From: Maribacter cobaltidurans
GTDB lineage: Bacteria; Bacteroidota; Bacteroidia; Flavobacteriales; Flavobacteriaceae
DNA length: 64,000 nucleotides
Reading direction: 5' to 3'
NCBI RefSeq assembly: GCF_002269385.1
Contig: NZ_CP022957.1
Span: 2,413,001-2,477,000, forward strand
The notes under the pieces were generated by a model, which saw only the letters and a list, made by a program, of their open reading frames with translations, did no database searches and was not told the origin of the DNA. Positions within the stretch are counted from its first letter, which is position 1; each line of letters starts with the position of its first letter. Shown here one piece after another: positions 1-64,000 of this stretch. A program made the position numbers and the translations under genes.

Positions 1-1033
1 TAGCTCCACCGGTGAACAAATGGTGCTCATAGATCATTTTTTTTCTAAGTGGACCTACCTCAAAATCAAATTCCAACCCCAACATCAATCCCCGTCCTTT
101 AACTCTTTTTACTCGGGGTATTTCCTTTGCCTTTTCATTGAAGTACGCCCCTATTTTGGCTGCATTTTCCACTAATTTTTCTTCTTCGATAACTTCCAAA
201 ACGGCTATGGAAGCGGCACATGCCAAATGGTTTCCACCAAAAGTGGTACCCAAAAGACCATGACTCGCCTTAATATCTTCATGAATCAATATCCCTCCAA
301 CAGGGAAGCCATTCCCCATACCTTTCGCAATACTTATGATGTCAGGTTGAATTCCGTGATGTTGAAACCCAAAGAATTTTCCGGTTCTCCCGTATCCCGA
401 TTGTACCTCGTCCGCAATGAGAATCAAACTATTTTCCTTACATAAGGCCTCAATATCTTGATAAAATTGGGTCGACGGTTCGTCCAAACCACCAACTCCT
501 TGTATGGCTTCTAGAATTACGGCGCAAACATCCCCTTTACTTAGCTCTCTTTTCAGACCTTCTGCATCACCCAAACTTAAAAAAGTAACCTGTTGTTGCT
601 TATTAATGGGTGCATTTATCGCAGCATTGTCGGTTGCAGCGACTGCAGCCGAGGTTCTTCCGTGAAAGCTATTTTTAAAGGCAACAATCCTAGACTTTCC
701 GGTTTCAAAAGATGCCATTTTTAAGGCATTCTCATTGGCTTCGGCCCCTGAATTGCACAAAAAGAGGTTGTAATCTTGGCAACCCGAAAGGGTGCCAAGT
801 TTTTCCGCCAATTCCTCCTGCAGTGGATTTTGAACAGCGTTACTATAAAACCCAATTTTATCTAATTGATCCTTGAGTCGTTTTATGTAATGTGGATGGG
901 AGTGACCTATGGATATCACGGCATGGCCTCCATAAAAATCCAAATACTCCTGGCCTTTATCATCGGTTACTACGATTCCCTTGGCGGAAACCGGGGTAAC
1001 GTTGTACAATGGATATACGTCAAATAGTTTCAT
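1..1033 (-). CDS. argD: acetylornithine/succinylornithine aminotransferase (partial, 3' end off window)
   Basis: Class III PLP-dependent aminotransferase that makes the acylated ornithine intermediate of arginine synthesis in the cytoplasm. About 344 codons are visible, so only the C-terminal few dozen residues are missing. The reading starts MKLFDVYPLYNVTPVSAKG. Family motifs are present: NSGAEANENALK near residue 94, ADEVQSGYGRTG near 207, and the PLP lysine in SIAKGMGNGFPVGG (about K237). It follows proC by only 4 nt at the end of an argG-argC-proC-argD order on the minus strand, which supports the arginine role over other class III enzymes. Sequence alone does not say whether the substrate is acetyl- or succinyl-ornithine; some Bacteroidetes use succinylated intermediates. 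Confidence 0.93.
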   Translation of the reverse strand, partial: MKLFDVYPLYNVTPVSAKGIVVTDDKGQEYLDFYGGHAVISIGHSHPHYIKRLKDQLDKIGFYSNAVQNPLQEELAEKLGTLSGCQDYNLFLCNSGAEANENALKMASFETGKSRIVAFKNSFHGRTSAAVAATDNAAINAPINKQQQVTFLSLGDAEGLKRELSKGDVCAVILEAIQGVGGLDEPSTQFYQDIEALCKENSLILIADEVQSGYGRTGKFFGFQHHGIQPDIISIAKGMGNGFPVGGILIHEDIKASHGLLGTTFGGNHLACAASIAVLEVIEEEKLVENAAKIGAYFNEKAKEIPRVKRVKGRGLMLGLEFDFEVGPLRKKMIYEHHLFTGGA

Positions 1034-1037
1034 GTGT

Positions 1038-1832
1038 TCATCTTTTTTTGAACTCTGTTATCTTATCATAGGAAGCTACAATACCTTGTATTAGTGATGA
1101 GCTTAGTCCCTGGTGTTCCATTTCGTTCAATCCTTGTATGGTACAACCCATAGGGGTAGTGACCCTGTCTATTTCCTCCTCTGGATGATTGCCGGATTCT
1201 ATCAATAATTTTGCTGCTCCGTTACAGGTATGCATGGCCAGTTCCTGGGCTTCTTTGGCATCGAACCCTAGCTGAATTGCTCCTTGTGTGGTAGCTCTGA
1301 TCAAACGCATCCAAAAGGCGATGCCACTGGCGCAGATAACCGTAGCCGCTTGCATTTGTGCTTCGGGTATTTGCATGGAGTGTCCCATTCTATTGAAAAT
1401 GGCCTTGGCCAGATCTATCCGTTTTTTACCTTTTTCATTGCTGCAGATACAGGTCATCGATTCCCCTACCGAGATAGCGGTGTTAGGCATACTTCTAATG
1501 ATATATTTATCGGCACCAATAACGGCTTCTATCTTATTGATTTCAAAACCGGTAATGGTGGAAATGATTACATGGTTGTCATTCAACAGGTCCTTGATAC
1601 TTTCTAGAATGTCCTTGAAATGACCTGGTTGAACCGCAAAAATCAAAATGTCAGACTTGGAAACGGCTTCCCTATTATCCGAGGTAACTGAGACATTTCC
1701 ATATTTTTCGTATTCGGAAATGGATTGGGTATTTCTCTTGGTGAGGTACATACTTGTTGCACCATTGCTATTAAGTATTCCTTTAGCTATGGAAAGTCCT
1801 AAATTACCGGTTCCTATGATGGCTATTTTCAT
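1038..1832 (-). CDS. proC: pyrroline-5-carboxylate reductase
   Basis: Reduces 1-pyrroline-5-carboxylate to proline with NAD(P)H. The 264-residue length is normal for ProC. The N-terminus is a Rossmann fold with IIGTGNLGLSIAKG at residues 4-17; the middle has the family segment RSMPNTAISVGESMTC, and the C-terminal dimerisation part has TTPMGCTIQGLNEME. The ATG is followed at once by the dinucleotide-binding strand, so the start is secure. It lies between argC (23 nt upstream) and argD (4 nt downstream), so proline and arginine synthesis are probably co-transcribed. Proline can be made from glutamate or ornithine semialdehyde, which may explain the linkage; that part is inference. Confidence 0.93.
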   Translation of the reverse strand: MKIAIIGTGNLGLSIAKGILNSNGATSMYLTKRNTQSISEYEKYGNVSVTSDNREAVSKSDILIFAVQPGHFKDILESIKDLLNDNHVIISTITGFEINKIEAVIGADKYIIRSMPNTAISVGESMTCICSNEKGKKRIDLAKAIFNRMGHSMQIPEAQMQAATVICASGIAFWMRLIRATTQGAIQLGFDAKEAQELAMHTCNGAAKLLIESGNHPEEEIDRVTTPMGCTIQGLNEMEHQGLSSSLIQGIVASYDKITEFKKR

Positions 1833-1855
1833 GTGGTTATTTTTTTTAATGACAT

Positions 1856-2830
1856 CTAAAAAACACTTGCCTTCAGATTCAATCCTAGATTTTCCTCCAG
1901 CCCAAGAATCAAGTTCATGTTCTGCACCGCTTGTCCTGATGCGCCTTTTAATAAATTATCGATTGCCGATGTAATCAACAAGGTATCCTTATGCTTATGC
2001 AGGTGAATGTGACAGTTGTTCGTATTCACCACTTGTTTTAAGTGAAGTGGTTCTTCCGAAACATGGGTAAAAGCCGCATCGGCATAGAAGTTTTTATAAA
2101 GTTCCTTGGCCTCTTCCAATGACCCTGAATAATCCGTGTAGGCGGTGGCCAAAATCCCTCTAGTAAAATTGCCCCTATTCGGTAGGAAAAATAGTTCTCC
2201 CGTATTTTCCTGAAGGGAATGCAAACTCTCATTAATTTCTCCCAAGTGTTGGTGGGTAAAGGGTTTATACCAACTAACATTATTGTTTCTCCAGCTGAAA
2301 TGTGAAGTATCCGACGGACTTACTCCTGCACCTGTGCTTCCGGTTACGGCATTTACATGAATGGTTCCGGATAATTGACCTGCCTTGGCAAGTGGCAACA
2401 ATGCCAGTTGAATGGCAGTTGCAAAACAACCTGGATTGGCAATATATTGAGCATACTCTATTTCGGAACCATTCAGTTCGGGTAGACCATAGACAAATTG
2501 CTTTCCATTGAAATTAGCATCCGCCTGTAGCCTAAAATCGTTGCTTAAATCAATGATAATGGTTTTATCGGAAAAGGCATGGTCCAATAAAAACTTGGAG
2601 GAATTTCCATGTCCCAAACAAAGGAATACAACATCAACCTCTACGTTTACCTCACCTGTAAATTGTAACTCCGTTAGTCCTAAAAGGTCGGGATGTGCGG
2701 TCGACAAACCTTTTCCAGCCCTGGTTGTGGAATAGACAAAATCGATTTCCACCGCGGGGTGGTTCAACAATATTCGTATCAGTTCCCCGCCAGTATACCC
2801 CGAGCCTCCAATAATACCCGCTTTAATCAT
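1856..2830 (-). CDS. argC: N-acetyl-gamma-glutamyl-phosphate reductase
   Basis: NADPH-dependent reductase forming N-acyl-glutamate semialdehyde in arginine synthesis. The 324-residue protein opens with the Rossmann motif AGIIGGSGYTGGELIRILL and carries the catalytic cysteine in YIANPGCFATAIQLALLPL (near residue 134), followed by VTGSTGAGVSPS, which is diagnostic of ArgC. The end of argG overlaps the start of this gene by 8 nt, implying translational coupling within one operon. Length is in the short ArgC class (about 320-345). Confidence 0.95.
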   Translation of the reverse strand: MIKAGIIGGSGYTGGELIRILLNHPAVEIDFVYSTTRAGKGLSTAHPDLLGLTELQFTGEVNVEVDVVFLCLGHGNSSKFLLDHAFSDKTIIIDLSNDFRLQADANFNGKQFVYGLPELNGSEIEYAQYIANPGCFATAIQLALLPLAKAGQLSGTIHVNAVTGSTGAGVSPSDTSHFSWRNNNVSWYKPFTHQHLGEINESLHSLQENTGELFFLPNRGNFTRGILATAYTDYSGSLEEAKELYKNFYADAAFTHVSEEPLHLKQVVNTNNCHIHLHKHKDTLLITSAIDNLLKGASGQAVQNMNLILGLEENLGLNLKASVF

Positions 2831-4010
2831 TGCCTTGATTTACGTGGTTGTATATTTTTCCTGCGTTGGACTGGATTTTGATAAAGCCCTTGGCTTCCTC
2901 TGCAGACCAACCTTTGTTCATTTCACCATAACTTCCAAATGAGGCATTCATTAGGTCATGTGGCGATGAGATGCCGTTCAATCTAAATTGAAAAGGGTAT
3001 AGGCTTACAAAGACATCACCAGAAACCGTTTTTTGTGTATCGGCAAGAAATGCTTCGATATTGCGCATTACCGCATCCAGATAGTGGCCTTCATGCAAGA
3101 GCATGCCATAGAAGTTACCCTGTTGTTCTTTTTGAAATTGTTGCCATTTGGTCAAGGTATGCTTTTCCAATAAGTGGTGTGCCTTAAGAATGATCAATGC
3201 AGCAGCGGCTTCAAAACCGACCCTTCCCTTAATGCCTATTATGGTATCGCCCACGTGGATATCCCTTCCAATGGCGTATTTGGAGGCCATGGCTTCCAAT
3301 TTTTCGATATTGTTTACGGGTTCGTCGGTAACACCGTCAATGGCAACGAGTTCCCCTTGTTTAAAGGTCAGTGTTACATCGGTTGGTGTTTTTTCTTCCA
3401 ATTGACTTGGAAAGGCACTATCCGGTAGGGCTTTTTCAGACGTCAAGGTTTCCTCGCCCCCTACGGATGTTCCCCAAAGACCTCTGTTGATGCTGTACTT
3501 TGCTTTTTCCCAAGGGTAATCCACCCCGTTTTCCTGTAAATATTTGATTTCTACCTCACGGGCTAATTTATTATCCCTTATTGGGGTAATGATTTCAATT
3601 TCAGGGGCTATGATTTGAAAAATCATATCGAAACGAACTTGGTCGTTTCCGGCACCTGTACTGCCATGGGCAATATATTTGGCCCCGATTTTCTTGGCAT
3701 GGTTAACGATTTCGATGGCCTGTACGATCCGCTCCGCACTTACGGAAAGCGGGTAGGTGTTGTTCTTGAGTACGTTCCCAAAAATGAGATACTTTACTAC
3801 CTTGTCGTAAAAGGTCTGTACGGCATCGATGGACGTATAGGAACTAGCTCCCAATTGCAACGCCTTTTCTTCTATGGTTTTAATCTCCTCAGGAGAAAAA
3901 CCACCGGTATTTACACTTACCGCATGTACTTCAAATCCTTTTTCCTTTGAAAGATATTTGGCGCAATAGGAGGTGTCCAAACCACCGCTGTATGCTAGTA
4001 CTAATTTCAT
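2823..4010 (-). CDS. argG: argininosuccinate synthase
   Basis: Condenses citrulline and aspartate with ATP to argininosuccinate in the cytoplasm. The 395-residue protein begins MKLVLAYSGGLDTSYCAKYL, containing the PP-loop SGGLDTS of N-type ATP pyrophosphatases. Further family segments are AHGSTGAGNDQVRF, in which the conserved family segment is GSTGKGNDQVRF, and YSINRGLWGTSVGGE. It is the second structural gene of the arginine operon, 42 nt after the GNAT gene, and its tail overlaps argC. Regulation is probably through the upstream Arg-rich leader peptide. Confidence 0.95.
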   Translation of the reverse strand: MKLVLAYSGGLDTSYCAKYLSKEKGFEVHAVSVNTGGFSPEEIKTIEEKALQLGASSYTSIDAVQTFYDKVVKYLIFGNVLKNNTYPLSVSAERIVQAIEIVNHAKKIGAKYIAHGSTGAGNDQVRFDMIFQIIAPEIEIITPIRDNKLAREVEIKYLQENGVDYPWEKAKYSINRGLWGTSVGGEETLTSEKALPDSAFPSQLEEKTPTDVTLTFKQGELVAIDGVTDEPVNNIEKLEAMASKYAIGRDIHVGDTIIGIKGRVGFEAAAALIILKAHHLLEKHTLTKWQQFQKEQQGNFYGMLLHEGHYLDAVMRNIEAFLADTQKTVSGDVFVSLYPFQFRLNGISSPHDLMNASFGSYGEMNKGWSAEEAKGFIKIQSNAGKIYNHVNQGND

Positions 4011-4052
4011 TCTTATTGTATTTAGTTCCCTGAAGAGGGAATTAGACTGTTA

Positions 4053-4673
4053 TTATTTGTTTTCTTTTTTGAAGAACAAAGCTTCCTTGATACTTTTTAA
4101 GCGTTTAAAGGATTTGCTGTTGATTTCTTTTTTCTTTTTATTCTTTTCCTTTTGTTCCGGGTCATAGAGCATTCCGGTGCAGAGGCACATTTTACGTTCG
4201 GTACGGGTCAAAATATCAAAGTTTTTGCAGGTTTGGCATCCCTTCCAAAAATCGGGATCATCCGTTAGTTCGGAAAAGGTGACAGGTTGATACCCCAGTT
4301 CGTAATTGATTTTCATAACCGCCAGTCCCGTAGTAATCCCGAATATTTTGGCACCGGGAAATTTTTCCCTGCTCAATTCGAAAATTCTGGCCTTAATGGT
4401 CTTCGCAAGTCCTTGGCCTCTATAATCGGGATGAACGATTAATCCTGAGTTGGCCACGAACTTTTCATGTCCCCAAACCTCGATGTAACAAAAGCCTGCA
4501 AATTTTTCGCCGTCCAAGGCAATGATTGCATTACCGTTCGACAGTTTTTTTTGGATGTATTCAGGAGTGCGTTTGGCAATACCCGTTCCCCGGACCTTAG
4601 CGGATTCTGCTATGGTATCACAGATTATCTGTGCGTATTTAAAGTGTGATTCGTTAGCAACAACTAGCTTCAT
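4053..4673 (-). CDS. GNAT-family N-acetyltransferase, first gene of the arginine operon
   Basis: A 206-residue GNAT acyltransferase. The acyl-CoA-binding A motif is HPDYRGQGLAKTI at about residues 82-94, preceded by the beta-strand FVANSGLIV. After the GNAT core come two cysteine pairs (C146, C149 and C163, C165; GCQTCKN then MCLCTG) that could bind a metal, and then a lysine-rich tail of about 35 residues. It is the first structural gene behind the Arg-codon leader and sits 42 nt before argG. Its position suggests it performs the first acylation of glutamate (an ArgA-like step), but no substrate-specific motif confirms this; an unrelated acyltransferase riding in the operon is possible. Confidence 0.7.
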   Translation of the reverse strand: MKLVVANESHFKYAQIICDTIAESAKVRGTGIAKRTPEYIQKKLSNGNAIIALDGEKFAGFCYIEVWGHEKFVANSGLIVHPDYRGQGLAKTIKARIFELSREKFPGAKIFGITTGLAVMKINYELGYQPVTFSELTDDPDFWKGCQTCKNFDILTRTERKMCLCTGMLYDPEQKEKNKKKKEINSKSFKRLKSIKEALFFKKENK

Positions 4674-4759
4674 TGCTATTATAGTTTAAAAGAAATAAAA
4701 AATAAGATTTTGCTCGTGCGGAAATGGACTCACCTAATTCCATGAAATATATACAACCC
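4674..4759 (-). promoter_or_regulatory. leader region between Arg leader peptide and arginine operon (candidate attenuator)
   Basis: On the minus strand this stretch follows the leader stop codon. It contains short pairing elements: CCC/GGG straddling the stop codon, and ATGGA (4742-4738) with TCCAT (4727-4723). A GCACGAGC segment follows, then a U-rich run CTTATTTTTTATTTC just before the GNAT start. The layout (Arg codons, small hairpins, U-run) fits transcription attenuation, but I do not see one strong intrinsic terminator, so Rho-dependent or translational coupling control is also possible. Confidence 0.45.
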
Positions 4760-4843
4760 TTACGGGCGACGACGGCGAGATACGAACGGACTGATGGGAG
4801 TAGTTATACTCGTAGAAATCGAAATGTAATGGTTCTCGTTCAT
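4760..4843 (-). CDS. arginine leader peptide (27 aa, ends with four Arg codons)
   Basis: Short reading frame absent from any long-ORF view. From ATG at 4843 it encodes 27 residues starting MNENHYISIS and ending PFVSRRRRP, then TAA. The four consecutive arginine codons (CGC CGT CGT CGC) sit one proline codon before the stop. The frame lies in the 234-nt gap before the arginine operon and stops 86 nt before its first gene. Amino-acid leader peptides with runs of the regulated residue's codon are the established sensor in attenuation, so this is very likely the arginine attenuator. No Shine-Dalgarno is obvious. The downstream structure is treated as a separate feature. Confidence 0.78.
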   Translation of the reverse strand: MNENHYISISTSITTPISPFVSRRRRP

Positions 4844-4907
4844 TATGAAGTAAAAATACAAATTAAATCCTATCTATGTAAAAGTGGATATATTTTTTAC
4901 AAAAACT

Positions 4908-6251
4908 TTACTTTTTGTTAGGATGTAAAAAAATCTCATAACCCATAAAACCGAGAACCACCGAATATTCCAAAGCCAATAAAAATAAGTTTTCCTTATT
5001 GTCCATTTGGGAGTAGGCAAAATAACTCAATACCACCATCCCTGTCCAAATTACAGGAAATTTGAAGGAATTAAAGGTGCCCAACAAAAGGATGGAAATG
5101 ATATACCATGGATGAACCGTTGTGGATATCATATAATATAGGGTGATGATCCACATCATGGAAGTCATTAACTTCAAGAGGTCCTTATTGTTTCTCAGGA
5201 AAGTTAAAAGTATGGCCGTTACCAAGGTTATGTATGGAACAACCTTTCCATAATCCTTGATAAACTCCCAAGGTTTCTCATCCATGGATATGGCAATTTT
5301 CTTGGCGACGTTATATATTCCGGCATTAAATTCAAAATTTGAAAACCAAAGTCCCATCGTTTGGGAGTAATTCGAAATAAAATCCGGGTGATAAAAGGGA
5401 ACGAACAATGCTAAAGAAGTTGCTCCAATGATAAAATAGAAGAATAGACTCTTTTTTAGACCTAAATGATTTAGGAACAAAGGCATAAAAAGAAGTGGCA
5501 CTAATTTCACCGAAATGGAACAGGCCATTACCACTCCGGCCAGTTGCCATTTATCTTGGGAAAGTAAATAGAGCGACCAAACCAAAAAGAACAACATAAT
5601 ACCTTCAAAATGGAGGTTCCCCGTTAGTTCCACGATTACCAAAGGATTTAAAAAGTACCAGCAGATGAGGTGTGGGGAACGGTTTAGCTTTTTCAAAAGT
5701 TTTCTGCCGAAATAAAAAATACCTAAATCGGCCAATATGACGGAGACCCTCATGACCATAATGGAACCCATAATGCTTTTACCCCCCAAGAGGGCGGCCA
5801 AAGCAAAAACAAGTTGGTGGAGGGGTGGATAACTACTATAATGTTTCGCACTTAAAGTTCCCATTCCCTGATGCAATTCCTGAGCATTTGCAATGGGCAG
5901 TCCCAGATTTTCCATTAAGGCGTTTGGGGTTTCCAAATAAGGGTTTATGAAATTGACCACCAATTCTCCATCCCAAATAAACCGATAGAAATCCTGGGAT
6001 AGATGAGGTTCCAAAGCAATAAATATCAATCTGGCGAGAATTCCTGTTATCAGGAGGAATCTGTAATTCCACTTTTCAAATTGGATGAGTTTCCAACAAA
6101 AAAAGAAAAGTGCCGCAAATAATGTAAAGAGTTTAAGGTAGTCCGTGCGCTCCAACTGATACGCCAAGGTATAGTAAAATATCAAGGAGAACAGCGCAAA
6201 AAGTAGAGGCAGTTTGTGGAGTTGAAGATACGTAGTTAACCTTTTTGGCAC
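4908..6251 (-). CDS. polytopic membrane glycosyltransferase (GT-C fold, mannosyltransferase-like)
   Basis: A 447-residue integral membrane protein with roughly ten or more hydrophobic helices. The first large extracytoplasmic loop carries LSQDFYRFIWDGELV, the acidic D-x-YRY-x-WDG pattern of GT-C enzymes that use polyprenyl-phosphate sugars, followed by SSYPPLHQLVFALAALLGG. It resembles the GT87/DUF2029 and MptB-like mannosyltransferase groups; the sugar and acceptor cannot be read from the sequence. Start is GTG (no early ATG). It stands alone between the MBL-rhodanese gene and the arginine leader, and its stop lies 64 nt before the leader ATG, so the arginine promoter must lie in or near its 3' end. 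Confidence 0.7.
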   Translation of the reverse strand: MPKRLTTYLQLHKLPLLFALFSLIFYYTLAYQLERTDYLKLFTLFAALFFFCWKLIQFEKWNYRFLLITGILARLIFIALEPHLSQDFYRFIWDGELVVNFINPYLETPNALMENLGLPIANAQELHQGMGTLSAKHYSSYPPLHQLVFALAALLGGKSIMGSIMVMRVSVILADLGIFYFGRKLLKKLNRSPHLICWYFLNPLVIVELTGNLHFEGIMLFFLVWSLYLLSQDKWQLAGVVMACSISVKLVPLLFMPLFLNHLGLKKSLFFYFIIGATSLALFVPFYHPDFISNYSQTMGLWFSNFEFNAGIYNVAKKIAISMDEKPWEFIKDYGKVVPYITLVTAILLTFLRNNKDLLKLMTSMMWIITLYYMISTTVHPWYIISILLLGTFNSFKFPVIWTGMVVLSYFAYSQMDNKENLFLLALEYSVVLGFMGYEIFLHPNKK

Positions 6252-6342
6252 GTTGTTGTGTTGGGTTGTACAATCGCACGAATTTAACGGATTATTTCAA
6301 CTCCTAAAATTTGTATCCCTCAAATACAAAAGAATCGATACC

Positions 6343-7671
6343 TTATTTAAACTCCGTTATATTCTCACCTAGGTCCAATACGGTTACATTTTTCATAAGT
6401 TTACTGAGCAAACTGCTTCCGGCAGCACTTCTATAGCCCCCTGCACAATGCACTACAATAGGTTTGTCTTGTGGTATTTCTTGGTATGTATTTCTTAGAT
6501 CGTTTAAAGGATGAGCCAAGGCTTGCTCAAAAAACTTCCCGTCATTGATCTCACTTTGATTCCGTATATCAACAATGGTATAGTTTGATGGATTTTTTTT
6601 AAAATCTGGCAAATCCAAAATACTGCCTTCTTCCAACTGATGCGGCTCTAAAGTAAGTACTGATTTCAATTGCCCTTCGTAGCCTATTTTGGAAACCCTG
6701 TCCAAGATGGAATCCATTTCATAAGGGTTGTCAATTACAATATGAAAAGACTCTTTGGGCTCAACTATAGATCCGAGCAAGGTTTCAAATTTGTCTTTTT
6801 GCGAGTTGGCCTGTATGTTGATACTCCCTGGTACGTGTCCCTTTTTAAAATCCGCGGCATTTCTAATATCGATAATCAAGCCTTTTTCTATTGTATTTAA
6901 CCTAAAAATGAAATCGGCATTCGCTTTTCTCACATTTTTTGCCCCTGCTTTGTTGATGTCCACGTTAAACCCAAAATAGGAAGGAATAAAGGGCTGGCTA
7001 TCCAATAAATAGTTTACAAAATCCTCTTTGGTCTGTTTTTTAAATGCCCAATTGCCCATTCTCTCATTACCAAGGGTACTGCTCTTGTCAGAACTCAAAT
7101 TTTTACCACATAGGGAGCCTGCTCCGTGGGCAGGGTAAACCAAGGCGTCATCCGGCAGCTCATTAAACTTGTTCTGAATGGTATGATACATCATTTCTGC
7201 CAATTCCTGGCGTTTTGCCTTCATGTTTCCGGCCTTTTCCCTGAGGTCCGGTCTTCCTACGTCTCCAATAAACAAAGTATCCCCGGTAAATAAGGCGGTT
7301 TGCTTCCCGCTTCTGGCCACTATGGTAATACTGTCCGGGGAATGCCCGGGAGTATTAATAGCCGACAAGGTCACCTTTCCTATCGAAATGGTATCTCCTT
7401 CATCAAAGGCTACGTGCGGATAATCCGCACCCAATTTTTCACTATTGTATATGGTAGCCCCTGTTTCTTCATGAATTTGAAGGTGGGAACTTATAAAGTC
7501 TGCATGTGGGTGGGTTTCAATAACCGCTACAATCTTTGCCTCATGTTCATAGGCGAGTTCGTAATATTGCATGGGGTCCCTTTCTGGGTCTATAATGGCC
7601 ATTTCACCATCGCTAATTATGGCATAGGAATAATGGGCCAAAGGGGAGTACTCAAATTGTTTTATAATCAT
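6343..7671 (-). CDS. MBL-fold persulfide dioxygenase-like / double rhodanese fusion (CstB-like)
   Basis: 442 residues. Residues 1-215 are a metallo-beta-lactamase fold of the ETHE1/persulfide dioxygenase branch: ETHPHADFISSH (metal ligands), FTGDTLFIGDVGRPDL, and YPAHGAGSLCG. Residues about 255-340 form a rhodanese-like domain without an active-site cysteine (IVIDNPYE in its place). Residues about 350-442 form a second rhodanese with the active loop VVHCAGGYRSA, cysteine C409. This inactive-then-active order matches CstB-type proteins that oxidise persulfides. The protein is probably cytoplasmic and handles glutathione or low-molecular-weight persulfides. It lies downstream of the peroxiredoxin gene but is separated from it by a terminator. 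Confidence 0.85.
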   Translation of the reverse strand: MIIKQFEYSPLAHYSYAIISDGEMAIIDPERDPMQYYELAYEHEAKIVAVIETHPHADFISSHLQIHEETGATIYNSEKLGADYPHVAFDEGDTISIGKVTLSAINTPGHSPDSITIVARSGKQTALFTGDTLFIGDVGRPDLREKAGNMKAKRQELAEMMYHTIQNKFNELPDDALVYPAHGAGSLCGKNLSSDKSSTLGNERMGNWAFKKQTKEDFVNYLLDSQPFIPSYFGFNVDINKAGAKNVRKANADFIFRLNTIEKGLIIDIRNAADFKKGHVPGSINIQANSQKDKFETLLGSIVEPKESFHIVIDNPYEMDSILDRVSKIGYEGQLKSVLTLEPHQLEEGSILDLPDFKKNPSNYTIVDIRNQSEINDGKFFEQALAHPLNDLRNTYQEIPQDKPIVVHCAGGYRSAAGSSLLSKLMKNVTVLDLGENITEFK

Positions 7672-7685
7672 AAAATTAGTTTTTT

Positions 7686-7715
7686 AAAAAAGGCGCCTTT
7701 GGAAAAGACGCCTTT
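7686..7715 (-). terminator. intrinsic terminator after the peroxiredoxin gene
   Basis: AAAGGCG (7689-7695) pairs with CGCCTTT (7709-7715) across a 13-nt loop. Read on the minus strand the hairpin is followed by a run of Ts, so it ends the peroxiredoxin transcript and separates it from the MBL-rhodanese gene whose ATG lies 15 nt further on. Confidence 0.75.
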
Positions 7716-7728
7716 AGAAAATACATTT

Positions 7729-8397
7729 TTAATTTAAACTTTTTTTGGCAAGATACCAAGTTACCTTTTCCACCGAATCGTCTGCCAATCTTGCATTAAG
7801 TTCATCCAAGGATTTTGGTGGTGGAACAATTGCCTTATCCCCTTTTTTCCAGTCTAAGGGCATGGCGACACCGTGTTTGTCCGAAGTTTGTAATGCTTCC
7901 AATGCCCTTAAGATCTCATCCATGTTTCTACCTACATTCAAAGGGTAATACATGATGAGCCTGATTTTCTTTTTCGGGTCTATGAAAAAAACGGCCCTGA
8001 CGGCAGCGGTCTCACTTTCGTTGGGCTGAAGCATGCCATATAGTTTGGAAACCTTCATATCTAAGTCCGCAATAATGGGAAAATCAAAATACACACCGGT
8101 GTTTTCCCTAACATTCTGTACCCAACCCAAATGGGCATGAATACTATCTATACTCAACCCTAATAACTCGGTGTTTAAAGCATCAAATTCACTTTTTCTA
8201 GTAGCGAATCCGCTCATTTCTGTGGTACAGACCGGAGTAAAATCCGCAGGGTGTGAAAACATGACCACCCATTTATCTTTGGCAAAATCCGAGAATTTTA
8301 TTTTTCCTTTGGTCGTGTTGGCCACAAAATCCGGGGCAATGTCCCCAATTCTTGGCATCATCGTTGGCTTTTCTTTTAGCTCAGCTACATTTTCCAT
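7729..8397 (-). CDS. 1-Cys (Prx6-type) peroxiredoxin
   Basis: Thiol peroxidase that reduces hydrogen peroxide or organic peroxides. The peroxidatic site is HPADFTPVCTTEM, and the extended C-terminal domain of the Prx6 group is present (PLDWKKGDKAIVPPP). A 222-residue start at ATG 8397 (MENVAELKEKP) is preferred because the longer frame would begin at a TTG. No resolving cysteine is evident in the C-terminal part. Neighbours are a SulP transporter upstream and the persulfide-type MBL-rhodanese downstream, so a combined peroxide/sulfane-sulfur stress role is plausible but unproven. Confidence 0.92.
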   Translation of the reverse strand: MENVAELKEKPTMMPRIGDIAPDFVANTTKGKIKFSDFAKDKWVVMFSHPADFTPVCTTEMSGFATRKSEFDALNTELLGLSIDSIHAHLGWVQNVRENTGVYFDFPIIADLDMKVSKLYGMLQPNESETAAVRAVFFIDPKKKIRLIMYYPLNVGRNMDEILRALEALQTSDKHGVAMPLDWKKGDKAIVPPPKSLDELNARLADDSVEKVTWYLAKKSLN

Positions 8398-8456
8398 AAT
8401 ATTGATTTTATTTATTGAATTATTAATTTTCAATAAAAATAAACTATGAAAAAGAG

Positions 8457-8473
8457 CTAGGGTGTAACCCTAG
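8457..8473 (-). promoter_or_regulatory. perfect inverted repeat upstream of peroxiredoxin
   Basis: CTAGGGT GTA ACCCTAG is a perfect 7-bp inverted repeat with a 3-nt centre. On the minus strand it is followed by CTCTTTTT, so it may be a small terminator for the SulP gene that ends about 100 nt earlier. Equally it could be a repressor or activator operator for the peroxiredoxin gene, whose ATG is about 60 nt downstream. Confidence 0.4.
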
Positions 8474-8570
8474 TTACATAAAACCCAAATTAACTATTGT
8501 TTAACCCTATTCCCGAAGTGTTAAGGGATTATAGAGGGAAATATATGTCTAAAACATTTTTAATCTGAAA

Positions 8571-10241
8571 TCAGCTGGGCAGTTCCCCTGCCTTCAATTT
8601 GTTTCTGAGATAGGCATAGCTGTCGCCAATATGGTCGAAAATGTCTTCAGGAGGTATTAAATTCGGAATAATATCCACGGCTTCCAGCATATCTTTAGGC
8701 TGCTCTTTCAAGCCTACCAGAATCACCTCTATATTCTCTTTTTCAAGGTCAAAGATTACATCCTCCAAGGCATACAGGCCCGTTTGGTCCATGTAAGGCA
8801 CCCTATCCATACGGATAATAACAGCTTTTACATCTTTTGAAAGTGTTTTGATTTGGTCTTTAAAATAGGAAGTAAAACCAAAGAACAAGGGGCCATATAA
8901 ATGTTTTACGATAACCTTGTCCTTATACTTATCGTAGAATTGAATCTCGTCCTGCCAAGGTTTCTCTCCATCGATTTCAGAAATATTTCCCACTTCCAAT
9001 CCTTTTTCTCCGATGTCGCCGGATTTTTTCATGAATAGCAAACATGCCAGGGCAATCCCAATCCCCACAGCATGGATCAAACTTCCAAATGTGGTTACCA
9101 ATAACACCAATAAAAGTACAACGGCATCTGCCTTAGGTACTTTTCGTAGATGTTTAAGCCCCTTGAAATCGATTATTTTAAAGCCAATGGGAATCAACAA
9201 TCCGGCCAAAACACACAGCGGAATATGAGCGGCCAGTTGTCCAAGACCCAATAAAACGGCCAAAAGGAAAAGACCATGGAATATGCCCGATAAACGCGTT
9301 CTGCCTCCGGCATTGATATTGACCACCGTTCCCTTTGTGGCACCTGCACCGGGAATACCTCCAATAGCTGCTGCCAACATATTCCCTATGCCTTGCCCGA
9401 TAAGTTCCCTATTGCTATTGTGCTTGGTCTTGGTCATATTGTCCGCAATGACGGATGTCAATAGGGAATCGATACTTCCCAATACGGCCAATACCAAAGC
9501 ATATTCGATGATTTTGGGATAGACACTAGGATCTACGCTTAGAATTCCACCGAGTTGTAAAGCGGGCAATCCGGACGGAATCTCACCAATCAAGGGAACG
9601 TCCATTTTGGTAAAATAAGCAATCAAAGTTGCTACGATCAAGGCTACCAGAGCACTGGGAACGGCCTTGGTGATTTTGGGAAAAATGAAATAGACCGCAA
9701 TGGTTACGGCCCCCAGTAGTAGGGCTTGTAGATTGATTTCCGAAGCTATCCTTGGTACGTCCTTCAACACAGCAACCGTAGACTTTGCGGAGTCCATGCC
9801 CAAAAAAGGAAAAATTTGCAAGATGATGATTATAAGGCCCACACCGCTCATAAAACCTGAGATAACGGGATAGGGAAAATATTTAACATAGCCTGCAATA
9901 TTCAAAAAACCAAATACCACCTGAAATGCTCCGCCCAATAGAAAGGTTAATACTATTATGTTCATAGCGCCCTCCGAACCGGAATTCATTTGCATAGCGG
10001 TAGCAACTAAGGCCGCCGATACCACAGTCATTGGACCGGTTGGACCACTGGCTTGGGTTTCCGTTCCTCCGAACATGGCCGCAAAAATGCCAACTGCGAT
10101 TGCTCCATATAAACCTGCCGTTGCGCCCAAACCAGATTGTACACCGAAAGCGAGGGCCAATGGGAGAGCTACAACTCCAGCAACCAAGCCACCGGTAAAA
10201 TCTCCTTTTATGTGTTTAAAATTGAAGAATTTATTGCGCAT
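8571..10241 (-). CDS. SulP-family anion transporter with STAS domain
   Basis: 556-residue inner-membrane transporter of the SulP/SLC26 family. The N-terminus GDFTGGLVAGVVALPLALAF and the GPTGPMTVVSAA segment are SulP hallmarks; about 11-14 hydrophobic helices follow to roughly residue 405. A cytoplasmic STAS domain fills about residues 440-540 (KAVIIRMDRVPYMDQTGLYAL). Substrate could be sulfate, bicarbonate or another anion; the sequence does not decide. It is upstream of the peroxiredoxin and CstB-like genes on the same strand, which makes a sulfur-oxyanion substrate attractive, but each gene may be transcribed separately. Confidence 0.9.
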   Translation of the reverse strand: MRNKFFNFKHIKGDFTGGLVAGVVALPLALAFGVQSGLGATAGLYGAIAVGIFAAMFGGTETQASGPTGPMTVVSAALVATAMQMNSGSEGAMNIIVLTFLLGGAFQVVFGFLNIAGYVKYFPYPVISGFMSGVGLIIIILQIFPFLGMDSAKSTVAVLKDVPRIASEINLQALLLGAVTIAVYFIFPKITKAVPSALVALIVATLIAYFTKMDVPLIGEIPSGLPALQLGGILSVDPSVYPKIIEYALVLAVLGSIDSLLTSVIADNMTKTKHNSNRELIGQGIGNMLAAAIGGIPGAGATKGTVVNINAGGRTRLSGIFHGLFLLAVLLGLGQLAAHIPLCVLAGLLIPIGFKIIDFKGLKHLRKVPKADAVVLLLVLLVTTFGSLIHAVGIGIALACLLFMKKSGDIGEKGLEVGNISEIDGEKPWQDEIQFYDKYKDKVIVKHLYGPLFFGFTSYFKDQIKTLSKDVKAVIIRMDRVPYMDQTGLYALEDVIFDLEKENIEVILVGLKEQPKDMLEAVDIIPNLIPPEDIFDHIGDSYAYLRNKLKAGELPS

Positions 10242-10401
10242 AGTGTTTCTTTTTATGTTTTATCAAACGGTATCCTATGAAAAGGTAGTCTCCAAAATAT
10301 TTACACTAGTAAGATACCGAATCTGTCGGTTTTTTTGATAAAAATCGATTTAGGGCTAGGATATGAAATATCACCTGTTTCAAAAAATTCTCTTTGGGTG
10401 A

Positions 10402-11895
10402 TTATTCCAATTTGGATACTTTAACCGTCCAGACATAGTCGCTTGGTGGATTCTTTCTGACGGAGTTAGGAATATTTACCACAAAGCCATCCTCTTTAGC
10501 GGTCCATTTCAAAGGTGTATTATACCCTAAAAGCGATACGGTACTCCCTTTCGCCGGTTGGTGTGAGTTTATGGTAATCGTTGATGGCATTTGGGTTTCA
10601 TCTTCTTCAACTAAATACAGGAAATACGTGTTTCCATTATCTTGTTGGGTAATACAAATGTTATTCTCTTTGTAGGGTGCTAGCGTATGACTGTTATAAA
10701 TAGCCTCACTGTTGACATCCATCCATTTTCCATATTCCTGTAGCAGCTGATAGGCTCCCGGGTCCCATTCCCCTTCCGGAGATGGGGCTATATTCAATAG
10801 AAGATTTCCGCCTTTGGCAACGATATCTACCAACATCTGTACCCCCTCTTTACCGGAGATATATTTTGAATCGGGCGTATAGGACCATCCGTCCCCGGAA
10901 ATGATACAGGATTCCCAAGGGTAGGGTAGTTCCTTTTCCGGTACTCTATTCTCCGGAGTAAGGTAGTTCTGGTTTTTACCGTAAACGGCGCGATCCACGA
11001 CAATAAGTCCAGGTTGCTTTTCCCGGGCTTTGGTAACCAGTTCGTCCATGCGGATATCTTGGGAAACCATTCTATGTTTTATAAATCCGTTCCCAGAGGT
11101 GTTTTCGGCAAATTTCTCTGCATAGTTTTCCTCCAGGTTCTGTTGGTCGCGCTTTTTTACCCAACCCCCATCGAGCCAAATGATATCGACATCGCCATAA
11201 TCCGTTAAAAGCTCCAATAATTGATTATGGGTAAACTGTACATATTTTTCCCACTTTTCGGGATACAGCGCTGGGTCATAATTTACGTTTCTATCCTGTG
11301 GCGGAAAATAGGGGTCCCAGTAATTTTCATGGTGCCAGTCCGGTTTGGAGAAATAGGCCCCAACCCACATATCCTTGGCCCTAAAGGAATCGAAAATTTC
11401 CTTAGTAATGTTGGCCTTAGGGTTATCACTAAAGGCACATTCTGGGTCGGTGACTTTATAATCGGTGTATTTGGAATCGAACATGGAAAAACCATCATGG
11501 TGTTTTGTGGTGAAAACGACATATCGCATCCCAGCTGCTTTTGCAGCATCCGCCCATTTGTCCGGATCAAATTTTACGGGATTAAAGGTCTTTTTCAGGT
11601 CTTCATATTCTTTTTTATACAAGAAATAATTTTCTGGGTGACTTCCCTTGGTCCGTTCGCACCAACCATAATCCTCCGGACAAATGGACCATGATTCTAC
11701 AATGCCCCATTGGCTGTAAGCCCCCCAATGCATGAGCAATCCGAACTTAATATCCTGCCATTGATCCAGTTTTTCCAGGACCAAAGGGTCCGTTTCGGGC
11801 ACATAGCGTTCATCTTCCAAAATGGCTTGGGAGAAGGAATGCATGGAACATAAAAGAAATGAGTAGAGGACTAATTTTTTCAGGGTTGTATTCAT
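10402..11895 (-). CDS. alpha-L-fucosidase, GH29, secreted
   Basis: Retaining exo-fucosidase acting on fucosylated glycans, exported by a Sec signal (MNTTLKKLVLYSFLLCSMHS, cleavage near FSQA). I chose the ATG at 11895 because the longer frame adds residues before the signal peptide. GH29 features are the N-terminal KFGLLMHWGAYSQWG, the region TTKHHDGFSMFDSKYTDY, the nucleophile aspartate in VDIIWLDGGW, and the late GGNLLLNIAPSPEGEW. Length of 497 residues fits a catalytic barrel plus a beta-sandwich. It stands alone, consistent with marine algal polysaccharide use; no SusC/SusD pair is visible beside it. Confidence 0.92.
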   Translation of the reverse strand: MNTTLKKLVLYSFLLCSMHSFSQAILEDERYVPETDPLVLEKLDQWQDIKFGLLMHWGAYSQWGIVESWSICPEDYGWCERTKGSHPENYFLYKKEYEDLKKTFNPVKFDPDKWADAAKAAGMRYVVFTTKHHDGFSMFDSKYTDYKVTDPECAFSDNPKANITKEIFDSFRAKDMWVGAYFSKPDWHHENYWDPYFPPQDRNVNYDPALYPEKWEKYVQFTHNQLLELLTDYGDVDIIWLDGGWVKKRDQQNLEENYAEKFAENTSGNGFIKHRMVSQDIRMDELVTKAREKQPGLIVVDRAVYGKNQNYLTPENRVPEKELPYPWESCIISGDGWSYTPDSKYISGKEGVQMLVDIVAKGGNLLLNIAPSPEGEWDPGAYQLLQEYGKWMDVNSEAIYNSHTLAPYKENNICITQQDNGNTYFLYLVEEDETQMPSTITINSHQPAKGSTVSLLGYNTPLKWTAKEDGFVVNIPNSVRKNPPSDYVWTVKVSKLE

Positions 11896-11997
11896 GGGTA
11901 ATTGCGTTAAGACCAAAAATTGGATTATCGGTTAAATAAGCTGAAATATAACAAATCTGAATTTGAGTTTTTAACGGAATGAAGGTCTAATTGTACG

Positions 11998-12304
11998 GTG
12001 AGTATTCTTTCACGCTATGATAGAGGTAAAATCAAGATAAAAACCTACGAAATAGGTTTTTGTGCGGCTCTTCTTTTCATTGCCGGATTTTTACTTAAAG
12101 ACCTTATCACTCGGTCGTTGGTGAATTTCGGAAGTTAAAGGCGATTACTTCTATGCTGATAACTATACCTAGTTTTTGTTCTTTAAAAGAAGAATTTATT
12201 CTTACCGATTTAAAGTAGAGGTCACGTATACTGAGAATGAACCACTTTTAAGATGGAACATCAACTTTACCAGTGAATACGAAACGAAATGGGACCATTT
12301 TTGA
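11998..12304 (+). pseudogene. remnant of a small membrane protein gene (frameshift plus in-frame stop)
   Basis: The 450-nt gap between the fucosidase and the esterase carries a broken reading frame. Frame one, from a possible GTG at 11998, reads ..KIKIKTYEIGFCAALLFIAG.. with one hydrophobic helix and stops at TAA in GGAAGTTAAAGG. Shifting by one base there gives VKGDYFYADNYT, then TAG, then an uninterrupted stretch of about 45 codons to TGA that includes FKRRIYSYRFKVEVTY and TSEYETKWDHF. The amphipathic beta-like character across both frames argues for a former gene rather than chance. I do not recognise the family. Confidence 0.5.
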
Positions 12305-12368
12305 TGGCCCCTTCACTGTATTGTTTATTCTTAAAAGTTCTCCTAAAATGGGAAAATGACTAGTCTCA

Positions 12369-13937
12369 CTAATCCAAAGGTCGGATAAAATTCATCAATT
12401 CCCGATCATGGTTGTGAACAATACGGCATTCCGTGTCAAAATACATTGTAGCTCCATTTTCTTCGGTGTATGGCTCCCATTTGGGAAGTACGCCTTCCAC
12501 ATTGGGATCTGCCTTTTTTACAAAATTGATCCATGCAGAACTCATCTTGTCAGCGAGCTCCCAAGCATCTTCTCCATTGCCCGTCCAGTCTGCCCTAAGA
12601 TCAACGGTATTGAACGCCAAAGGGATATCCAAACCATGAAACGAACCTTTGGAAGCTTCCTCAACGGGGCTTTTCCAGGCGAGTAAGTAGGCGTAGACTG
12701 GAGCATCCGATTCTTCAGCTCTTGCATCCGCGGTACGAATGGTATAAGGTCTAAACATTTTATCAATAGACAAAAGGTCCTGAGGGGTATAATCCGGATA
12801 CGCTTTTTCGTATAGCGCCACATATTCATCGGTTTTAGCTCCGTATTCCTTGGCTAGACTGTCTTTGGCCTGTTCTAAGGTCAAGGTCTTATTTCCGTAA
12901 GCGACAGGCATAAGCTCATTCAATGTTGAACCGATCATTACGGGAATATCTTTTGAAATATCGGCAAAACCTGGACTAAAAGGCTGCTGGAGCAATATCT
13001 CGCCGTCAGCAGAGGGCGCAAAACCAAACATTCCTGATGAACCCGGAGTTCTGGGGCCAGAAATTTCGGCTACAGCTTCATTTCCTGCTTTTACAAGATC
13101 GGGATAGGCAATGGTATCCAGTTTTTTAATGTCTTCCGGGTCAACGTTCAATTTCTCTAATACGGTTGCGGCCAATTTCTGTGACTTCTCTTTGGTCATA
13201 GCGTTTATCAACGTACCACTTTGTATAATGGCCTTGTTGAACAATCCTTTCGCCGCAGGCATACACATTAAGGTACCTACTTTTCCACCGCCCCCAGATT
13301 CACCTACTATAGTCACATTTGCAGGGTCACCCCCGAAGTTTGCAATATTGTTTTTAGTCCATTCCAAAGCTTTCACGATGTCCAGCATCCCTACGTTTGC
13401 TGATTCTGCATATTCCTCTCCATACTTGGAAAGATCAAGAAATCCTAGAATGTTTAATCTATGATTGACCGAAACCATGACAATATCTCCTTTTTTGGCC
13501 AACGCTTCTCCATAGGTCATAGGGTCGTTACTGGCACCCACAAAGAAGCCACCTCCGTGTAACCAAACCAAAACCGGACGTTTTTTACCGTCGTTTATTC
13601 CGCGGGTCCAGACATTCAAGCTAAACAGGTCGGTCTCGCTCTGCATCTCATCAGGATACCAGGGCACCACTTGTCTGGCTACAGGCCCAAAATCGGTACA
13701 TTCGCGAACATCATCCCAAGCTTCGGGATCCTTGGGAGGCATAAATCGTTCGGCCTTGGCATAGGGAATTCCTTTGTAGGCATAAACGCTATCATTTAAG
13801 GTGCCTGTTATTTTACCATTAGTGGTTTCAATTTCTAGGTCTACCTCTTTATTTGGTTCCGGGTCGGTTTTACAAGCGGTAAAACTTATCCCTGCAACAA
13901 AAAGTAGTACGATAAAAGCCCTTATTTTTGGTTTCAT
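12369..13937 (-). CDS. type-B carboxylesterase lipoprotein
   Basis: 522-residue alpha/beta-hydrolase of the carboxylesterase family, anchored by a lipoprotein signal (LLFVAGISFTAC, lipidated Cys about residue 21). The oxyanion-hole motif is VLVWLHGGGFFVGA, the nucleophile elbow is IVGESGGGGKVG, and the catalytic histidine lies in KGSFHGLDIPLAFN. The usual GESAGG motif has G in place of A, a tolerated variant. Likely a periplasmic or surface esterase removing acyl groups from polysaccharide or small esters; true substrate unknown. It is monocistronic and has an inverted repeat 24 nt before its start. Confidence 0.88.
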   Translation of the reverse strand: MKPKIRAFIVLLFVAGISFTACKTDPEPNKEVDLEIETTNGKITGTLNDSVYAYKGIPYAKAERFMPPKDPEAWDDVRECTDFGPVARQVVPWYPDEMQSETDLFSLNVWTRGINDGKKRPVLVWLHGGGFFVGASNDPMTYGEALAKKGDIVMVSVNHRLNILGFLDLSKYGEEYAESANVGMLDIVKALEWTKNNIANFGGDPANVTIVGESGGGGKVGTLMCMPAAKGLFNKAIIQSGTLINAMTKEKSQKLAATVLEKLNVDPEDIKKLDTIAYPDLVKAGNEAVAEISGPRTPGSSGMFGFAPSADGEILLQQPFSPGFADISKDIPVMIGSTLNELMPVAYGNKTLTLEQAKDSLAKEYGAKTDEYVALYEKAYPDYTPQDLLSIDKMFRPYTIRTADARAEESDAPVYAYLLAWKSPVEEASKGSFHGLDIPLAFNTVDLRADWTGNGEDAWELADKMSSAWINFVKKADPNVEGVLPKWEPYTEENGATMYFDTECRIVHNHDRELMNFIRPLD

Positions 13938-13960
13938 ATGGGTTCAGTGTTTAAATTTTA

Positions 13961-13981
13961 TTAGTGTTAAATTTACACTAA
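13961..13981 (-). promoter_or_regulatory. inverted repeat upstream of the carboxylesterase
   Basis: TTAGTGT TAAATTT ACACTAA is a perfect 7-bp inverted repeat around a 7-nt AT-rich centre, 24 nt before the esterase ATG. Its position suggests an operator or a 5' leader hairpin. No regulator gene is adjacent. Confidence 0.35.
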
Positions 13982-14109
13982 AAATTTATTCTACCACAAA
14001 TATTGTTCTATTGCCTGTATTTTTTAGTTATTGTTTCTTCTTTTGAAAGGTAATGGGATAGACCTTCAAAACTTCTTTTTGCATCAGATTGTTTATTTTG
14101 AAGGTGGTG

Positions 14110-14475
14110 TTAATACTTCCACTTTGCATCATTTTCCTCAACGTCCTGCACTCTGTATTTGGCAATCTTACGTATGAGCTCTTTAGGTAATGGTTTGGCA
14201 TAGGTAAATTGAATAGAGTCTTTTTTTACGGTATAACCGGATAGTTCTTTTTCAAAGGGCTTTAACGCAGGTCCGGTGGGAATGAAACTTACATGGGATT
14301 TGTGTGCGGAATAGGCATAGAGTATCGTTTTAGATTCAAATACCGGTTTCCCCCATTTTAATGTTTCGGTTGCACTGGGGGAGACATCGCGTAAAAGAGA
14401 ACGCAGTTCCTTTAATTTTTCCTGTGCGGCTTCAGGTGCATCTTCAATATATTCCTCCACAGTTTTCGGTTTCAT
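14110..14475 (-). CDS. DUF1801 (YdhG/YjbR-like) protein
   Basis: A 121-residue cytoplasmic protein of the DUF1801 family. Diagnostic features are the N-terminal VEEYIEDAPEAAQEKLKELR, the segment ATETLKWGKPVFE near residue 36, and SFIPTGPALKPFEKELSGY. The length is that of a single complete domain. Biochemical function of the family is not established; some relatives are called iron chaperone-like or DNA-binding-fold proteins from structure. It is the last ordinary gene before the attC-like cassette array on its upstream side. Confidence 0.8.
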   Translation of the reverse strand: MKPKTVEEYIEDAPEAAQEKLKELRSLLRDVSPSATETLKWGKPVFESKTILYAYSAHKSHVSFIPTGPALKPFEKELSGYTVKKDSIQFTYAKPLPKELIRKIAKYRVQDVEENDAKWKY

Positions 14476-14604
14476 GATTAGAACGTTTAAAAGGTTGTTT
14501 TAATGTCGTATAGAAATTGGTGTAAAATCCTCGCAAGTACATGTTCAACGAACTTTGCAGAATACCAAAATTGGAAAAAATTTCTTTAATTTTTGATTGT
14601 TATG

Positions 14605-14656
14605 GATTCCATTTTGGGAATCGGACCGCAATTAATTATACAATTTGTTGTGCTTA
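14605..14656 (+). repeat. attC-like palindrome arm at the downstream end of cassette A
   Basis: On the plus strand a GATTCC/GGAATC hairpin is followed by CCGCAATTAATTATAC and TTGTTGTGCTTA (14645-14656). The last 12 bases are the inverse of TAAGCACAACGA (15162-15173, 11 of 12) at the other end of the same gene. The CCGCAATT..TTATAC..GTTGTGC layout echoes the arms of the palindrome at 16350-16481. The opposite arm of this copy is degenerate or lost. Confidence 0.45.
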
Positions 14657-14661
14657 GTGTT

Positions 14662-15180
14662 TTATTTTCCTGGGTTGTGATTTCGTCCAGTTTCAAATCC
14701 GCAATATGCCAACAAAATGAGAAGTGCGATTTGTAAACCAAGAAAAATTATTGAAAAAATGCGCATTACTTGTCCTACTGGATTCTTTTCCTGCACAAAT
14801 GTTTTATTATCAGACGGCACACTGAAAAAGTCCAATATTCCAATAGTTTTTCCAAGAACTAGAATGAAAGCTACAGTAACCATCATTAGAATTAGATTAG
14901 CCGTGATGTTTTTAAATTTCCGTCTAATTGTTCGCAATAGATAGACTACAAAGAATGTGAAAACAAAAATTAAAGCAACAAAATGAAAATTTGCAATTAT
15001 AAAATAAGTGTCGTGGATATTTATTTCCAGAGTAGAGTCCGTTTTAAATCCATCCAATCCAAGAATGGCGAATATTAGAAATATAAAAAGTCCTATGGTT
15101 CCAATTAACCAATATATTTCTTTTCTATTCAAATTTTGAATGTGATTTGATTCTTCAACGTTAAGCACAACGAACCGCAA
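14662..15180 (-). CDS. unknown four-helix membrane protein with a cytochrome-oxidase-like motif (cassette A)
   Basis: About 170 residues with four hydrophobic helices. Residues 55-67 read IHDTYFIIANFHF, closely matching the heme-copper oxidase subunit I helix-X segment HDTYYVVAHFHY; the second heme-ligand histidine (H66) and the HD pair (H56, D57) are kept, but the heme a3 ligand position is Asn (N64). No other oxidase motif is present and the length is a third of subunit I. There is no ATG near the start: the frame opens at TTG 15180, with GTG at 15168 or TTG at 15132 as alternatives. The gene is bracketed by a 12-bp inverted repeat, the first of three such units. Function unknown. Confidence 0.6.
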   Translation of the reverse strand: MRFVVLNVEESNHIQNLNRKEIYWLIGTIGLFIFLIFAILGLDGFKTDSTLEINIHDTYFIIANFHFVALIFVFTFFVVYLLRTIRRKFKNITANLILMMVTVAFILVLGKTIGILDFFSVPSDNKTFVQEKNPVGQVMRIFSIIFLGLQIALLILLAYCGFETGRNHNPGK

Positions 15181-15265
15181 CGAAATAAGGCCTTGTTAAT
15201 GCTTGTTAGTCTTAAATTTAAAGATTATGTAGCAATGAATTATAGCCGGTGTTGACAATAATTAA
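15162..15265 (+). repeat. attC-like junction between cassettes A and B
   Basis: Starts with TAAGCACAACGA (15162-15173), the inverse of the left end of cassette A, and ends with GTTGACAATAATTAA (15251-15265), the inverse of the right end of cassette B (16341-16355, 14 of 15). Inside, CAAC-GA-ACCG pairs with CGGTGTTG and GCAATGAATTATAG resembles the right arm of the better preserved 16350-16481 site. The left inner arm is degenerate. The stop codon of gene B lies inside the terminal repeat. Confidence 0.5.
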
Positions 15266-16332
15266 AATTCAACAAATTTTTTCATCATTTGATTTAAAGA
15301 CTCTGTTTCTCTTAGTAGGTCATATAGACAGAATTTGCATAGAACATAGTCATCGTTAACCAAATTGAACAAATCAGACTTATACAATTGATTTGTTTTA
15401 TTGCATTTTTTACATTTTACCTTAAGTTTTCTTGAGAGGCTTGTAAGACCCGTTTTTCCTTTCTCGGACCTTTCGTCATGTTGTTCGTGCAATAACATTT
15501 GGCCAATTATTCTAAGAAACTTTCTTTCAATGCCTTTCTTTTTCGTTATCATTTTATTTTTTAAAAGATAGGTGTCAACTACTTCGGTTGAATAGTATAG
15601 AATGAAGGGTAAAAAGTAGTAGAAATAATCCAGCTGAGAAAGCCATTCATGTTCTCCAGAAAAAATTAGATTGAGATTATTTTTTTCGGTTTTGTATGAT
15701 GGATTTCTAGTGGTTACTAAATGAGTGGCTATATTCGAATATGCATAAAGGCTATTTGGATTGTTCTTATCCCAGCGCAATTCATTAATAAAGTCGGATG
15801 ATAGAAAAGAATTTGGCCTAATTGAATCTATGCAGTTTTCAATTAGTTCTTTTTTCCTTTCGGTTTTAACTTTTCCAGGATCGAATTTATTTGCTTCTGA
15901 TTCAAATCTTCTTAAGAAATCACTTTCATCCACTAATAATTGCTCAATGATTAAAAGGTTCTCTAAAAATGGCTTTCTCAATAAACTTATTGCAACGGTG
16001 AGTTTAATTTTTTTTGCACTATTTAGAGCTTGATATATGAAATGACAACTGTCCGAAATAAGACCAGACATTAAATTTTTACTAATTATTTCGTCTACTT
16101 CTTTTTTATAACCCTTTTCAAGTAGCCATTCAATTATGTCTACATTTTCTGAATCAGGTCGTTCATTACTTAAGTCAAAATCTATTCTAACTTTAAATTT
16201 TCTCTGGATTGTAGCATCTTTTAATATCCAAACAAGGTCATCATATAATCTAGTACAGACGTTATGTGAAAAATGAAACCCCTCCGGGAGATAGACGTCA
16301 TCATTAGGGTAAATAAATAGTATGTCGTTCAA
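15262..16332 (-). CDS. hypothetical protein with C-terminal zinc-ribbon-like cysteines (cassette B)
   Basis: 356 residues, hydrophilic, AT-rich and lysine-rich, with no signal peptide or clear membrane helix. The C-terminus has two cysteine pairs, C307/C310 (KCKKCNKT) and C332/C335 (LCKFC), spaced like a treble-clef or zinc-ribbon finger. The N-terminal segment RIDFDLSNERPDSENVDI and the rest match no family I know. The start is TTG at 16332 because no ATG occurs upstream before a stop. It is the middle unit of the inverted-repeat-bounded array and is oriented like its neighbours. Function unknown; accessory gene cassettes commonly carry such orphan proteins. Confidence 0.6.
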   Translation of the reverse strand: MNDILFIYPNDDVYLPEGFHFSHNVCTRLYDDLVWILKDATIQRKFKVRIDFDLSNERPDSENVDIIEWLLEKGYKKEVDEIISKNLMSGLISDSCHFIYQALNSAKKIKLTVAISLLRKPFLENLLIIEQLLVDESDFLRRFESEANKFDPGKVKTERKKELIENCIDSIRPNSFLSSDFINELRWDKNNPNSLYAYSNIATHLVTTRNPSYKTEKNNLNLIFSGEHEWLSQLDYFYYFLPFILYYSTEVVDTYLLKNKMITKKKGIERKFLRIIGQMLLHEQHDERSEKGKTGLTSLSRKLKVKCKKCNKTNQLYKSDLFNLVNDDYVLCKFCLYDLLRETESLNQMMKKFVEF

Positions 16333-16340
16333 AGTTTCAA

Positions 16341-16481
16341 TTAATTATTGCCAACGGTCTGGCTATGCGCAGTGCGGAAATAGAAAGCTCTTCACTGTCA
16401 GCTTGCCGATATGTATGTTAATACTCTTTTACTTTCAATTTAGCACAAAACCCCGCATTGTGTATAGGTTTTGTTAGCTGC
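16341..16481 (+). repeat. attC-like imperfect palindrome between cassettes B and C
   Basis: Best preserved junction of the array. TATGCGCAGTGCGG (16364-16377) pairs along its full 14 bases with CCGCATTGTGTATA (16453-16466) when the plus strand folds, using three G-T wobbles; on the minus strand those three positions become A-C mismatches. Outer core GCCAAC (16350-16355) pairs with GTTAGC (16473-16478). The left end TTAATTATTGCCAAC belongs to cassette B and the right end TTGTTAGCTGC to cassette C. Size (about 130 nt), strand bias of folding and location downstream of an ORF match integron attC sites. Confidence 0.6.
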
Positions 16482-16487
16482 TGCCTT

Positions 16488-17099
16488 TTATTTTTTTCTT
16501 TCATATCCTGGAAAACATTGGGGTCCAATTGCACCACCACCATATTCTAAAACGACATTGTCCTTGTAATAAATGTAGGTGCAACCACCATTATATTGAC
16601 TTATTAAACTGTCATTCAAGTTCTGGTCAAAAATGTCGTAGAAGAACTTTCCCATACCACTTCTTTGCCACCCAATTCTTGTCGGATTACCACTTGCTAC
16701 TGAAATACAGTTTGCCTTGCCAAGTTTCGTTTCTAAAGTTATTAGGTCGTTTTTCGTCAAACCGATTACATTTAGAAGTGAATCAGTTTTCTTTGAGTCA
16801 ATATCTAAATCCCAATTGCTGTCATAAGTTCCATTTTTCTTTACATGAAATATTCCTAGGTCTCTATTATCAAACTCCACGTCAATATATGTGTCAGAAG
16901 AAATTTTTGAATCTAAAAAGGTTTTGACTTCAATGACTTCACTTTTTCTCTGTTCATAATTATCAATTAAGTCCTGTTTAGTGTAAGACGGTCCTGTAAA
17001 TATCCCGTCAAATGCAATATGTATGAAGAGATAAAATCCACCGAAAATCAAGACTAGAATTCCGAGTATTATCAGTAGAATTTTGACAGGTCTATTCAT
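16488..17099 (-). CDS. hypothetical membrane-anchored protein (cassette C)
   Basis: 203 residues. Residues 5-30 are one hydrophobic helix (ILLIILGILVLIFGGFYLFI), most simply a signal anchor that leaves a periplasmic domain of about 170 residues. The domain has strand-rich character (DTYIDVEFDNRDLGIFHVKK) and a cysteine near the end (GPQCFPGYERKK). ATG start at 17099 is clear. It is bounded by a perfect 11-bp inverted repeat, TTGTTAGCTGC at 16471-16481 and GCAGCTAACAA at 17117-17127, as the first gene of the array in reading direction. No family recognised. Confidence 0.6.
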   Translation of the reverse strand: MNRPVKILLIILGILVLIFGGFYLFIHIAFDGIFTGPSYTKQDLIDNYEQRKSEVIEVKTFLDSKISSDTYIDVEFDNRDLGIFHVKKNGTYDSNWDLDIDSKKTDSLLNVIGLTKNDLITLETKLGKANCISVASGNPTRIGWQRSGMGKFFYDIFDQNLNDSLISQYNGGCTYIYYKDNVVLEYGGGAIGPQCFPGYERKK

Positions 17100-17116
17100 G
17101 TTGTCTTTTTCAGGTT

Positions 17117-17153
17117 GCAGCTAACAATTGTATATGTGTACAATTACACATAT
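17117..17153 (+). repeat. cassette C end repeat with hairpin
   Basis: GCAGCTAACAA (17117-17127) is the exact inverse of TTGTTAGCTGC at the far end of cassette C. It is followed by a perfect 9-bp hairpin ATATGTGTA CAAT TACACATAT (17132-17153). This is the outer edge of the cassette array; GT2 genes with normal composition begin beyond the next terminator. Confidence 0.5.
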
Positions 17154-17196
17154 TTCTTTTATATACGGAATATAGCCAATAATAACATACGGGCAT

Positions 17197-17223
17197 AAAA
17201 AAGGACGGCAATCGCCGTCCTTT
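17197..17223 (-). terminator. intrinsic terminator after the GT2 operon
   Basis: AAAGGACGGC (17200-17209) and GCCGTCCTTT (17214-17223) form a 10-bp stem with loop AATC; on the minus strand a run of six Ts follows. It closes the two-gene glycosyltransferase transcript and separates it from the cassette array. Confidence 0.85.
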
Positions 17224-17244
17224 ATATTTTGAAATTTTTGTCTT

Positions 17245-18729
17245 TTATGCCCTGGCCGTTAAGCTTTTAAAGAATACAAAGCTAAAGCCTAGGAACAACA
17301 TAAAGTGGAACGGGAAGAGTCCAAAATCGTTTAAGGGAACCGCACTGTACATGCCAAAAAGGAAATACAACATTAAGGCGAATTCCAAAATCATATTAGG
17401 GGACAATTTCTTGGCCAAATATTTATTGCCCTTCCAACTCTCGGTCAAATTATTGATGTTGAATTTTGGCGTACGTACAAATTCACTGCGCTTGCCCATA
17501 TGGCCTTCCAATACAGCTAGTGAATTGTGCAGGGAAAAGCCCAAGGCCACCGAGAAAAAGGTAAAAAACAATTTGATATAGTCTATGAATCCATCAAAAC
17601 TACTTCCCTGTACGCTCTTATAGGTAAACCAATAACAGATAAAAAGAATAATGGTACTTACCACAAAGAGGTTCAACAATGAGAAAACCCAATCCAAGTG
17701 GCCAAAAGTGTTTTTGATATACAGCGCAGGTATGCTTAAAAGAGCTACCAAAAATACACAGAGGAACATACTACTGTTCAATAGGTGCATCACCCCATGG
17801 AACTTGGTCTTAAAAGGTATGTTCTTGGCAGTGATTACACTCCAAACGGTTTTTCTAAAGTTTTCGGCACCGCCCTTGTTCCAACGGAACTGTTGGGAAC
17901 GCGCTGCACTGATTACTACGGGAAGCTCGGCAGGAGTCTCCACATCCTCCAAATATTTAAATTTCCAGTTCTTTAATTGGGCACGGTAGCTAAGGTCCAA
18001 ATCCTCGGTCAAGGTGTCGCCCTCCCAGTTACCGGCATCCAAGATGGTCTCTTTTCTCCAAATACCTGCTGTACCGTTAAAATTGATAAAGTGTCCTTTG
18101 GCATTTCTACCTACTTGTTCCAAGGTAAAGTGGGCATCCAATGCAAAAGCCTGTATTTTGGTTAAGGTGGAATAGTCGCGGTTCAAGTGTCCCCAACGGG
18201 TCTGTACAACGCCAATTTCAGGGTCTTTAAAATAGATAACGGTTTTCTTTAACCAATCGGAGGATGGCATAAAGTCGGCATCAAAGATGGCAATGAACTC
18301 GCCCTTGGCAATCTTTAGTCCTTCCTTAAGGGCACCGGCCTTGAAGCCTGTTCTATCGGTCCTACGAATATGTTGTATGTCCAACCCGGTTTCCTGTAGT
18401 TCGGAAATTCGCTGTGCGGTAACGGCAACCGAGTCATCGGTAGAATCATCCAACACCTGGATTTCCAATTTGCTCTTTGGATATTCTATTTTGGCGATAT
18501 TCTCCAAAAGGCGTTCCATGACATATTCCTCGTTATACACTGGTAGCTGAATGGTCACAAATGGAATTTCCCTGGGATCCAATAAATTGAATTTTGGAGC
18601 GGTCTGGTTCTTTCTTTTTTGGGAAAGGTAATTGACCAAAAGATTCAATTGAGCCAAACTGTAAAAGAAGATCAACAGCAGTGCAATACTATAGATCGCG
18701 ATGATAATGTAAGAGATGGTAAGTGCCAT
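17245..18729 (-). CDS. membrane-bound GT2 processive-type glycosyltransferase (cellulose-synthase-like)
   Basis: 494 residues. An N-terminal helix (about 5-27) leads to a cytoplasmic GT2 domain with VTIQLPVYNEEYV, the metal-binding FDADFMP, the acceptor-site EDLDLSYR, and QQFRWNKGG, the Q-x-x-RW motif of processive beta-glycosyltransferases. Four further hydrophobic helices fill residues about 310-494. This places it with cellulose/poly-GlcNAc/glucomannan-synthase-like enzymes, but without a PilZ domain. It lies 1 nt after a DPM1-like glycosyltransferase, so both probably build one envelope glycan or glycolipid. Confidence 0.85.
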   Translation of the reverse strand: MALTISYIIIAIYSIALLLIFFYSLAQLNLLVNYLSQKRKNQTAPKFNLLDPREIPFVTIQLPVYNEEYVMERLLENIAKIEYPKSKLEIQVLDDSTDDSVAVTAQRISELQETGLDIQHIRRTDRTGFKAGALKEGLKIAKGEFIAIFDADFMPSSDWLKKTVIYFKDPEIGVVQTRWGHLNRDYSTLTKIQAFALDAHFTLEQVGRNAKGHFINFNGTAGIWRKETILDAGNWEGDTLTEDLDLSYRAQLKNWKFKYLEDVETPAELPVVISAARSQQFRWNKGGAENFRKTVWSVITAKNIPFKTKFHGVMHLLNSSMFLCVFLVALLSIPALYIKNTFGHLDWVFSLLNLFVVSTIILFICYWFTYKSVQGSSFDGFIDYIKLFFTFFSVALGFSLHNSLAVLEGHMGKRSEFVRTPKFNINNLTESWKGNKYLAKKLSPNMILEFALMLYFLFGMYSAVPLNDFGLFPFHFMLFLGFSFVFFKSLTARA

Positions 18730-18730
18730 A

Positions 18731-19420
18731 TTATTTTAAACTGTATTTAAAGATCCAACCCAATATTTTTACTCCGGCAAAGATAGTACCTTTTACCGTA
18801 CCGGACACTTTTGAAACGCCAATTCTTTGTTTGTAACGTACTGGTACTTCGGTATATGCCATTTTTTTTCGCAAAATTTTCAATTGCATTTCCACAGTCC
18901 ATCCGTACGTTTTGTCCTCCATTTTTAATTCTTTGAGACTTTCGTATTTTATCGCCCTAAAAGGTCCTAAATCCGTAAATTTCGACCCAAAAAATAATCG
19001 CATTAGAAATGTGGCCAATTGGTTGCCAAAAACCTGTTGCGGGGTCATGGAACCCTCTTCCCGCAAACTTTTTTTTCTGGCCCCTACAACAAAATCAAGA
19101 TCGTTTTCAATAATGGGAGCTACTATCTTATCCAGTTCTTCCGGATAATCGGAATAGTCTCCGTCAATAAATACGATAATATCCGGTTGTTTGGATTGTT
19201 TGGCAATGTAATCCATACCGCATAGGCAGGCATATCCATAGCCTTTTTTGGTCTCTGTTAGGACCGTAGCGCCTGCAGCACGGGCGTTTTCAACGGTTGC
19301 ATCAGAAGAATCGTTGTTAACAACTATTATTTCGGAAACCGATTTGGGAAGGTCATTAATGACATGGGTGATGGAATCTGCTTCGTTAAAAGCCGGAATG
19401 ATAACTTTGATATCTGTCAT
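18731..19420 (-). CDS. GT2 glycosyltransferase, polyprenyl-phosphate sugar synthase-like
   Basis: 229-residue soluble or peripheral GT-A enzyme similar to dolichyl-phosphate mannose synthase. Motifs: KVIIPAFNEADSI at the start, IIVVNNDSSDAT, FIDGDYSDYPEEL (DxD equivalent), and the arginine-rich YKQRIGVSKVSGT near the end. It lacks C-terminal membrane helices, so it is the short bacterial type. It is the first gene of a two-gene operon with the membrane GT2, and could supply a lipid-linked sugar, though that link is inference. Confidence 0.82.
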   Translation of the reverse strand: MTDIKVIIPAFNEADSITHVINDLPKSVSEIIVVNNDSSDATVENARAAGATVLTETKKGYGYACLCGMDYIAKQSKQPDIIVFIDGDYSDYPEELDKIVAPIIENDLDFVVGARKKSLREEGSMTPQQVFGNQLATFLMRLFFGSKFTDLGPFRAIKYESLKELKMEDKTYGWTVEMQLKILRKKMAYTEVPVRYKQRIGVSKVSGTVKGTIFAGVKILGWIFKYSLK

Positions 19421-19540
19421 TATCTTATAAGAAGTAGGCGGTTTACCATATCAAAGTGAAATCAGTCGCAAAAGTACCAATAACTTACAATCTTTTGGAA
19501 TACTTCTTATTAATGAGGTTGAAGTTTTGGTTGTATAAGC

Positions 19541-19600
19541 TGCGACCGGCTCAGCGTGACATTTCGGTTTTCATTTGTCAGTCCGACCTCGTCGAGAACC
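19541..19600 (+). repeat. degenerate REP-like repeat copy
   Basis: Contains GGCTCAGCGTGACA then, after an AT-rich spacer, TTGTCAGTCCGACCTCGTCG. These are the two conserved ends of the larger repeat seen at 19988 and 20112, with the GC-rich centre deleted. TGACA and TGTCA are inverted about the spacer. Confidence 0.65.
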
Positions 19601-19641
19601 GATTGCATATATCTTTTGGACACCTTTTTCGCGGTTGAATG

Positions 19642-19655
19642 GGCTCAGCGTGACA
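19642..19655 (+). repeat. REP-like repeat fragment next to the GIY-YIG stop codon
   Basis: GGCTCAGCGTGACA, 14 bases identical to the core of the left half of the repeats at 19988 and of the copy at 19541, lying 12 nt beyond the end of the GIY-YIG gene. Confidence 0.6.
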
Positions 19656-19667
19656 ATTGGAAAGGAA

Positions 19668-19973
19668 TTATTCTCCTTTTCCAAACTGCGTGTAATTTTT
19701 AGAAAACTTAATAAGGTCGCTCCAGTTTTCATTTATCAAAGCCTGTTTTTTTCTGTGCGACCAACCCTTTATCTGTTTTTCGATTTTTATCGCTTCGGAT
19801 GGATTTTCACATTGAATCTGCCAAACCAATTTTACAGGTCTTCTTAAATAGGTATAACTATCTTTTCTGAAGCCATTTTGATGCTGAATTACTCTTTTGT
19901 CCAAGTCATTGGTCACGCCAGTGTACAATGTGCTGTCCGAACATTTTAAAATGTATACGTAGTAGAATTTCAT
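19668..19973 (-). CDS. GIY-YIG endonuclease domain protein (UPF0213/YhbQ-like)
   Basis: 101 residues forming one complete GIY-YIG domain. Visible residues are the Y5-V-Y7 and Y17-T-G19 signature (YYVYILKCSDSTLYTG), R27, H31, and the metal-binding glutamate in EAIKIEKQIKGW (E65), with Asn81 or Asn83 near the end. The family hydrolyses or nicks DNA; small stand-alone members have little assigned biology. Both ends of the gene are tightly flanked by REP-like repeats: a fragment 12 nt past the stop and a full copy 14 nt before the ATG, in the same orientation. That packing suggests a shared mobility or maintenance relationship, which is a hypothesis. Confidence 0.9.
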   Translation of the reverse strand: MKFYYVYILKCSDSTLYTGVTNDLDKRVIQHQNGFRKDSYTYLRRPVKLVWQIQCENPSEAIKIEKQIKGWSHRKKQALINENWSDLIKFSKNYTQFGKGE

Positions 19974-19987
19974 TCAATTGAATTAAT

Positions 19988-20074
19988 GCGCTTCGACAGG
20001 CTCAGCGTGACATTTATCATACGATTGTCAGTCCTCGCCCTTCGACTCCGCTCAGGACAGGCCTGTCGAGGACC
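19988..20074 (+). repeat. REP-like palindromic repeat, copy 1
   Basis: Starts GCGCTTCGACAGGCTCAGCG, then TGACA, an AT-rich spacer, TGTCAGTCCTCG, and a GC-rich palindromic end containing CTCAGGACAGGCCTGTCGAGG. TGACA/TGTCA are inverted around the spacer and CTTCGACAGG/CCTGTCGAGG are near-inverse ends. It is nearly identical to the copy at 20112. Such elements are dispersed in many flavobacterial genomes (from general recollection, not checked here). Confidence 0.8.
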
Positions 20075-20111
20075 TAAAACATAAAATTGTAGCCAACTTT
20101 TTTATTGACCT

Positions 20112-20200
20112 GCGCTTCGACAAGCTCAGTGTGACATTTCGTATTTCGATTGTCAGTCCTAGCCCTTCGACTCCGCTCAGGACAGGCCTGTCGAGGACCC
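20112..20200 (+). repeat. REP-like palindromic repeat, copy 2
   Basis: Second near-complete copy in the same orientation, starting GCGCTTCGACAAGCTCAGTG and ending GACAGGCCTGTCGAGGACCC, separated from copy 1 by 37 nt. A few substitutions (GACAAG, AGTGTG, CCTAGC) distinguish it. It ends 20 nt before the polyferredoxin stop codon. Confidence 0.8.
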
Positions 20201-20220
20201 ATATACATACTTATTGAGAC

Positions 20221-21804
20221 CTACTTTCTATTCACCAATTCCATCAAATCCACATCATTGCCCAAAAGAACTTCCGTAGGGTTTATGCGACCCTCTTGCG
20301 GTCCGTTTTCCAGTTTTAATACACCACGTGGGCATACGGCGGAGCAAATTCCACACCCTACGCAACTGGAACGTACGATGTTCTCTCCCTTTTGTGCATA
20401 GGCACGTACGTCTATACCCATTTCGCAGTAGGTGGAACAATTGCCACAGGAAATGCACTGTCCCCCATTCGTGGTAATCCTAAATCTAGAAAATAAGCGT
20501 TGCTGAAAGCCCAAGATGGCCGCCATGGGACATCCGAAGCGACACCAGACCCTACTCCCAAAAATGGGATAGAAGCCCGTTCCAATAACACCAGAGAAGA
20601 TGCTCCCAATTAAAAAGCTGTAGGTTGTTCTTAAGGTACTCGACTTGAATAGGAAAATGTTCCCTTCTCCACTAAAAAAGTGCATGCCCAAAAGCACCAT
20701 AATGATTACGAAGTAGCTAATGGCCCCATACCGTGCATCCTTTTGCAGCTGGTCCCTTTTGTAAATCATGGCCCAGGCAAAAACAGCGGTCAGTATCACT
20801 GCAACCCCAATCAGAAAGGATGTTTTGGTCAACCAATATTTACTCGTATCGTTCCCCAAATAGGAATAGATAACGGCCGTAGTCATGAGGGTCACGAAAA
20901 CCACCACACTATGAACCACCCAACGTTCCACTTTCCAAGCAAACTTTGATTTATCGCTCAATTGTCTAAAAGGGTCCCCAACGGTTTCCGCCAGGGCACC
21001 ACATCCGCATACCCAGGAACAGTACCATCTTTTTCCATATTTATATGTAAGAATAGGAGAAATGACAAAAATGGAGAGAATACCAAAAAGTAACATGGCT
21101 AGGCCAATATCGCCGGCATCGATAAAACCGTTCACCCTATACCGTTCAAAATTGTAGTAGTTCAAGGGCCACATATTCTTAAGGTCGTAATAGGGCAGGT
21201 CCCCGTTTAACCGAGCCATAATTTCTGGAATAATAAAGGCAAATGCCGTCTGAAAGAACATGACGCTGAGTGTCCGTAGGCGTTGATAGCCGCTATGGCG
21301 GTATTTCCACATGAATTTTATACCGAAGGCTAAAATACCCACAGTGTACAAAGTGCCATACACAAACCACTGGCTCGCAGGATTGCCGCTCAAGGCCTTG
21401 CTCAGCGGGTCAAAGAGGGCGATTACTCCGGTGTTGTCCCCATCCTGCACCAGACCCAAATATTGTGGATAGAAATAGAGCACTATATAGAACCCTGTCA
21501 GTGCTATCCCGGTCAGCCAGCCCAAAAGTCCTCTACTTGAAATGGATTTGAACCACACCCCGTCGTTTTTTATACCCTCGTGTTTATGGGCATAGGCTGC
21601 TTGGGAAAATAGGAACACGCCCAAGAAAATCAACAATAGGGAGATGCTCAACCAAAGGGCACTGTTGCCCAATTGCAGGTTGAAGAGTTGCAGGACAAGA
21701 ATGCCAAGACCGGTCATACCGATCAACACGGATATTTTCTGGTTGGTGTTCAAGGCCTTTGGTGGTTCCCCGGATAGGGACATGCTTTTATCTAGAGTAC
21801 TCAT
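20221..21804 (-). CDS. membrane polyferredoxin (NapH/NosR-C-terminal-like 4Fe-4S protein)
   Basis: About 527 residues: an N-terminal hydrophobic domain of roughly ten helices and a C-terminal ferredoxin domain with CISCGNCSTYCEMG and CVGCGICSAVCPRG, enough for two 4Fe-4S clusters. Membrane-facing cysteine motifs WVCGCGALAE and CRFGCPMAAILG are typical of the NapH/NosR/CcoG group. I use ATG 21804 (MSTLDKSMS) because the longer frame starts at TTG and would overlap the upstream gene. It follows a FAD-NAD(P) oxidoreductase gene by 29 nt, so the pair may move electrons from NAD(P)H through FAD to the membrane Fe-S protein. The final acceptor is unknown. Confidence 0.85.
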   Translation of the reverse strand: MSTLDKSMSLSGEPPKALNTNQKISVLIGMTGLGILVLQLFNLQLGNSALWLSISLLLIFLGVFLFSQAAYAHKHEGIKNDGVWFKSISSRGLLGWLTGIALTGFYIVLYFYPQYLGLVQDGDNTGVIALFDPLSKALSGNPASQWFVYGTLYTVGILAFGIKFMWKYRHSGYQRLRTLSVMFFQTAFAFIIPEIMARLNGDLPYYDLKNMWPLNYYNFERYRVNGFIDAGDIGLAMLLFGILSIFVISPILTYKYGKRWYCSWVCGCGALAETVGDPFRQLSDKSKFAWKVERWVVHSVVVFVTLMTTAVIYSYLGNDTSKYWLTKTSFLIGVAVILTAVFAWAMIYKRDQLQKDARYGAISYFVIIMVLLGMHFFSGEGNIFLFKSSTLRTTYSFLIGSIFSGVIGTGFYPIFGSRVWCRFGCPMAAILGFQQRLFSRFRITTNGGQCISCGNCSTYCEMGIDVRAYAQKGENIVRSSCVGCGICSAVCPRGVLKLENGPQEGRINPTEVLLGNDVDLMELVNRK

Positions 21805-21833
21805 GGTCGTTGTTTTTGAATGTCGGTCTGTGT

Positions 21834-23180
21834 CTAGTGAAGGTTTAGTATTCTTTTCCAACTCTTGTTTTTAGGTTGGATGTTCTGGCCGAAATCTGTA
21901 TTGAATCGAGAGATAATGGCATCTTCGTAGGTAGCATATAGCTCCGGGTCAAAATTGGCATCCTTAAGGTGCTCCAATACATATTGAATACTTCTTTTTT
22001 CGTTCAACCACCTATCAAATAGTTCATGGCGCAAACGAATACCAAAGTTGTTAATACCAAGAAACTCCCCCGTTTCTTTATGAAAGGCCATGGTGATGCA
22101 AATTTTCTTTTCCGGATGTCTCCAGTGAAAATGCTTTTCGTAATCCTTTTTATTTCTTTCGCTAAAGACCCAACCATAGGTTTGGTATTCTATATCCAAA
22201 AACTTGGCGGAGTTGAACCAATGTCCGGGATTATATTCCATGGGGTTTCCACAAAGGGTCTGCGCCAGGGTTTCGCCCATCATGCGTCCGGTATACCAAA
22301 CGGCCTCCACGGGCCTTCGTAGTCCTATGGCTTCATGCTGTTCTGCACAGTCCCCAATAGCGTAGATGTCCTTTATATTGGTTTCCAATAATCGATTCAC
22401 TTTAACTCCTTTTCCCAATTCAATGCCGGAATCCTTCAGGAAATCGGTGTTGGGGGTTACGCCAGCGGTCAATCCTACAACATCGCAGGCAATAGTTTCT
22501 CCCTTATCCGTCACTACGGCTTTGGCCCGGCCATTTTCATCCGATAGGATCTCTTTTAGATTGGTATCCAATCGTAAATCAATATGATGTTCCCTAATAT
22601 GTTCATTGATCATTTCAGATTCCCCATTGGGCAATACTCCGTTCCAAAAACTGGTTTCCCGCACCAAAAAGGTTACGGGAATTTCCCTGCTCCGCAACAT
22701 TTCGGCCATTTCTATTCCTATGAGTCCGCCGCCAACGATAACTGCTCTTTTACACTGATTTTTATTTGGGGCATTTTCCTCCAAATTTTCCAAATCCTGC
22801 TTGGAATAAAGCCCTTGAACACCCTCCAAATCCTGACCTGGCCAACCAAATTTGTTCGGTTTGGAGCCTGTGGCAATGACCAATTTATCATAGGCGATAG
22901 TATTACCGTTGGAAAGTGAAACGGTTTTTTCCTTGGTCAGTACCTTATCCACATGTCCGTTTATGAGGTTTATGCGGTTTTTTTCCCAAAACCTATTTTC
23001 ATAGGGCTGTATGTGTTCAAATTTCATATGGCCCATATATACATACATGAGTGCGGTACGGGAGAAGAAATATTTTGCTTCGGAAGAAACCAGGGTAATT
23101 TTTTTATTGGAAAGTTTTCGAATATGACGGGCCAGGGTCACTCCCGAAATTCCGTTTCCAATAATGACTATATGTTCCAT
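21834..23180 (-). CDS. NAD(P)/FAD-dependent oxidoreductase
   Basis: 448-residue two-dinucleotide-fold flavoprotein. The FAD-binding site is IVIIGNGISGVTLARHIR at the N-terminus, the NAD(P) site is AVIVGGGLIGIEMAEML near residue 150, and the C-terminal FAD contact is DIYAIGDCAEQ. It resembles rubredoxin reductase, nitrite-reductase large-subunit N-domain and ferredoxin reductase relatives. There is no redox-active CxxC, so it is not a thioredoxin-reductase type. The gene immediately precedes the membrane polyferredoxin and is probably its electron donor. Confidence 0.88.
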   Translation of the reverse strand: MEHIVIIGNGISGVTLARHIRKLSNKKITLVSSEAKYFFSRTALMYVYMGHMKFEHIQPYENRFWEKNRINLINGHVDKVLTKEKTVSLSNGNTIAYDKLVIATGSKPNKFGWPGQDLEGVQGLYSKQDLENLEENAPNKNQCKRAVIVGGGLIGIEMAEMLRSREIPVTFLVRETSFWNGVLPNGESEMINEHIREHHIDLRLDTNLKEILSDENGRAKAVVTDKGETIACDVVGLTAGVTPNTDFLKDSGIELGKGVKVNRLLETNIKDIYAIGDCAEQHEAIGLRRPVEAVWYTGRMMGETLAQTLCGNPMEYNPGHWFNSAKFLDIEYQTYGWVFSERNKKDYEKHFHWRHPEKKICITMAFHKETGEFLGINNFGIRLRHELFDRWLNEKRSIQYVLEHLKDANFDPELYATYEDAIISRFNTDFGQNIQPKNKSWKRILNLH

Positions 23181-23429
23181 GGGTGGGTATTTGTTATGCT
23201 GAGTCGTTTATAAAAGTAATTACTTAACAGTTGCCATGAATTTATAAAGAATATAAATAGGATATGATTTTGAAGGAAAGTATATACCACTATAATTGTA
23301 ACTTGAATAAAGTCCATTAGAAGTCTATTTTTCACAATAGGGGGTCCCATAAAGTTTAACATAGGATTTAGGTTTTGCCCAAACAAAGAATCATTAAAAG
23401 CATTATTTTAGAACCTACAATGCTTAGGT

Positions 23430-24437
23430 ATGAGGAATTTAGGGTTAATCTTGTTATGCTTTTTCCAGTTTTGTTGTTCTGGGAGGTCCCAGAAAAAATT
23501 CAATGGTGTAAGTTTTGTCGCTTCCAGGGAAGAGGTGGCACAACCCCATGTGGATGAATTGATGAAAATTTATGCCAATAGCGCTTCTGTCATGCCTTTT
23601 GGATTTATTAGGGACTTGAGTTCGCCAACTATCTTTTTTGATACCGACAGACAATGGTTCGGGGAGACTAGAAAGGGCGCCAAGCAATATATAGAGCTCT
23701 TGCAGAAAAATGGATTAAGGGTGATGGTAAAACCGCAGATATGGATCGGGGGCGGACAGTTTACCGGAACCATAAAAATGCAATCCCTGGAGGATTGGAA
23801 GACTTTGGAAGATTCATATAATAAGTTCATCCTTAATTATGCAGAATTGGCCGAGGAAACCAAGGCGGCTGTTTTTTGTATCGGGACCGAGTTGGAAACT
23901 TTTGTTACGAACAGACCGGAGTACTGGCGGGAATTAATTGGGAAGGTTAGAAAAATATATTCGGGAAAAATTACCTATGCGGCCAATTGGGACGAATATG
24001 CCAGAACACCGTTTTGGGATAAACTTGATTTTATTGGTATCGATGCCTATTTTCCTTTGTCCGAATCGAAAACACCTTCGGTAGAAGAATTGAAATTGGG
24101 TTGGCAGCCTTGGAAACAGAAAATAGCGGAACTATCGTTGAATACCAAAAAGCCGGTACTTTTCACGGAATTTGGATACAGAAGTATGGATTTTACGGCC
24201 AAGAAACCTTGGTTGGTAGACCGTACCGAGGAAGGTGTAAACATGGAAGGGCAGTCCAATGCCAAAAAGGCTATTTTTGAGGAATTTTGGAACGAGGATT
24301 GGTTTGCCGGTGGTTTCGTTTGGAAATGGTTCATTCAACATGACCGCTCCGGCGGGGACAAGGACAACCGGTTTACACCCCAGAACAAACCGTCACAAGG
24401 TATCATTGCCAACTACTACAAGCAACACAAGGATTAA
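23430..24437 (+). CDS. GH113-like glycoside hydrolase lipoprotein
   Basis: 335 residues starting with a lipoprotein signal (LGLILLCFFQFCCSG). The rest fits a single (beta/alpha)8 barrel of the GH113 beta-mannanase-like type: RVMVKPQIWIGGGQFTG, the acid/base glutamate in FCIGTELETFV, DFIGIDAYFPLSES, and the nucleophile region PVLFTEFGYRS, ending with FAGGFVWKWF. Likely anchored in a membrane and acting on mannan-type or related glycans; the family assignment is by motif pattern and exact specificity is unknown. It is followed on the same strand by two cell-wall amidase-like genes, probably a separate unit. Confidence 0.75.
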   Translation: MRNLGLILLCFFQFCCSGRSQKKFNGVSFVASREEVAQPHVDELMKIYANSASVMPFGFIRDLSSPTIFFDTDRQWFGETRKGAKQYIELLQKNGLRVMVKPQIWIGGGQFTGTIKMQSLEDWKTLEDSYNKFILNYAELAEETKAAVFCIGTELETFVTNRPEYWRELIGKVRKIYSGKITYAANWDEYARTPFWDKLDFIGIDAYFPLSESKTPSVEELKLGWQPWKQKIAELSLNTKKPVLFTEFGYRSMDFTAKKPWLVDRTEEGVNMEGQSNAKKAIFEEFWNEDWFAGGFVWKWFIQHDRSGGDKDNRFTPQNKPSQGIIANYYKQHKD

Positions 24438-24550
24438 TCGCAATTAATTTTAGGCTTCTGGATTATTACAGGGATTTATAAAATAAGATGGTCCAACTGT
24501 TTTGTCGTGGCTATATTTTTTGATAATATTTGTAGTAGAACACGATTAGC

Positions 24551-25510
24551 ATGCGCAGCCATACCTTTTTCCCTGCTCAAAGAGCATTATTTATTTTGTT
24601 TTTATTGTTTACTTTTTCTTCGTCATCGGGTCAGGATGCCTATCCTAGCGTTGTGGCGAAAACGGGTGACGGTATCTTTTCGGTGTTAAGGAAATCCGGA
24701 ATACATCCCATTAAGTATTATGAAGAATTCTTAAGACTGAATAGCGAGCATATAAAGAACGGTAGTGAATTGATCGTAGGTAAGGAATATAGGCTTCCCA
24801 ATGCCCCCGATTCCTTTAAAGTCACCGGAATCCGAATTGATGCAAGTGAAGGAGAGGAGGGACCCATCTTTAATGAAGAGCAACTATCCCAAATGAACTT
24901 AAAGGATAGCACTTTGCGAAACACGGTGTACTATTTTGTGCATTCCGGTGTGGTGGACTCCAAGAAACGATTTGATGATGTGGCGAATCGGTTGGCCAAG
25001 GATTTAGTGCTGAAAGGGGCAAGGGTATATATTTTGGAGAATTCAAAAATGGAAAAAACCGCGTTGGATTCGCTTCCCAGGGGCGTAAAAATGGAAATGT
25101 ATGGTGAATATTCCAGCATTATCAATAAAAAATACCTTAGGCATAATGGTAGCTATCAGCGTGTAATCCTGTTGGAGGACACCATCGGGAAGCATCAAAA
25201 TATGGTTTTGAGTATCAGTCATAATGGGCAGAGCAAGGAAGGACTTCAATTTGCATCGGTTTTAAGCCAAGTACTTAGAAAAAATGCTGTCGTACCAAGT
25301 AAAGTTAAAAGCGAGACCAATCCATTTAAGGACAAGGAGAGTATGTATTTGGCCAATAACTTGATTCCACCCGTCATTATTTTAAATTTTACAGACGCTT
25401 CCCATGCCACTGTTCCTGGATTTAATTTAAAATCCGAAAAAAAGTCATTGGTCGGTTTATTGAACGACGGTATCCTCGAGGATTATTCACAGCTGAACCT
25501 GGAAAACTAA
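24551..25510 (+). CDS. LysM / amidase_3-like protein lacking catalytic residues
   Basis: 319 residues with a Sec signal (ALFILFLLFTFSSSSGQ). Residues about 30-82 form a LysM-like module (VVAKTGDGIFSVLRKSGIHP). Residues about 118-310 align with the amidase_3 domain of the next gene, but the zinc and catalytic positions are gone: SGHGG is replaced by HSGVV, the EDE helix by KKRFDDVANR, and the catalytic FIEIGN segment by IILNFTDAS. A histidine remains in SISHNGQ. It is therefore a probable pseudoenzyme, either a peptidoglycan binder or a regulator of its active paralogue, whose frame begins just after it. Confidence 0.72.
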   Translation: MRSHTFFPAQRALFILFLLFTFSSSSGQDAYPSVVAKTGDGIFSVLRKSGIHPIKYYEEFLRLNSEHIKNGSELIVGKEYRLPNAPDSFKVTGIRIDASEGEEGPIFNEEQLSQMNLKDSTLRNTVYYFVHSGVVDSKKRFDDVANRLAKDLVLKGARVYILENSKMEKTALDSLPRGVKMEMYGEYSSIINKKYLRHNGSYQRVILLEDTIGKHQNMVLSISHNGQSKEGLQFASVLSQVLRKNAVVPSKVKSETNPFKDKESMYLANNLIPPVIILNFTDASHATVPGFNLKSEKKSLVGLLNDGILEDYSQLNLEN

Positions 25511-25559
25511 TGTGGGACCTATGACTTTATTCGGCATGAACTTTGTTTTTCAAAAATGT

Positions 25560-26597
25560 ATGGTGCGGAAAGCTTTTCCATTCATTTTTCTTTCTTTGGT
25601 CTCCACTTCCGTGATGTTTTCGCAGGATACTTTGACCACTGTAACCGCAGAAAAGGGGGACGGTATTTATTCCCTACTGAGAAAACATGGGGTAAATCCG
25701 TATGAGTACTATCACGAGTTTATAGACATTAACTTGGATAATCTGAGGGATAGTATCCACCTTTTGGAAGGTAAGACCTATGTTATCCCTAAGGTGCAGC
25801 TGGATACGGTTCCAGTGGTAGATACCATACAAAAACAGGCCTCAAAGGTAAAGGAGGTAGACTCTAAAACCTTTGACATTTTTGGGGAAGACCATAAAAC
25901 GGTGCTGTCCAAAAGTGAGCGGTTAAAAGGTGCCATCTATTATCTGGTATCCGGGCACGGCGGTCCTGATCCCGGTGCCATGGCGGTTTACGCGGGCAAA
26001 TCCATAGCCGAGGATGAATATGCCTATGATATCACCTTGCGTTTGGCGAAGGAACTATTGTCCCATGGTGCAACGGTCTATATTATCATCAGGGATGAGA
26101 ATGATGGGATCCGGGAAGAACGGATATTGGAAATAGATAGGGATGAGGTCGCTTATCCGGACAAGGAAATTCCCCTGAACCAATTGGATAGGCTGCAACA
26201 GCGTGTAGATATTGTCAACGATCTCTATAAAAAGAACAAAGGAGCGTACCAGCGTTTGATCGTAACCCATGTAGATAGTAGGAGCAAGGGCCAGAATATC
26301 GATGTGTTCTTTTATCATCATGAAAAAAGTACCAATGGGAAACGATTGGCAGAAAGCATCCACAAGACTTTTGAATCCAAATACAAACTATATCAGCCCA
26401 ACAGGAACTATTCCGGTACTTTTGAGGATAGAACCTCTTTGTTCTTGGTAAAAAAGACACATCCGGCCATGACCTTTATCGAAATTGGTAACATCCGAAA
26501 TGAAAAGGACCAGCGACGTATTTTAGATCCGGATAATCGGCAAGCCTTGGCCAAATGGATTTCCGAAGGGGTTATCCTCGATTTTGAGGAACGATAG
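25560..26597 (+). CDS. LysM-type N-acetylmuramoyl-L-alanine amidase (amidase_3)
   Basis: Zinc amidase that cuts the amide bond between muramic acid and the stem peptide. With ATG 25560 the protein is 345 residues and begins with a good signal (VRKAFPFIFLSLVSTSVMFS); an upstream GTG/ATG frame reaches back to 25512. A LysM-like module (TAEKGDGIYSLLRKHGVNP) precedes the catalytic domain: YLVSGHGGPDPGA (Zn His), SIAEDEYAYD (Zn Glu), LIVTHVDSRSKG (third His), and MTFIEIGNIRNEKD (catalytic Glu). It follows its catalytically dead paralogue closely, so the two are probably co-expressed. Confidence 0.85.
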   Translation: MVRKAFPFIFLSLVSTSVMFSQDTLTTVTAEKGDGIYSLLRKHGVNPYEYYHEFIDINLDNLRDSIHLLEGKTYVIPKVQLDTVPVVDTIQKQASKVKEVDSKTFDIFGEDHKTVLSKSERLKGAIYYLVSGHGGPDPGAMAVYAGKSIAEDEYAYDITLRLAKELLSHGATVYIIIRDENDGIREERILEIDRDEVAYPDKEIPLNQLDRLQQRVDIVNDLYKKNKGAYQRLIVTHVDSRSKGQNIDVFFYHHEKSTNGKRLAESIHKTFESKYKLYQPNRNYSGTFEDRTSLFLVKKTHPAMTFIEIGNIRNEKDQRRILDPDNRQALAKWISEGVILDFEER

Positions 26598-27302
26598 TTA
26601 AAGGGCGATATTCTTTTGGTAATAACTGTAGAGGTTTTCCGGGCCCTTTCCCAAATAATGTTTGAGGTGGATGATGGCAAAGTGATACTGCAGCCTTACC
26701 ATACCTATTTTTAAATATCTCCTTGCTGAGGTTTGTACATAATCGTTGATGACCTTGAATGAGGTTTTTTTATACAATCGGCCTATGAATTCGTTGTCCT
26801 CATAGATCACATAGTTCTCATTAAATCCGCCAAGTTCTTCAAACAACGTTTTGGCCACAAAAAGCGATTGGTCCCCGCCGCGGCAAATGGGTTGGTTTAT
26901 TTTGGTACACCAAGCAAAGAATCTGAGGAAGAGACTGGAAGTATCAAACCGAAGCTGAAAGCTTCCCGCTTTAAACCCCTTAATATGGGAATCGATGATT
27001 TTAGCATCAAAGGCATACGGGGGAAGACTGTCCACGTGCAGGAAATATAATAATTGACCAGTAGCGATTTTGGCACCTAAATTCATTTGTTTGGCCCTTC
27101 CCTTGGGCCCTGTAATTACCTGGACACCCTTGCCCCTAGCTACTTTTACGGTTTGGTCCCTACTGCCGCCATCAACGACCAGAATTTCCTTGATTTGATT
27201 GGAGGTGGCATTTAGGGCAATGCTTTCTAGGACTTTTAGGATATAGTCCTCCTCGTTCAGGACGGGGATGATAATGCTAATATCCGGAAGTTCCTTGGGC
27301 AT
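26598..27302 (-). CDS. TIGR04283-type arsenosugar-cluster glycosyltransferase
   Basis: 234-residue GT2-fold enzyme. It starts DISIIIPVLNEEDYI, has VVDGGSRDQTV, and the family-typical GPKGRAKQMNLGAKIATG and LLYFLHVDSLPP, which separate TIGR04283 from general GT2. It ends next to, and convergent with, the amidase gene. It is the last of four minus-strand genes (rhodanese, TIGR04282, PNP, this) that resemble the arsenosugar biosynthesis neighbourhood. The radical-SAM ArsS and methyltransferase ArsM expected for the pathway are not in this window. Confidence 0.85.
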   Translation of the reverse strand: MPKELPDISIIIPVLNEEDYILKVLESIALNATSNQIKEILVVDGGSRDQTVKVARGKGVQVITGPKGRAKQMNLGAKIATGQLLYFLHVDSLPPYAFDAKIIDSHIKGFKAGSFQLRFDTSSLFLRFFAWCTKINQPICRGGDQSLFVAKTLFEELGGFNENYVIYEDNEFIGRLYKKTSFKVINDYVQTSARRYLKIGMVRLQYHFAIIHLKHYLGKGPENLYSYYQKNIAL

Positions 27303-27336
27303 GGGTAGAATAGCTAATTACGGGTTAGAAGCATCA

Positions 27337-28152
27337 TTACAACTGCTTAATCAGTTCCCTGAACAGCTTTACCATTTTAGGCTCCGTTTCCTCGGCAATG
27401 GCGATAATTTCTGAAATGTTTACAGGTTCCAGATGGTCGGGGTCACATTCATCCGTCAATACGGAAACGGCCACAATGGGTAGTTCCAAGTGGTTTGCCA
27501 CAATGACTTCCGGTACGGTACTCATTCCAACCGCATCTGCCCCTATAATTTTTAACATTCGATACTCTGCCTTGGTCTCTAATTGGGGTCCCACCACGGA
27601 AGCATATACGCCCGACTTTAAGGAAATACCATGGTCCTTGGCGATCGTCATGAGCTTTTTACACATTTCCTTATCATAGGGTTCGGACATATCCACAAAA
27701 CGTTGCCCAAAGGCGGACACATTTTTAAAGGCCAATGGGGAACCTCCCTGCAGGTTGATATGATCTTCGATCAACATCATATCACCTTTTTTATAATCCA
27801 GGTTAATGGCTCCTGCGGCATTGGATATAAACAATTTGGAAATTCCCAACATGTGCATAACACGTATAGGATAGGTAATGTCCATGAAATCATAACCTTC
27901 ATATAGGTGAAACCGTCCTTGCATCACCACTACTTTTTTATCCTCAATGGTTCCGTATACCAGTTTTCCGGTATGAAACTCTACCGTGGCCAACGGGAAA
28001 AAGGGAATATGGTTGTAGTGCGCCTCAATAGGGTTTTTGATTTCGTCCACCAATCTTCCCAGGCCTGTACCCAAAACGATTCCTATTTCTGGTGTGTCAA
28101 ATCCTTTGGACTTTAAATGTGCTAAGGATTCCTCCAATTGTTTTTTTAGCAT
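27337..28152 (-). CDS. purine-nucleoside phosphorylase, probably 6-aminopurine type
   Basis: 271-residue trimeric-type PNP/MTAP family enzyme that phosphorolyses purine nucleosides. Motifs: IVLGTGLGRLVDEI (phosphate site), QGRFHLYEGY, FISNAAGAINLDY, VVGPQLETKAEYRML (E192 binds the base), and GADAVGMSTVPEV. The base-selecting position reads VSVLTDECDPD, with Asp at D234 where 6-oxopurine PNPs have Asn (N243 in human PNP). Asp there is the MTAP-like, adenine-accepting state. It sits 2 nt after the TIGR04282 gene inside the arsenosugar-type cluster, which fits a role on an adenosyl-arsenic intermediate. Confidence 0.9.
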   Translation of the reverse strand: MLKKQLEESLAHLKSKGFDTPEIGIVLGTGLGRLVDEIKNPIEAHYNHIPFFPLATVEFHTGKLVYGTIEDKKVVVMQGRFHLYEGYDFMDITYPIRVMHMLGISKLFISNAAGAINLDYKKGDMMLIEDHINLQGGSPLAFKNVSAFGQRFVDMSEPYDKEMCKKLMTIAKDHGISLKSGVYASVVGPQLETKAEYRMLKIIGADAVGMSTVPEVIVANHLELPIVAVSVLTDECDPDHLEPVNISEIIAIAEETEPKMVKLFRELIKQL

Positions 28153-28153
28153 G

Positions 28154-28825
28154 CTATATATTTTTTAAAAATGGGCCAAAGGCGTCAATATCCTTTATGT
28201 CCTCATAATAATCTACATCGTTTCGTGTTTCTAAAAGTACTTTTTTTTCATCTTTTAGGTCGGTAAGCGTATCGGTCAAAACCGTGCTGGTACCCCAGTC
28301 CTTGTTCGTAAAAAGTTCTGGTTTTAATTTTTTCATTCCCAGTAAATAGTATCCCCCATCCTCAGCAGGTCCAACTACAAAATCGTTTTGGGAAAGCGCC
28401 CTAAAGGCATCTTCCAGGTCCGCTTGGTCAAGGTCGTACATATCACTGCCTATGATAATGATTTTCTCATATCCACGGCTAAATCCGTCCTGGAAGGCAT
28501 TGAGCATTCGAATGCCCAGGTCTTCGCCCTGTTGTAATTTTTTGTCATATACGGTATTGTCCCAAATGTCCTGTTCCCATATTTCATCGGAATAATACAC
28601 TATTTTTTCCGCATACAACTTGGAAGTTATCTTGACCGTATGGTCCAGTAAAAAATTATAAATATCCAAGGCAACTTGATCTCCTACCTTGGCCGCCAAT
28701 CGCCTTTTTCCCTTTCCAAGTTCGGGATTTCTTGTAAATATGAGAAGTAGGTTTTTGGAACTGGCCAGTGTGAAATCGATGGTTTTCTCGTCCCTTTCTT
28801 CGTTGTTGGATTGTAAGATTCCCAA
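28154..28825 (-). CDS. TIGR04282-type arsenosugar-cluster glycosyltransferase
   Basis: 223-residue nucleotidyl/glycosyl-transferase-fold protein. The N-terminal core is NLLLIFTRNPELGKGKRRLA, followed by IIIGSDMYDLDQADLEDAF and the family signature AEDGGYYLLGMKK and DWGTSTVLTDTL. The reading frame begins with TTG; there is no in-frame ATG before the core, so the TTG is probably real. The PNP gene begins 2 nt after its stop, which implies co-transcription. The catalysed step is not experimentally certain for the family. Confidence 0.85.
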   Translation of the reverse strand: MGILQSNNEERDEKTIDFTLASSKNLLLIFTRNPELGKGKRRLAAKVGDQVALDIYNFLLDHTVKITSKLYAEKIVYYSDEIWEQDIWDNTVYDKKLQQGEDLGIRMLNAFQDGFSRGYEKIIIIGSDMYDLDQADLEDAFRALSQNDFVVGPAEDGGYYLLGMKKLKPELFTNKDWGTSTVLTDTLTDLKDEKKVLLETRNDVDYYEDIKDIDAFGPFLKNI

Positions 28826-28864
28826 AGTGTTACTGATTTTATTTTTAGCTAACGAAAGTCTCGT

Positions 28865-29371
28865 TTAATAGACCTTGACCCCTTTTTTGAGCAACCGTCC
28901 CCACAATCGGCTATAGGCATGTACGCTGTCCGTTTCCATTCCTTGGGGGTTGTATAAAGTGCCGTCTTTGTTTTTCCACTCAAAAATGCCCCCGTACAAA
29001 TTCTTGACATTGGTGTAGCCCATGTCCATAAGTTTTTCGCCTACGTCTTCAGACCGTACCCCAATGGAGCAATAGACCACAATGGGTGCGTCCAGATCGG
29101 TGATGGTTGCCTTAATTTTTTCCGGATCAAACGCCTTATCGCCCACCCAAATGGCATCCTTTAGATGGCTTACCTCAAACTCCTCCAGCTCCCTGGCGTC
29201 CAGCAAAATTTGATCCTGATCTATTTTTATATCCTCGATTTGAATATAGGGAACGGACTCCTTGTTCATGATTTTGAGCGTATGGTCTAGGGTACGTTGG
29301 GCAAACACGGAATACTGTTGAAATAGAACGAAAATGGACAGATATATTATCTTTAAAACATGTTGTGACAT
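28865..29371 (-). CDS. secreted rhodanese-like protein
   Basis: With ATG 29371 (MSQHVLKIIYLSIFVLFQQY) the protein is 168 residues with a Sec signal ending near VFAQ; a longer frame starts at 29410. The mature part is one rhodanese domain with the active-site loop PIVVYCSIGVRSEDV, so the catalytic cysteine is present. It leads the arsenosugar-type gene set on the minus strand and is divergent from the GH32 gene. A periplasmic sulfurtransferase or a non-catalytic persulfide handler are both possible; its tie to arsenic chemistry is by context only. Confidence 0.82.
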   Translation of the reverse strand: MSQHVLKIIYLSIFVLFQQYSVFAQRTLDHTLKIMNKESVPYIQIEDIKIDQDQILLDARELEEFEVSHLKDAIWVGDKAFDPEKIKATITDLDAPIVVYCSIGVRSEDVGEKLMDMGYTNVKNLYGGIFEWKNKDGTLYNPQGMETDSVHAYSRLWGRLLKKGVKVY

Positions 29372-29436
29372 CAATACAAAGGTAGTATTTTTAGAAATGA
29401 AGGATGTCATGTCGTATCGCTTTAATCGTTATTGAA

Positions 29437-30999
29437 ATGCTAAAATTTATTGTCAAAAGTTTCATTTTTCTGATTGTTCTTAATTCCTGTAAGGATTTGG
29501 AAAAGCCACAAGCCGTTATGGAAGTGGAGGATGTTTCTTATTATACGGAGCCCTATAGGCCACAGTTTCATTTTACCCCTGAAAAAAAATGGATGAACGA
29601 TCCCAACGGGTTGGTCTATAAGGACAGCACCTACCATTTGTTCTATCAATATTATCCGGATAGCACGGTTTGGGGGCCCATGCATTGGGGCCATGCCACC
29701 AGTGCCGATTTGATCCATTGGAAGCATAAACCTATTGCCTTGTTTCCCGATGAACATGGGTATATTTTCTCGGGTTCCGCAGTGGTGGACAAGAACAACA
29801 CCTCTGGTTTTGGAATGGAAGGCAACCCTCCCTTGGTTGCCATTTTTACTTATCACGATATGGAAGGGGAAAAGTCGGGCAGGGATAATTATCAGACCCA
29901 AGGTATCGCCTACAGTTTGGACAATGGCGATAGCTGGACGAAGTATGAGGGGAATCCCGTCATAATGAACGAAGGGATGCGGGATTTTAGGGATCCGAAG
30001 GTGTTTTGGAACGAACTCAAAAAGAACTGGACCCTACTGTTGGTCGCAGGTGATCATTTGCAGATTTGGCACTCTGCCGATTTAAAGGAGTGGGAAAAAG
30101 TCAGTGAATTTGGGAAGGACAAAGGAGCCCATGGCGGGGTCTGGGAATGTCCGGATATGTTCAAATTGCCCGCAGACGGTACCGATGAAGAAAAATGGGT
30201 GTTGTTGATCAGTATAAATCCCGGTGCGCCCAATGGCGGCAGCGGAACCCAATATTTTGTGGGCGACTTTGACGGTACTACCTTCACCACGGACCAGGAA
30301 GTCTCAAAGTGGGTGGATATGGGCAGGGACGATTATGCCGGGGTTACCTATAACAATGCCCCAAATAACGAACGTATTTTTATTGGATGGATGAGCAATT
30401 GGGCCTATGCCCGTGATACACCTACCGAAGTGTGGCGAAGTGCCATGACGGTACCAAGAAACCTGTCGCTTAAATCCAACAATGGCGAATTGGAGCTGTA
30501 TAGTTACCCCGTTTCGCAATTGAACAGGATCATTGAACATTCTTATGAAGAACCCGCTTTGGAATTAAAGGCCTTGCAACGAAGAAAAATCCCCTTGAAG
30601 TACGGGAACCAGTCGGAAATCGTCTTTAGGTTAAATAGCCCAAATACCCAATGGATTTTTAGTAATATGGAAGGGGACAGTTTGGAGATTCAGTTGGATA
30701 ATATGAATAAAATGCTGTGGTTGGACCGTTCCAAATCTGGAAAGGTGGATTTTAAAGAGGAGTTTGTGAACGGTAAGCAGCGAATGCCAATTCCCAATCT
30801 ACCGGATGGCGATTTTGAAGTCCGTATGCTATTGGACCAATCCTCCTTGGAACTGTTTTTGAACAAAGGGCAGTATGTAATGACGAACCAGATATTTCCC
30901 AATGCCGATTATACCGTATTGACCATGGAAAATTTATCCGATACCGAAATAAAAATCGATAGTATCTCTGAAAGTAAGATGATGCGGGTTTGGGATTAA
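29437..30999 (+). CDS. GH32 glycoside hydrolase lipoprotein (levanase/inulinase/invertase type)
   Basis: 520 residues from ATG 29437, beginning with a lipoprotein signal (FIVKSFIFLIVLNSC). The five-blade propeller has WMNDPNGLVY (nucleophile Asp), the acid/base region VWECPDMFKL, and NFRDP-type signature MRDFRDPKVFW. The C-terminal beta-sandwich includes LLDQSSLELFLN. It cleaves beta-fructosides; endo or exo mode and levan versus inulin preference cannot be told. No fructose transporter or SusCD pair is adjacent. It is divergent from the rhodanese gene; with the chosen starts 65 nt remain between them. Confidence 0.92.
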   Translation: MLKFIVKSFIFLIVLNSCKDLEKPQAVMEVEDVSYYTEPYRPQFHFTPEKKWMNDPNGLVYKDSTYHLFYQYYPDSTVWGPMHWGHATSADLIHWKHKPIALFPDEHGYIFSGSAVVDKNNTSGFGMEGNPPLVAIFTYHDMEGEKSGRDNYQTQGIAYSLDNGDSWTKYEGNPVIMNEGMRDFRDPKVFWNELKKNWTLLLVAGDHLQIWHSADLKEWEKVSEFGKDKGAHGGVWECPDMFKLPADGTDEEKWVLLISINPGAPNGGSGTQYFVGDFDGTTFTTDQEVSKWVDMGRDDYAGVTYNNAPNNERIFIGWMSNWAYARDTPTEVWRSAMTVPRNLSLKSNNGELELYSYPVSQLNRIIEHSYEEPALELKALQRRKIPLKYGNQSEIVFRLNSPNTQWIFSNMEGDSLEIQLDNMNKMLWLDRSKSGKVDFKEEFVNGKQRMPIPNLPDGDFEVRMLLDQSSLELFLNKGQYVMTNQIFPNADYTVLTMENLSDTEIKIDSISESKMMRVWD

Positions 31000-31004
31000 T
31001 TCTA

Positions 31005-31085
31005 TTATAAATTAGTAACCTGATATAGTTTACTGCATAATCAATTTTTCTGAAAAACCGAGGGAATCTGGGTTATAATTTATAA
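31005..31085. repeat. long-range inverted repeat between GH32 and the STAS-like gene
   Basis: TTATAAATTAGTAACC (31005-31020) is the inverse of GGTTATAATTTATAA (31071-31085) apart from one bulged base, with a 50-nt interior. It marks the boundary between normal-composition DNA and the AT-rich STAS/ATPase module. It may be a boundary element or chance pairing of AT-rich DNA. Confidence 0.3.
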
Positions 31086-31172
31086 GGAATTATTTTTAGG
31101 AGATAATTAAATAGGACAGTTCTAAATGAACTAAAAACATAATTCTTATATCCTTAAAACAAGAATTATCTA

Positions 31173-31460
31173 TTAGCTAACTAAGTCACTATAAAAATCT
31201 ACGTATTTTTTAATTTGTTTAAAAATACTTTGGTTGCAAGAAACCTTAATATTTTGCTTGAATTTGCTCATTCCAAATACATCGATATACTTACCAAAAG
31301 ATGAATTTAGGAAAGAAGAAGATAAATTTACATGACCAGGTATACTTACAATTACGGTGTCATTTACAGCATTATCTTTCAAAAAATCGAAAAATAAATC
31401 TCCATCCAAATTAGTGGATGTATTTGAAGTAATACTTAAAATGTTTGTTTTACGTGTCAT
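31173..31460 (-). CDS. STAS-like (DUF4325) protein
   Basis: 95-residue AT-rich gene. The central segment DTVIVSIPGHVNLSSSFLNS followed by SFGKYIDVFG has the pattern of STAS-like DUF4325 domains, where a serine-rich turn follows a buried strand. It lies 35 nt after the GHKL-ATPase gene. STAS partners bind GHKL ATPases in the SpoIIA/Rsb partner-switch systems, so a similar interaction is the natural reading, but no sigma factor or phosphatase is nearby. Start ATG 31460. Confidence 0.65.
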   Translation of the reverse strand: MTRKTNILSITSNTSTNLDGDLFFDFLKDNAVNDTVIVSIPGHVNLSSSFLNSSFGKYIDVFGMSKFKQNIKVSCNQSIFKQIKKYVDFYSDLVS

Positions 31461-31495
31461 ATTCGGTAAATATATGTAATACTAACTGATTTTTA

Positions 31496-32386
31496 CTAAA
31501 ATTCGTATATCTCATCATCAGAATCAAAATCATCTAAAGTTGTAGTATCTATTTTTACAATGATAAGAGTTCCATTAAAAGGATAAGATAAAAGTCCGGA
31601 TTTTTTTTCTTTTTTAGATTCCTTAATAAAATATCCTCCATTACTGAATATAGTTAGTTTTCCATTAGAATCTTCTGCAAATTCTAAAACATTAGTTAGA
31701 CCAAATCCAGCGTTATGAGGAATTGACCTAATTGTCATACCTCTTTCCAATGCTTTTTCAATAGCTACGTTATGTTTCAATTCAAAATTGTCTTTGCCAT
31801 GAAGATAATTATTTATAGTGGTTGGAATGGCTTTACCGAAATCACAAACTGCAAATGTTAATTCTTCCGTGCTTGGATAGAATTGGGTAATTACATAACC
31901 TTGAATCGAGGATTCGGAATGGTCAAAAATATTATTAAATACTTCAACTAGACTTTGTGATAGTGGTTGTAAATCTTTATTGTGAAAAAAAGTGTTTTTG
32001 AAATATTTCTGAGCTTGTTGACCATATTGGTCTATCATATTTTTTGAAATATGCCATGGACATAAAGTACTATTATTTTTGCTTGCTGTGTAATTATCTC
32101 GTTTAAAACTAGGATTCCAATAATGTTTGAATTTAATCTTGTCTAAATGATTATTTAAAGATGGAAAACCTCCACAGAATTCTACCTTGCAATTAAACCT
32201 AGTATATAAGTATTCAATAGAGCAGGCCAATACAACAATCTCTGCAGGGTCTAGAAATTTCGCATCTCTAAAATCTACTTTTAAAAGTGTATTTGGTTCT
32301 AATTCAATTGAGGTAACATAATTACCAAACCGCATCCATTCAAGATGGTGTTTATCACTCGGTATCTTTAACTCATATAATGGCAA
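31496..32386 (-). CDS. STAS-like N-domain plus GHKL ATPase protein
   Basis: 296 residues. Residues about 30-80 look STAS-like (LLKVDFRDAKFLDPAEIVVL). The C-terminal half is a histidine-kinase-type ATPase: N box EVFNNIFDHSES (N151, N152, D155, H156), G1 box VCDFGKAIP (D182), G2 region HNAGFGLTNV, and a terminal FNGTLIIV. There is no phospho-acceptor histidine domain or membrane helix. The frame starts at TTG 32386; the first ATG is at 32335. With the following DUF4325 gene it forms an AT-rich two-gene module beside tRNA-Phe. Likely a cytoplasmic signalling switch; target unknown. Confidence 0.7.
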   Translation of the reverse strand: MPLYELKIPSDKHHLEWMRFGNYVTSIELEPNTLLKVDFRDAKFLDPAEIVVLACSIEYLYTRFNCKVEFCGGFPSLNNHLDKIKFKHYWNPSFKRDNYTASKNNSTLCPWHISKNMIDQYGQQAQKYFKNTFFHNKDLQPLSQSLVEVFNNIFDHSESSIQGYVITQFYPSTEELTFAVCDFGKAIPTTINNYLHGKDNFELKHNVAIEKALERGMTIRSIPHNAGFGLTNVLEFAEDSNGKLTIFSNGGYFIKESKKEKKSGLLSYPFNGTLIIVKIDTTTLDDFDSDDEIYEF

Positions 32387-32442
32387 ATCAATAATTCAAA
32401 ATTAAATTAATACGTTTCCAAACGTTATCCCCCTAAAACAAG

Positions 32443-32468
32443 AAAACCCCTTTTTAAAGGGGTTTTTA
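32443..32468. terminator. bidirectional terminator-like hairpin
   Basis: AAAACCCCTTT (32443-32453) and AAAGGGGTTTT (32456-32466) form an 11-bp stem with a TT loop, with T-rich sequence on the plus-strand side. It lies upstream of the ATPase gene and would stop transcripts arriving from tRNA-Phe. Confidence 0.65.
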
Positions 32469-32484
32469 TGTGGTACCTCCAGGA
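32469..32484. repeat. 16-bp copy of the tRNA-Phe 3' end (att-like scar)
   Basis: TGTGGTACCTCCAGGA is identical to 32652-32667, which covers the 3' acceptor and T-stem end of tRNA-Phe plus two flanking bases, in the same orientation. Direct repeats of a tRNA 3' end are the usual footprint of integrase-mediated insertion, or of a truncated tRNA duplicate. Only 167 nt lie between the copies now. Confidence 0.55.
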
Positions 32485-32538
32485 GATAACTTCGCTTTGC
32501 TCGTTTTTCCTTTGTTCCCAAAAGTCAATACACAAACC

Positions 32539-32566
32539 CAACAGCCTAATCGGCTGTTGTTTTTTT
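32539..32566 (+). terminator. plus-strand terminator hairpin without an upstream gene
   Basis: CAACAGCC (32539-32546) and GGCTGTTG (32552-32559) form an 8-bp stem, loop TAATC, followed by seven Ts on the plus strand. No plus-strand gene precedes it within 1.5 kb, so it may end an unrecognised small RNA or be a leftover of deleted DNA. Confidence 0.5.
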
Positions 32567-32607
32567 ATCCCCAAAACCTATTAAGCGTAAACGCTTTCGG
32601 TTTTTGT

Positions 32608-32643
32608 CATAAAAAAACCCATCTCACTAAAGTGGATGGGTTT
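32608..32643 (-). terminator. terminator of tRNA-Phe
   Basis: AAACCCATC (32615-32623) pairs with GATGGGTTT (32635-32643), and inside it CACT with AGTG, leaving one bulged T. On the minus strand a run of seven Ts follows. It lies 11 nt after the tRNA 3' end. Confidence 0.75.
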
Positions 32644-32653
32644 GTGTATATTG

Positions 32654-32726
<73 letters not shown>

Positions 32727-32730
32727 AATT

Positions 32731-32746
32731 CCCGATAGCTATCGGG
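32731..32746. repeat. 16-bp perfect palindrome upstream of tRNA-Phe
   Basis: CCCGATAGCTATCGGG is a perfect palindrome 4 nt beyond the 5' end of the tRNA gene. It could be a promoter-proximal operator or a dispersed short repeat. The following stretch to 33086 (about 340 nt) shows no gene that I can support and presumably holds the tRNA and TldD promoters. Confidence 0.45.
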
Positions 32747-33086
32747 ATAGCGGCTGCAAATATAATTTCAAATTTGACATATACCAACTAAAAAACAAAA
32801 AAAGCCGTCTTTTGTGTTTAGGCCCTGTTCAATTTTCTGGTTTTGAGGCTTTTTTAGATTTCAAAAGCATGGAAATGGAAAAAACCAACTTTTTTTCATA
32901 TTCTAATTTATCATCGACATAAAATTGGAATATCATAAAATCTTCTTAATAAAATCTAAATACGAACTGCACGTATAAGCATAATTCCCTATTTTAGGAG
33001 CTATTCGTGAAAGTAGGGTTCATCACCTTTTTTAGAGTACATGCTGATGGTGCCCTTCCGATCAAGAAATCAAATTAAACTAACTC

Positions 33087-34727
33087 ATGAAAAGAAGAAA
33101 CTTTGTACAATTGTCCGGAATGGGGGCGGCCTCCTTATTGGTGCCCGCCAGTATGATGGGCAACGTAATTGAAACCGAAGCCCTTTTGGAACCGGGAATG
33201 GATGTCGCCATTAAAAAGAAAATGGCCGATGTCGCCCTGAATACCGCAAAATCCTTGGGGGCAAGCTATGCCGATGCCCGTATTGGTAGATACCTTAACC
33301 AATATGTATTTACACGGGAGGATAAAGTTCAAAATGTGGTAAATACGGAATCTTTTGGTATCGGTATTCGGGTAATTGCTAATGGTACTTGGGGTTTTGC
33401 CTCGACCAACAGCGTTACCGAGGACGGAATCAAAAAAGCCACCCAACAGGCGGTCGCTATTGCCAAGGCGAATTCCAAGATTCAAAAGGAGCCGGTTAAA
33501 TTGGCACCTGTTGAGGCGTACGGGGAAGTTTCCTGGAAAACACCTTTGACCAAGGATTTCAAGGATGTACCGGTTTCGGAGAAAGTGGATCTGTTGTTGA
33601 GTGCCAATGCGGCCGCCATGGACAACGGGGCCAACTTTGTAAACTCGGCTTTGTTCATGGTCAATGAGCAAAAATATTTTGCTTCAACGGATGGTTCTTA
33701 TATAGATCAGGATGTACATAGAATATGGCCTACTTTCAGCGTTACCGCCGTAGACCGTTCGGCAGGAAAGTTTAAGACAAGACAGGCCATGAGTGCCCCA
33801 ATGGGTATGGGCTATGAATACATGGACGGACTTGCTTCCGAGAAAATGGAAGGCCCAGCAGGTATCACCTTATATAGTAAGAGTTACGATATTGTGGAGG
33901 ATGCCGTACAGGCGGCCAAACAGGCCAAGGAAATGCTTACGGCCAAATCCGTAGACCCTGGAAAATACGACCTGGTCTTGGAACCGAACCATTTGGGGCT
34001 TACTATTCATGAATCCGTAGGGCATCCCTTGGAACTGGATCGTGTGCTTGGATATGAGGCCAACTATGCGGGTACTAGTTTCGCAACCTTGGATAAATGG
34101 AAGTCCGGTGACTTCAAATACGGAAGTGACCTGGTTAACCTTGTGGCCGATAAGACCCAAGTAGGTAGTTTAGGTGCCGTTGGATATGATGACGAAGGTG
34201 TTAAGACCAAGAAATGGGATTTGGTCCGCAACGGTATCTTAGTGAATTATCAGGCGATTCGTGATCAAGTGAACATCATCGACCAAAATGAATCCCATGG
34301 ATGTTGTTATGCACAAAGTTGGAACGATGTTCAGTTTCAGCGTATGCCCAATGTATCCTTGGAACCGGGTAAGGAAAAATACTCCATTAAGGATATGATC
34401 AAGGATGTAGAAAAAGGGATTTATATCGCCGGACGAGGTTCCTATTCCATAGACCAACAGCGATACAACTTCCAGTTTGGTGGTACTATCTTCTACGAAA
34501 TCAAGAATGGGGAGATTGTGGGTATGTTGAACGATGTGGCCTACCAATCCAATACCCAGGAATTCTGGAATTCCTGTGCCAAGCTTTGCGACGAAGGGGA
34601 TTATAGAATGTTCGGATCTTTCTTTGATGGAAAAGGGCAACCCTCACAGGTGAGTGCAGTATCCCACGGTAGTGCTACTTCTAGGTTTAATGATATCAAT
34701 GTAATTAATACGGGTCGTACCATTTAA
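33087..34727 (+). CDS. tldD: TldD-family metallopeptidase with twin-arginine leader
   Basis: 546 residues, longer than cytosolic TldD because of an N-terminal leader: MKRRNFVQLSGMGAASLLVP has the RR motif, a hydrophobic stretch and an alanine-rich end typical of Tat export. The catalytic zinc motif is LTIHESVGHPLELDR (HExxxH) near residue 311, with the later cysteine-histidine region ESHGCCYAQSW. TldD/TldE act as a heterodimeric protease (microcin B17 maturation and CcdA turnover in E. coli). Its partner TldE follows 27 nt downstream without an evident leader, which makes the site of action uncertain. Confidence 0.9.
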   Translation: MKRRNFVQLSGMGAASLLVPASMMGNVIETEALLEPGMDVAIKKKMADVALNTAKSLGASYADARIGRYLNQYVFTREDKVQNVVNTESFGIGIRVIANGTWGFASTNSVTEDGIKKATQQAVAIAKANSKIQKEPVKLAPVEAYGEVSWKTPLTKDFKDVPVSEKVDLLLSANAAAMDNGANFVNSALFMVNEQKYFASTDGSYIDQDVHRIWPTFSVTAVDRSAGKFKTRQAMSAPMGMGYEYMDGLASEKMEGPAGITLYSKSYDIVEDAVQAAKQAKEMLTAKSVDPGKYDLVLEPNHLGLTIHESVGHPLELDRVLGYEANYAGTSFATLDKWKSGDFKYGSDLVNLVADKTQVGSLGAVGYDDEGVKTKKWDLVRNGILVNYQAIRDQVNIIDQNESHGCCYAQSWNDVQFQRMPNVSLEPGKEKYSIKDMIKDVEKGIYIAGRGSYSIDQQRYNFQFGGTIFYEIKNGEIVGMLNDVAYQSNTQEFWNSCAKLCDEGDYRMFGSFFDGKGQPSQVSAVSHGSATSRFNDINVINTGRTI

Positions 34728-34754
34728 AGGATACGCAAGATAAAATATTCGAAA

Positions 34755-36071
34755 ATGGCAATATATACAGAAGAAGAAGCTAAAAAAATAATGGAAAAGG
34801 CGTTGAGCTTTTCCACAGCTGACGCATGTGAGATCAATTTGAGCGGAACCGAAAGCGGCAACATTCGTTATGCCCGGAATACGGTGTCTACATCGGGGCA
34901 TCGATCTAATCAATCCTTGGTAGTCCAATCCAGTTTTGGGAAAAAATCGGGGACCGCTACCATCGATGAATTTGATGATGCTTCCTTGAAAAAGGTAGTG
35001 GAAAGGGCAGAGGAGTTGGCAAAACTTTCCCCGGAAAACCCTGAATTCATGGAACCGTTGGAACAGCAGACCTATGACAAGGCTGTTAATTTTGTGGAAG
35101 CTACTGCAAAAATAACCCCGGAATACAGGGCGTCCGTGGCCAATGCTAGTATAGTTCCGGCCGCAGCCCAGGACGTAACCGCTGCAGGTTTCCTGGATGA
35201 CTCCTATGGTTTTAGTGCCATGATGAATTCCAAGGGACTTTTCGCCTATAACAAATCATCCAACGTGGATTTTACGGTGACCATGCGTACCAACGATGGA
35301 ACCGGTTCAGGATGGGTATCCAGGGATTACAACGATATTGATAAATTCGATGCGGCCGAAGCATCCAAGGTGGCCATTGACAAGGCCGTGATGTCCAAAG
35401 AGGCCAAGGCCATAGAGCCTGGAAAATACACGGTGATATTGGAACCTGCCGCTGCTGAGAACTTGATCAGCAACATGGCACGATCCTTAAATGCACGTAC
35501 GGCGGACGAAGGTAGGAGCTTTATGTCCAAAGAAGGGGGTGGAACAAAAATGGGTGAAAAAATTGTGGACGAAAGGGTAACCCTATGGTCAGACCCCTTG
35601 CATCCCGAGGTACCTACAAGCACATGGAACGGAGGCGGACAAGCTTTGAACAAAACCACATGGATTGAAAATGGGGTGGTCAAAAATTTGGCATACGATC
35701 GTTTTTGGGCCAAGGAGCAAGGCGTTGAACCCGTACCCTTTCCCAATAACATCATCATGGGCGGTGGCGATGCGTCTCTGGAAGATTTGATCAAGGGCAC
35801 CAAAAAAGGAATTTTGGTGACACGTCTGTGGTACATCCGTACCGTGGATCCACAAACCTTACTCTATACCGGTCTTACAAGGGACGGAACGTTTTATATT
35901 GAAAATGGAAAAATCAAGCATCCTGTGAAGAACTTCCGTTTTAATGAAAGTCCGGTCATCATGCTTAATAATCTTGAAGCTTTGGGCGAACAGGTGCGTA
36001 TCAATGGTAATTTGATTCCCTACATGAAAATCAGGGACTTTACCTTTACGAGCTTGTCCGATGCCGTTTAA
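34755..36071 (+). CDS. TldE/PmbA-family protein
   Basis: 438 residues, no signal peptide. It starts MAIYTEEEAKKIMEKALS, has RYARNTVSTSGHRSNQSLVV, and near the end RLWYIRTVDPQTLLYTGLTR followed by DGTFYIENGKIKHPVKNFRF, the shared TldD/PmbA C-terminal pattern. The HExxxH zinc motif of TldD is absent, as expected for TldE, the non-metal partner subunit. Adjacent and same-strand to the TldD gene, so they form a pair; a terminator follows at 36086. Confidence 0.9.
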   Translation: MAIYTEEEAKKIMEKALSFSTADACEINLSGTESGNIRYARNTVSTSGHRSNQSLVVQSSFGKKSGTATIDEFDDASLKKVVERAEELAKLSPENPEFMEPLEQQTYDKAVNFVEATAKITPEYRASVANASIVPAAAQDVTAAGFLDDSYGFSAMMNSKGLFAYNKSSNVDFTVTMRTNDGTGSGWVSRDYNDIDKFDAAEASKVAIDKAVMSKEAKAIEPGKYTVILEPAAAENLISNMARSLNARTADEGRSFMSKEGGGTKMGEKIVDERVTLWSDPLHPEVPTSTWNGGGQALNKTTWIENGVVKNLAYDRFWAKEQGVEPVPFPNNIIMGGGDASLEDLIKGTKKGILVTRLWYIRTVDPQTLLYTGLTRDGTFYIENGKIKHPVKNFRFNESPVIMLNNLEALGEQVRINGNLIPYMKIRDFTFTSLSDAV

Positions 36072-36085
36072 CATATAGATCTTTT

Positions 36086-36127
36086 AAAAACTGGTTGCAT
36101 TATCCCATCGATTGTAACCAGTTTTTT
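36086..36127 (+). terminator. terminator after tldD/tldE
   Basis: AAAAACTGGTT-GCA and TGT-AACCAGTTTTTT pair across a short interior sequence, and end in a T run on the plus strand. It lies 15 nt after the TldE stop and separates that pair from the DUF4159 operon. Confidence 0.7.
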
Positions 36128-36190
36128 CTTTTGTAGTAACATCGGAATTCATAAATCACGAAATAGTAATCAATAAAGTTTGAATCCACG

Positions 36191-36811
36191 TTGAGCAACG
36201 AATTTTTCTTTACCCGACTTCAATACGAATCAGGCGATTGGGATGTTGATCAACGCATGCCCTCCAACTTGCTCAATTCCTTGGTGGAATACACCACTTT
36301 GCGGATAGATACGGTAGAAAATATAGTCCCCTTGGCCAGCGATGACATTTTTAAATGTCCTTTCTGTTATTTATCCGGCCATAAATTGGTGCAGTTCTCC
36401 AAAAAGGAGCGCGAGAACTTTAAAAAGTATGTGGACAATGGCGGGTTCGTTTTTGTGGATGACTGTAATCATGATATAGACGGCCTTTTTGCCAAGTCCT
36501 TTGAGCGGCAAATGGAAGAGATTTTTGGGGCGGAAGCTTTGGTGAAACTTCCCAACGATCATGAAATCTATTCGGTTTTTTTTGATTTTGAGGATGGCCC
36601 ACCAACAACTTCCCAGGAACTAAATGGTTGGGGCGACGACCTGGTCCATGAATATTTAAAGGCCATTGAGGTTAACGGTAGGATTGGGGTGCTCTACAGT
36701 AACAAGGACTATGGTTGCGAATGGGATTATGATTTTAGAAACAAGCGGTGGTACAAAAATGACAATACACGATTTGCGGTAAATATCGTGATGTACGCAT
36801 TAACTTCTTAA
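36191..36811 (+). CDS. DUF4159 protein (glutamine-amidotransferase-like fold, no catalytic Cys)
   Basis: 206 residues beginning SNEFFFTRLQYESGDWDVDQ, the DUF4159 signature, with an initiator TTG (no ATG nearby). The central CPFCYLSGHKLVQFSKKE and VDNGGFVFVDDCNHD resemble the strand-nucleophile regions of class I glutamine-amidotransferase-like domains, but no catalytic triad is evident. The MoxR gene follows 6 nt downstream. In this neighbourhood it probably serves the MoxR/DUF58/BatA envelope-related machinery; exact role unknown. Confidence 0.82.
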   Translation: MSNEFFFTRLQYESGDWDVDQRMPSNLLNSLVEYTTLRIDTVENIVPLASDDIFKCPFCYLSGHKLVQFSKKERENFKKYVDNGGFVFVDDCNHDIDGLFAKSFERQMEEIFGAEALVKLPNDHEIYSVFFDFEDGPPTTSQELNGWGDDLVHEYLKAIEVNGRIGVLYSNKDYGCEWDYDFRNKRWYKNDNTRFAVNIVMYALTS

Positions 36812-36817
36812 AAGGAT

Positions 36818-37822
36818 ATGGATAAAAATTTAATGGCTGCGGAGCAGGAAATAAAGGAATTGACGGATAAACTTCCGTTATTGAAAAAGGAAATCGGTAA
36901 GGTAATCGTTGGCCAGGAGGAAACTATTGAGCATATGCTCATTACGTTTTTGGCCGGGGGGCATGCCCTGCTGGAAGGGGTTCCCGGATTGGCCAAAACC
37001 CTTTTGATCAAAACTATTTCCCAAGCAATAGACTTGGAGTTCAATCGAATTCAGTTTACACCGGATTTAATGCCTTCGGACATTGTGGGTACGGAAATAC
37101 TGGAGGAGGATCACACCACAGGGAGCAAGTTTTTTAAGTTTAATAAAGGACCCATATTTGCCAACATCGTTCTAGCAGATGAGATTAATAGAACCCCACC
37201 AAAGACCCAGGCCGCACTATTGGAGGCCATGCAGGAATTTGAGGTGACCTATTCAGGTAAGACATACGAAATGGATCGGCCATTTTTTATTTTGGCCACC
37301 CAAAATCCCATCGAGCAATCAGGGACATTTCCACTTCCGGAGGCACAGCAGGACCGTTTTCTATTTTATATCAAAATTGGATATCCATCTGCAAAAGAGG
37401 AAGAAACCATTTTAAAGAACACTACAGGTTCCCATCGGCCCAAAGTGGAAAAAATCATCAGCGGCCCTGAAATTATCAAGTTACAGCAATTGGTGAGGGA
37501 TGTACATATTAGCGATGACCTTATTGCTTATGTGAGCAATATCGTTAGGGCTACCCGCCCGGAATCCACACAGAATGATTTTGTTAAGCAATGGGTGAGT
37601 TGGGGTGCAGGCCCAAGGGCAGGTCAGGCTATGATTTTGACCGCTAAGGCAAGAGCGCTGCAGGAAGGTCGTTTTGCGGTAACCTTGGAAGATTTAAAAA
37701 AAGTAGCCTATCCCGTATTACGACATCGCATGATCGTAAATTTTAGGGCGGAAGCGGAAGGAGTGGATTCGGATAGGGTAACGGAGGAATTATTGGAAGG
37801 AATAAAGCTTAACGTCAAATAA
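36818..37822 (+). CDS. MoxR-family AAA+ ATPase
   Basis: 334-residue AAA+ ATPase. Walker A is EGVPGLAKTLLIKT (K60), Walker B is IVLADEINRTPPKTQAALLE, sensor region FFILATQNPIEQ, and arginine finger region LPEAQQDRFLF. MoxR proteins act as chaperone-like ATPases with DUF58 and von Willebrand-type partners. It has an AGGA stretch just before the ATG and is 6 nt from both DUF4159 and DUF58 genes, which supports a single operon. Confidence 0.95.
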   Translation: MDKNLMAAEQEIKELTDKLPLLKKEIGKVIVGQEETIEHMLITFLAGGHALLEGVPGLAKTLLIKTISQAIDLEFNRIQFTPDLMPSDIVGTEILEEDHTTGSKFFKFNKGPIFANIVLADEINRTPPKTQAALLEAMQEFEVTYSGKTYEMDRPFFILATQNPIEQSGTFPLPEAQQDRFLFYIKIGYPSAKEEETILKNTTGSHRPKVEKIISGPEIIKLQQLVRDVHISDDLIAYVSNIVRATRPESTQNDFVKQWVSWGAGPRAGQAMILTAKARALQEGRFAVTLEDLKKVAYPVLRHRMIVNFRAEAEGVDSDRVTEELLEGIKLNVK

Positions 37823-37828
37823 ACGCTC

Positions 37829-38725
37829 TTGAAAACGGACTATAGACAACTGTTTCAACCGGAAATTATCAATAGTGTGTCCGGTTTGGCATTGATTGCC
37901 AGGGTCATTGTTGATGAATTTTTGTCGGGTTCACATCAAAGTCGTCGGGTTGGTCCCGGTCAGGAATTCAGTCAATATAGAGGCTATCAGCCCGGTGACG
38001 ATATGCGTTTATTGGATTGGAAAATGCTTGCCCGTTCGGGTCGTTATTACATTAAGGAATCGGACATAGATACCCAGGTCAATGTAAAGTTTATTGTGGA
38101 TACAAGTGCCTCCATGTTGCACGAGGAGAATGGAATGAAGAAAATCGATTTTGTTCGGGTGCTCGTTGCTTCCCTCGCCCATTTGTCCCATAACCAAGGA
38201 GACAAAGTAGGTCTCTATGCTTTGAACTCTTCCGGGTTAAGGAGTGTATATCCAGAATCCCACAAAAGGCATTTCAACCGAATCTTGTATGAATTAATTG
38301 AGATGAAGGTAGGCGGGGAATGGCCTTCCACGCTAGATGATTTGGAAAAAATCCACCAAAGGACCCAAAAGGAACTTCTTTTTGTAATTACGGATATGCA
38401 TGAAATTCATGAGGAATTGACCCATTGGATTCAAAATGTAAAGACCTCCAGAAACGAGGTGGTAGTGTTGCATATACTAGGGGAAAACGAATTGGAATTT
38501 AAGTACACCGGGGCATTGGTTTTTGAAGACCTGGAGACAGGAAAAAAGGTGAAGGTTAATGCAGAAAACGCCAGGAACTCATATTTAAAATCTTTGGAGG
38601 CCAGTTTATTGGAAATGAAAAATGATTTTCTCACAAGAAATATTAGCTATGAGCTGCTCAGTCTTAAAAACCCGATAGCAGAGGCCCTTCAACTATTTTT
38701 AAAGAAAAGGATTGCATTGAATTAA
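37829..38725 (+). CDS. DUF58 domain protein
   Basis: 298-residue cytoplasmic protein whose DUF58 motif is the segment PGDDMRLLDWKMLARSGRYY. The following DTSASMLHEENG is the MIDAS-like DxSxS of a von Willebrand A fold. It starts at TTG 37829 (KTDYRQLFQPEI). DUF58 partners MoxR ATPases. The BatA-domain gene starts at the base after its stop. Function of these systems is thought to be envelope or metal-centre assembly, but the substrate here is unknown. Confidence 0.9.
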   Translation: MKTDYRQLFQPEIINSVSGLALIARVIVDEFLSGSHQSRRVGPGQEFSQYRGYQPGDDMRLLDWKMLARSGRYYIKESDIDTQVNVKFIVDTSASMLHEENGMKKIDFVRVLVASLAHLSHNQGDKVGLYALNSSGLRSVYPESHKRHFNRILYELIEMKVGGEWPSTLDDLEKIHQRTQKELLFVITDMHEIHEELTHWIQNVKTSRNEVVVLHILGENELEFKYTGALVFEDLETGKKVKVNAENARNSYLKSLEASLLEMKNDFLTRNISYELLSLKNPIAEALQLFLKKRIALN

Positions 38726-40012
38726 ATGACGCTGCTACAACCTACATATCTCTGGGCCCTATTATCTCTGGCCGTTCCTTTGGTAATCCATTTGCTCAAC
38801 AAAGGGGATGTAAGGACTGTAAAAGTAGGTAGCGTCAAATATCTTAAGGAGTTTGATACCAAGCAGTCTAGGAAAATCAGATTGAACGAACTGCTGCTGC
38901 TTTTTTTAAGAATGTTGATTTTGGGCCTGCTCGTTATATACTTGGCAGAACCTCGATGGAAAAAGGATACTGAAAAAACACGGATTACGTATTTAATTGA
39001 TCCGATCTTGGCCCAAGAGGAATCCTTCCTGTCGTTTATGGATGGATTGACCATGGAAAACCCAAGATGGTTTTCTAAGGGTTTTCCGGAATATGAAGCG
39101 GAAATTGATGAACCAGGAACTCCCAACTATTGGCAGTTAGCACAACAACTGGGAGAAGTTTCCTCGGATAGTATCGTGGTATTCGCCAAGGGTATGGTTG
39201 AGGGAGTAAAAGGTCCTAGGCCCAAAATACCCCAAAATGTTGATTGGGTGGTTATAGACAATGAACAAAAAGTAGACACATACATTGCAGCCAAAAAATT
39301 TGGGGATTCCGTCCGATTATTTAAGGTAAAAGGTAATTCCCAACTAACCGATTTACAAACTACTACCCTTTCCCAAAACGACCGACGCATTGTTACCACG
39401 AAACAGGACAGCCTTGAGCTGGAAGAGGCTGACGAAAATTTTAAAATACCTTTTTTAAAGGAAGATACGCTGAATGTGACCATTGCTTTTGATAAGAAAT
39501 ATGAACGGGAAATGCAATACTTGTCGGCTTCCTTAAAGGCCATTGGACAATATGGGATGCAGGAGATACAGGTGGAAAAAGTGGAGGATAATGCCGAATT
39601 TGAACAAGGGAAACCTAGGGATTTATTGATTTGGTTGAAGGAGGCCCCAGTACCCAACATTGGCAGTGCCACCATTGCTGTGGCTCAAGATTCATTGGCC
39701 AATGAACTAATAGAGGAAACAACCACAAAAAACAATTTTCATCTAACTGAGCGATTGACCATTCAAAATACGGTAGCTGAAAGCTTGACCAATACATTGG
39801 CAAAGTTGCTGCTATCCAGTGATAGTCTAAATCAAAAAGTGAAGGAATACGACCATAGAGTGATACCCGAAGCTGAACTGGCCACTAATTTTTCAACAGA
39901 AAAGGTGGACCGGAAAGATATCAGATACATGGATATTTCACCTTGGTTATGGTTGGTTTTGGCCTTGGTGCTCGTAACAGAAAGAATCCTTTCAAAACTA
40001 AGGAAGCAATGA
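38726..40012 (+). CDS. BatA-domain membrane protein
   Basis: 428 residues. The N-terminal BatA domain is recognisable: LLQPTYLWALLSLAVPLVIH, then a short loop with VGSVKYLKEF and a second helix LLLLFLRMLILGLLVIYLAE. A large, probably periplasmic region follows and the C-terminal helix is WLWLVLALVLVTERIL. There is no intact VWA MIDAS motif. It starts at the base after the DUF58 stop, and its stop overlaps the next ATG (ATGA), so translation is coupled to both neighbours. Confidence 0.85.
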   Translation: MTLLQPTYLWALLSLAVPLVIHLLNKGDVRTVKVGSVKYLKEFDTKQSRKIRLNELLLLFLRMLILGLLVIYLAEPRWKKDTEKTRITYLIDPILAQEESFLSFMDGLTMENPRWFSKGFPEYEAEIDEPGTPNYWQLAQQLGEVSSDSIVVFAKGMVEGVKGPRPKIPQNVDWVVIDNEQKVDTYIAAKKFGDSVRLFKVKGNSQLTDLQTTTLSQNDRRIVTTKQDSLELEEADENFKIPFLKEDTLNVTIAFDKKYEREMQYLSASLKAIGQYGMQEIQVEKVEDNAEFEQGKPRDLLIWLKEAPVPNIGSATIAVAQDSLANELIEETTTKNNFHLTERLTIQNTVAESLTNTLAKLLLSSDSLNQKVKEYDHRVIPEAELATNFSTEKVDRKDIRYMDISPWLWLVLALVLVTERILSKLRKQ

Positions 40013-42207
40013 AGGAGGCCAGAGCTATTTTAACAAATATATTGATCAGGTGGCGGTTGATCAGAGCCTTGGAAATACTCCTTATGAGTCTGTCCTTTGC
40101 TGCAATTGCCTACTTATTGTTTTTCAAAATGTGGGTAGCTATTGCCTTCTTTTTAGGGGTGCTTTTGGTGGGTGCATGGTATGTTGGACTATGGAGGTTT
40201 TCACTTGAAAATATATGTTCTCACGTCGATAGAACTATACCGCCCATGGAACATAGTACGGCACTACTACTGGAAAGTGAAAATCAATTAAGTGTATTGG
40301 CCCAAATTCAGCAATCAAAAGTTAGCAGAATACTTCAAAAACATAAGAGGGAAATACATTTTAAAAATTATCTATGGCCCTTTTTGGGCCTTGCCGTCAT
40401 ATGTTTTATAAGTGCGTGGTGGTTAATGGGTACGGGCATTTTACTTTCAAAAGACCAAAAATCGGGAATTCCTAAAGACGATGTTGTTCATTTTCAGGTA
40501 CTGGATTCGGTTTCGGAAAAAATTGTCCCTCCTAACATGGTAACACAGGACATTCGTATTCGTTATCCTGATTATACCCAAGAATCGGTAAAATATACCT
40601 CTAACATGAATCTAAAGGTGCTGGAAGGTGCGCAAATTACCTGGAACTTGGAATTTGACCAACCCTTACAATATGCCTTGTTGCAAATGGGGGAAGACTC
40701 TCTTGCCATGAATATGGATACGGGTAGATATTCCAAAAGGATGATTGCCGATCGTTCCAATTTTTATTCCATAAAGTTTGTGGATACTTTGGGTCACGGT
40801 TATCTGTCCGATTTATTTGCCTTGGAAACTTACCCGGATGAATCCCCAAAAATTGAAATCCAAGGCTTGCCACAGTTTAGTTCCTTCGATTTTAAAGGTC
40901 CACAGCAATTAAAATTTTCGGCGGGAATTTCGGACGATTTTGGGATAAGCGATGTAGCCATTGTAGCAACGGTGAGCAAGGGAAGTGGAGAGTCTGTAAA
41001 ATTTAGGGAGGAGCGTTTGGGATTTGATTCCAAATTTACTTCGGGAACAAAGCAACAGGATCTTTCAAAAAGCCTGAATTTAAAAGATCTTAGAATGGAG
41101 CCGGGGGACGAACTCTACTTTTATGTTGAGGCAATCGACAATAAACGACCCAAGGCCAATATGGCCCGAACCGAAACTTTTTTCGCAGTCATCAAGGATA
41201 CCGTAATAAATCAGTTTGCGGTAGAGGGTACCTTGGGCGCCGATCTGATGCCCGATTATTTTAGAAGTCAAAGACAATTGATTATCGACACGGAAAAGTT
41301 GATAGCAGATCAACCTTCAATTGAAAAGAGGGAATTCAATTCCAGAAGCAATGAACTCGGTTTTGATCAAAAGGCACTACGCATTAAATATGGAGAATTT
41401 ATGGGTGATGAGACCGAAGGACCTGTGGCAAGCGAAGTACAGCAGGAGTCCCATGACGAAAACCCCCTTGCGGAATATACCCATGATCATGATGGTGCAA
41501 ACGAGCATAATCTTGTAGCGGAGGAGCATGAAGACCATAGCGACGAAGAAGGCGAAGAGGACCCATTGGAAGCCTACGTTCATAATCATGAAGATCCCGA
41601 AGCTTCAACACTTTTTGCCCAATCCCTAAGAAGTAAATTGAAGCAGGCCATGGCCGAAATGTGGGATGCGGAACTCTACTTGCGTCTTTTTCAGCCGGAA
41701 AAATCCCTGCCCTACCAGTATAAGGCCTTAAAATTGATTCAGGAAATAAAAAACAGTGCCAGGATATATGTGCATAGGATAGGATTTGATCCGCCTCCTA
41801 TAAAAGAGGACAAGCGTTTGACCGGTGAACTCAAGGAAATAGGAAACTATTCCAAGAACGAAGCGCTTGAAAAGGAAGAACTGTTTGCCAATATGCAAAA
41901 GGCAGTTACCCGCTTAGAAATGCTTTTGGAATCCACAGGAACTATTTCAAGGCAAGACAGACAATTGTTTGACAGAGCCGGAAACGAATTGGCTCGATTG
42001 GCCATTGAAGAACCGGGGAAATATTTGGAAACATTGCAATCGGTTAAATTATTGTCACAATCAGAAAGAGTGAGTAGACAGCAGTTGCAAAAGGTCCTGA
42101 AAGGCTTGTATGGAGCTCTGCCCCAAAAACAGACTTCACCGCGAGCCGAACAGCGGTATACAAATCAATTGAACCATTTATTTATTGAGGCGTTGGATGT
42201 GGAATAG
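40009..42207 (+). CDS. large membrane protein of the MoxR/BatA operon (DUF4175-like)
   Basis: 732 residues from ATG 40009, which overlaps the BatA stop as ATGA; the longer frame is a shadow. Three hydrophobic helices lie in residues 1-155 (AIAYLLFFKMWVAIAFFLGV and LAVICFISAWWLMG), followed by a long extracytoplasmic part with strand-rich repeats, then a coiled-coil-like C-terminus. Around residues 487-531 is a run dense in His, Asp and Glu (EYTHDHDGANEH and later VHNHEDPEAS) that could bind divalent metal. DUF4175 is my best family guess from position and architecture. Function is unknown. Confidence 0.65.
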   Translation: MKEARAILTNILIRWRLIRALEILLMSLSFAAIAYLLFFKMWVAIAFFLGVLLVGAWYVGLWRFSLENICSHVDRTIPPMEHSTALLLESENQLSVLAQIQQSKVSRILQKHKREIHFKNYLWPFLGLAVICFISAWWLMGTGILLSKDQKSGIPKDDVVHFQVLDSVSEKIVPPNMVTQDIRIRYPDYTQESVKYTSNMNLKVLEGAQITWNLEFDQPLQYALLQMGEDSLAMNMDTGRYSKRMIADRSNFYSIKFVDTLGHGYLSDLFALETYPDESPKIEIQGLPQFSSFDFKGPQQLKFSAGISDDFGISDVAIVATVSKGSGESVKFREERLGFDSKFTSGTKQQDLSKSLNLKDLRMEPGDELYFYVEAIDNKRPKANMARTETFFAVIKDTVINQFAVEGTLGADLMPDYFRSQRQLIIDTEKLIADQPSIEKREFNSRSNELGFDQKALRIKYGEFMGDETEGPVASEVQQESHDENPLAEYTHDHDGANEHNLVAEEHEDHSDEEGEEDPLEAYVHNHEDPEASTLFAQSLRSKLKQAMAEMWDAELYLRLFQPEKSLPYQYKALKLIQEIKNSARIYVHRIGFDPPPIKEDKRLTGELKEIGNYSKNEALEKEELFANMQKAVTRLEMLLESTGTISRQDRQLFDRAGNELARLAIEEPGKYLETLQSVKLLSQSERVSRQQLQKVLKGLYGALPQKQTSPRAEQRYTNQLNHLFIEALDVE

Positions 42208-43930
42208 TTTAAGTTTAGAAAATAAGGAATGGTGGATAGTCGTGATTTTGGTGGGTCTATTGCTATTGGCCGTATTTATATGGAAAGAATGGAAGGGCAA
42301 ACCAGATAGGCGGTTTTACATCAATTCCTTTTTAGGGTTTGTAGCTATTCTTTGCCTATCCTTCCTGGTTTTGAGGCCTACGTACTTGCAAAAAGTGAGG
42401 GGCGAGGCGGTATTATTGACAGAAGGCTACCAAAAAGAAATCTTGGATAGTTTAAAAAAAAACAACCGAAGGATTTCTGAAATAGAGTATAGACCTGGCA
42501 TGGACCTTTCCTCAAAATTGGATTCCATTGAACATTTGTTCATTATGGGACATGGGGTACGTGAGTCCGATTTATGGCAATTGAAATCGGACAATGTTAC
42601 CTTCCTTCCTTCTCAGATATCCGAAGGAATCATTAAATTAAAATACAACCAGAACGAAAGTGCAGGTAGTGATTTGATGGTGCAGGGTATTTACAGAAAC
42701 CAAAATGCCCGGATGAAATTAACTTTGAAAGGTCCCGGAGAAAATACACTGGATTCTATTTCTTTTTTGAATAAGGGGGACCATCATTTCAAGCTGAAAA
42801 CAAATCTTAAAGTCGACGGCAAGTTCCTATATCATATAACGGAGCAGGATAGTGCCGAGAACATCATAAATACCGAAGCCTTGCCTGTTATTGTGACAGC
42901 AAACAAGCCTTTGAAAATCTTGATTGTAAACGAGTTTCCTTCCTTTGAGACCAAATATTTAAAAAACTTTTTATCGGAGGAAGGCCATGAGGTAACCGTA
43001 AAGACAAAACTTACCAAACAGCAGTACAAGTTTGAATATTTCAATACGGATCAAGTAGCGATTTATTCCTTGAATAGGGAGAATATAGGGATGTTCGACT
43101 TGATGGTTTTTGATGACCAGTCCTTGAAAAATCTTTCCAAGTCTGAGCGTAATATACTAATGGAACAGGTTTCTGCCCGTGGACTTGGAGTTTTTGTACA
43201 GCAAACTGGGAATAATTTTCAATCTAAAAATAGTTTAGGGCAATTGAATACACTCCCCGATGAGCAAACCCAAGTAAAATTGGATATGGGGTCTAACCCC
43301 GTTCTGGAAAAGTATCACGTCCAATTTGATAGCATGGGATTAATGGGAATGATCATAGGTAATTACGGATATTCCCTTCAAATAGGTCAGGGGCACATTG
43401 GGAGCACGTTTTTAAAGAATACGTACCAACTCCTTTTGGACGGCAAAGATTCGGATTATAGGGAACTATGGTCCAGTCTAATCAATGGAATTCGCAAACG
43501 ATCTGAGAAATCCGCTCAATTTCATTCAGATTCATATTGGGCGAGTGTCAATGAACCTTTTCATTTTTCCTTTTTTTCTTCTGAACTCGACCCCAAAATC
43601 AGGGTTGAAAAACAATATCAGGTACCGTTAATAAAAAATTCTGTTGTATCCGATGAATGGATGGGTACGGTGTACCCCAAAAGGGCAGGATGGCATCAAT
43701 TGCAATCGGAATCGGATAGTAGTAGTTCCTTAAATTACTATGTGATGGAAGAAGGACTTTGGAAATCGCTTACAGATTACAATACCTTAAAAAGGAATAA
43801 ACGCTTTTTTAGTAAAAATCCCTCCAAGATTCAGGAAAAATTTCTTCCGCAAAGGATAAGTCCTATTTGGTTTTTGACCATTTTTATCCTGGTCATGGGG
43901 TATTTGTGGCTGGAACCTAAATTAAGATAG
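42197..43930 (+). CDS. membrane protein with a GATase1-like domain, end of the MoxR/BatA operon
   Basis: 577 residues from ATG 42197 (MWNSLSLENKEWW), overlapping the previous stop by 11 nt. Two N-terminal helices (VVILVGLLLLAVFIW; FLGFVAILCLSFLVL) and one at the C-terminus (PIWFLTIFILVMGYLWLE) bracket an external region. The segment KILIVNEFPSFETKYLKNFL with FDLMVFDDQSLKNLS resembles a class I glutamine-amidotransferase-like Rossmann fold without a catalytic cysteine. Probably acts with the MoxR/DUF58/BatA proteins. Downstream of it the pantothenate kinase has its own 53-nt gap. Confidence 0.65.
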   Translation: MWNSLSLENKEWWIVVILVGLLLLAVFIWKEWKGKPDRRFYINSFLGFVAILCLSFLVLRPTYLQKVRGEAVLLTEGYQKEILDSLKKNNRRISEIEYRPGMDLSSKLDSIEHLFIMGHGVRESDLWQLKSDNVTFLPSQISEGIIKLKYNQNESAGSDLMVQGIYRNQNARMKLTLKGPGENTLDSISFLNKGDHHFKLKTNLKVDGKFLYHITEQDSAENIINTEALPVIVTANKPLKILIVNEFPSFETKYLKNFLSEEGHEVTVKTKLTKQQYKFEYFNTDQVAIYSLNRENIGMFDLMVFDDQSLKNLSKSERNILMEQVSARGLGVFVQQTGNNFQSKNSLGQLNTLPDEQTQVKLDMGSNPVLEKYHVQFDSMGLMGMIIGNYGYSLQIGQGHIGSTFLKNTYQLLLDGKDSDYRELWSSLINGIRKRSEKSAQFHSDSYWASVNEPFHFSFFSSELDPKIRVEKQYQVPLIKNSVVSDEWMGTVYPKRAGWHQLQSESDSSSSLNYYVMEEGLWKSLTDYNTLKRNKRFFSKNPSKIQEKFLPQRISPIWFLTIFILVMGYLWLEPKLR

Positions 43931-43983
43931 TTCAATGAGATGTTTTGTAAGGTGGAAGCCAATCCATTTTATAACTTTACACT

Positions 43984-44712
43984 ATGAATTTAGTCGTTGA
44001 TATAGGTAATACATATGTAAAGTTCGCGGTATTTGACAAAAATGTGATTGTTTTTTATGACCGGTTTAAAATAGAAGGTTTTACTACTAAGGTCAAAGAG
44101 CTCTTTAAGGTGTATCCAAGTATTGCAATGGCCATCTATTCCTCGGTCGGTGCCACTGACAAAAAGTACCTAACCGTAATTACTTTATTTTGTAAAGTAC
44201 ATGTGTTGTCCCATAAATCCAAAGTTCCTTTCAAAAATAGCTATGCTACGCCCCAAACATTGGGCATTGACAGAATAGCTTTGGCAACCGCCGCATTTTA
44301 TCATGCACCTCACAAAAACACCTTGGTTATTGATGCTGGTACATGTATCACCTATGATATGGTCAACGACTTTGATGAGTATCTGGGCGGTGCCATTTCA
44401 CCCGGGGTAGAAATGCGATATAGGGCAATGCACGAACAGACTTCTGCCCTTCCTTTACTTAAAAAAGAGATTCCATTGGATTTGATCGGCAATACGACTG
44501 AGTCCAGTATGCATAGCGGGGTTGTCAATGGGGTTTGCCGTGAAATGGACGGAATTATTGATGAATATACAACCCGATTTAAAGATTTAACAGTTATTTT
44601 AACAGGGGGTGATGCCCTTTTTTTGTCTAAAAGACTAAAAAATACCATCTTTGCGGATTCCAAATTCCTGCTAAAGGGACTTAATTATTTGCTGGAATAC
44701 AACAAGCACTAG
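43984..44712 (+). CDS. coaX: type III pantothenate kinase
   Basis: 242 residues; first step of coenzyme A synthesis from pantothenate, potassium-dependent, acetate-kinase-like fold. Motifs: LVVDIGNTYVKFAVFD (phosphate 1), TLGIDRIALATAAFYH, VIDAGTCITYDMV, and YLGGAISPGVEMRYRAMHEQ. Length is normal for CoaX. ATG at 43984; its stop is directly followed by the ATG of an outer membrane protein gene, implying a transcript that continues into envelope genes. Confidence 0.95.
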   Translation: MNLVVDIGNTYVKFAVFDKNVIVFYDRFKIEGFTTKVKELFKVYPSIAMAIYSSVGATDKKYLTVITLFCKVHVLSHKSKVPFKNSYATPQTLGIDRIALATAAFYHAPHKNTLVIDAGTCITYDMVNDFDEYLGGAISPGVEMRYRAMHEQTSALPLLKKEIPLDLIGNTTESSMHSGVVNGVCREMDGIIDEYTTRFKDLTVILTGGDALFLSKRLKNTIFADSKFLLKGLNYLLEYNKH

Positions 44713-45999
44713 ATGATCAAGAAAATTGTAATTGCAATAGTGTGCATGGCCGCCGGAGGTATGTATGCTCAAAATGGTACGGTTTCTCCCTATTCGTTTT
44801 TCGGTATTGGTGACTTGAGGACTTCTGCTACGGTGGAAAACCAGATGATGGGTCATATTGGTGTATACGCGGACAGTATTCATTTAAATCTTCAAAACCC
44901 AGCGGCTTATGGCGAATTGGGACTTGATGTAATGGACAAAGTGGGTCTTGTGGCGTACACGGCCGGCCTTTCAAACAAGCAATTCAGGTTGAAAAGCTTT
45001 GAAGAAGAGCAGCGTAGTTCCGTCACTACTTTAGACTACCTTTCTTTAGGTTTTAGTCTAGGAAAGGGACTGGGAATGGGATTCGGGATAATGCCATACT
45101 CATCCGTTGGCTATAATTTTGTGGATGAAAGATCTAGCGGCGGTCAGGCCTTAACCAATATTTTTAGTGGTGAAGGGGATTTATCCAAGGTATATTATTC
45201 CATAGGATATCAAATTATTAAGGATTTGAGTTTGGGAATGACCATTAATTATAATTATGGGACTTTATCCAACGAAAGATTGCAACAGATTGAAGATGTA
45301 CAATTTGGAACCTTTGATAGAAGGAGTTCCCAAATCAACGGCTTCGATTTTAACTATGCCCTTTTATATACCCCTGCCATTAAAGAGGATTATACCCTGC
45401 ATACTTCGGTAAGGGTCAATACCCAAGGAAACCTTGTTTCGAAAAATCAAAGAAATTTAGGCTCATTTTCCGTGGCGACAGGGGGCAATATAGAAAATAT
45501 AGACGTTGACTTGGATGCCGCGAATCTTCGTAATACGGAATTTAAGATTCCAACAAGGACAACTTTAGGTTTGGGATATGGTAAGGATTTTAAATGGTTT
45601 TTGGGTGCGGAATATAGTTTTCAAGGATTAAGCTCCTTTGAAAACCCTTTTTTAGGAACGGATAATGTAATTTATAAGGATGCGAGTTCATTGGCATTAG
45701 GAGGATTCTTTACACCAGATGCAAATTCCTTCAATAGTTATTTAAAACGGGTAACCTATCGAGCGGGTTTACGTTTGGACAAGACCGGAATGGTAGTCAA
45801 TGATGTGGACATAAATAATTTTGGCATAACTTTTGGTCTAGGGTTACCATTGGGAAGAAGTTTCTCCAATCTTAATGTTGGTTTTGAACTGGGTAGAAGG
45901 GGAACCACCAGGGCAAATTTAATAGAAGAGAGTTACTTTAAGGTCAATCTAGGCCTCTCATTAAATGATCGATGGTTCCAGAAACGAAAGATAAATTAA
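44713..45999 (+). CDS. outer membrane beta-barrel protein
   Basis: 428 residues with a Sec signal (IVIAIVCMAAGGMYAQNG) and a mature protein rich in alternating strands and aromatic-ended segments, such as LDYLSLGFSLGKGLGMGFG and KVNLGLSLNDRWFQKRKIN at the C-terminus. It resembles Bacteroidetes putative outer membrane proteins beginning SPYSFFGIGDL. I read it as an outer-membrane porin-like or FadL-like barrel; no ligand can be stated. It follows coaX immediately and precedes a TPR protein. Confidence 0.7.
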   Translation: MIKKIVIAIVCMAAGGMYAQNGTVSPYSFFGIGDLRTSATVENQMMGHIGVYADSIHLNLQNPAAYGELGLDVMDKVGLVAYTAGLSNKQFRLKSFEEEQRSSVTTLDYLSLGFSLGKGLGMGFGIMPYSSVGYNFVDERSSGGQALTNIFSGEGDLSKVYYSIGYQIIKDLSLGMTINYNYGTLSNERLQQIEDVQFGTFDRRSSQINGFDFNYALLYTPAIKEDYTLHTSVRVNTQGNLVSKNQRNLGSFSVATGGNIENIDVDLDAANLRNTEFKIPTRTTLGLGYGKDFKWFLGAEYSFQGLSSFENPFLGTDNVIYKDASSLALGGFFTPDANSFNSYLKRVTYRAGLRLDKTGMVVNDVDINNFGITFGLGLPLGRSFSNLNVGFELGRRGTTRANLIEESYFKVNLGLSLNDRWFQKRKIN

Positions 46000-46035
46000 T
46001 AAAATTTTAGTACATTAACCACTTTTAAAATTAGA

Positions 46036-47409
46036 ATGATGAAAACGAAACTTTACTTCGCGGCAATTATGTTCCTAGGAATGATGGGGGTAAGTAATGC
46101 ACAGGCGCAAAACCCTGAATGTATGACGAATCTGTCCATATTTTCGGAGCATGCAAAAGTCAAAAATTATGATGCGGCATATGAGCCTTGGAAAAAGACA
46201 TACGAAACATGTCCACAGTTGAACAATGCCATCTATGTGTATGGGGAACGTATCTTAAAGGATAAAATAGATAAATCCTCAGGTGCAGAAAAAGAGGCTT
46301 TTGTTACGGAATTGATGGGCTTATATGACAACAAGCTAAAGCATTTTTCTTCCAAAACGAGTCCAGGTGAGACTATGGTAGATAAGGCCATGGTTAAATA
46401 TGATAATAAAATGGCCGATGATTCCGAAATGTATAGCATGTTATCGGAGGCGTTTACAAAGGATAGGGATAATTTTAACAATCCTAAGGCCTTATATCTT
46501 TATTTTTCAAGCTTGGTAGACTTACATGGAGCTGGAAAAAAGGAGTTGCAAGAAGTTTTTGATGTATATGATGATGTAACTGAAAAAATCGAGGAAGAAA
46601 ACGATAAGCTTACCGATCAGATTGCCAAGTTGTTGCCCAAGGAGGATGCGGGTACCTTGACCTCCAAGGAAAAACGAAGATTAAAGTCATATACTTCCTA
46701 TTCTGAAGCTTATGGTAAGATTGAGGGAAGCATAGATTCAAAATTAGGTGCGTTGGCGGATTGTACTAACTTAATTCCACTTTACGAGAAAAGCTTTGAG
46801 GAAAAGAAAGGTGATGTAAAATGGGTAAAAAGTGCAGTAGGAAGAATGTATAGTAAAGAATGTACAGAGGATCCTTTATTCAAGAAATTGGTCGAGGTTC
46901 AAGCGCAACTTGCTCCTTCTGCGGATACTTATGTATACTTGGGCTCCCTTAAAAAATCTAGCGGCGATACACAAGGTGCTGTGGCAGATTATAACAAGGC
47001 ATTGGAATTGGAAACAGATTCCAAAAAGAAATCCAATATAGCCTATAAGATTGCGACAAGCTACACAAAAACAAGCAGGTCAACGGCTAGAAGTTATGCA
47101 CAAAAGGCTATCGATGCGAACCCTGCAAACGGTAGAGCCTATTTGTTGATTGCCAGTTTGTATGCCGGTAGTGCCAATGAATGTGGTAATTCTCCTTTTG
47201 AGAAAAGAGCCATTTACTGGAAGGCTGCGGATATGGCCAGACAGGCAGGTAGGGTTGACCCCGCACTAAGCGGCAGGGCGAGTCAGGCTGCTACAAGTTA
47301 CAATGCAAAGGCACCAACTAAGGAAATGATCTTTAGTTCAGGAATGGCTGGAAAAACGGTATCTTTCTCATGTTGGGTAGGTGGTAGCGTAACTGTACCT
47401 GCATTATAA
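46036..47409 (+). CDS. periplasmic TPR-repeat protein
   Basis: 457 residues with a Sec signal (LYFAAIMFLGMMGVSNAQAQ). TPR-like helices are visible at about residues 290-380 (DTYVYLGSLKKSSGDTQGAV, then AVADYNKALELETDSKKKS). The middle contains a charged alpha-helical segment (DDVTEKIEEENDKLTDQIAK). The last segment KTVSFSCWVGGSVTVPAL looks strand-like. Position between an outer-membrane barrel and LptC suggests envelope assembly; the precise job is not evident. Confidence 0.75.
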   Translation: MMKTKLYFAAIMFLGMMGVSNAQAQNPECMTNLSIFSEHAKVKNYDAAYEPWKKTYETCPQLNNAIYVYGERILKDKIDKSSGAEKEAFVTELMGLYDNKLKHFSSKTSPGETMVDKAMVKYDNKMADDSEMYSMLSEAFTKDRDNFNNPKALYLYFSSLVDLHGAGKKELQEVFDVYDDVTEKIEEENDKLTDQIAKLLPKEDAGTLTSKEKRRLKSYTSYSEAYGKIEGSIDSKLGALADCTNLIPLYEKSFEEKKGDVKWVKSAVGRMYSKECTEDPLFKKLVEVQAQLAPSADTYVYLGSLKKSSGDTQGAVADYNKALELETDSKKKSNIAYKIATSYTKTSRSTARSYAQKAIDANPANGRAYLLIASLYAGSANECGNSPFEKRAIYWKAADMARQAGRVDPALSGRASQAATSYNAKAPTKEMIFSSGMAGKTVSFSCWVGGSVTVPAL

Positions 47410-47410
47410 A

Positions 47411-48016
47411 ATGACAAAACATTTTGTAGATATATATAAAGGCATTGCCATGGTTTCCATGGCAATGCTTTTTTTTTCATGTAAGGATAATTACAAACGG
47501 GTAGGGGAAGAAGCCAAAAAGGAGATTTTTCCTCAGGGTGTCGCCAAAAATTTTGTGCTTACCTATACGGAAATACCGGAAAACTTGGGCTCAGAGGATA
47601 CCGGTTCCTCCAAGATTTTGGCGGTTATATCCGGGCCCTTGAGAAATGATTTTGAAAATTTGGAATTTCCCCACCAGACCTTTCCCGAAGGCGTGCTAGT
47701 TGAAATTTTTAATGAAAAGAATGAAAAAACAACTATAGAGGCGGACCATGGTATATATTATAAGGCTACCTCCATTATCGATATGCAGGGAAATGTCATC
47801 ATTAAAGGTCATGACGGTAAAAAGTTAGAGGCTCCACAGCTGTATTATGATCAAGAAAATGAGTGGGCTTTTACCCAAGAAAAGTTTAAGTTTACAAACC
47901 CTGAGGACGGAACCGTAATGGATGGTGAAGGAATGGACATAAAGAAAGACCTTAGCTTTTTGAACGCCCATAAAACCTATGGTTTAATGTTGATCAAAGA
48001 AGATAGAGATGATTAG
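47411..48016 (+). CDS. lptC: LptC, LPS export periplasmic protein (lipoprotein form)
   Basis: 201 residues, LptC family, bridging the LptBFG complex and LptA in lipopolysaccharide transport. A lipoprotein-type N-terminus ends in SMAMLFFSCKD, where E. coli LptC has a transmembrane helix instead. The mature part forms the OstA-like beta-jellyroll: IEADHGIYYKATSIIDMQGN with VIIKGHDGKKLEAPQLYYD and GEGMDIKKDLSFLNAHKTYG. It starts 1 nt after the TPR gene and overlaps the next small gene by 8 nt. Confidence 0.85.
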   Translation: MTKHFVDIYKGIAMVSMAMLFFSCKDNYKRVGEEAKKEIFPQGVAKNFVLTYTEIPENLGSEDTGSSKILAVISGPLRNDFENLEFPHQTFPEGVLVEIFNEKNEKTTIEADHGIYYKATSIIDMQGNVIIKGHDGKKLEAPQLYYDQENEWAFTQEKFKFTNPEDGTVMDGEGMDIKKDLSFLNAHKTYGLMLIKEDRDD

Positions 48017-48212
48017 AATATTAAGATATACGGAATATTTGTACGTAATTGTAGCGGCATTTTCAATCTATAGAATTTTCACGGATTGGAATACGGATAG
48101 AAGTATGGCCTATTTTTTTATTTTTTTTGCGGTAGTATCCATTGGTATGTTTTTATTCCGAAGAAATTATCGCAAAAAGTTTGAACAACGCCAAAAGGAT
48201 AATCAAAAATAG
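48009..48212 (+). CDS. small two-helix membrane protein
   Basis: 67 residues, with two hydrophobic helices (LYVIVAAFSIYRIF and YFFIFFAVVSIGMFLF) and a basic C-terminal tail (RRNYRKKFEQRQKDNQK). The ATG overlaps the lptC stop by 8 nt, and the next gene begins 3 nt after its stop, so it is part of the same operon and very likely expressed. Not a family I recognise with confidence. Confidence 0.75.
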   Translation: MIRILRYTEYLYVIVAAFSIYRIFTDWNTDRSMAYFFIFFAVVSIGMFLFRRNYRKKFEQRQKDNQK

Positions 48213-48214
48213 CG

Positions 48215-49501
48215 GTGGATAGTAGTCTTGTTATTATTGTTCTTTCCCTAGTTTTTTCCGCTTTTTTTTCCGGAATGGAAATTGCATTTGTTTCCGCCAA
48301 CAAAATCCATATTGAAATAGAGAAAAAGCAGGCCGGTTTTTTAGCCAAGGTACTTACAAGACTGACCAAAAGACCCTCCAAGTTTATTGCGACCATGCTC
48401 ATTGGTAACAACATAGCCCTTGTGGTATATGGTCTTTTTATGGGAGAGATACTCATGAATTGGTTTTTGGGCATGAATCCTAAAAATGAGATTTTAAGGG
48501 TGTTGTTGACGGATTTCAGTCTATTGTCACAGACCATTATTTCAACGCTGGTCATCCTTATTACCGCTGAGTTTTTACCCAAGGTGTTGTTTCAGATTTA
48601 TGCCAATAGTCTTTTAAAATTATTGGCCATTCCTGCCTATCTATTTTATTTGGTATTCAGCCTTATTTCTGATTTTGTTATCTATGTTTCGGACTTCATT
48701 TTAAAATATATCTTTCGCACCTCGGGAGATGAAGTGCAGCTAGCCTTTACCAAGTTGGAATTGGGGGATTATATTACAGAGCAAATGGAAACGGTTGAGG
48801 AAGAGGATGAAGTGGATTCCGAAATCCAGATTTTTCAGAATGCCCTGGAGTTTGCAGAGGTGAAGGCCAGAGAGGTCATGGTTCCTCGAACCGAAATAAT
48901 GGCTGTGGAACTGCATGAAACACCTAAAAACTTGGCCAAATTGTTTTCGGAGACTGGCTATTCCAAAATATTGGTTTTTAAGGATACCATTGATAATGTG
49001 ATAGGGTATGTGCACTCCTATGAACTTTTTAAAAAACCAAAAACCATTAAGAGCATACTTCTGCCCGTGGAGTTTGTTCCAGAAACCATGCTTATTCAGG
49101 ATATTCTAAATGTCCTCATAAAAAAAAGGAAAAGTATTGCCGTGGTGCTGGACGAATATGGTGGAACTTCTGGACTTATGACCGTAGAGGATATTGTAGA
49201 GGAACTTTTTGGGGAAATCGAGGATGAACATGATACCACGGACTTGCGGGAGGAACAGATTGACGAACGTCATTTTCTCTTTTCCGCACGGCTAGAAGTG
49301 GATTATATTAACGAAAATTACAAATTGGACCTTCCCATTGGTGATGAATTCGAGACTCTTGGAGGTCTTTTGGTCCATCGTGTGGGTGAAATTCCGGAGA
49401 AGGATTCAGAAATAGTGATAGACCATTTTAGGTTTACTATTTTGGAGGTTTCCAATACCAAGATAGACTTGGTTTCCTTAGAACTTTTAGAAGAAGAATA
49501 G
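48215..49501 (+). CDS. CNNM/CorC-type (hemolysin family) membrane protein
   Basis: 428 residues with GTG start right after the small membrane gene. Residues 1-190 form the DUF21/CNNM transmembrane domain (LVFSAFFSGMEIAFVSANK). Two CBS domains follow (VMVPRTEIMAVELHE and LNVLIKKRKSIAVVLDEYGG), and the C-terminal CorC_HlyC domain begins around residue 345 (HFLFSARLEVDYINENY). Family members move Mg2+ or Co2+, or respond to nucleotides at the CBS pair; several are called hemolysins only historically. It lies in the lptC operon. Confidence 0.88.
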   Translation: MDSSLVIIVLSLVFSAFFSGMEIAFVSANKIHIEIEKKQAGFLAKVLTRLTKRPSKFIATMLIGNNIALVVYGLFMGEILMNWFLGMNPKNEILRVLLTDFSLLSQTIISTLVILITAEFLPKVLFQIYANSLLKLLAIPAYLFYLVFSLISDFVIYVSDFILKYIFRTSGDEVQLAFTKLELGDYITEQMETVEEEDEVDSEIQIFQNALEFAEVKAREVMVPRTEIMAVELHETPKNLAKLFSETGYSKILVFKDTIDNVIGYVHSYELFKKPKTIKSILLPVEFVPETMLIQDILNVLIKKRKSIAVVLDEYGGTSGLMTVEDIVEELFGEIEDEHDTTDLREEQIDERHFLFSARLEVDYINENYKLDLPIGDEFETLGGLLVHRVGEIPEKDSEIVIDHFRFTILEVSNTKIDLVSLELLEEE

Positions 49502-49678
49502 TACGTTCGGGTAAAATCTGATCGTATCAACTACGTAGTGCCAAATCTTTTAAACCGTATTTCAAACACAACCTACAGGTGACCGCTCTATGGGATTTTA
49601 CAGGTGTTTTTTAGTTTTTATTATTTCAATTAAAAATGGTAATTTCGCCAACTGATTTTAATTTTTTGATTCGATAGG

Positions 49679-51799
49679 ATGGCAGTTTTAGAAAATATTA
49701 GAAAGCGAACCACAGTTTTGATACTGATTATTGGTCTGGCCCTTTTCGCCTTTGTGATTTCGGGTGTATTTACAAGCAGCAATTTTGGTGCAGGTGGAAA
49801 AATGGGTTCTTCCGTTGGGGAAATTAACGGCAATGAAATTTCCATTGATGAATTTAGACAAAGGGTGGAAACCGCCACACAGCGAATGGGACCTACGGTT
49901 TCTTCCATGCAGACGATGAACCAGGTTTGGGACCAAGAGGTTCGAAGAAGTATCTTGGAAGAACAGTTTGAGGATTTGGGTATCGGTATAGAACAAGATC
50001 AAATCGTAGATTTTCTTAGAACTACGGGATACGCCCAAAACCCCGAATTTCAGAATGAGAACGGAGTTTTTGATCCCAATAGATTTAGATCTACGGTTTT
50101 GGACTGGAAAAATAACAATCCTGCCCAGTACGAATTTTGGCTTCAGACCGAAAATGAGATAATCCAAATGGCTAAGGAGCAAACCTATTTTGACCTTATC
50201 AAGGCAGGGGTAGGCGCTACTTTAAAGGAAGGGGAATTCGATTATAAGCTGGCCAACGAAAAAATGGATATCAGGTACGTTAGGGTACCCTATTCGTCCA
50301 TTCCGGACAGTACGATAACTGTTACAAAAAGTGAGATTTCCGATTATGTAAACGACCATAAGGAAGACTATAAACAAGACCCTGCAAGGGATATACAATT
50401 TGTCTATTTCAATGAAAAACCTTCCGACGCTGATGATGCCGCCGTGAAGGAAGAAATTACAAAATTGTTGGACGACACGGTGGAATATAATGCGCAGACC
50501 GATAGGAACGATACCATATCCGGATTTAGAAATACCGATGATATGGAGGCTTTCTTGGATAGGCATTCCGATGTTAAGTTCGATACTATATACAAGGCAA
50601 AGAAAAATCTTCCTCCAAGCGTAGCGGATACCTTAATGACATTGAACGTAGGCGAGATTTATGGTCCTTACAAAGATGCAGGTGCGTACAAGATTTCAAA
50701 AATGATGGGCAGAAGACCTAACGGTTCCGTTAAGGCAAGTCATATTTTGATTGCCTATGAGGGAGCTACCAGAGCGAATCCTGAGGTTACAAGAACGAAG
50801 GAGGAGGCAGAAAAAGAAGCGAATAGATTATTGGCAGAAGCTAAAAAATCCGGAGTAGTATTTGCAGAATTGGCCAGGGACAACTCTGACGGACCATCTG
50901 CTCCAAATGGAGGGGATTTAGGATATTTCCAAGAAGGTACCATGGTTCCCAAGTTTAATGATTTTGCTTTTGGAAATCCGGTAGGTACTATAGGATTGGT
51001 TGAAACTGATTTTGGTTTTCATGTCATCAAGGTGGATGACAAGGAAGATTTGGTGCAAATTGCTACGCTGTCCAGGGAAGTTGAACCATCTGAGGAAACT
51101 ACGAATATGTTGTTTACTGATGCAACAAAATTTGAAATGGAGACCATAGCAGATGAAGGTTCTTTTTCTGAAATAGCAAAAAAGAGCGAATATCTAGTGA
51201 GACCGGTCAATAAAATAAAACAATTGGACGAAAACCTTCCGGGCCTAGGAGCACAAAGAGGAATAGTTCAATGGGCCTTCAACGAAGATACAGAGGTCGG
51301 GGATATTAAGCGTTTTAATATAAACGATGGGTATGCGGTTGTACAATTAACCGGAATCTATAAAGAAGGTCTTATGAGTGCAGAGGATGCATCCGCAACG
51401 GTATTACCGATCATTAGAAAGGAAAGAAAAGCTGCACAGATTATTGCTGCAAACCAAGGAAAAGCTATGGATGCGATTGCTTCGGATAATAATACGACGG
51501 TTTCTACCGCAAGTGCATTAACGGTAAAATCCCCAACAATTCCCGGTGCAGGTAGCGAACCTATTGTGGTGGGCACAGCATATGGAATGAAAGAAGGTGA
51601 GACTTCAGGCCTATTGGAAGGAAATACCGGTGTTTTCAAAATTGAAGTAACCAAAAGAACGGAAGCTCCAAAATTGGATAATTATGCTACCTATGCAAAT
51701 ACCTTGAGAACCAACGCTGGTAACAGGGTAAATTCAGAAGTGTACAATGCACTTAAGGAATCTTCAGAAATTGAGGATAAAAGAGCTAATTTTTACTAG
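49679..51799 (+). CDS. PpiD/SurA-type peptidyl-prolyl isomerase, membrane-anchored
   Basis: 706-residue periplasmic foldase. An N-terminal anchor helix (VLILIIGLALFAFVISGVFT) leads to the SurA-N domain (EINGNEISIDEFRQRV). The parvulin domain is at about residues 350-440 (VKASHILIAYEGA and GGDLGYFQEGTMVPKFNDFA). A C-terminal region of about 240 residues follows, as in PpiD. Its role is probably outer membrane protein folding or quality control, matching the envelope genes upstream. The gap before it (177 nt) has no recognisable gene. Confidence 0.88.
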   Translation: MAVLENIRKRTTVLILIIGLALFAFVISGVFTSSNFGAGGKMGSSVGEINGNEISIDEFRQRVETATQRMGPTVSSMQTMNQVWDQEVRRSILEEQFEDLGIGIEQDQIVDFLRTTGYAQNPEFQNENGVFDPNRFRSTVLDWKNNNPAQYEFWLQTENEIIQMAKEQTYFDLIKAGVGATLKEGEFDYKLANEKMDIRYVRVPYSSIPDSTITVTKSEISDYVNDHKEDYKQDPARDIQFVYFNEKPSDADDAAVKEEITKLLDDTVEYNAQTDRNDTISGFRNTDDMEAFLDRHSDVKFDTIYKAKKNLPPSVADTLMTLNVGEIYGPYKDAGAYKISKMMGRRPNGSVKASHILIAYEGATRANPEVTRTKEEAEKEANRLLAEAKKSGVVFAELARDNSDGPSAPNGGDLGYFQEGTMVPKFNDFAFGNPVGTIGLVETDFGFHVIKVDDKEDLVQIATLSREVEPSEETTNMLFTDATKFEMETIADEGSFSEIAKKSEYLVRPVNKIKQLDENLPGLGAQRGIVQWAFNEDTEVGDIKRFNINDGYAVVQLTGIYKEGLMSAEDASATVLPIIRKERKAAQIIAANQGKAMDAIASDNNTTVSTASALTVKSPTIPGAGSEPIVVGTAYGMKEGETSGLLEGNTGVFKIEVTKRTEAPKLDNYATYANTLRTNAGNRVNSEVYNALKESSEIEDKRANFY

Positions 51800-51823
51800 T
51801 CCTTTTTCTTAAAAAATAACACG

Positions 51824-51850
51824 AGGCTCTCCCAATGGAGAGCCTTTTTT
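51824..51850. terminator. bidirectional terminator between ppiD and the GHMP kinase gene
   Basis: AGGCTCTCC (51824-51832) and GGAGAGCCT (51837-51845) form a 9-bp stem with loop CAAT and a T run (51845-51850) on the plus strand. It lies 24 nt past the PpiD stop and overlaps the end of the convergent kinase gene, so it mainly ends the plus-strand transcript. Confidence 0.8.
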
Positions 51851-52754
51851 ATAGAATTATTTTGGAATAGGGAATAACAGTAGCATATCCCTTTCTGCTG
51901 AAGTAATCCATATCTTCTTGCCTTCCCGTAGCCAATATAAAGTCACCGCCCCACGCTCCTAGACTTTTGACACTGTGAGGGTAGTCTGGGAATAATTGTT
52001 TCTTGATGGTTGGAGTGTTTAATACCTCTGAAAGTAAAATTTCATGCTGATTTACTATGGCCTCAAATGTATCAAGGTTCTTGGACTCGATCAATTGAGC
52101 GGTAAGGTCGTTTACTTTGGTAATGAGCTTTCCCTTATCTATAGCTAACTGGCGATATATTGCTATGGCCTCTCGACTATTTTGTTTCTTGTTTAAATAA
52201 ATAAAGAAAAGTTGGTCTTTAAAAATGGGATTGAAATCCACTTTACTTACTTCGGGTTTGTCTTCAATTTTATGAAACACGATAGGAGTGTCATTTTGGG
52301 CACAGGCAATATCATAACCGCTACCTCCAAAAGTGGCTTTCAATAGTTCATAAGGGTCAACTTGGGCCCACTGCGCTATATTATTGATAAGGGTAGAGGA
52401 GGACCCTAGACCCCAGTCTTTTGGGAAGCTCAGTTTGGTATCAATATAAACTCCTTGATAATCTTTCAAAAAGGAGGGGTTTAGCACTTTTGTTTCCTTG
52501 AAAATTTCAACTAATCGCTGCGCGGAAATGATATCGGAGGTATTAAGGATTTTGAAATCCTTTAGGTCAATATCGGCAGTAAACCATGGTGTGTTTTTGT
52601 CGGTTAAACTTTGCCAATTGATTTGCCCTGTTTTTGATTTTTTAATCGTCAAAAACTGACCGAATTTGGTGGGTAGGGCAAGACCTCTTGCCCCATCAAG
52701 AATGGCATATTCCCCGGTGAGCAGCAATTTTCCGTTACTGTAGAATTCCATCAT
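51849..52754 (-). CDS. GHMP kinase, GYDIA family (mevalonate-pathway kinase candidate)
   Basis: 301 residues. The N-terminal GKLLLTGEYAILDGARGL is the GHMP motif 1, GLGSSSTLINNIA is the ATP-binding motif 2, FGGSGYDIACAQ gives the family name, and LGAWGGDFILATG is motif 3. It directly follows HMG-CoA reductase on the minus strand (stop and start adjacent). Flavobacteria make isoprenoids by the mevalonate route, so this may act as mevalonate or phosphomevalonate kinase, but no experimental assignment is inferred here. Confidence 0.85.
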   Translation of the reverse strand: MMEFYSNGKLLLTGEYAILDGARGLALPTKFGQFLTIKKSKTGQINWQSLTDKNTPWFTADIDLKDFKILNTSDIISAQRLVEIFKETKVLNPSFLKDYQGVYIDTKLSFPKDWGLGSSSTLINNIAQWAQVDPYELLKATFGGSGYDIACAQNDTPIVFHKIEDKPEVSKVDFNPIFKDQLFFIYLNKKQNSREAIAIYRQLAIDKGKLITKVNDLTAQLIESKNLDTFEAIVNQHEILLSEVLNTPTIKKQLFPDYPHSVKSLGAWGGDFILATGRQEDMDYFSRKGYATVIPYSKIIL

Positions 52755-54071
52755 CTATTTCCGAAGGTTTTCTAGGGCGTTCAAAACACCCCTATGGGTA
52801 ACCATATGGGTCTTAAAGTGTTCTACAAGAGCCTCTTTCTCCTGTTCTGTAGCGGCGTGTTGGTTCAGGATATTCATTAGGTGCATTTTCATGTGCCCCT
52901 TTTGAATACCTGTAGTTACCAAAGAACTAACGGCCGCAAAATTTTGCGCCAGACCGGCCACGGCCATAATTTGCATTAATTCTTTTGCAGAGGGATTTTG
53001 TAATATTTCCAGGTTCAGCTTTACCAATGGATGGAGCTTTGTTAGTCCGCCCACGGTTCCAAGTGCAAGTGGAATCTCAATCCAGAAATGGAATATACCA
53101 CCTTCAATTTTGGCATGGGTAAGACTGCCGTAAGTTCCACTTTTTGCGGCATAGGCATGTGCCCCTGCCTCAATGGCCCTAAAATCATTACCCGTGGCCA
53201 AAACAACCGCATCGATTCCGTTCATGATGCCTTTGTTGTGGGTTACAGCCCGGTATGGCTCCACTTTGGCAATTTCTACCGCCCTAACCATTTTTTCCGC
53301 AAAATCCTTCGGTGATATTTCTTTTGAGATGTTCAGTTGGTCAATAGGGCAACTGACTTCTGCTTTTACTAGGCAATTGGGCACATAGTTGGAAAGAATG
53401 CTCATAACAACTTCAATCTGTTTCTCCTGCTCGGAAAAACCGGAGTAGGTCAAGGCTTCGGTTTTAAGGGTTGCCGCAAATTGCTCCAAACAACTATTGA
53501 TGAAGTTGGCTCCCATGGCATCTTGGGTTTCAAACGTACAATGTAACTGGTAGTAACCTTCCAAATCATTGGTTTTATCCCGTAACTCTATTTGTGAGAT
53601 TCCACCACCACGCTTTTCCATACTATCCGTTAGATGCTTTGCATCGGATATCAATCTTGACCTTATTTTTATAAAAAAGGATTCCATTTTGGAATAATTC
53701 CCTTTGAAAATAAAGTGGACCTGCCCAACTTTTTCGGTACCTATGACTTTGGTTTTAAATCCGCCCCTACTGCCCCAAAACTTGGCTGCTTTACTGGCCG
53801 CGGCAACCACTGAACTCTCTTCAATGGCCATGGGAATGGCATATAGTTTGTCATTAATCAGGAAATTCGGGGCGATTCCCATCGGCATATAAAAATTACT
53901 GATTGTATTTTCTATAAACTCATCATGAAGCTGCTGCAACTGGGAATCGGCATTCCAATACGTTTCAAGAATTTTTTTGGATTGTGCGGGGTTTTGTGTG
54001 TAGTTGGTAGCGATCCATTCGATTTTTTCTGATTTGGAAAGCTTGGAAAAACCAGCAATAGGCTTCTTCAT
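52755..54071 (-). CDS. hydroxymethylglutaryl-CoA reductase, class II
   Basis: 438-residue bacterial (class II) HMG-CoA reductase, interconverting HMG-CoA and mevalonate. Key segments are PMGIAPNFLINDKLYAIPMA, the substrate-site CTFETQDAMGANFINSCLE (DAMGAN), and THNKGIMNGIDAVVLATGND. Length fits the degradative-type soluble enzyme, but the linkage with a GHMP kinase gene indicates the biosynthetic mevalonate pathway. ATG 54071; a 207-nt gap separates it from the divergent peptidase gene. Confidence 0.93.
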   Translation of the reverse strand: MKKPIAGFSKLSKSEKIEWIATNYTQNPAQSKKILETYWNADSQLQQLHDEFIENTISNFYMPMGIAPNFLINDKLYAIPMAIEESSVVAAASKAAKFWGSRGGFKTKVIGTEKVGQVHFIFKGNYSKMESFFIKIRSRLISDAKHLTDSMEKRGGGISQIELRDKTNDLEGYYQLHCTFETQDAMGANFINSCLEQFAATLKTEALTYSGFSEQEKQIEVVMSILSNYVPNCLVKAEVSCPIDQLNISKEISPKDFAEKMVRAVEIAKVEPYRAVTHNKGIMNGIDAVVLATGNDFRAIEAGAHAYAAKSGTYGSLTHAKIEGGIFHFWIEIPLALGTVGGLTKLHPLVKLNLEILQNPSAKELMQIMAVAGLAQNFAAVSSLVTTGIQKGHMKMHLMNILNQHAATEQEKEALVEHFKTHMVTHRGVLNALENLRK

Positions 54072-54278
54072 TTTCTAGAGTTTCTTGGGTATAGTCGGTA
54101 TCTTTTATGGACTAAAAACGACCTTGAAATGGCTGTTTTGAGGGTAAAGATAATGATATTGGACATAATCTAAACCAACGTGAAAGCATCGTTAAAAAAT
54201 GGGTCTTTTTATGGGTAATCCGAGGTTTTTTAGAGAATTAGTGGTAAACTTGATGAATTTAACAAATTTCATCATTTC

Positions 54279-56444
54279 ATGCGAAAATTATACATTCTAG
54301 CGCTCTGCTTGATTAGTTTTCAGTCCGCGATTCTCGCCCAACAAAAAAAGGTTACCGTAGAGGAAATTTATTCGGGAACATTCAGTACTCAGGGTCTTGA
54401 TGTGCTTCGTTCCATGAACAATGGGAAACAATACACCGTTTTAAACTTTGACCGAAATACTGGAATATCCACCATAGACAAGTATGATTATAAAACACTG
54501 GAAAAGTTGGAGACCATAGTTTCTTCGGCGGACTTAGAAGGTGTTCCCTATTTTTCCTCCTATGAGTTTAGTAAGGATGAGTCCAAGGTATTGTTGGCCA
54601 CCGAAGTAGAATCCATTTTTAGGAGGTCTACCCTTGGTGTTTTTTATGTGTTTGATATTGCTTCCAAGAAGTTAACCAAGATTAGCGATGATAAAATCCA
54701 GGAACCGACTTTATCCCCAAATGGTAAACAAGTTGCCTTTGTAAAAAACAACAACCTATACATTATGGACTTGGGAAATGGTGAGACTGTTCAAGTTACA
54801 CGGGATGGGGAGAAAAATAAAATCATTAATGGAGTAACCGATTGGGTATACGAGGAAGAATTTGCTTTTGTTAGGGCTTTTGAATGGAACAGTGATGGGA
54901 CAAAAATTGCGTTTTTGAGGTTTGATGAAACCAATGTACCAGAATTTTCTATGGACATGTACGGTACAGAAAAATATCCTTCCCAAAACGTGTTTAAATA
55001 CCCAAAGGCCGGAGAGGACAATGCGATAGTAAGTCTTCATCTATTGGATGTGAAAAGTTGGGCTATTTCCAAGGTAGATTTGGGAGATGCATATTATATC
55101 CCTAGGATAAAATGGATGAACAACCCAAATTATCTGAGTGTGCAAACCATAAATAGGCATCAAAACGATTTAAGACTTCAAGAGGTAAACGCAAATACCA
55201 ACGCGGTAAAATTACTTTTGGAAGAAACCGATGATGCCTACGTGGATATTACGGACAACCTTACTTTTTTGGCTGATGATAGTTTCATCTGGACCAGTGA
55301 AAATGATGGTTGGAACCATATTTATCTTTATAATTCCGATGGGGAATTGATGAACCAAATTACTAAAGGAGATTGGGAAGTAACCGCATACTATGGTTAT
55401 GATCAAAACGAGGATAAGATTTATTATCAATCCACGGAAAACGGCTCAATAAATCGGGGAATATATAGTGTGGAGAGTAACGGCAAAAACAAAAAGGATT
55501 TGGCCGTGGCCAATGGGACCAATAGTGCTTCTTTCAGTGCAGATTTTAGCTACTTCATCAATACATTTTCTAATGCTGTCACGCCACCGGTGTATACGCT
55601 TCACAAAGCCCTATCAGGAAAGGAAATCAAGAAAATAAAAGATAACACCGCTTTGTTGGAAAAGTTGAAGGGGTATGAAATCAGTCCAAAGGAATTTTCT
55701 ACCATCAATATCAACGGGAATGATTTAAATATGTATATGATAAAGCCCAAGGATTTTGACGCTTCCAAAAAGTATCCTTTGCTCATGTACCAGTACAGTG
55801 GTCCAGGTTCCCAAAGTGTTAGCAATACTTGGATGAATGCCAGGGACTATTGGCACCAAGTTTTAGTGGCGGACGGTTACATTGTGGCCTGCGTGGACGG
55901 TAGGGGAACAGGATTCAAGGGAAGCGACTTTAAAAAGGTAACCTATCTAAATTTGGTAAAGTATGAAACGGAGGACCAGATTGCAGCGGCCAAAAAGTTA
56001 AGCGAGAGGCCCTACATTGATGAAAACAGAACAGGAATTTGGGGATGGAGTTTTGGAGGTCATATGGCCACAAATTGCTTGCTTAAAGGAAATGACACCT
56101 TTGAAATGGCCATTGCGGTGGCACCTGTTACCTCATGGAGATTTTATGATACAATCTACACAGAGCGTTTTATGCGCACACCGGAAGAGAATCCAAGCGG
56201 TTATGACGATAACTCACCCTTTAATTACCCTGAATTGTTAAAAGGGGAATTTTTGTTGATCCATGGCTCAGGGGATGATAACGTACATGTACAAAACACG
56301 ATGAGAATGGTGGAGGCGCTTGTTCAGGCCAACAAACAGTTTGAATGGGGTATTTATCCGGACAAGAACCACGGTATTTACGGCGGAAATACCAGAATTC
56401 ATCTATTCAACAAAATGACCAATTTCGTAAAGGAAAACTTATAA
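54279..56444 (+). CDS. S9 prolyl oligopeptidase family, dipeptidyl peptidase IV-like
   Basis: 721-residue secreted serine peptidase cutting dipeptides after Pro or Ala. A Sec signal (LYILALCLISFQSAILAQQK) is followed by an N-terminal beta-propeller (WVYEEEFAFVRAFEWNSDG), where the EE pair recognises the peptide N-terminus. The catalytic domain has GIWGWSFGGHMA (Ser near 590), HGSGDDNVHVQN (Asp) and PDKNHGIYGG (His). A GATGAA/TTCATC inverted repeat sits 5 nt before the ATG. The POT transporter follows 27 nt later, so released dipeptides are likely taken up by it. Confidence 0.92.
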   Translation: MRKLYILALCLISFQSAILAQQKKVTVEEIYSGTFSTQGLDVLRSMNNGKQYTVLNFDRNTGISTIDKYDYKTLEKLETIVSSADLEGVPYFSSYEFSKDESKVLLATEVESIFRRSTLGVFYVFDIASKKLTKISDDKIQEPTLSPNGKQVAFVKNNNLYIMDLGNGETVQVTRDGEKNKIINGVTDWVYEEEFAFVRAFEWNSDGTKIAFLRFDETNVPEFSMDMYGTEKYPSQNVFKYPKAGEDNAIVSLHLLDVKSWAISKVDLGDAYYIPRIKWMNNPNYLSVQTINRHQNDLRLQEVNANTNAVKLLLEETDDAYVDITDNLTFLADDSFIWTSENDGWNHIYLYNSDGELMNQITKGDWEVTAYYGYDQNEDKIYYQSTENGSINRGIYSVESNGKNKKDLAVANGTNSASFSADFSYFINTFSNAVTPPVYTLHKALSGKEIKKIKDNTALLEKLKGYEISPKEFSTININGNDLNMYMIKPKDFDASKKYPLLMYQYSGPGSQSVSNTWMNARDYWHQVLVADGYIVACVDGRGTGFKGSDFKKVTYLNLVKYETEDQIAAAKKLSERPYIDENRTGIWGWSFGGHMATNCLLKGNDTFEMAIAVAPVTSWRFYDTIYTERFMRTPEENPSGYDDNSPFNYPELLKGEFLLIHGSGDDNVHVQNTMRMVEALVQANKQFEWGIYPDKNHGIYGGNTRIHLFNKMTNFVKENL

Positions 56445-56471
56445 CTAAACCATAAACCAAACCAAGAAACT

Positions 56472-57860
56472 ATGGCATACGCTAAACCTGCACACAAGAA
56501 AGAATTATTCGGGCATCCGGTTGGACTTTATATCCTTTTTTTCACCGAAATGTGGGAACGTTTTTCATATTATGGAATGAGGGCTTTGTTCACATTGTTT
56601 TTAGTGGCTGAGACCACTTCCAGCAATGCTGGTTTTGGTTGGTCAAATGATCAGGCTTTGGCATTATATGGATGGTATACAATGTTGGTTTATGTCTCTT
56701 CCATTCCTGGTGGATGGATTGCCGACAGGTTATTAGGGCAAAAAAAAACAGTAATGTTAGGGGGAGTTCTGTTGTGTATAGGGCACGCGGTGCTTGCATT
56801 AAATTCTGAAACAACATTTTACATAGGTTGTCTATTCATAATTTTGGGAGTAGGCTGTTTAAAGCCTAATATATCTTCTATGGTGGGGGGTCTTTATAAG
56901 GCTAAAGATGAACGTAGAGATCTTGGATTTTACATCTTTTATATGGGAATCAACATTGGAGGCTTTTTGGCTCCAATTTTATGTGGATATGTTGGAGAGA
57001 ACATTAATTGGCATTATGGGTTTGGTTTAGCTGCCATTGGGATGTTTTTGGGCCAGGCAGTCTACATATGGGGACAAAAGTATTTGAAGAATGTTGGAAA
57101 TCTCATAAGTAGGAAAAATGAAAAGGACCGTGAAATTTTGGATAGACCATTGACAAAAATAGAGAAGGACCGTATAAAGGTATTGTTGATTTCATTTTTG
57201 TTGATTATCCTTTTTTGGGCGGCTTTTGAACAGGCAGGTGGACTTATGAATCTCTATGCCTCCCAAAAAACTGATAGGAACTTTTTTGGTCTTTTTGAAA
57301 TCCCGGCTTCTGTTTTTCAATCCGTAAATTCATTTTTTATAATTACTCTTGCTACAGCTGTAGGAGCATTTTGGTTGAAGTGGAGAAAAAAGGGAAGGGA
57401 ATCCTCCTCTATGTTTAAAATTGCCGTAGGGTTAATAATTATGGCTTTGGGATTTGGCTTTATGAGTGCCGCTTCGTTAGAATATGAAGCCAATGGGTCC
57501 TCTGCCATGTACTGGTTAATTTTAGCTTATCTTTTACATACCATTGGAGAACTCTGCGCCTCACCTGTATCTTTATCCTATATTACTAAGTTAGCTCCTC
57601 TAAAATATGCATCCATCATTATGGGATTGTATTGGGCGGCCACAGGATTGGGTAATAAAGTTGCCGGTTTAATAGGTCAGGCATCGCAGGAGCTCGGAGA
57701 ATTTGAAATATTTACAGGCATAGCCGTAATCTGGAGCTTAATAGGCGTTCTTGTTATTGTTATGTTGAAACCTCTAAAAAGATTGGCTCACGGAGCGGAG
57801 GATGGTGAATCTAAAATCTCTGACGAAGAGGCTGAGGATTTTGAACTGGCCGACCATTAA
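56472..57860 (+). CDS. peptide MFS transporter (POT/PTR2 family)
   Basis: 462-residue proton-coupled di/tripeptide transporter of the inner membrane with about 12-14 helices. The family signature is EMWERFSYYGMRALFTLFLV near residue 24, and the second signature spans YIFYMGINIGGFLAPILCG. A late LLHTIGELCASPVSLSYITK is also typical. It lies 27 nt after the DPP-IV gene and both are on the plus strand, so a shared peptide-use transcript is likely. Its terminator overlaps the end of comEC. Confidence 0.92.
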   Translation: MAYAKPAHKKELFGHPVGLYILFFTEMWERFSYYGMRALFTLFLVAETTSSNAGFGWSNDQALALYGWYTMLVYVSSIPGGWIADRLLGQKKTVMLGGVLLCIGHAVLALNSETTFYIGCLFIILGVGCLKPNISSMVGGLYKAKDERRDLGFYIFYMGINIGGFLAPILCGYVGENINWHYGFGLAAIGMFLGQAVYIWGQKYLKNVGNLISRKNEKDREILDRPLTKIEKDRIKVLLISFLLIILFWAAFEQAGGLMNLYASQKTDRNFFGLFEIPASVFQSVNSFFIITLATAVGAFWLKWRKKGRESSSMFKIAVGLIIMALGFGFMSAASLEYEANGSSAMYWLILAYLLHTIGELCASPVSLSYITKLAPLKYASIIMGLYWAATGLGNKVAGLIGQASQELGEFEIFTGIAVIWSLIGVLVIVMLKPLKRLAHGAEDGESKISDEEAEDFELADH

Positions 57861-57866
57861 ATAAAC

Positions 57867-59879
57867 TTATTTAAAAACATAAAATCCCATTTCACCTGTA
57901 TAGTGAAATGGGATTTTATGTTTTAGACAAGTCTGCTTCCACCGTTCGACATAGCTTGGGTAATTACTTCCGTCAGCAATGATTTCCTTGGGTAGGGATT
58001 GTTGAATAAACCTTTCCAGGTTTATTTTTGGGGATTGTGTTATTACATACATTGAATTGGGCTCCGCTTGGGTATAAACTCCTGTGCTATCAATTATCAG
58101 TAAGGACCTTCCCTCAATCGTATAACTATTTTTAAGAGGAGCGTAATTAACTTGATCGATTCTTTCTTGCACCCTATAATTTTCAAAAAGACGTATGGCA
58201 GTTGCGGAATCTGATGTCATTACGTTTAAAGTATGTCCATTTCTATGGAACAACACCGAGTTTTTTACTTGATGTAGAATAATGGCTTCCTCCTTATCTC
58301 CCGATGTATAATTTTGAAATATCACATATAGTTGAAATATTAGAACGAAACCCAAAAAGTACATAACACGTTTATAAGCAACATTGGTTAGGCTATAAAT
58401 AAGGGTGCCAATAATCAAGTATCCAAGAAATAATTGTACGTTATCAAAGGAAATGGATTTTAGGACAAAAGCCTCCTGTTCCGCAATCCAGCCTACCATT
58501 TTATTCATGAGCCCAATAACCTCATTATAAAACCAAATCAATGGGCGGGGTGCTATCTCTAAAAGTGATAAAAGAATGATCAATATGCCCATTCCCAATA
58601 TCAGTCCTAAAAAAGGGACAATGAGCAAATTGGAGATAAAGAATAATCCCGGAAATTGATGGAAATAAAAGAGACTAATGGGTAAAACACCCAATTGAGC
58701 CGCAACACTTACAGATAACAATTGCCATAAATACCGAACTATTTTGTTTTTAGGAAACCACCATTGCTGTAAAAGGGGATATATCCAAACAATGGCAAAA
58801 ACGGCTGCATAGCTCATTTGAAAGCCTACCTGAAACAATAGATTTGGGTTGATGGCCAATAATATAAAGAACATGGACAATGCCAGGATATTAAAGCTAT
58901 TTGAAGGCCTGTTCAGGTACATCGCGTAGGCTACAAAACTAAACATAGTGCAAGCCCGGATTATTGAAGGTGAGAGGCCTGCCAAAAATGCAAAACCCCA
59001 AAGAAGGACCACACTTATTGTCAATACCAAGATTCGGCCATGGGGAAGAAGGTTTAAAGGTCTTAGCAGAAACTGTATCAAAAGCAGCAAAATTCCTATA
59101 TGGAGTCCAGAAACGGCCAAGATATGTACCGCTCCTGCATCTACATAGTTGGTATAAGTTTCTTGGGAAATGGTATCCCGTTCTCCCAAAAGTAAAGCCT
59201 GAATGATGGATAACTGTTCCCTTCCAAATTGCTCTTGGGACAACTTTTTAATGATATTGGAGCGTAGTTGTTGTGCATGACCAATTAAAGTCCTGGAGGG
59301 GTCTGGGGAGCTGAACGAATTTTCATCGGTTAGCCTAACGGAATGGTACACCCCAAAATGACCCATATATTTCCTAAAGTCAAATTGATGTGGGTTTAAA
59401 GGTGATTTTATATCCAATATTTTTGATCGTATGAACAGTTCATCGTCAACTTGAAAAGAGTTGGAAGTGCTATCTATAGGTTGATTTACGAGAATATTTC
59501 CCGTGGTTTTTTTACCGTCAACCCTTAAAACAGTGGCCAAATACGATTGTGAAAATGTATTGGGTTTAAGAACATCATATATTTTTACCTGCAGTAAAGG
59601 GGGAGAGGTTTCTGTAATTTTACTAAAATGGCTATCGTGGTTAATGGGTTGTGATTCTGTGAATGAGAATATCCCTAGAAAAATGACCGTTATGGCGGCA
59701 GCTAATTCAAACCCTAAACCCAAATTCTTTTTCTGAACAAAGATATACCCAAGAACGAACATGCTTATAAGTAAGAAGCAGAAGGAATACCCTAGGGGTA
59801 CCGGAAAAAGATAACCTAATAAAATGCCTAGAATTAGTAATAGCGAAAGCTTAATAGGGGCATAAGCTAGCAATTTCAT
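57867..59879 (-). CDS. ComEC/Rec2-family competence protein (no full MBL domain)
   Basis: 670-residue polytopic membrane protein of the ComEC/Rec2 family, which forms the DNA-import channel in naturally competent bacteria. N-terminal helices lead into a DUF4131-type region, then the hallmark VHILAVSGLHIGILL, followed by the core GFAFLAGLSPSIIRACTMF. After the last helices (about residue 535) only 130 residues remain, so the C-terminal metallo-beta-lactamase domain of long ComEC proteins is absent or very reduced, as in many Bacteroidetes. Other competence genes are not in view. The 3' codons coincide with a strong terminator hairpin. Confidence 0.9.
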   Translation of the reverse strand: MKLLAYAPIKLSLLLILGILLGYLFPVPLGYSFCFLLISMFVLGYIFVQKKNLGLGFELAAAITVIFLGIFSFTESQPINHDSHFSKITETSPPLLQVKIYDVLKPNTFSQSYLATVLRVDGKKTTGNILVNQPIDSTSNSFQVDDELFIRSKILDIKSPLNPHQFDFRKYMGHFGVYHSVRLTDENSFSSPDPSRTLIGHAQQLRSNIIKKLSQEQFGREQLSIIQALLLGERDTISQETYTNYVDAGAVHILAVSGLHIGILLLLIQFLLRPLNLLPHGRILVLTISVVLLWGFAFLAGLSPSIIRACTMFSFVAYAMYLNRPSNSFNILALSMFFILLAINPNLLFQVGFQMSYAAVFAIVWIYPLLQQWWFPKNKIVRYLWQLLSVSVAAQLGVLPISLFYFHQFPGLFFISNLLIVPFLGLILGMGILIILLSLLEIAPRPLIWFYNEVIGLMNKMVGWIAEQEAFVLKSISFDNVQLFLGYLIIGTLIYSLTNVAYKRVMYFLGFVLIFQLYVIFQNYTSGDKEEAIILHQVKNSVLFHRNGHTLNVMTSDSATAIRLFENYRVQERIDQVNYAPLKNSYTIEGRSLLIIDSTGVYTQAEPNSMYVITQSPKINLERFIQQSLPKEIIADGSNYPSYVERWKQTCLKHKIPFHYTGEMGFYVFK
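57874..57924. terminator. 22-bp perfect terminator hairpin inside the comEC 3' end
   Basis: Arms 57874-57895 and 57903-57924 are exact inverses over 22 bases (outer ends AAAACATAAAATCCCATTTC and its complement), with a 7-nt loop CTGTATA. T-rich flanks on both strands suit bidirectional termination between the convergent peptide transporter and comEC genes. The hairpin encodes the last residues of ComEC (GEMGFYVFK). Confidence 0.85.
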
Positions 59880-59880
59880 G

Positions 59881-60456
59881 CTATAGTATTCTGGTGGCCT
59901 TTACGAAGGCCTGGTTCCAGAAACCTTCGCGTAAAGAGGAAACGGTTACACCTCTAGAGGTGGATGCATGAATGAATTTGATTTCATCATCCTCAACCGT
60001 TACTACCATACCCACATGATTGATTCTTCTTGAGGTTCTACTGGTTTTGAAAAATAAGAGATCTCCTTTTTCAATATCCTTTACCCTTATCTTTTTGCCC
60101 TCTTCCGCCATGCGTATAGAAGTCCTTGGAAGTTTCACATCGTGTTCACTAAATGAAACATAAAGTAGTCCGGAACAATCCATTCCTTTTCGGGTTGTTC
60201 CCCCATACTTGTAACGGACACCCGAAAATGTAAGGGCGGTATTGATGATATCATCCGCTTTTGTGGCGTGCCTTTCAGAGATTCGTTCTGAAACGTTCAG
60301 ATTTTTTGAATCTTCCGTCAGGTTATTCGTGTTATTCCGTCGTGCTTCATCAGCAGCCGCAACCGAGATAGTTCTATCATTTGGGCTGGCCTTTTTTTTG
60401 GAACTTCCACAACTGGCAAATAAAAGAAGTAGTAGAATAAATGAATAATAGCGCAT
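59881..60456 (-). CDS. NlpC/P60 (C40) cell-wall endopeptidase lipoprotein
   Basis: 191 residues from ATG 60456 (MRYYSFILLLLLFASC); the longer frame starts at TTG. The lipobox is LFASC. After a flexible linker the NlpC/P60 domain runs from about residue 66 to the end: KGMDCSGLLYVSF (catalytic C94), RINHVGMVV (H147) and KFIHASTSRG (H163), a normal Cys-His-His site. It likely hydrolyses gamma-D-Glu-DAP linkages in peptidoglycan. It is adjacent to comEC (1-nt gap) on the minus strand. Confidence 0.9.
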   Translation of the reverse strand: MRYYSFILLLLLFASCGSSKKKASPNDRTISVAAADEARRNNTNNLTEDSKNLNVSERISERHATKADDIINTALTFSGVRYKYGGTTRKGMDCSGLLYVSFSEHDVKLPRTSIRMAEEGKKIRVKDIEKGDLLFFKTSRTSRRINHVGMVVTVEDDEIKFIHASTSRGVTVSSLREGFWNQAFVKATRIL

Positions 60457-60525
60457 GGATTTCAAGTAGTATCTCTTACTTGAACATCAAAATTATGTAA
60501 TTATTTTGTAAATGCCTGATTTGGA

Positions 60526-61644
60526 CTAAGATTTGGCATTTGCCACAATTAAGGATGCCGCTTTTTTACTGGCGCCCGATCCTCCCAATGTCCTTTGGAG
60601 TATTTTGTAATCCTTGAGAATCTCTTCCCTTTTTTTTCCAGATAGGATGGCTTTCAATTCTTTTTTCAATCTACTGGGATTCAAGTTGTTTTGGATAAGT
60701 TCTGTAACAACCTCTTTTTTCATGATGAGATTTACCAAAGAGATATACTCCAAAGAAATTATTCTTTTTGCAATTTGATAGGATATCCAGTTGGCCTTAT
60801 AGCAGACCACTTGTGGAACTCCAAAAAGAGCCGTTTCCAGTGTGGCTGTACCGCTGGTAACCAAAGCTGCGGTTGCAATGGATAATAGGTCGTAGGTCCT
60901 ATTTTTTACCATTTTTACGTTGCTGCCCTCCAAAAACGGACCGTAAAATTCAGTTTCCAAGCTAGGAGCCCCGGCAATTACATATTCATATTCGGGAAAT
61001 TCCTTGGTCGTGGAAAGCATAACCGAGAGCATTTTTTGTACTTCCTGTTTTCGGCTTCCCGGCAACAAGGCAATAATTGGTTTTTGTAAATCGATTTCAA
61101 AAGCAGTCCTAAATTGCGTCTCGTTAAGTTCAGGTCTGTTGGATATGGCGTCGATTAAGGGGTGCCCCACAAAATTGACCGGGTAGTTATGCTTACTTTC
61201 GTAAAAATCCTTTTCAAAGGGCAGAATTACTTGCATCGCATCAATATCCCTTTTTATCTTTTCAATTCTTCCTTCCCTGGAAGCCCAAATTTGCGGTGAG
61301 ATATAATAATTTGTTCTGTAACCGTTTTCCTTGGCCCATTTTGCAATTCTTAGGTTGAAGCCGGAATAATCTATAAAAACGATTATATCCGGATTAAAAC
61401 TGTGGATGTCCTTTTTACAAAACGCGATATTTTTGAAAATGGCATTAAGGTTCATCAGGACTTCCAAAAAACCCATAAAGGCCATTTCCTTATAATGTTT
61501 TACTAGAGTGCCTCCTGCCTGTTCCATTAAATCCCCACCCCAACAGCGGATTTGGGCATTGGAATCTTCTGCCATTAGAGACTTGATCAAATTGGAACCG
61601 TGAAGGTCCCCTGAAGCTTCACCCGCAATAATGTAATACTTCAT
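60526..61644 (-). CDS. lpxB: lipid-A-disaccharide synthase
   Basis: 372-residue LpxB (GT19), joining UDP-2,3-diacylglucosamine and lipid X to form lipid A disaccharide phosphate at the inner membrane. The start is MKYYIIAGEASGDLHGSNLI, with the family GEASGD motif; further LpxB regions are YYISPQIWASREGRIEKIK, ALLPGSRKQEVQKML and ATAALVTSGTATLETAL. The neighbours SurE and the small membrane protein lie upstream in the same direction, so the three genes likely form an operon with surE first. Confidence 0.95.
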   Translation of the reverse strand: MKYYIIAGEASGDLHGSNLIKSLMAEDSNAQIRCWGGDLMEQAGGTLVKHYKEMAFMGFLEVLMNLNAIFKNIAFCKKDIHSFNPDIIVFIDYSGFNLRIAKWAKENGYRTNYYISPQIWASREGRIEKIKRDIDAMQVILPFEKDFYESKHNYPVNFVGHPLIDAISNRPELNETQFRTAFEIDLQKPIIALLPGSRKQEVQKMLSVMLSTTKEFPEYEYVIAGAPSLETEFYGPFLEGSNVKMVKNRTYDLLSIATAALVTSGTATLETALFGVPQVVCYKANWISYQIAKRIISLEYISLVNLIMKKEVVTELIQNNLNPSRLKKELKAILSGKKREEILKDYKILQRTLGGSGASKKAASLIVANAKS

Positions 61645-61645
61645 C

Positions 61646-61930
61646 CTAAAAAACTTTGTAAAATAGAATTACAAAGGCCGTTAAAATGGTCGCAATAAGA
61701 ACGCCCTTGGCACGATTGTCCCTTTTGATTCTTAGAAAACCAAAGAAAGCCAAAAGATTGAGAATAGCGCCCAACGCCAATAAACTTCCTATATGCCCTT
61801 GCGCCACGGCAGCATTATAGGTTTCAACAATGCTCAAGTCCGAGAATAAAACAATATAAGCTAAAGTACCAACGGTATTGGCTATGACCCCTACCAAAAA
61901 TCCGATCAATAGTTCCTTTTTTACATTCAT
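61646..61930 (-). CDS. small membrane protein between surE and lpxB
   Basis: 94 residues from ATG 61930 (MNVKKELLIGFLVG), which overlaps the surE stop as ATGA. Three hydrophobic helices (about 7-29, 48-66, 76-93) are joined by short loops with RIKRDNRAK as a cytoplasmic segment. The lpxB start is 1 nt beyond its stop. Overlap on the 5' side and near-contact on the 3' side argue for translation in the surE-lpxB operon. No family recognised. Confidence 0.78.
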   Translation of the reverse strand: MNVKKELLIGFLVGVIANTVGTLAYIVLFSDLSIVETYNAAVAQGHIGSLLALGAILNLLAFFGFLRIKRDNRAKGVLIATILTAFVILFYKVF

Positions 61931-62703
61931 TTCAGGTTCCAATTATTAATATCCTGTATTGCGTGGTGGGCCGTAAGATCAAACTGGGTAGGTACAACCG
62001 AAATAAATCCGTTTGCCAAGGCCCATTCATCTGTGTCCTCTCCCTTGTCCAAAAGCTCGAACTCTCCGGTCAACCAATAGTAGTCCTTGCCCATGGGATT
62101 CGTTCTTTTGTCAAACTTTTCTTTCCAATTGGCTTTTGCTTGCCTGCAGACCTTGATGCCTTTCAAATCTTTTTTGGGCAGTTTGGGGATATTTACATTT
62201 AGGACCACTCCGTTCGGAATACCATTGATTAAAGCTTCCTTCACAATATTTTTAATATACTTTTCCGCAGGGGAAAAATCAGCCTCCCAGTTATAGTCGC
62301 ATAATGAAAAGCCTATTGCAGGCACTCCCTCTATTCCCGCTTCAATGGCGGCACTCATGGTACCGGAATAAATGACGTTGATAGAAGAATTGGATCCATG
62401 GTTGATGCCGCTTACACAGATATCGGGCTTACGGTCCAATAACTCTTGAAGTCCTAGTTTTACACAATCTGCCGGGGTACCGCTACAACTGTACTCCTCT
62501 GTGCCCGTATGGCTAAGGTCCACTTGCATCTTTTTGGAGTACAAGGTGCTATCCAAGGTAATTGCATGCCCCATGCCAGATTGTGGACTATCCGGTGCAA
62601 CTACTATCACATCACCTATTTCCCTCATATAGGAGACCAACGCCCTAAGCCCTGGAGCCGTAATTCCGTCATCGTTGGTGACCAATATCAAAGGTTTTTC
62701 CAT
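61927..62703 (-). CDS. surE: 5'-nucleotidase SurE
   Basis: 258-residue SurE nucleotidase/exopolyphosphatase, metal-dependent. The N-terminal VTNDDGITAPGLRALVSYM contains the DD metal site, with VVAPDSPQSGMGHAITL and CVSGINHGSNSSINVIYSGT completing the catalytic area. It removes phosphates from nucleoside monophosphates; stress and survival functions are known in E. coli. It is the first gene of the surE, small membrane protein, lpxB group and is divergent from the tail-specific protease. Confidence 0.95.
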   Translation of the reverse strand: MEKPLILVTNDDGITAPGLRALVSYMREIGDVIVVAPDSPQSGMGHAITLDSTLYSKKMQVDLSHTGTEEYSCSGTPADCVKLGLQELLDRKPDICVSGINHGSNSSINVIYSGTMSAAIEAGIEGVPAIGFSLCDYNWEADFSPAEKYIKNIVKEALINGIPNGVVLNVNIPKLPKKDLKGIKVCRQAKANWKEKFDKRTNPMGKDYYWLTGEFELLDKGEDTDEWALANGFISVVPTQFDLTAHHAIQDINNWNLK

Positions 62704-62892
62704 AGCATATACTTTCTAGGGTAAAAATACGTTTTTAAATAGGATTTGGTGATCTGGTCGTTTAACAAAAAATTAATTCCCTGTCTCCAAATTGGCATGG
62801 TTTTTTCTTTATCTTAGAGGATTTCGACACAAAAGTTGTCCGTGTAATCCTCAAATTCAAAGGTTTTGAAAAGTAGATTTAAAAATATATTT

Positions 62893-64000
62893 ATGAAAAG
62901 AAATTTAGCCTATGTTTTAACGGTAATGCTGGTGGCAGTAGCTTCCTGCAGTTTTACCAATAAGTCGTTTGAAAATGATGACAAGGATAAATTATTATTG
63001 GATCTAATTACGTATGTTCTGGAAAAGGGACATTATGAACCAAAGGATATCGATGATGATTTTTCCGTTAGTGTCTTTGAGGACTTCATAGATGTTCTTG
63101 ATCCAACGAAAAGATATTTTTTAGCTTCGGATATTGCTGATTTTGAACAGTATAAATTTCAGATAGATGACCAAATAAAAAATACGGATATTTCCTTTTT
63201 TAATTTGGTCTATGAGCGTTTAATTAAACGAATGGATGATGCCAAGGCTATTTACAAGGAAGTACTACAACAGCCCTTCGATTATTCTGAAAATGAAAGT
63301 ATAAACATTAAGTACGAAGAAGAGTCCTTTGCTTCCAGTAGAAAGGAGTTAATGGAAAGATGGAGGAAACAATTGAAGTATGCCACCTTGGGAACATATG
63401 ACTCAAAGATTACCCATGCTGAAAAATCGGTAGATGAAGGTATGTCCGATGATCATGACCATAGTGCCCATACCCCGGAAGAAGCAGAAATAGAATCAAG
63501 AGAATCTACAGAGGCCACATTGGACGAGTTTTTTGATTTTGTTGACGACCTAGAGCGTAAGGATTGGTTTGTACAATACATCAATACCATAGTCGATGAA
63601 TTTGACCCCCATACGTATTATTTTGCTCCAGATGACAAGGAGAAATTTGACATGAATATGTCCGGAAAATTTGAAGGTATAGGTGCCAGGCTTCAGAAAA
63701 AACCGGAAGGAGCTAAAATTGTAGAAATTATTTCTGGCGGTCCTGTATGGAGGGACCAAAGATTGGAAGTTGGTGATGAGATCATCAAAGTAGGTCAGAA
63801 TGGAGAGGAACCAATTAATATTGTTGGGATGCGTTTGGATGACGCCATTAAGTTAATCAAAGGTCCGCAGGGAACTGTTGTAGACTTAACCGTAAGAAAG
63901 GTAGATGGTTCCCTCGAAGAAATTTCCTTGACTCGGGATGTTGTAGAACTTGAGGAATCCTATGCAAAATCTGCCAATATCATTCGAGGTGATGAAAAAT
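62893..64000 (+). CDS. tail-specific carboxy-terminal processing protease (partial)
   Basis: The first 369 codons of an S41 (Prc/Tsp-like) periplasmic protease; the catalytic Ser/Lys region lies beyond the window. The N-terminus is a lipoprotein signal (VLTVMLVAVASCSFTNK). The Tsp N-terminal domain (EPKDIDDDFSVSVFEDFIDV, LDPTKRYFLASDIADFEQYK) precedes a PDZ domain around residues 255-340 (GKFEGIGARLQKK, ISGGPVWRDQRLEVGDEII). A His/Asp-rich insertion (SDDHDHSAHTPEEAE) is near residue 182. Prc degrades misfolded or tagged periplasmic proteins and edits lipoproteins or murein enzymes. Confidence 0.9.
   Translation, partial: MKRNLAYVLTVMLVAVASCSFTNKSFENDDKDKLLLDLITYVLEKGHYEPKDIDDDFSVSVFEDFIDVLDPTKRYFLASDIADFEQYKFQIDDQIKNTDISFFNLVYERLIKRMDDAKAIYKEVLQQPFDYSENESINIKYEEESFASSRKELMERWRKQLKYATLGTYDSKITHAEKSVDEGMSDDHDHSAHTPEEAEIESRESTEATLDEFFDFVDDLERKDWFVQYINTIVDEFDPHTYYFAPDDKEKFDMNMSGKFEGIGARLQKKPEGAKIVEIISGGPVWRDQRLEVGDEIIKVGQNGEEPINIVGMRLDDAIKLIKGPQGTVVDLTVRKVDGSLEEISLTRDVVELEESYAKSANIIRGDEK

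Follow-up and report, generated by a model that had tools for sequence, protein, structure and literature searches.

A small array of candidate gene cassettes from an integron-like system in Maribacter cobaltidurans

Results

Three adjoining units share one plan

In the window (the whole 64,000-nucleotide stretch of the Maribacter cobaltidurans genome that we analyzed), three unrelated small genes adjoin one another in an exchangeable slot, each with its own hairpin tag. The slot is marked by a GT2 glycosyltransferase gene (17245..18729, minus strand), matched in 33 of 36 genomes of the genus. Each unit begins with GTT and six nucleotides (n6), ends with the complementary n6' and AAC, and is followed by an attC-like hairpin; the ends differ from one unit to another. 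Unit C (16356..17125, minus strand), which extends from its opening GTT up to the last base ahead of the following GTT, contains ORF C (16488..17099, minus strand; 203 aa). Its attC-like site (16353..16475, plus strand) is complete and scores 50.5 bits (E = 4.6e-9) with R1, a covariance model of the hairpin, and the bottom strand of this unit is the plus strand of the window. Unit B (15172..16355, minus strand) carries ORF B (15262..16332, minus strand; 356 aa) and a degenerate site (15132..15253, plus strand) with a typical left arm and a rearranged right arm, which accounts for its score of only 18.7 bits (E = 0.04). Unit A (14650..15171, minus strand) carries ORF A (14662..15180, minus strand; 172 aa as listed, with an unsure start codon), and the last attC-like site is a remnant (14605..14649, minus strand) comprising AAC, the left arm and the loop hairpin, with no right arm; the R1 search of the window did not detect this hairpin. 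None of the three ORFs has a Pfam match above cut-off, and an Rfam search gave no match above thresholds, with three weak ones taken for chance.

An earlier note on this DNA had described three co-oriented ORFs, each with a palindrome downstream. The shared orientation holds, whereas the palindrome is complete only at C; B and A look frozen or eroded. The inverted ends that it reported were correct in position and in match count (11 of 12 for A, 14 of 15 for B, 11 of 11 for C). The ends of B and C exceed chance expectation, with the observed end score reached in 2 of 400 trials each with shuffled flanks. The ends of A alone are not above chance, since 36 of 400 shuffled flanks reach their score of 10. 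That score is also reached by one control gene out of eight and by a cross-pairing of the 3' flank of B with the 5' flank of A. The terminal-repeat test by itself is therefore modest, and the case for cassettes rests on the other evidence given below.

A fourth element, absent from that first account, is a palindrome directly before the first unit, upstream of C (17126..17154, minus strand), which reads AATATGTGTA-ATTG-TACACATATA-CAATT, followed by GTT. It resembles the attI-like sites found behind integrases.

The content of the slot differs among relatives

Comparison with the closest relative (G170) shows slot flanks that are 94–96% identical to those of the window, and the first gene past the array, a DUF1801 gene (14110..14475, minus strand), is 92% identical. 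Homology breaks off inside the attI-like palindrome, the content between the flanks differs, and DNA homology restarts exactly at 14649, the AAC of the last hairpin; this AAC box, and not a GTT, forms the end of the exchanged block. In other relatives, too, the first ORF of the slot differs. In 31 relatives, the same slot contains no match to ORF A, B or C; four of these relatives have an integrase gene there (one of the four partial). Our automatic picker of attI-like sites returned none in 14 of the 31 and a doubtful palindrome in L112, which was left out; in seven (L115, L125, L126, L134, L135, L136 and L138) it returned GT2 terminators, likewise left out of the count except in L138, where visual reading identified an attI-like site that was counted.

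Searches of 188 other genomes of the family found homologs of ORF C in 4, three of the four adjoining attC-like sites, and homologs of ORF B in 3, one of them adjoining such a site. The same genes kept together in relatives would have spoken against cassettes, as the earlier note recognized; what we found is sporadic occurrence, beside attC-like sites in four of seven cases.

Hairpin sites are widespread and lean to the bottom strand

R1 was built with rows from 16 of 22 integrase loci. Of 149 genomes from this family, 133 contain sites detected by the model. Within the stem, 94.3% of cells are paired and 13 of 17 pairs have changed on both sides, a result reached in 0 of 500 shuffles. Pairing of n6 is perfect in 84 of 125 site pairs (shuffles: mean 2.2, maximum 9); by inspection, the 41 pairs below 6/6 include some that span long gaps, probably with an undetected site between them, and some in L068 that are shifted in register.

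Several traits of attC are present: an imperfect stem, an unpaired spacer, a variable loop and a preferred bottom strand. A motif-free finder counted 256 G.T pairs on the bottom strand versus 18 on the other, stem mismatches lean to the bottom strand in 103 and to the top in none of 113 distinct sites, and 89 of 95 sites have fold energies in favor of the bottom strand. Other traits depart from attC. The core GTTRRRY / RYYYAAC occurs in 7 of 155 sites and the shorter GTTR in 149 of 155; an extra stem base is present in 19 of 56 sites and absent in 37, and G.U occupies two stem pairs in 45 and 53 of the 56.

Cassette boundaries coincide with GTT

Across the loci given, 158 cassettes have matched ends, distributed over 40 loci. 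Where identical cassettes lie in different surroundings, identity stops exactly at GTT (CGTT); among 26 homologous cassette pairs, several diverged ones lack a sharp edge there. As in integrons, differing cassettes in one orientation are exchangeable, as seen from the GTT boundaries and from slot replacement. By position and sequence, 28 of 30 loci have an attI-like site next to the integrase, with the start of the first cassette at that site; both misses are one locus present twice. The integrase stops of L163, L165 and L174 are rough guesses, and their distances were not used.

Sites accompany tyrosine integrases that lack the I2 region

The earlier note saw no integrase, which is correct for the window, where none of the listed own-genome integrase matches falls, and incorrect for the genome. 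Looking for a tyrosine integrase elsewhere, as it had proposed, yielded two full platforms with integrase, attI-like site and cassettes near 3.48 and 3.64 Mb (integrases at C1:3476350-3477447 and C1:3639193-3640305). At E ≤ 0.01 this genome has 51 sites; two stretches ending at these integrases account for 30 of them, all oriented as the integrases are.

The same linkage holds more widely. R1 found sites in all 22 integrase loci, 198 in total, and 196 of these sites have the expected orientation; six of the loci gave no rows to R1, yet contain sites. Held-out loci yielded 77 sites in 11 of 12, every one oriented with the integrase, and named genomes yielded 63 sites in 19 of 80 loci, 63 of 63 oriented and 61 downstream, a set in which L182 (10 sites) duplicates the training locus L059. 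No site occurs within the 21 kb of locus L181, which carries the closest named integrase (Muricauda sp. CAU 1633). On 20 canonical-IntI or Xer loci, 13 of them only about 3–4 kb long, R1 found 0 sites, a result that leaves room for attC of another type in canonical IntI loci; the sole Xer locus tested, L001, has no site within 3.5 kb. Sites are still found in 34 of 48 family genomes that lack a strong integrase match, so coupling of the two is not strict. When 17 such genomes with at least 10 sites were re-searched, one was matchless and most had only matches of about 300 aa, which we take for Xer; the site-rich genomes G041, G122, G130 and G143 hold fragments of family integrases.

The integrases are tyrosine recombinases (PF00589, E = 1.5e-39), with R, K, H, R, H and Y invariant in 10 of 10 aligned sequences. 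They lack the IntI-specific domain (the 42-residue I2 or patch III region): the catalytic Lys motif lies 66–69 residues from LRH (25 rows from 27 Bacteroidota loci) versus 108 in canonical IntI (16 rows from 19 loci), the motif search having missed L075, L159 and three canonical loci. TIGR02249 aligns only to either side of the I2 region and scores under its cut-off. In our tree, in which long branches were flagged and the branch of this group was not starred, the integrases do not group with IntI but form their own group (34 rows, 85/81) beside it (16 rows, 100/100), with Xer outside. The closest solved folds for the catalytic part are XerA and XerC-D, along with IntI4. The ten aligned integrases have an extra N-terminal domain with no consistent Pfam match and a best Foldseek E value of 0.054, which is not significant; weak likenesses of this domain to readers of damaged or mismatched DNA do not count as evidence. 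We also rejected eight identical 298-aa integrases as the cassette integrase, as the copy examined lies in an IS91-family element (Y2_Tnp, Zn_Tnp_IS91).

Discussion

Slot replacement in G170 and differing first ORFs elsewhere, identical cassettes with new neighbors and an edge at GTT, n6 pairing within cassettes and stem covariation all support the proposal of the earlier note that the units are cassettes with attC-like sites. We conclude, with high confidence, that the three units form a small array belonging to an integron-like system and are mobile gene cassettes. Points against this conclusion are the incomplete sites of B and A, the AAC edge of the exchanged block in G170, the loose coupling of sites and integrases, the siteless locus L181 and the diverged cassette pairs with no sharp edge at GTT. 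The same note took end pairing beyond 6–7 nt as a possible mark of a distinct family, a point that does not stand: pairing of 9–11 nt is normal in integrons, as a passage of PMC2727003 has it. What sets this family apart is instead its integrase, together with the traits of the core and stem of the sites.

Three other explanations fare less well. That ordinary CALIN cassettes were brought and moved by the canonical IntI of other bacteria, with the adjacent integrases as bystanders, is improbable. It would suit the genomes with sites and no strong match to the integrase family, and canonical IntI does occur in other classes of the GTDB phylum (84 of 296 genomes above the cut-off), with R1 sites also present in some of those genomes. 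Such an IntI was found, however, in no genome drawn from the same family or order and in one from the same class, and 19 canonical-IntI loci (18 genomes; twelve loci of about 4 kb) have 0 sites, in contrast to 22 of 22 of the other loci. Moreover, four of six other-class genomes with R1 sites (G218, G226, G352 and G207) carry a strong patchless integrase, in three of the four on the same contig as the sites, and GTTRRRY is confined to the 7 of 155 sites noted above.

Less probable still is that real cassette ends are moved by another recombinase, be it a Xer of the chromosome or the integrase that the IS91-like element carries. Linkage to and orientation with the 370-aa integrases argue against this idea, as does the fact that an IS accounts for its own insertion and not for the exchange of unrelated cassettes, even though all 7 copies of the element that were examined have GTT on one side and a cassette-end-like flank on the other, and several site-rich genomes have Xer-like matches only. 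We give almost no credence to terminators or repeat palindromes between unrelated genes with ends matched by chance: the hairpins are AT-rich and lie behind ORFs, and the ends of unit A alone are within chance (36/400), but n6 pairing, covariation, strand bias, the exact edges of identical units at GTT and the replaced content of the slot already contradict this reading.

In the cassette system that we favor, a cassette would consist of GTT-n6, one ORF, n6'-AAC and an attC-like hairpin. The bottom strand of the site would fold into a first stem of n6/n6' plus the GTT/AAC boxes and a second of 17 pairs with conserved G.T pairs, and a tyrosine integrase would cut at GTT, so that a circle could be released, or could enter at attI or a further attC. 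On this view, what follows the GT2 gene is an attI-like site native to the genus; its own integrase is missing here, and either of the two related integrases elsewhere in this genome could act in trans. Movement presumably proceeds by single-strand recombination, presumably to this day, and the mover of these cassettes is probably a patchless integrase, an enzyme without the helix thought essential for hairpin reading.

Xer recombinases act on dif. The integrases described here share with XerA and XerC-D the closest solved catalytic folds and the lack of the IntI insertion, but form a separate group in the tree, and the Xer locus L001 has no R1 site. They are an IntI-like/Xer-like clade without the I2 insertion. 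Like IntI integrons (class 1–3 and chromosomal), the system has an integrase gene, an attI-like site, mostly single-gene cassettes in one orientation, folded sites with paired outer boxes, an unpaired spacer and a variable loop, a bottom-strand preference and an exchange edge at GTT. Unlike them, its integrase lacks the insertion (66–69 versus 108 residues), carries an additional N-terminal domain, seen in all ten members aligned, and usually reads towards the cassettes; its core is GTTR rather than GTTRRRY, and 37 of 56 stems have conserved G.T pairs in place of an extrahelical base. In G218 and G226, of another class, the integrase diverges from the array, the canonical layout. The reverse-oriented integrons of Spirochaetota, in the account excerpted from PMC9668308, resemble the Flavobacteriaceae platforms in integrase orientation, but their enzymes are called IntI, and bacterial IntIs are said there to have the specific domain that is absent here. 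The array in the window resembles a CALIN, as a passage of PMC9024848 describes it, in lacking an adjoining integrase, but differs in that the genome has two family integrases with platforms of their own, and in that this very slot contains an integrase gene in four relatives. We file the system as an integron-like variant and not as an IntI integron.

Our literature search found no description of such a system. IntegronFinder defines IntI via the specific domain (passage of PMC9668308); its version 2 found one complete Bacteroidetes integron (Salinibacter), after In0 elements only, according to a passage of PMC9024848, and a Tenacibaculum genome paper whose authors used it reports no integrons (passages of PMC10013915). 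Reviews count Bacteroidota among integron carriers in a broad sense, in the sections concerned (PMC8618304, PMC2426708). Our findings suggest a blind spot in integron detection, and because hairpin sites occur in 133 of 149 family genomes, a major route of gene exchange may be uncounted.

In the published model, as outlined in a passage of PMC7790495, the acquisition of the I2 helix is what gave integron integrases their ability to recombine single strands; the helix is held necessary for cassette capture and is known from no other protein. Integrases without that insertion count against our interpretation. The many I2-less platforms with the other tested hallmarks of integrons make this model directly testable. 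We lean towards the view that a second type of integron is widespread in Bacteroidota: an I2-less integrase would act on folded single-stranded attC-like sites, and the strand would be chosen by conserved G.T pairs, perhaps with the N-terminal domain. If this is true, G.T pairs would replace the extrahelical bases docked by I2, and hairpin-based cassette capture would be older than I2 or would have arisen twice.

The window array and its slot in relatives

Reading along the minus strand, the GT2 glycosyltransferase gene (17245-18729) and its terminator come first, followed by an attI-like palindrome (17126-17154), cassettes C, B and A, and then genes for a DUF1801 protein and an esterase. All three units start with GTT and about seven variable bases and end with the complement of those bases and AAC. 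The earlier note had described such matched unit ends, and the same matches were recovered on recheck; by shuffling, those of B and C exceed chance, and that of unit A, taken alone, lies within chance. The AAC of each unit leads into an attC-like arm with the pattern AAC-n(3-6)-TATA..TTGC(GG). The site of cassette C forms a complete hairpin (50.5 bits, E 4.6e-9 with R1, our covariance model of the attC-like hairpin), that of B has a rearranged right arm (18.7 bits, E 0.04) and that of A lacks its right arm. None of the three cassette ORFs reached a Pfam cut-off. What remains of the last site includes a short hairpin at 14605-14625 that is shared with the closest relative, G170.

The GT2 gene has a match in 33 of 36 genus genomes, and we fetched 31 neighborhoods of the slot behind it. 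For the window and nine relatives, a script identified an attI-like palindrome and then GTT at a distance of 120-175 nt from GT2, on its downstream side, and one more palindrome (L138) was read by eye; none was counted in the remaining 21 neighborhoods. The first ORF differs behind every counted palindrome. R1 detects 41 sites at E<=0.1 across the 31 neighborhoods. The slot itself is occupied by an integrase of the family described below in four relatives (L120, L125, L135 and, partially, L134), and in L111 the esterase gene directly follows GT2. Proteins of G170 are close to those of the window (GT2 100%, DUF1801 92%, esterase 98% over the part covered). The interval between palindrome and last-site AAC, 2,500 bp in the window versus 1,815 bp in G170, has no DNA similarity and yields by translation a single weak match, which we read as the two hairpin sites. 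The right boundary of this replacement lies at AAC rather than GTT, and the right arm of the last site is missing from both genomes. Variation of the slot among relatives had been proposed as a check on the cassette reading; the G170 comparison, in which DNA identity is 96.3% as far as the palindrome and 94.0% onward from exactly the last site's AAC, favors cassettes.

Integrase platforms elsewhere in the genome

The window spans C1:2413001-2477000 of a 4.64-Mb, single-contig genome, in which the window-arm pattern has seven matches, all in one orientation and two of them the window's own (reversed-pattern control, one match). Two matches adjoin a tyrosine integrase at locus L024, where a 371-aa integrase, an attI-like palindrome and cassettes separated by hairpins lie in this order on one strand; an HNH/NUMOD4 gene occurs four times among these cassettes, which also include one further ORF. 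The four copies share one array (L024:6229-14062), and their cargo is homing-endonuclease-like. A second integrase at ~3.476 Mb (379 aa, 43% identical to the first) has the same layout. The nearest named integrase, 90% identical, is that of Muricauda sp. CAU 1633 (L181), a locus without R1 sites. With 150 of 3,339 candidates scored, the genome holds at least 51 sites at E<=0.01, of which at least 30 fall in two stretches ending at integrases. A further attI-like palindrome with a cassette start (L026:6770-6810), with no integrase in the stretch read, is possibly a second orphan slot.

An IS91-family element (L003 ~1055-3451, corresponding to ~C1:1486408-1488804, plus other copies) encodes a 298-aa tyrosine integrase, present in eight identical copies in the genome, together with Y2_Tnp and Zn_Tnp_IS91. 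All seven copies examined are placed between GTT and a cassette-end-like flank, so the core of these attC-like sites seems to be its target; the left flanks fit the arm pattern too in five of the seven. A site in a different genome (L158:5770) carries the same element end.

Structure and strand preference of the sites

Twenty training regions were picked solely by an integrase hit with downstream room, plus own-genome loci. Scanning 23 loci, the finder returned 155 sites, and R1 was built from the aligned bottom strands of 56 diverse sites from 17 loci. Covariation in this alignment supports a 17-pair stem: 94.3% of cells are paired, 13 of 17 pairs show changes on both sides, and its score was matched by none of 500 shuffles, with slid versions nowhere near. 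Two stem pairs are mostly G.U on the bottom strand (45/56 and 53/56), and an extra stem base is present in only 19 of 56 sites.

With a motif-free finder that scores both directions alike, stem transitions read as G.T numbered 256 on the bottom strand and 18 on the top; 103 of 113 distinct sites favor the bottom strand, and no site favors the top. The outer stem has an additional conserved A opposite a partner, mostly G.T on the bottom strand (65/76), and fold energies likewise favor that strand (89/95). In integrons, according to PMC2727003, the bottom strand recombines and the choice is set by a conserved extrahelical base. We infer from the sequences that the bottom strand would be the recombination substrate here too and that G.T pairs would carry strand polarity.

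Linkage of sites, integrases and cassette ends

R1 detected 198 sites in 22 integrase loci, every locus being hit, and 196 are oriented like the integrase; each of the two exceptions is a weak mirror image of a stronger site. Sixteen of these loci contributed rows to R1, and the six that did not (L062, L067, L072, L074, L075 and L076) have sites too. Eleven of 12 held-out integrase loci contain 77 sites, all oriented as expected, the twelfth being a 2-kb contig end. Among named genomes, 19 of 80 loci hold 63 sites (61 downstream and two upstream of the integrase), all 63 oriented, ten of them from L182, a repeat of training locus L059. Genomes with sites include Winogradskyella ursingii, Zunongwangia mangrovi, Algoriphagus ornithinivorans and Flavobacterium aciduliphilum; loci titled as other phyla had no R1 sites. 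Control loci for canonical IntI (19 loci from 18 genomes) and Xer (one locus) gave no R1 sites in 187.5 kb; thirteen are only ~3-4 kb, so the weight of this control rests on seven 20-kb loci.

Within cassettes, pairing between the six bases following GTT and the six preceding AAC is perfect for 84 of 125 consecutive site pairs (shuffled partners, mean 2.2, maximum 9). The 158 cassettes with matched ends include 26 homologous pairs, seven of which represent one organism twice; several diverged pairs lack a sharp edge. In five identical pairs with different neighbors, identity reaches one base past the unit on the left, and on the right it ends after the first 3-5 bases of GTT... Three of these are same-array copies (470 bp). 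Of the other two, a tandem copy measures 640 bp, and the pair that spans G101 and W. ursingii measures 904 bp and is 100% identical.

Sites at E<=1e-4 occur in 133 of 149 family genomes and 96 of 296 genomes drawn from the phylum. Where a family genome has an integrase match at E<1e-45, sites are present in 99 of 101 cases (median 18, with per-genome counts reaching at least 23) versus 34 of 48 without (median 4.5); the coupling is therefore strong, not strict (Fisher p 2e-6). We re-searched 27 site-bearing genomes with the integrase alignment: ten outside the family and 17 within it, the latter selected because their hits had been weak. Strong hits (E<1e-90) were present in seven of the ten, three of the same class (G289, G244 and G335) and four of other classes (G218, G226, G352 and G207), and the Lys motif-LRH spacing is 66-67 in the five of these seven that were read. 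Of the 17, one had no match, most had solely ~300-aa matches, taken for Xer, and a few had family-integrase fragments. In G218 and G226, the integrase shares the array's contig and is divergent from the array, as in canonical integrons. In G218 (L157:8359-18690), an inverted repeat, AACGTGGCTGGGCTAAGTAC.., recurs at cassette starts and is possibly a further element entering these sites.

An integron-like system with a distinct integrase

The family integrases contain PF00589 with invariant catalytic residues. The Lys motif-LRH stretch measures 66-69 residues in them (25 rows) versus 108 in canonical IntI (16 rows), and the TIGR02249 score of 205.6 lies below the cut-off of 265. A tree of 58 rows, with several long branches flagged, places them in a single group (85/81) separate from that of canonical IntI (100/100); Xer falls outside both. 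Among solved folds, XerA and IntI4 come closest. About 75 residues at the N-terminus are predicted, with moderate confidence, to form an additional domain, which had no significant match.

PMC8618304 and PMC2426708, and likewise our genome survey, show that the wider phylum does contain integrons, broadly defined, with canonical IntI; we also drew on PMC9024848, PMC7790495, PMC9668308 and PMC10013915. The open-licence full-text literature, which leaves out most subscription papers and all preprints, yielded no description of the present system. We do not class it as an IntI integron, because tests for the integrase domain, a GTTRRRY core and a conserved extrahelical base were negative. In the features that sequence can address, the system works like an integron. 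The array in the window represents a native, partly eroded slot of the integron-like system, and the enzymes acting on it are likely supplied in trans.
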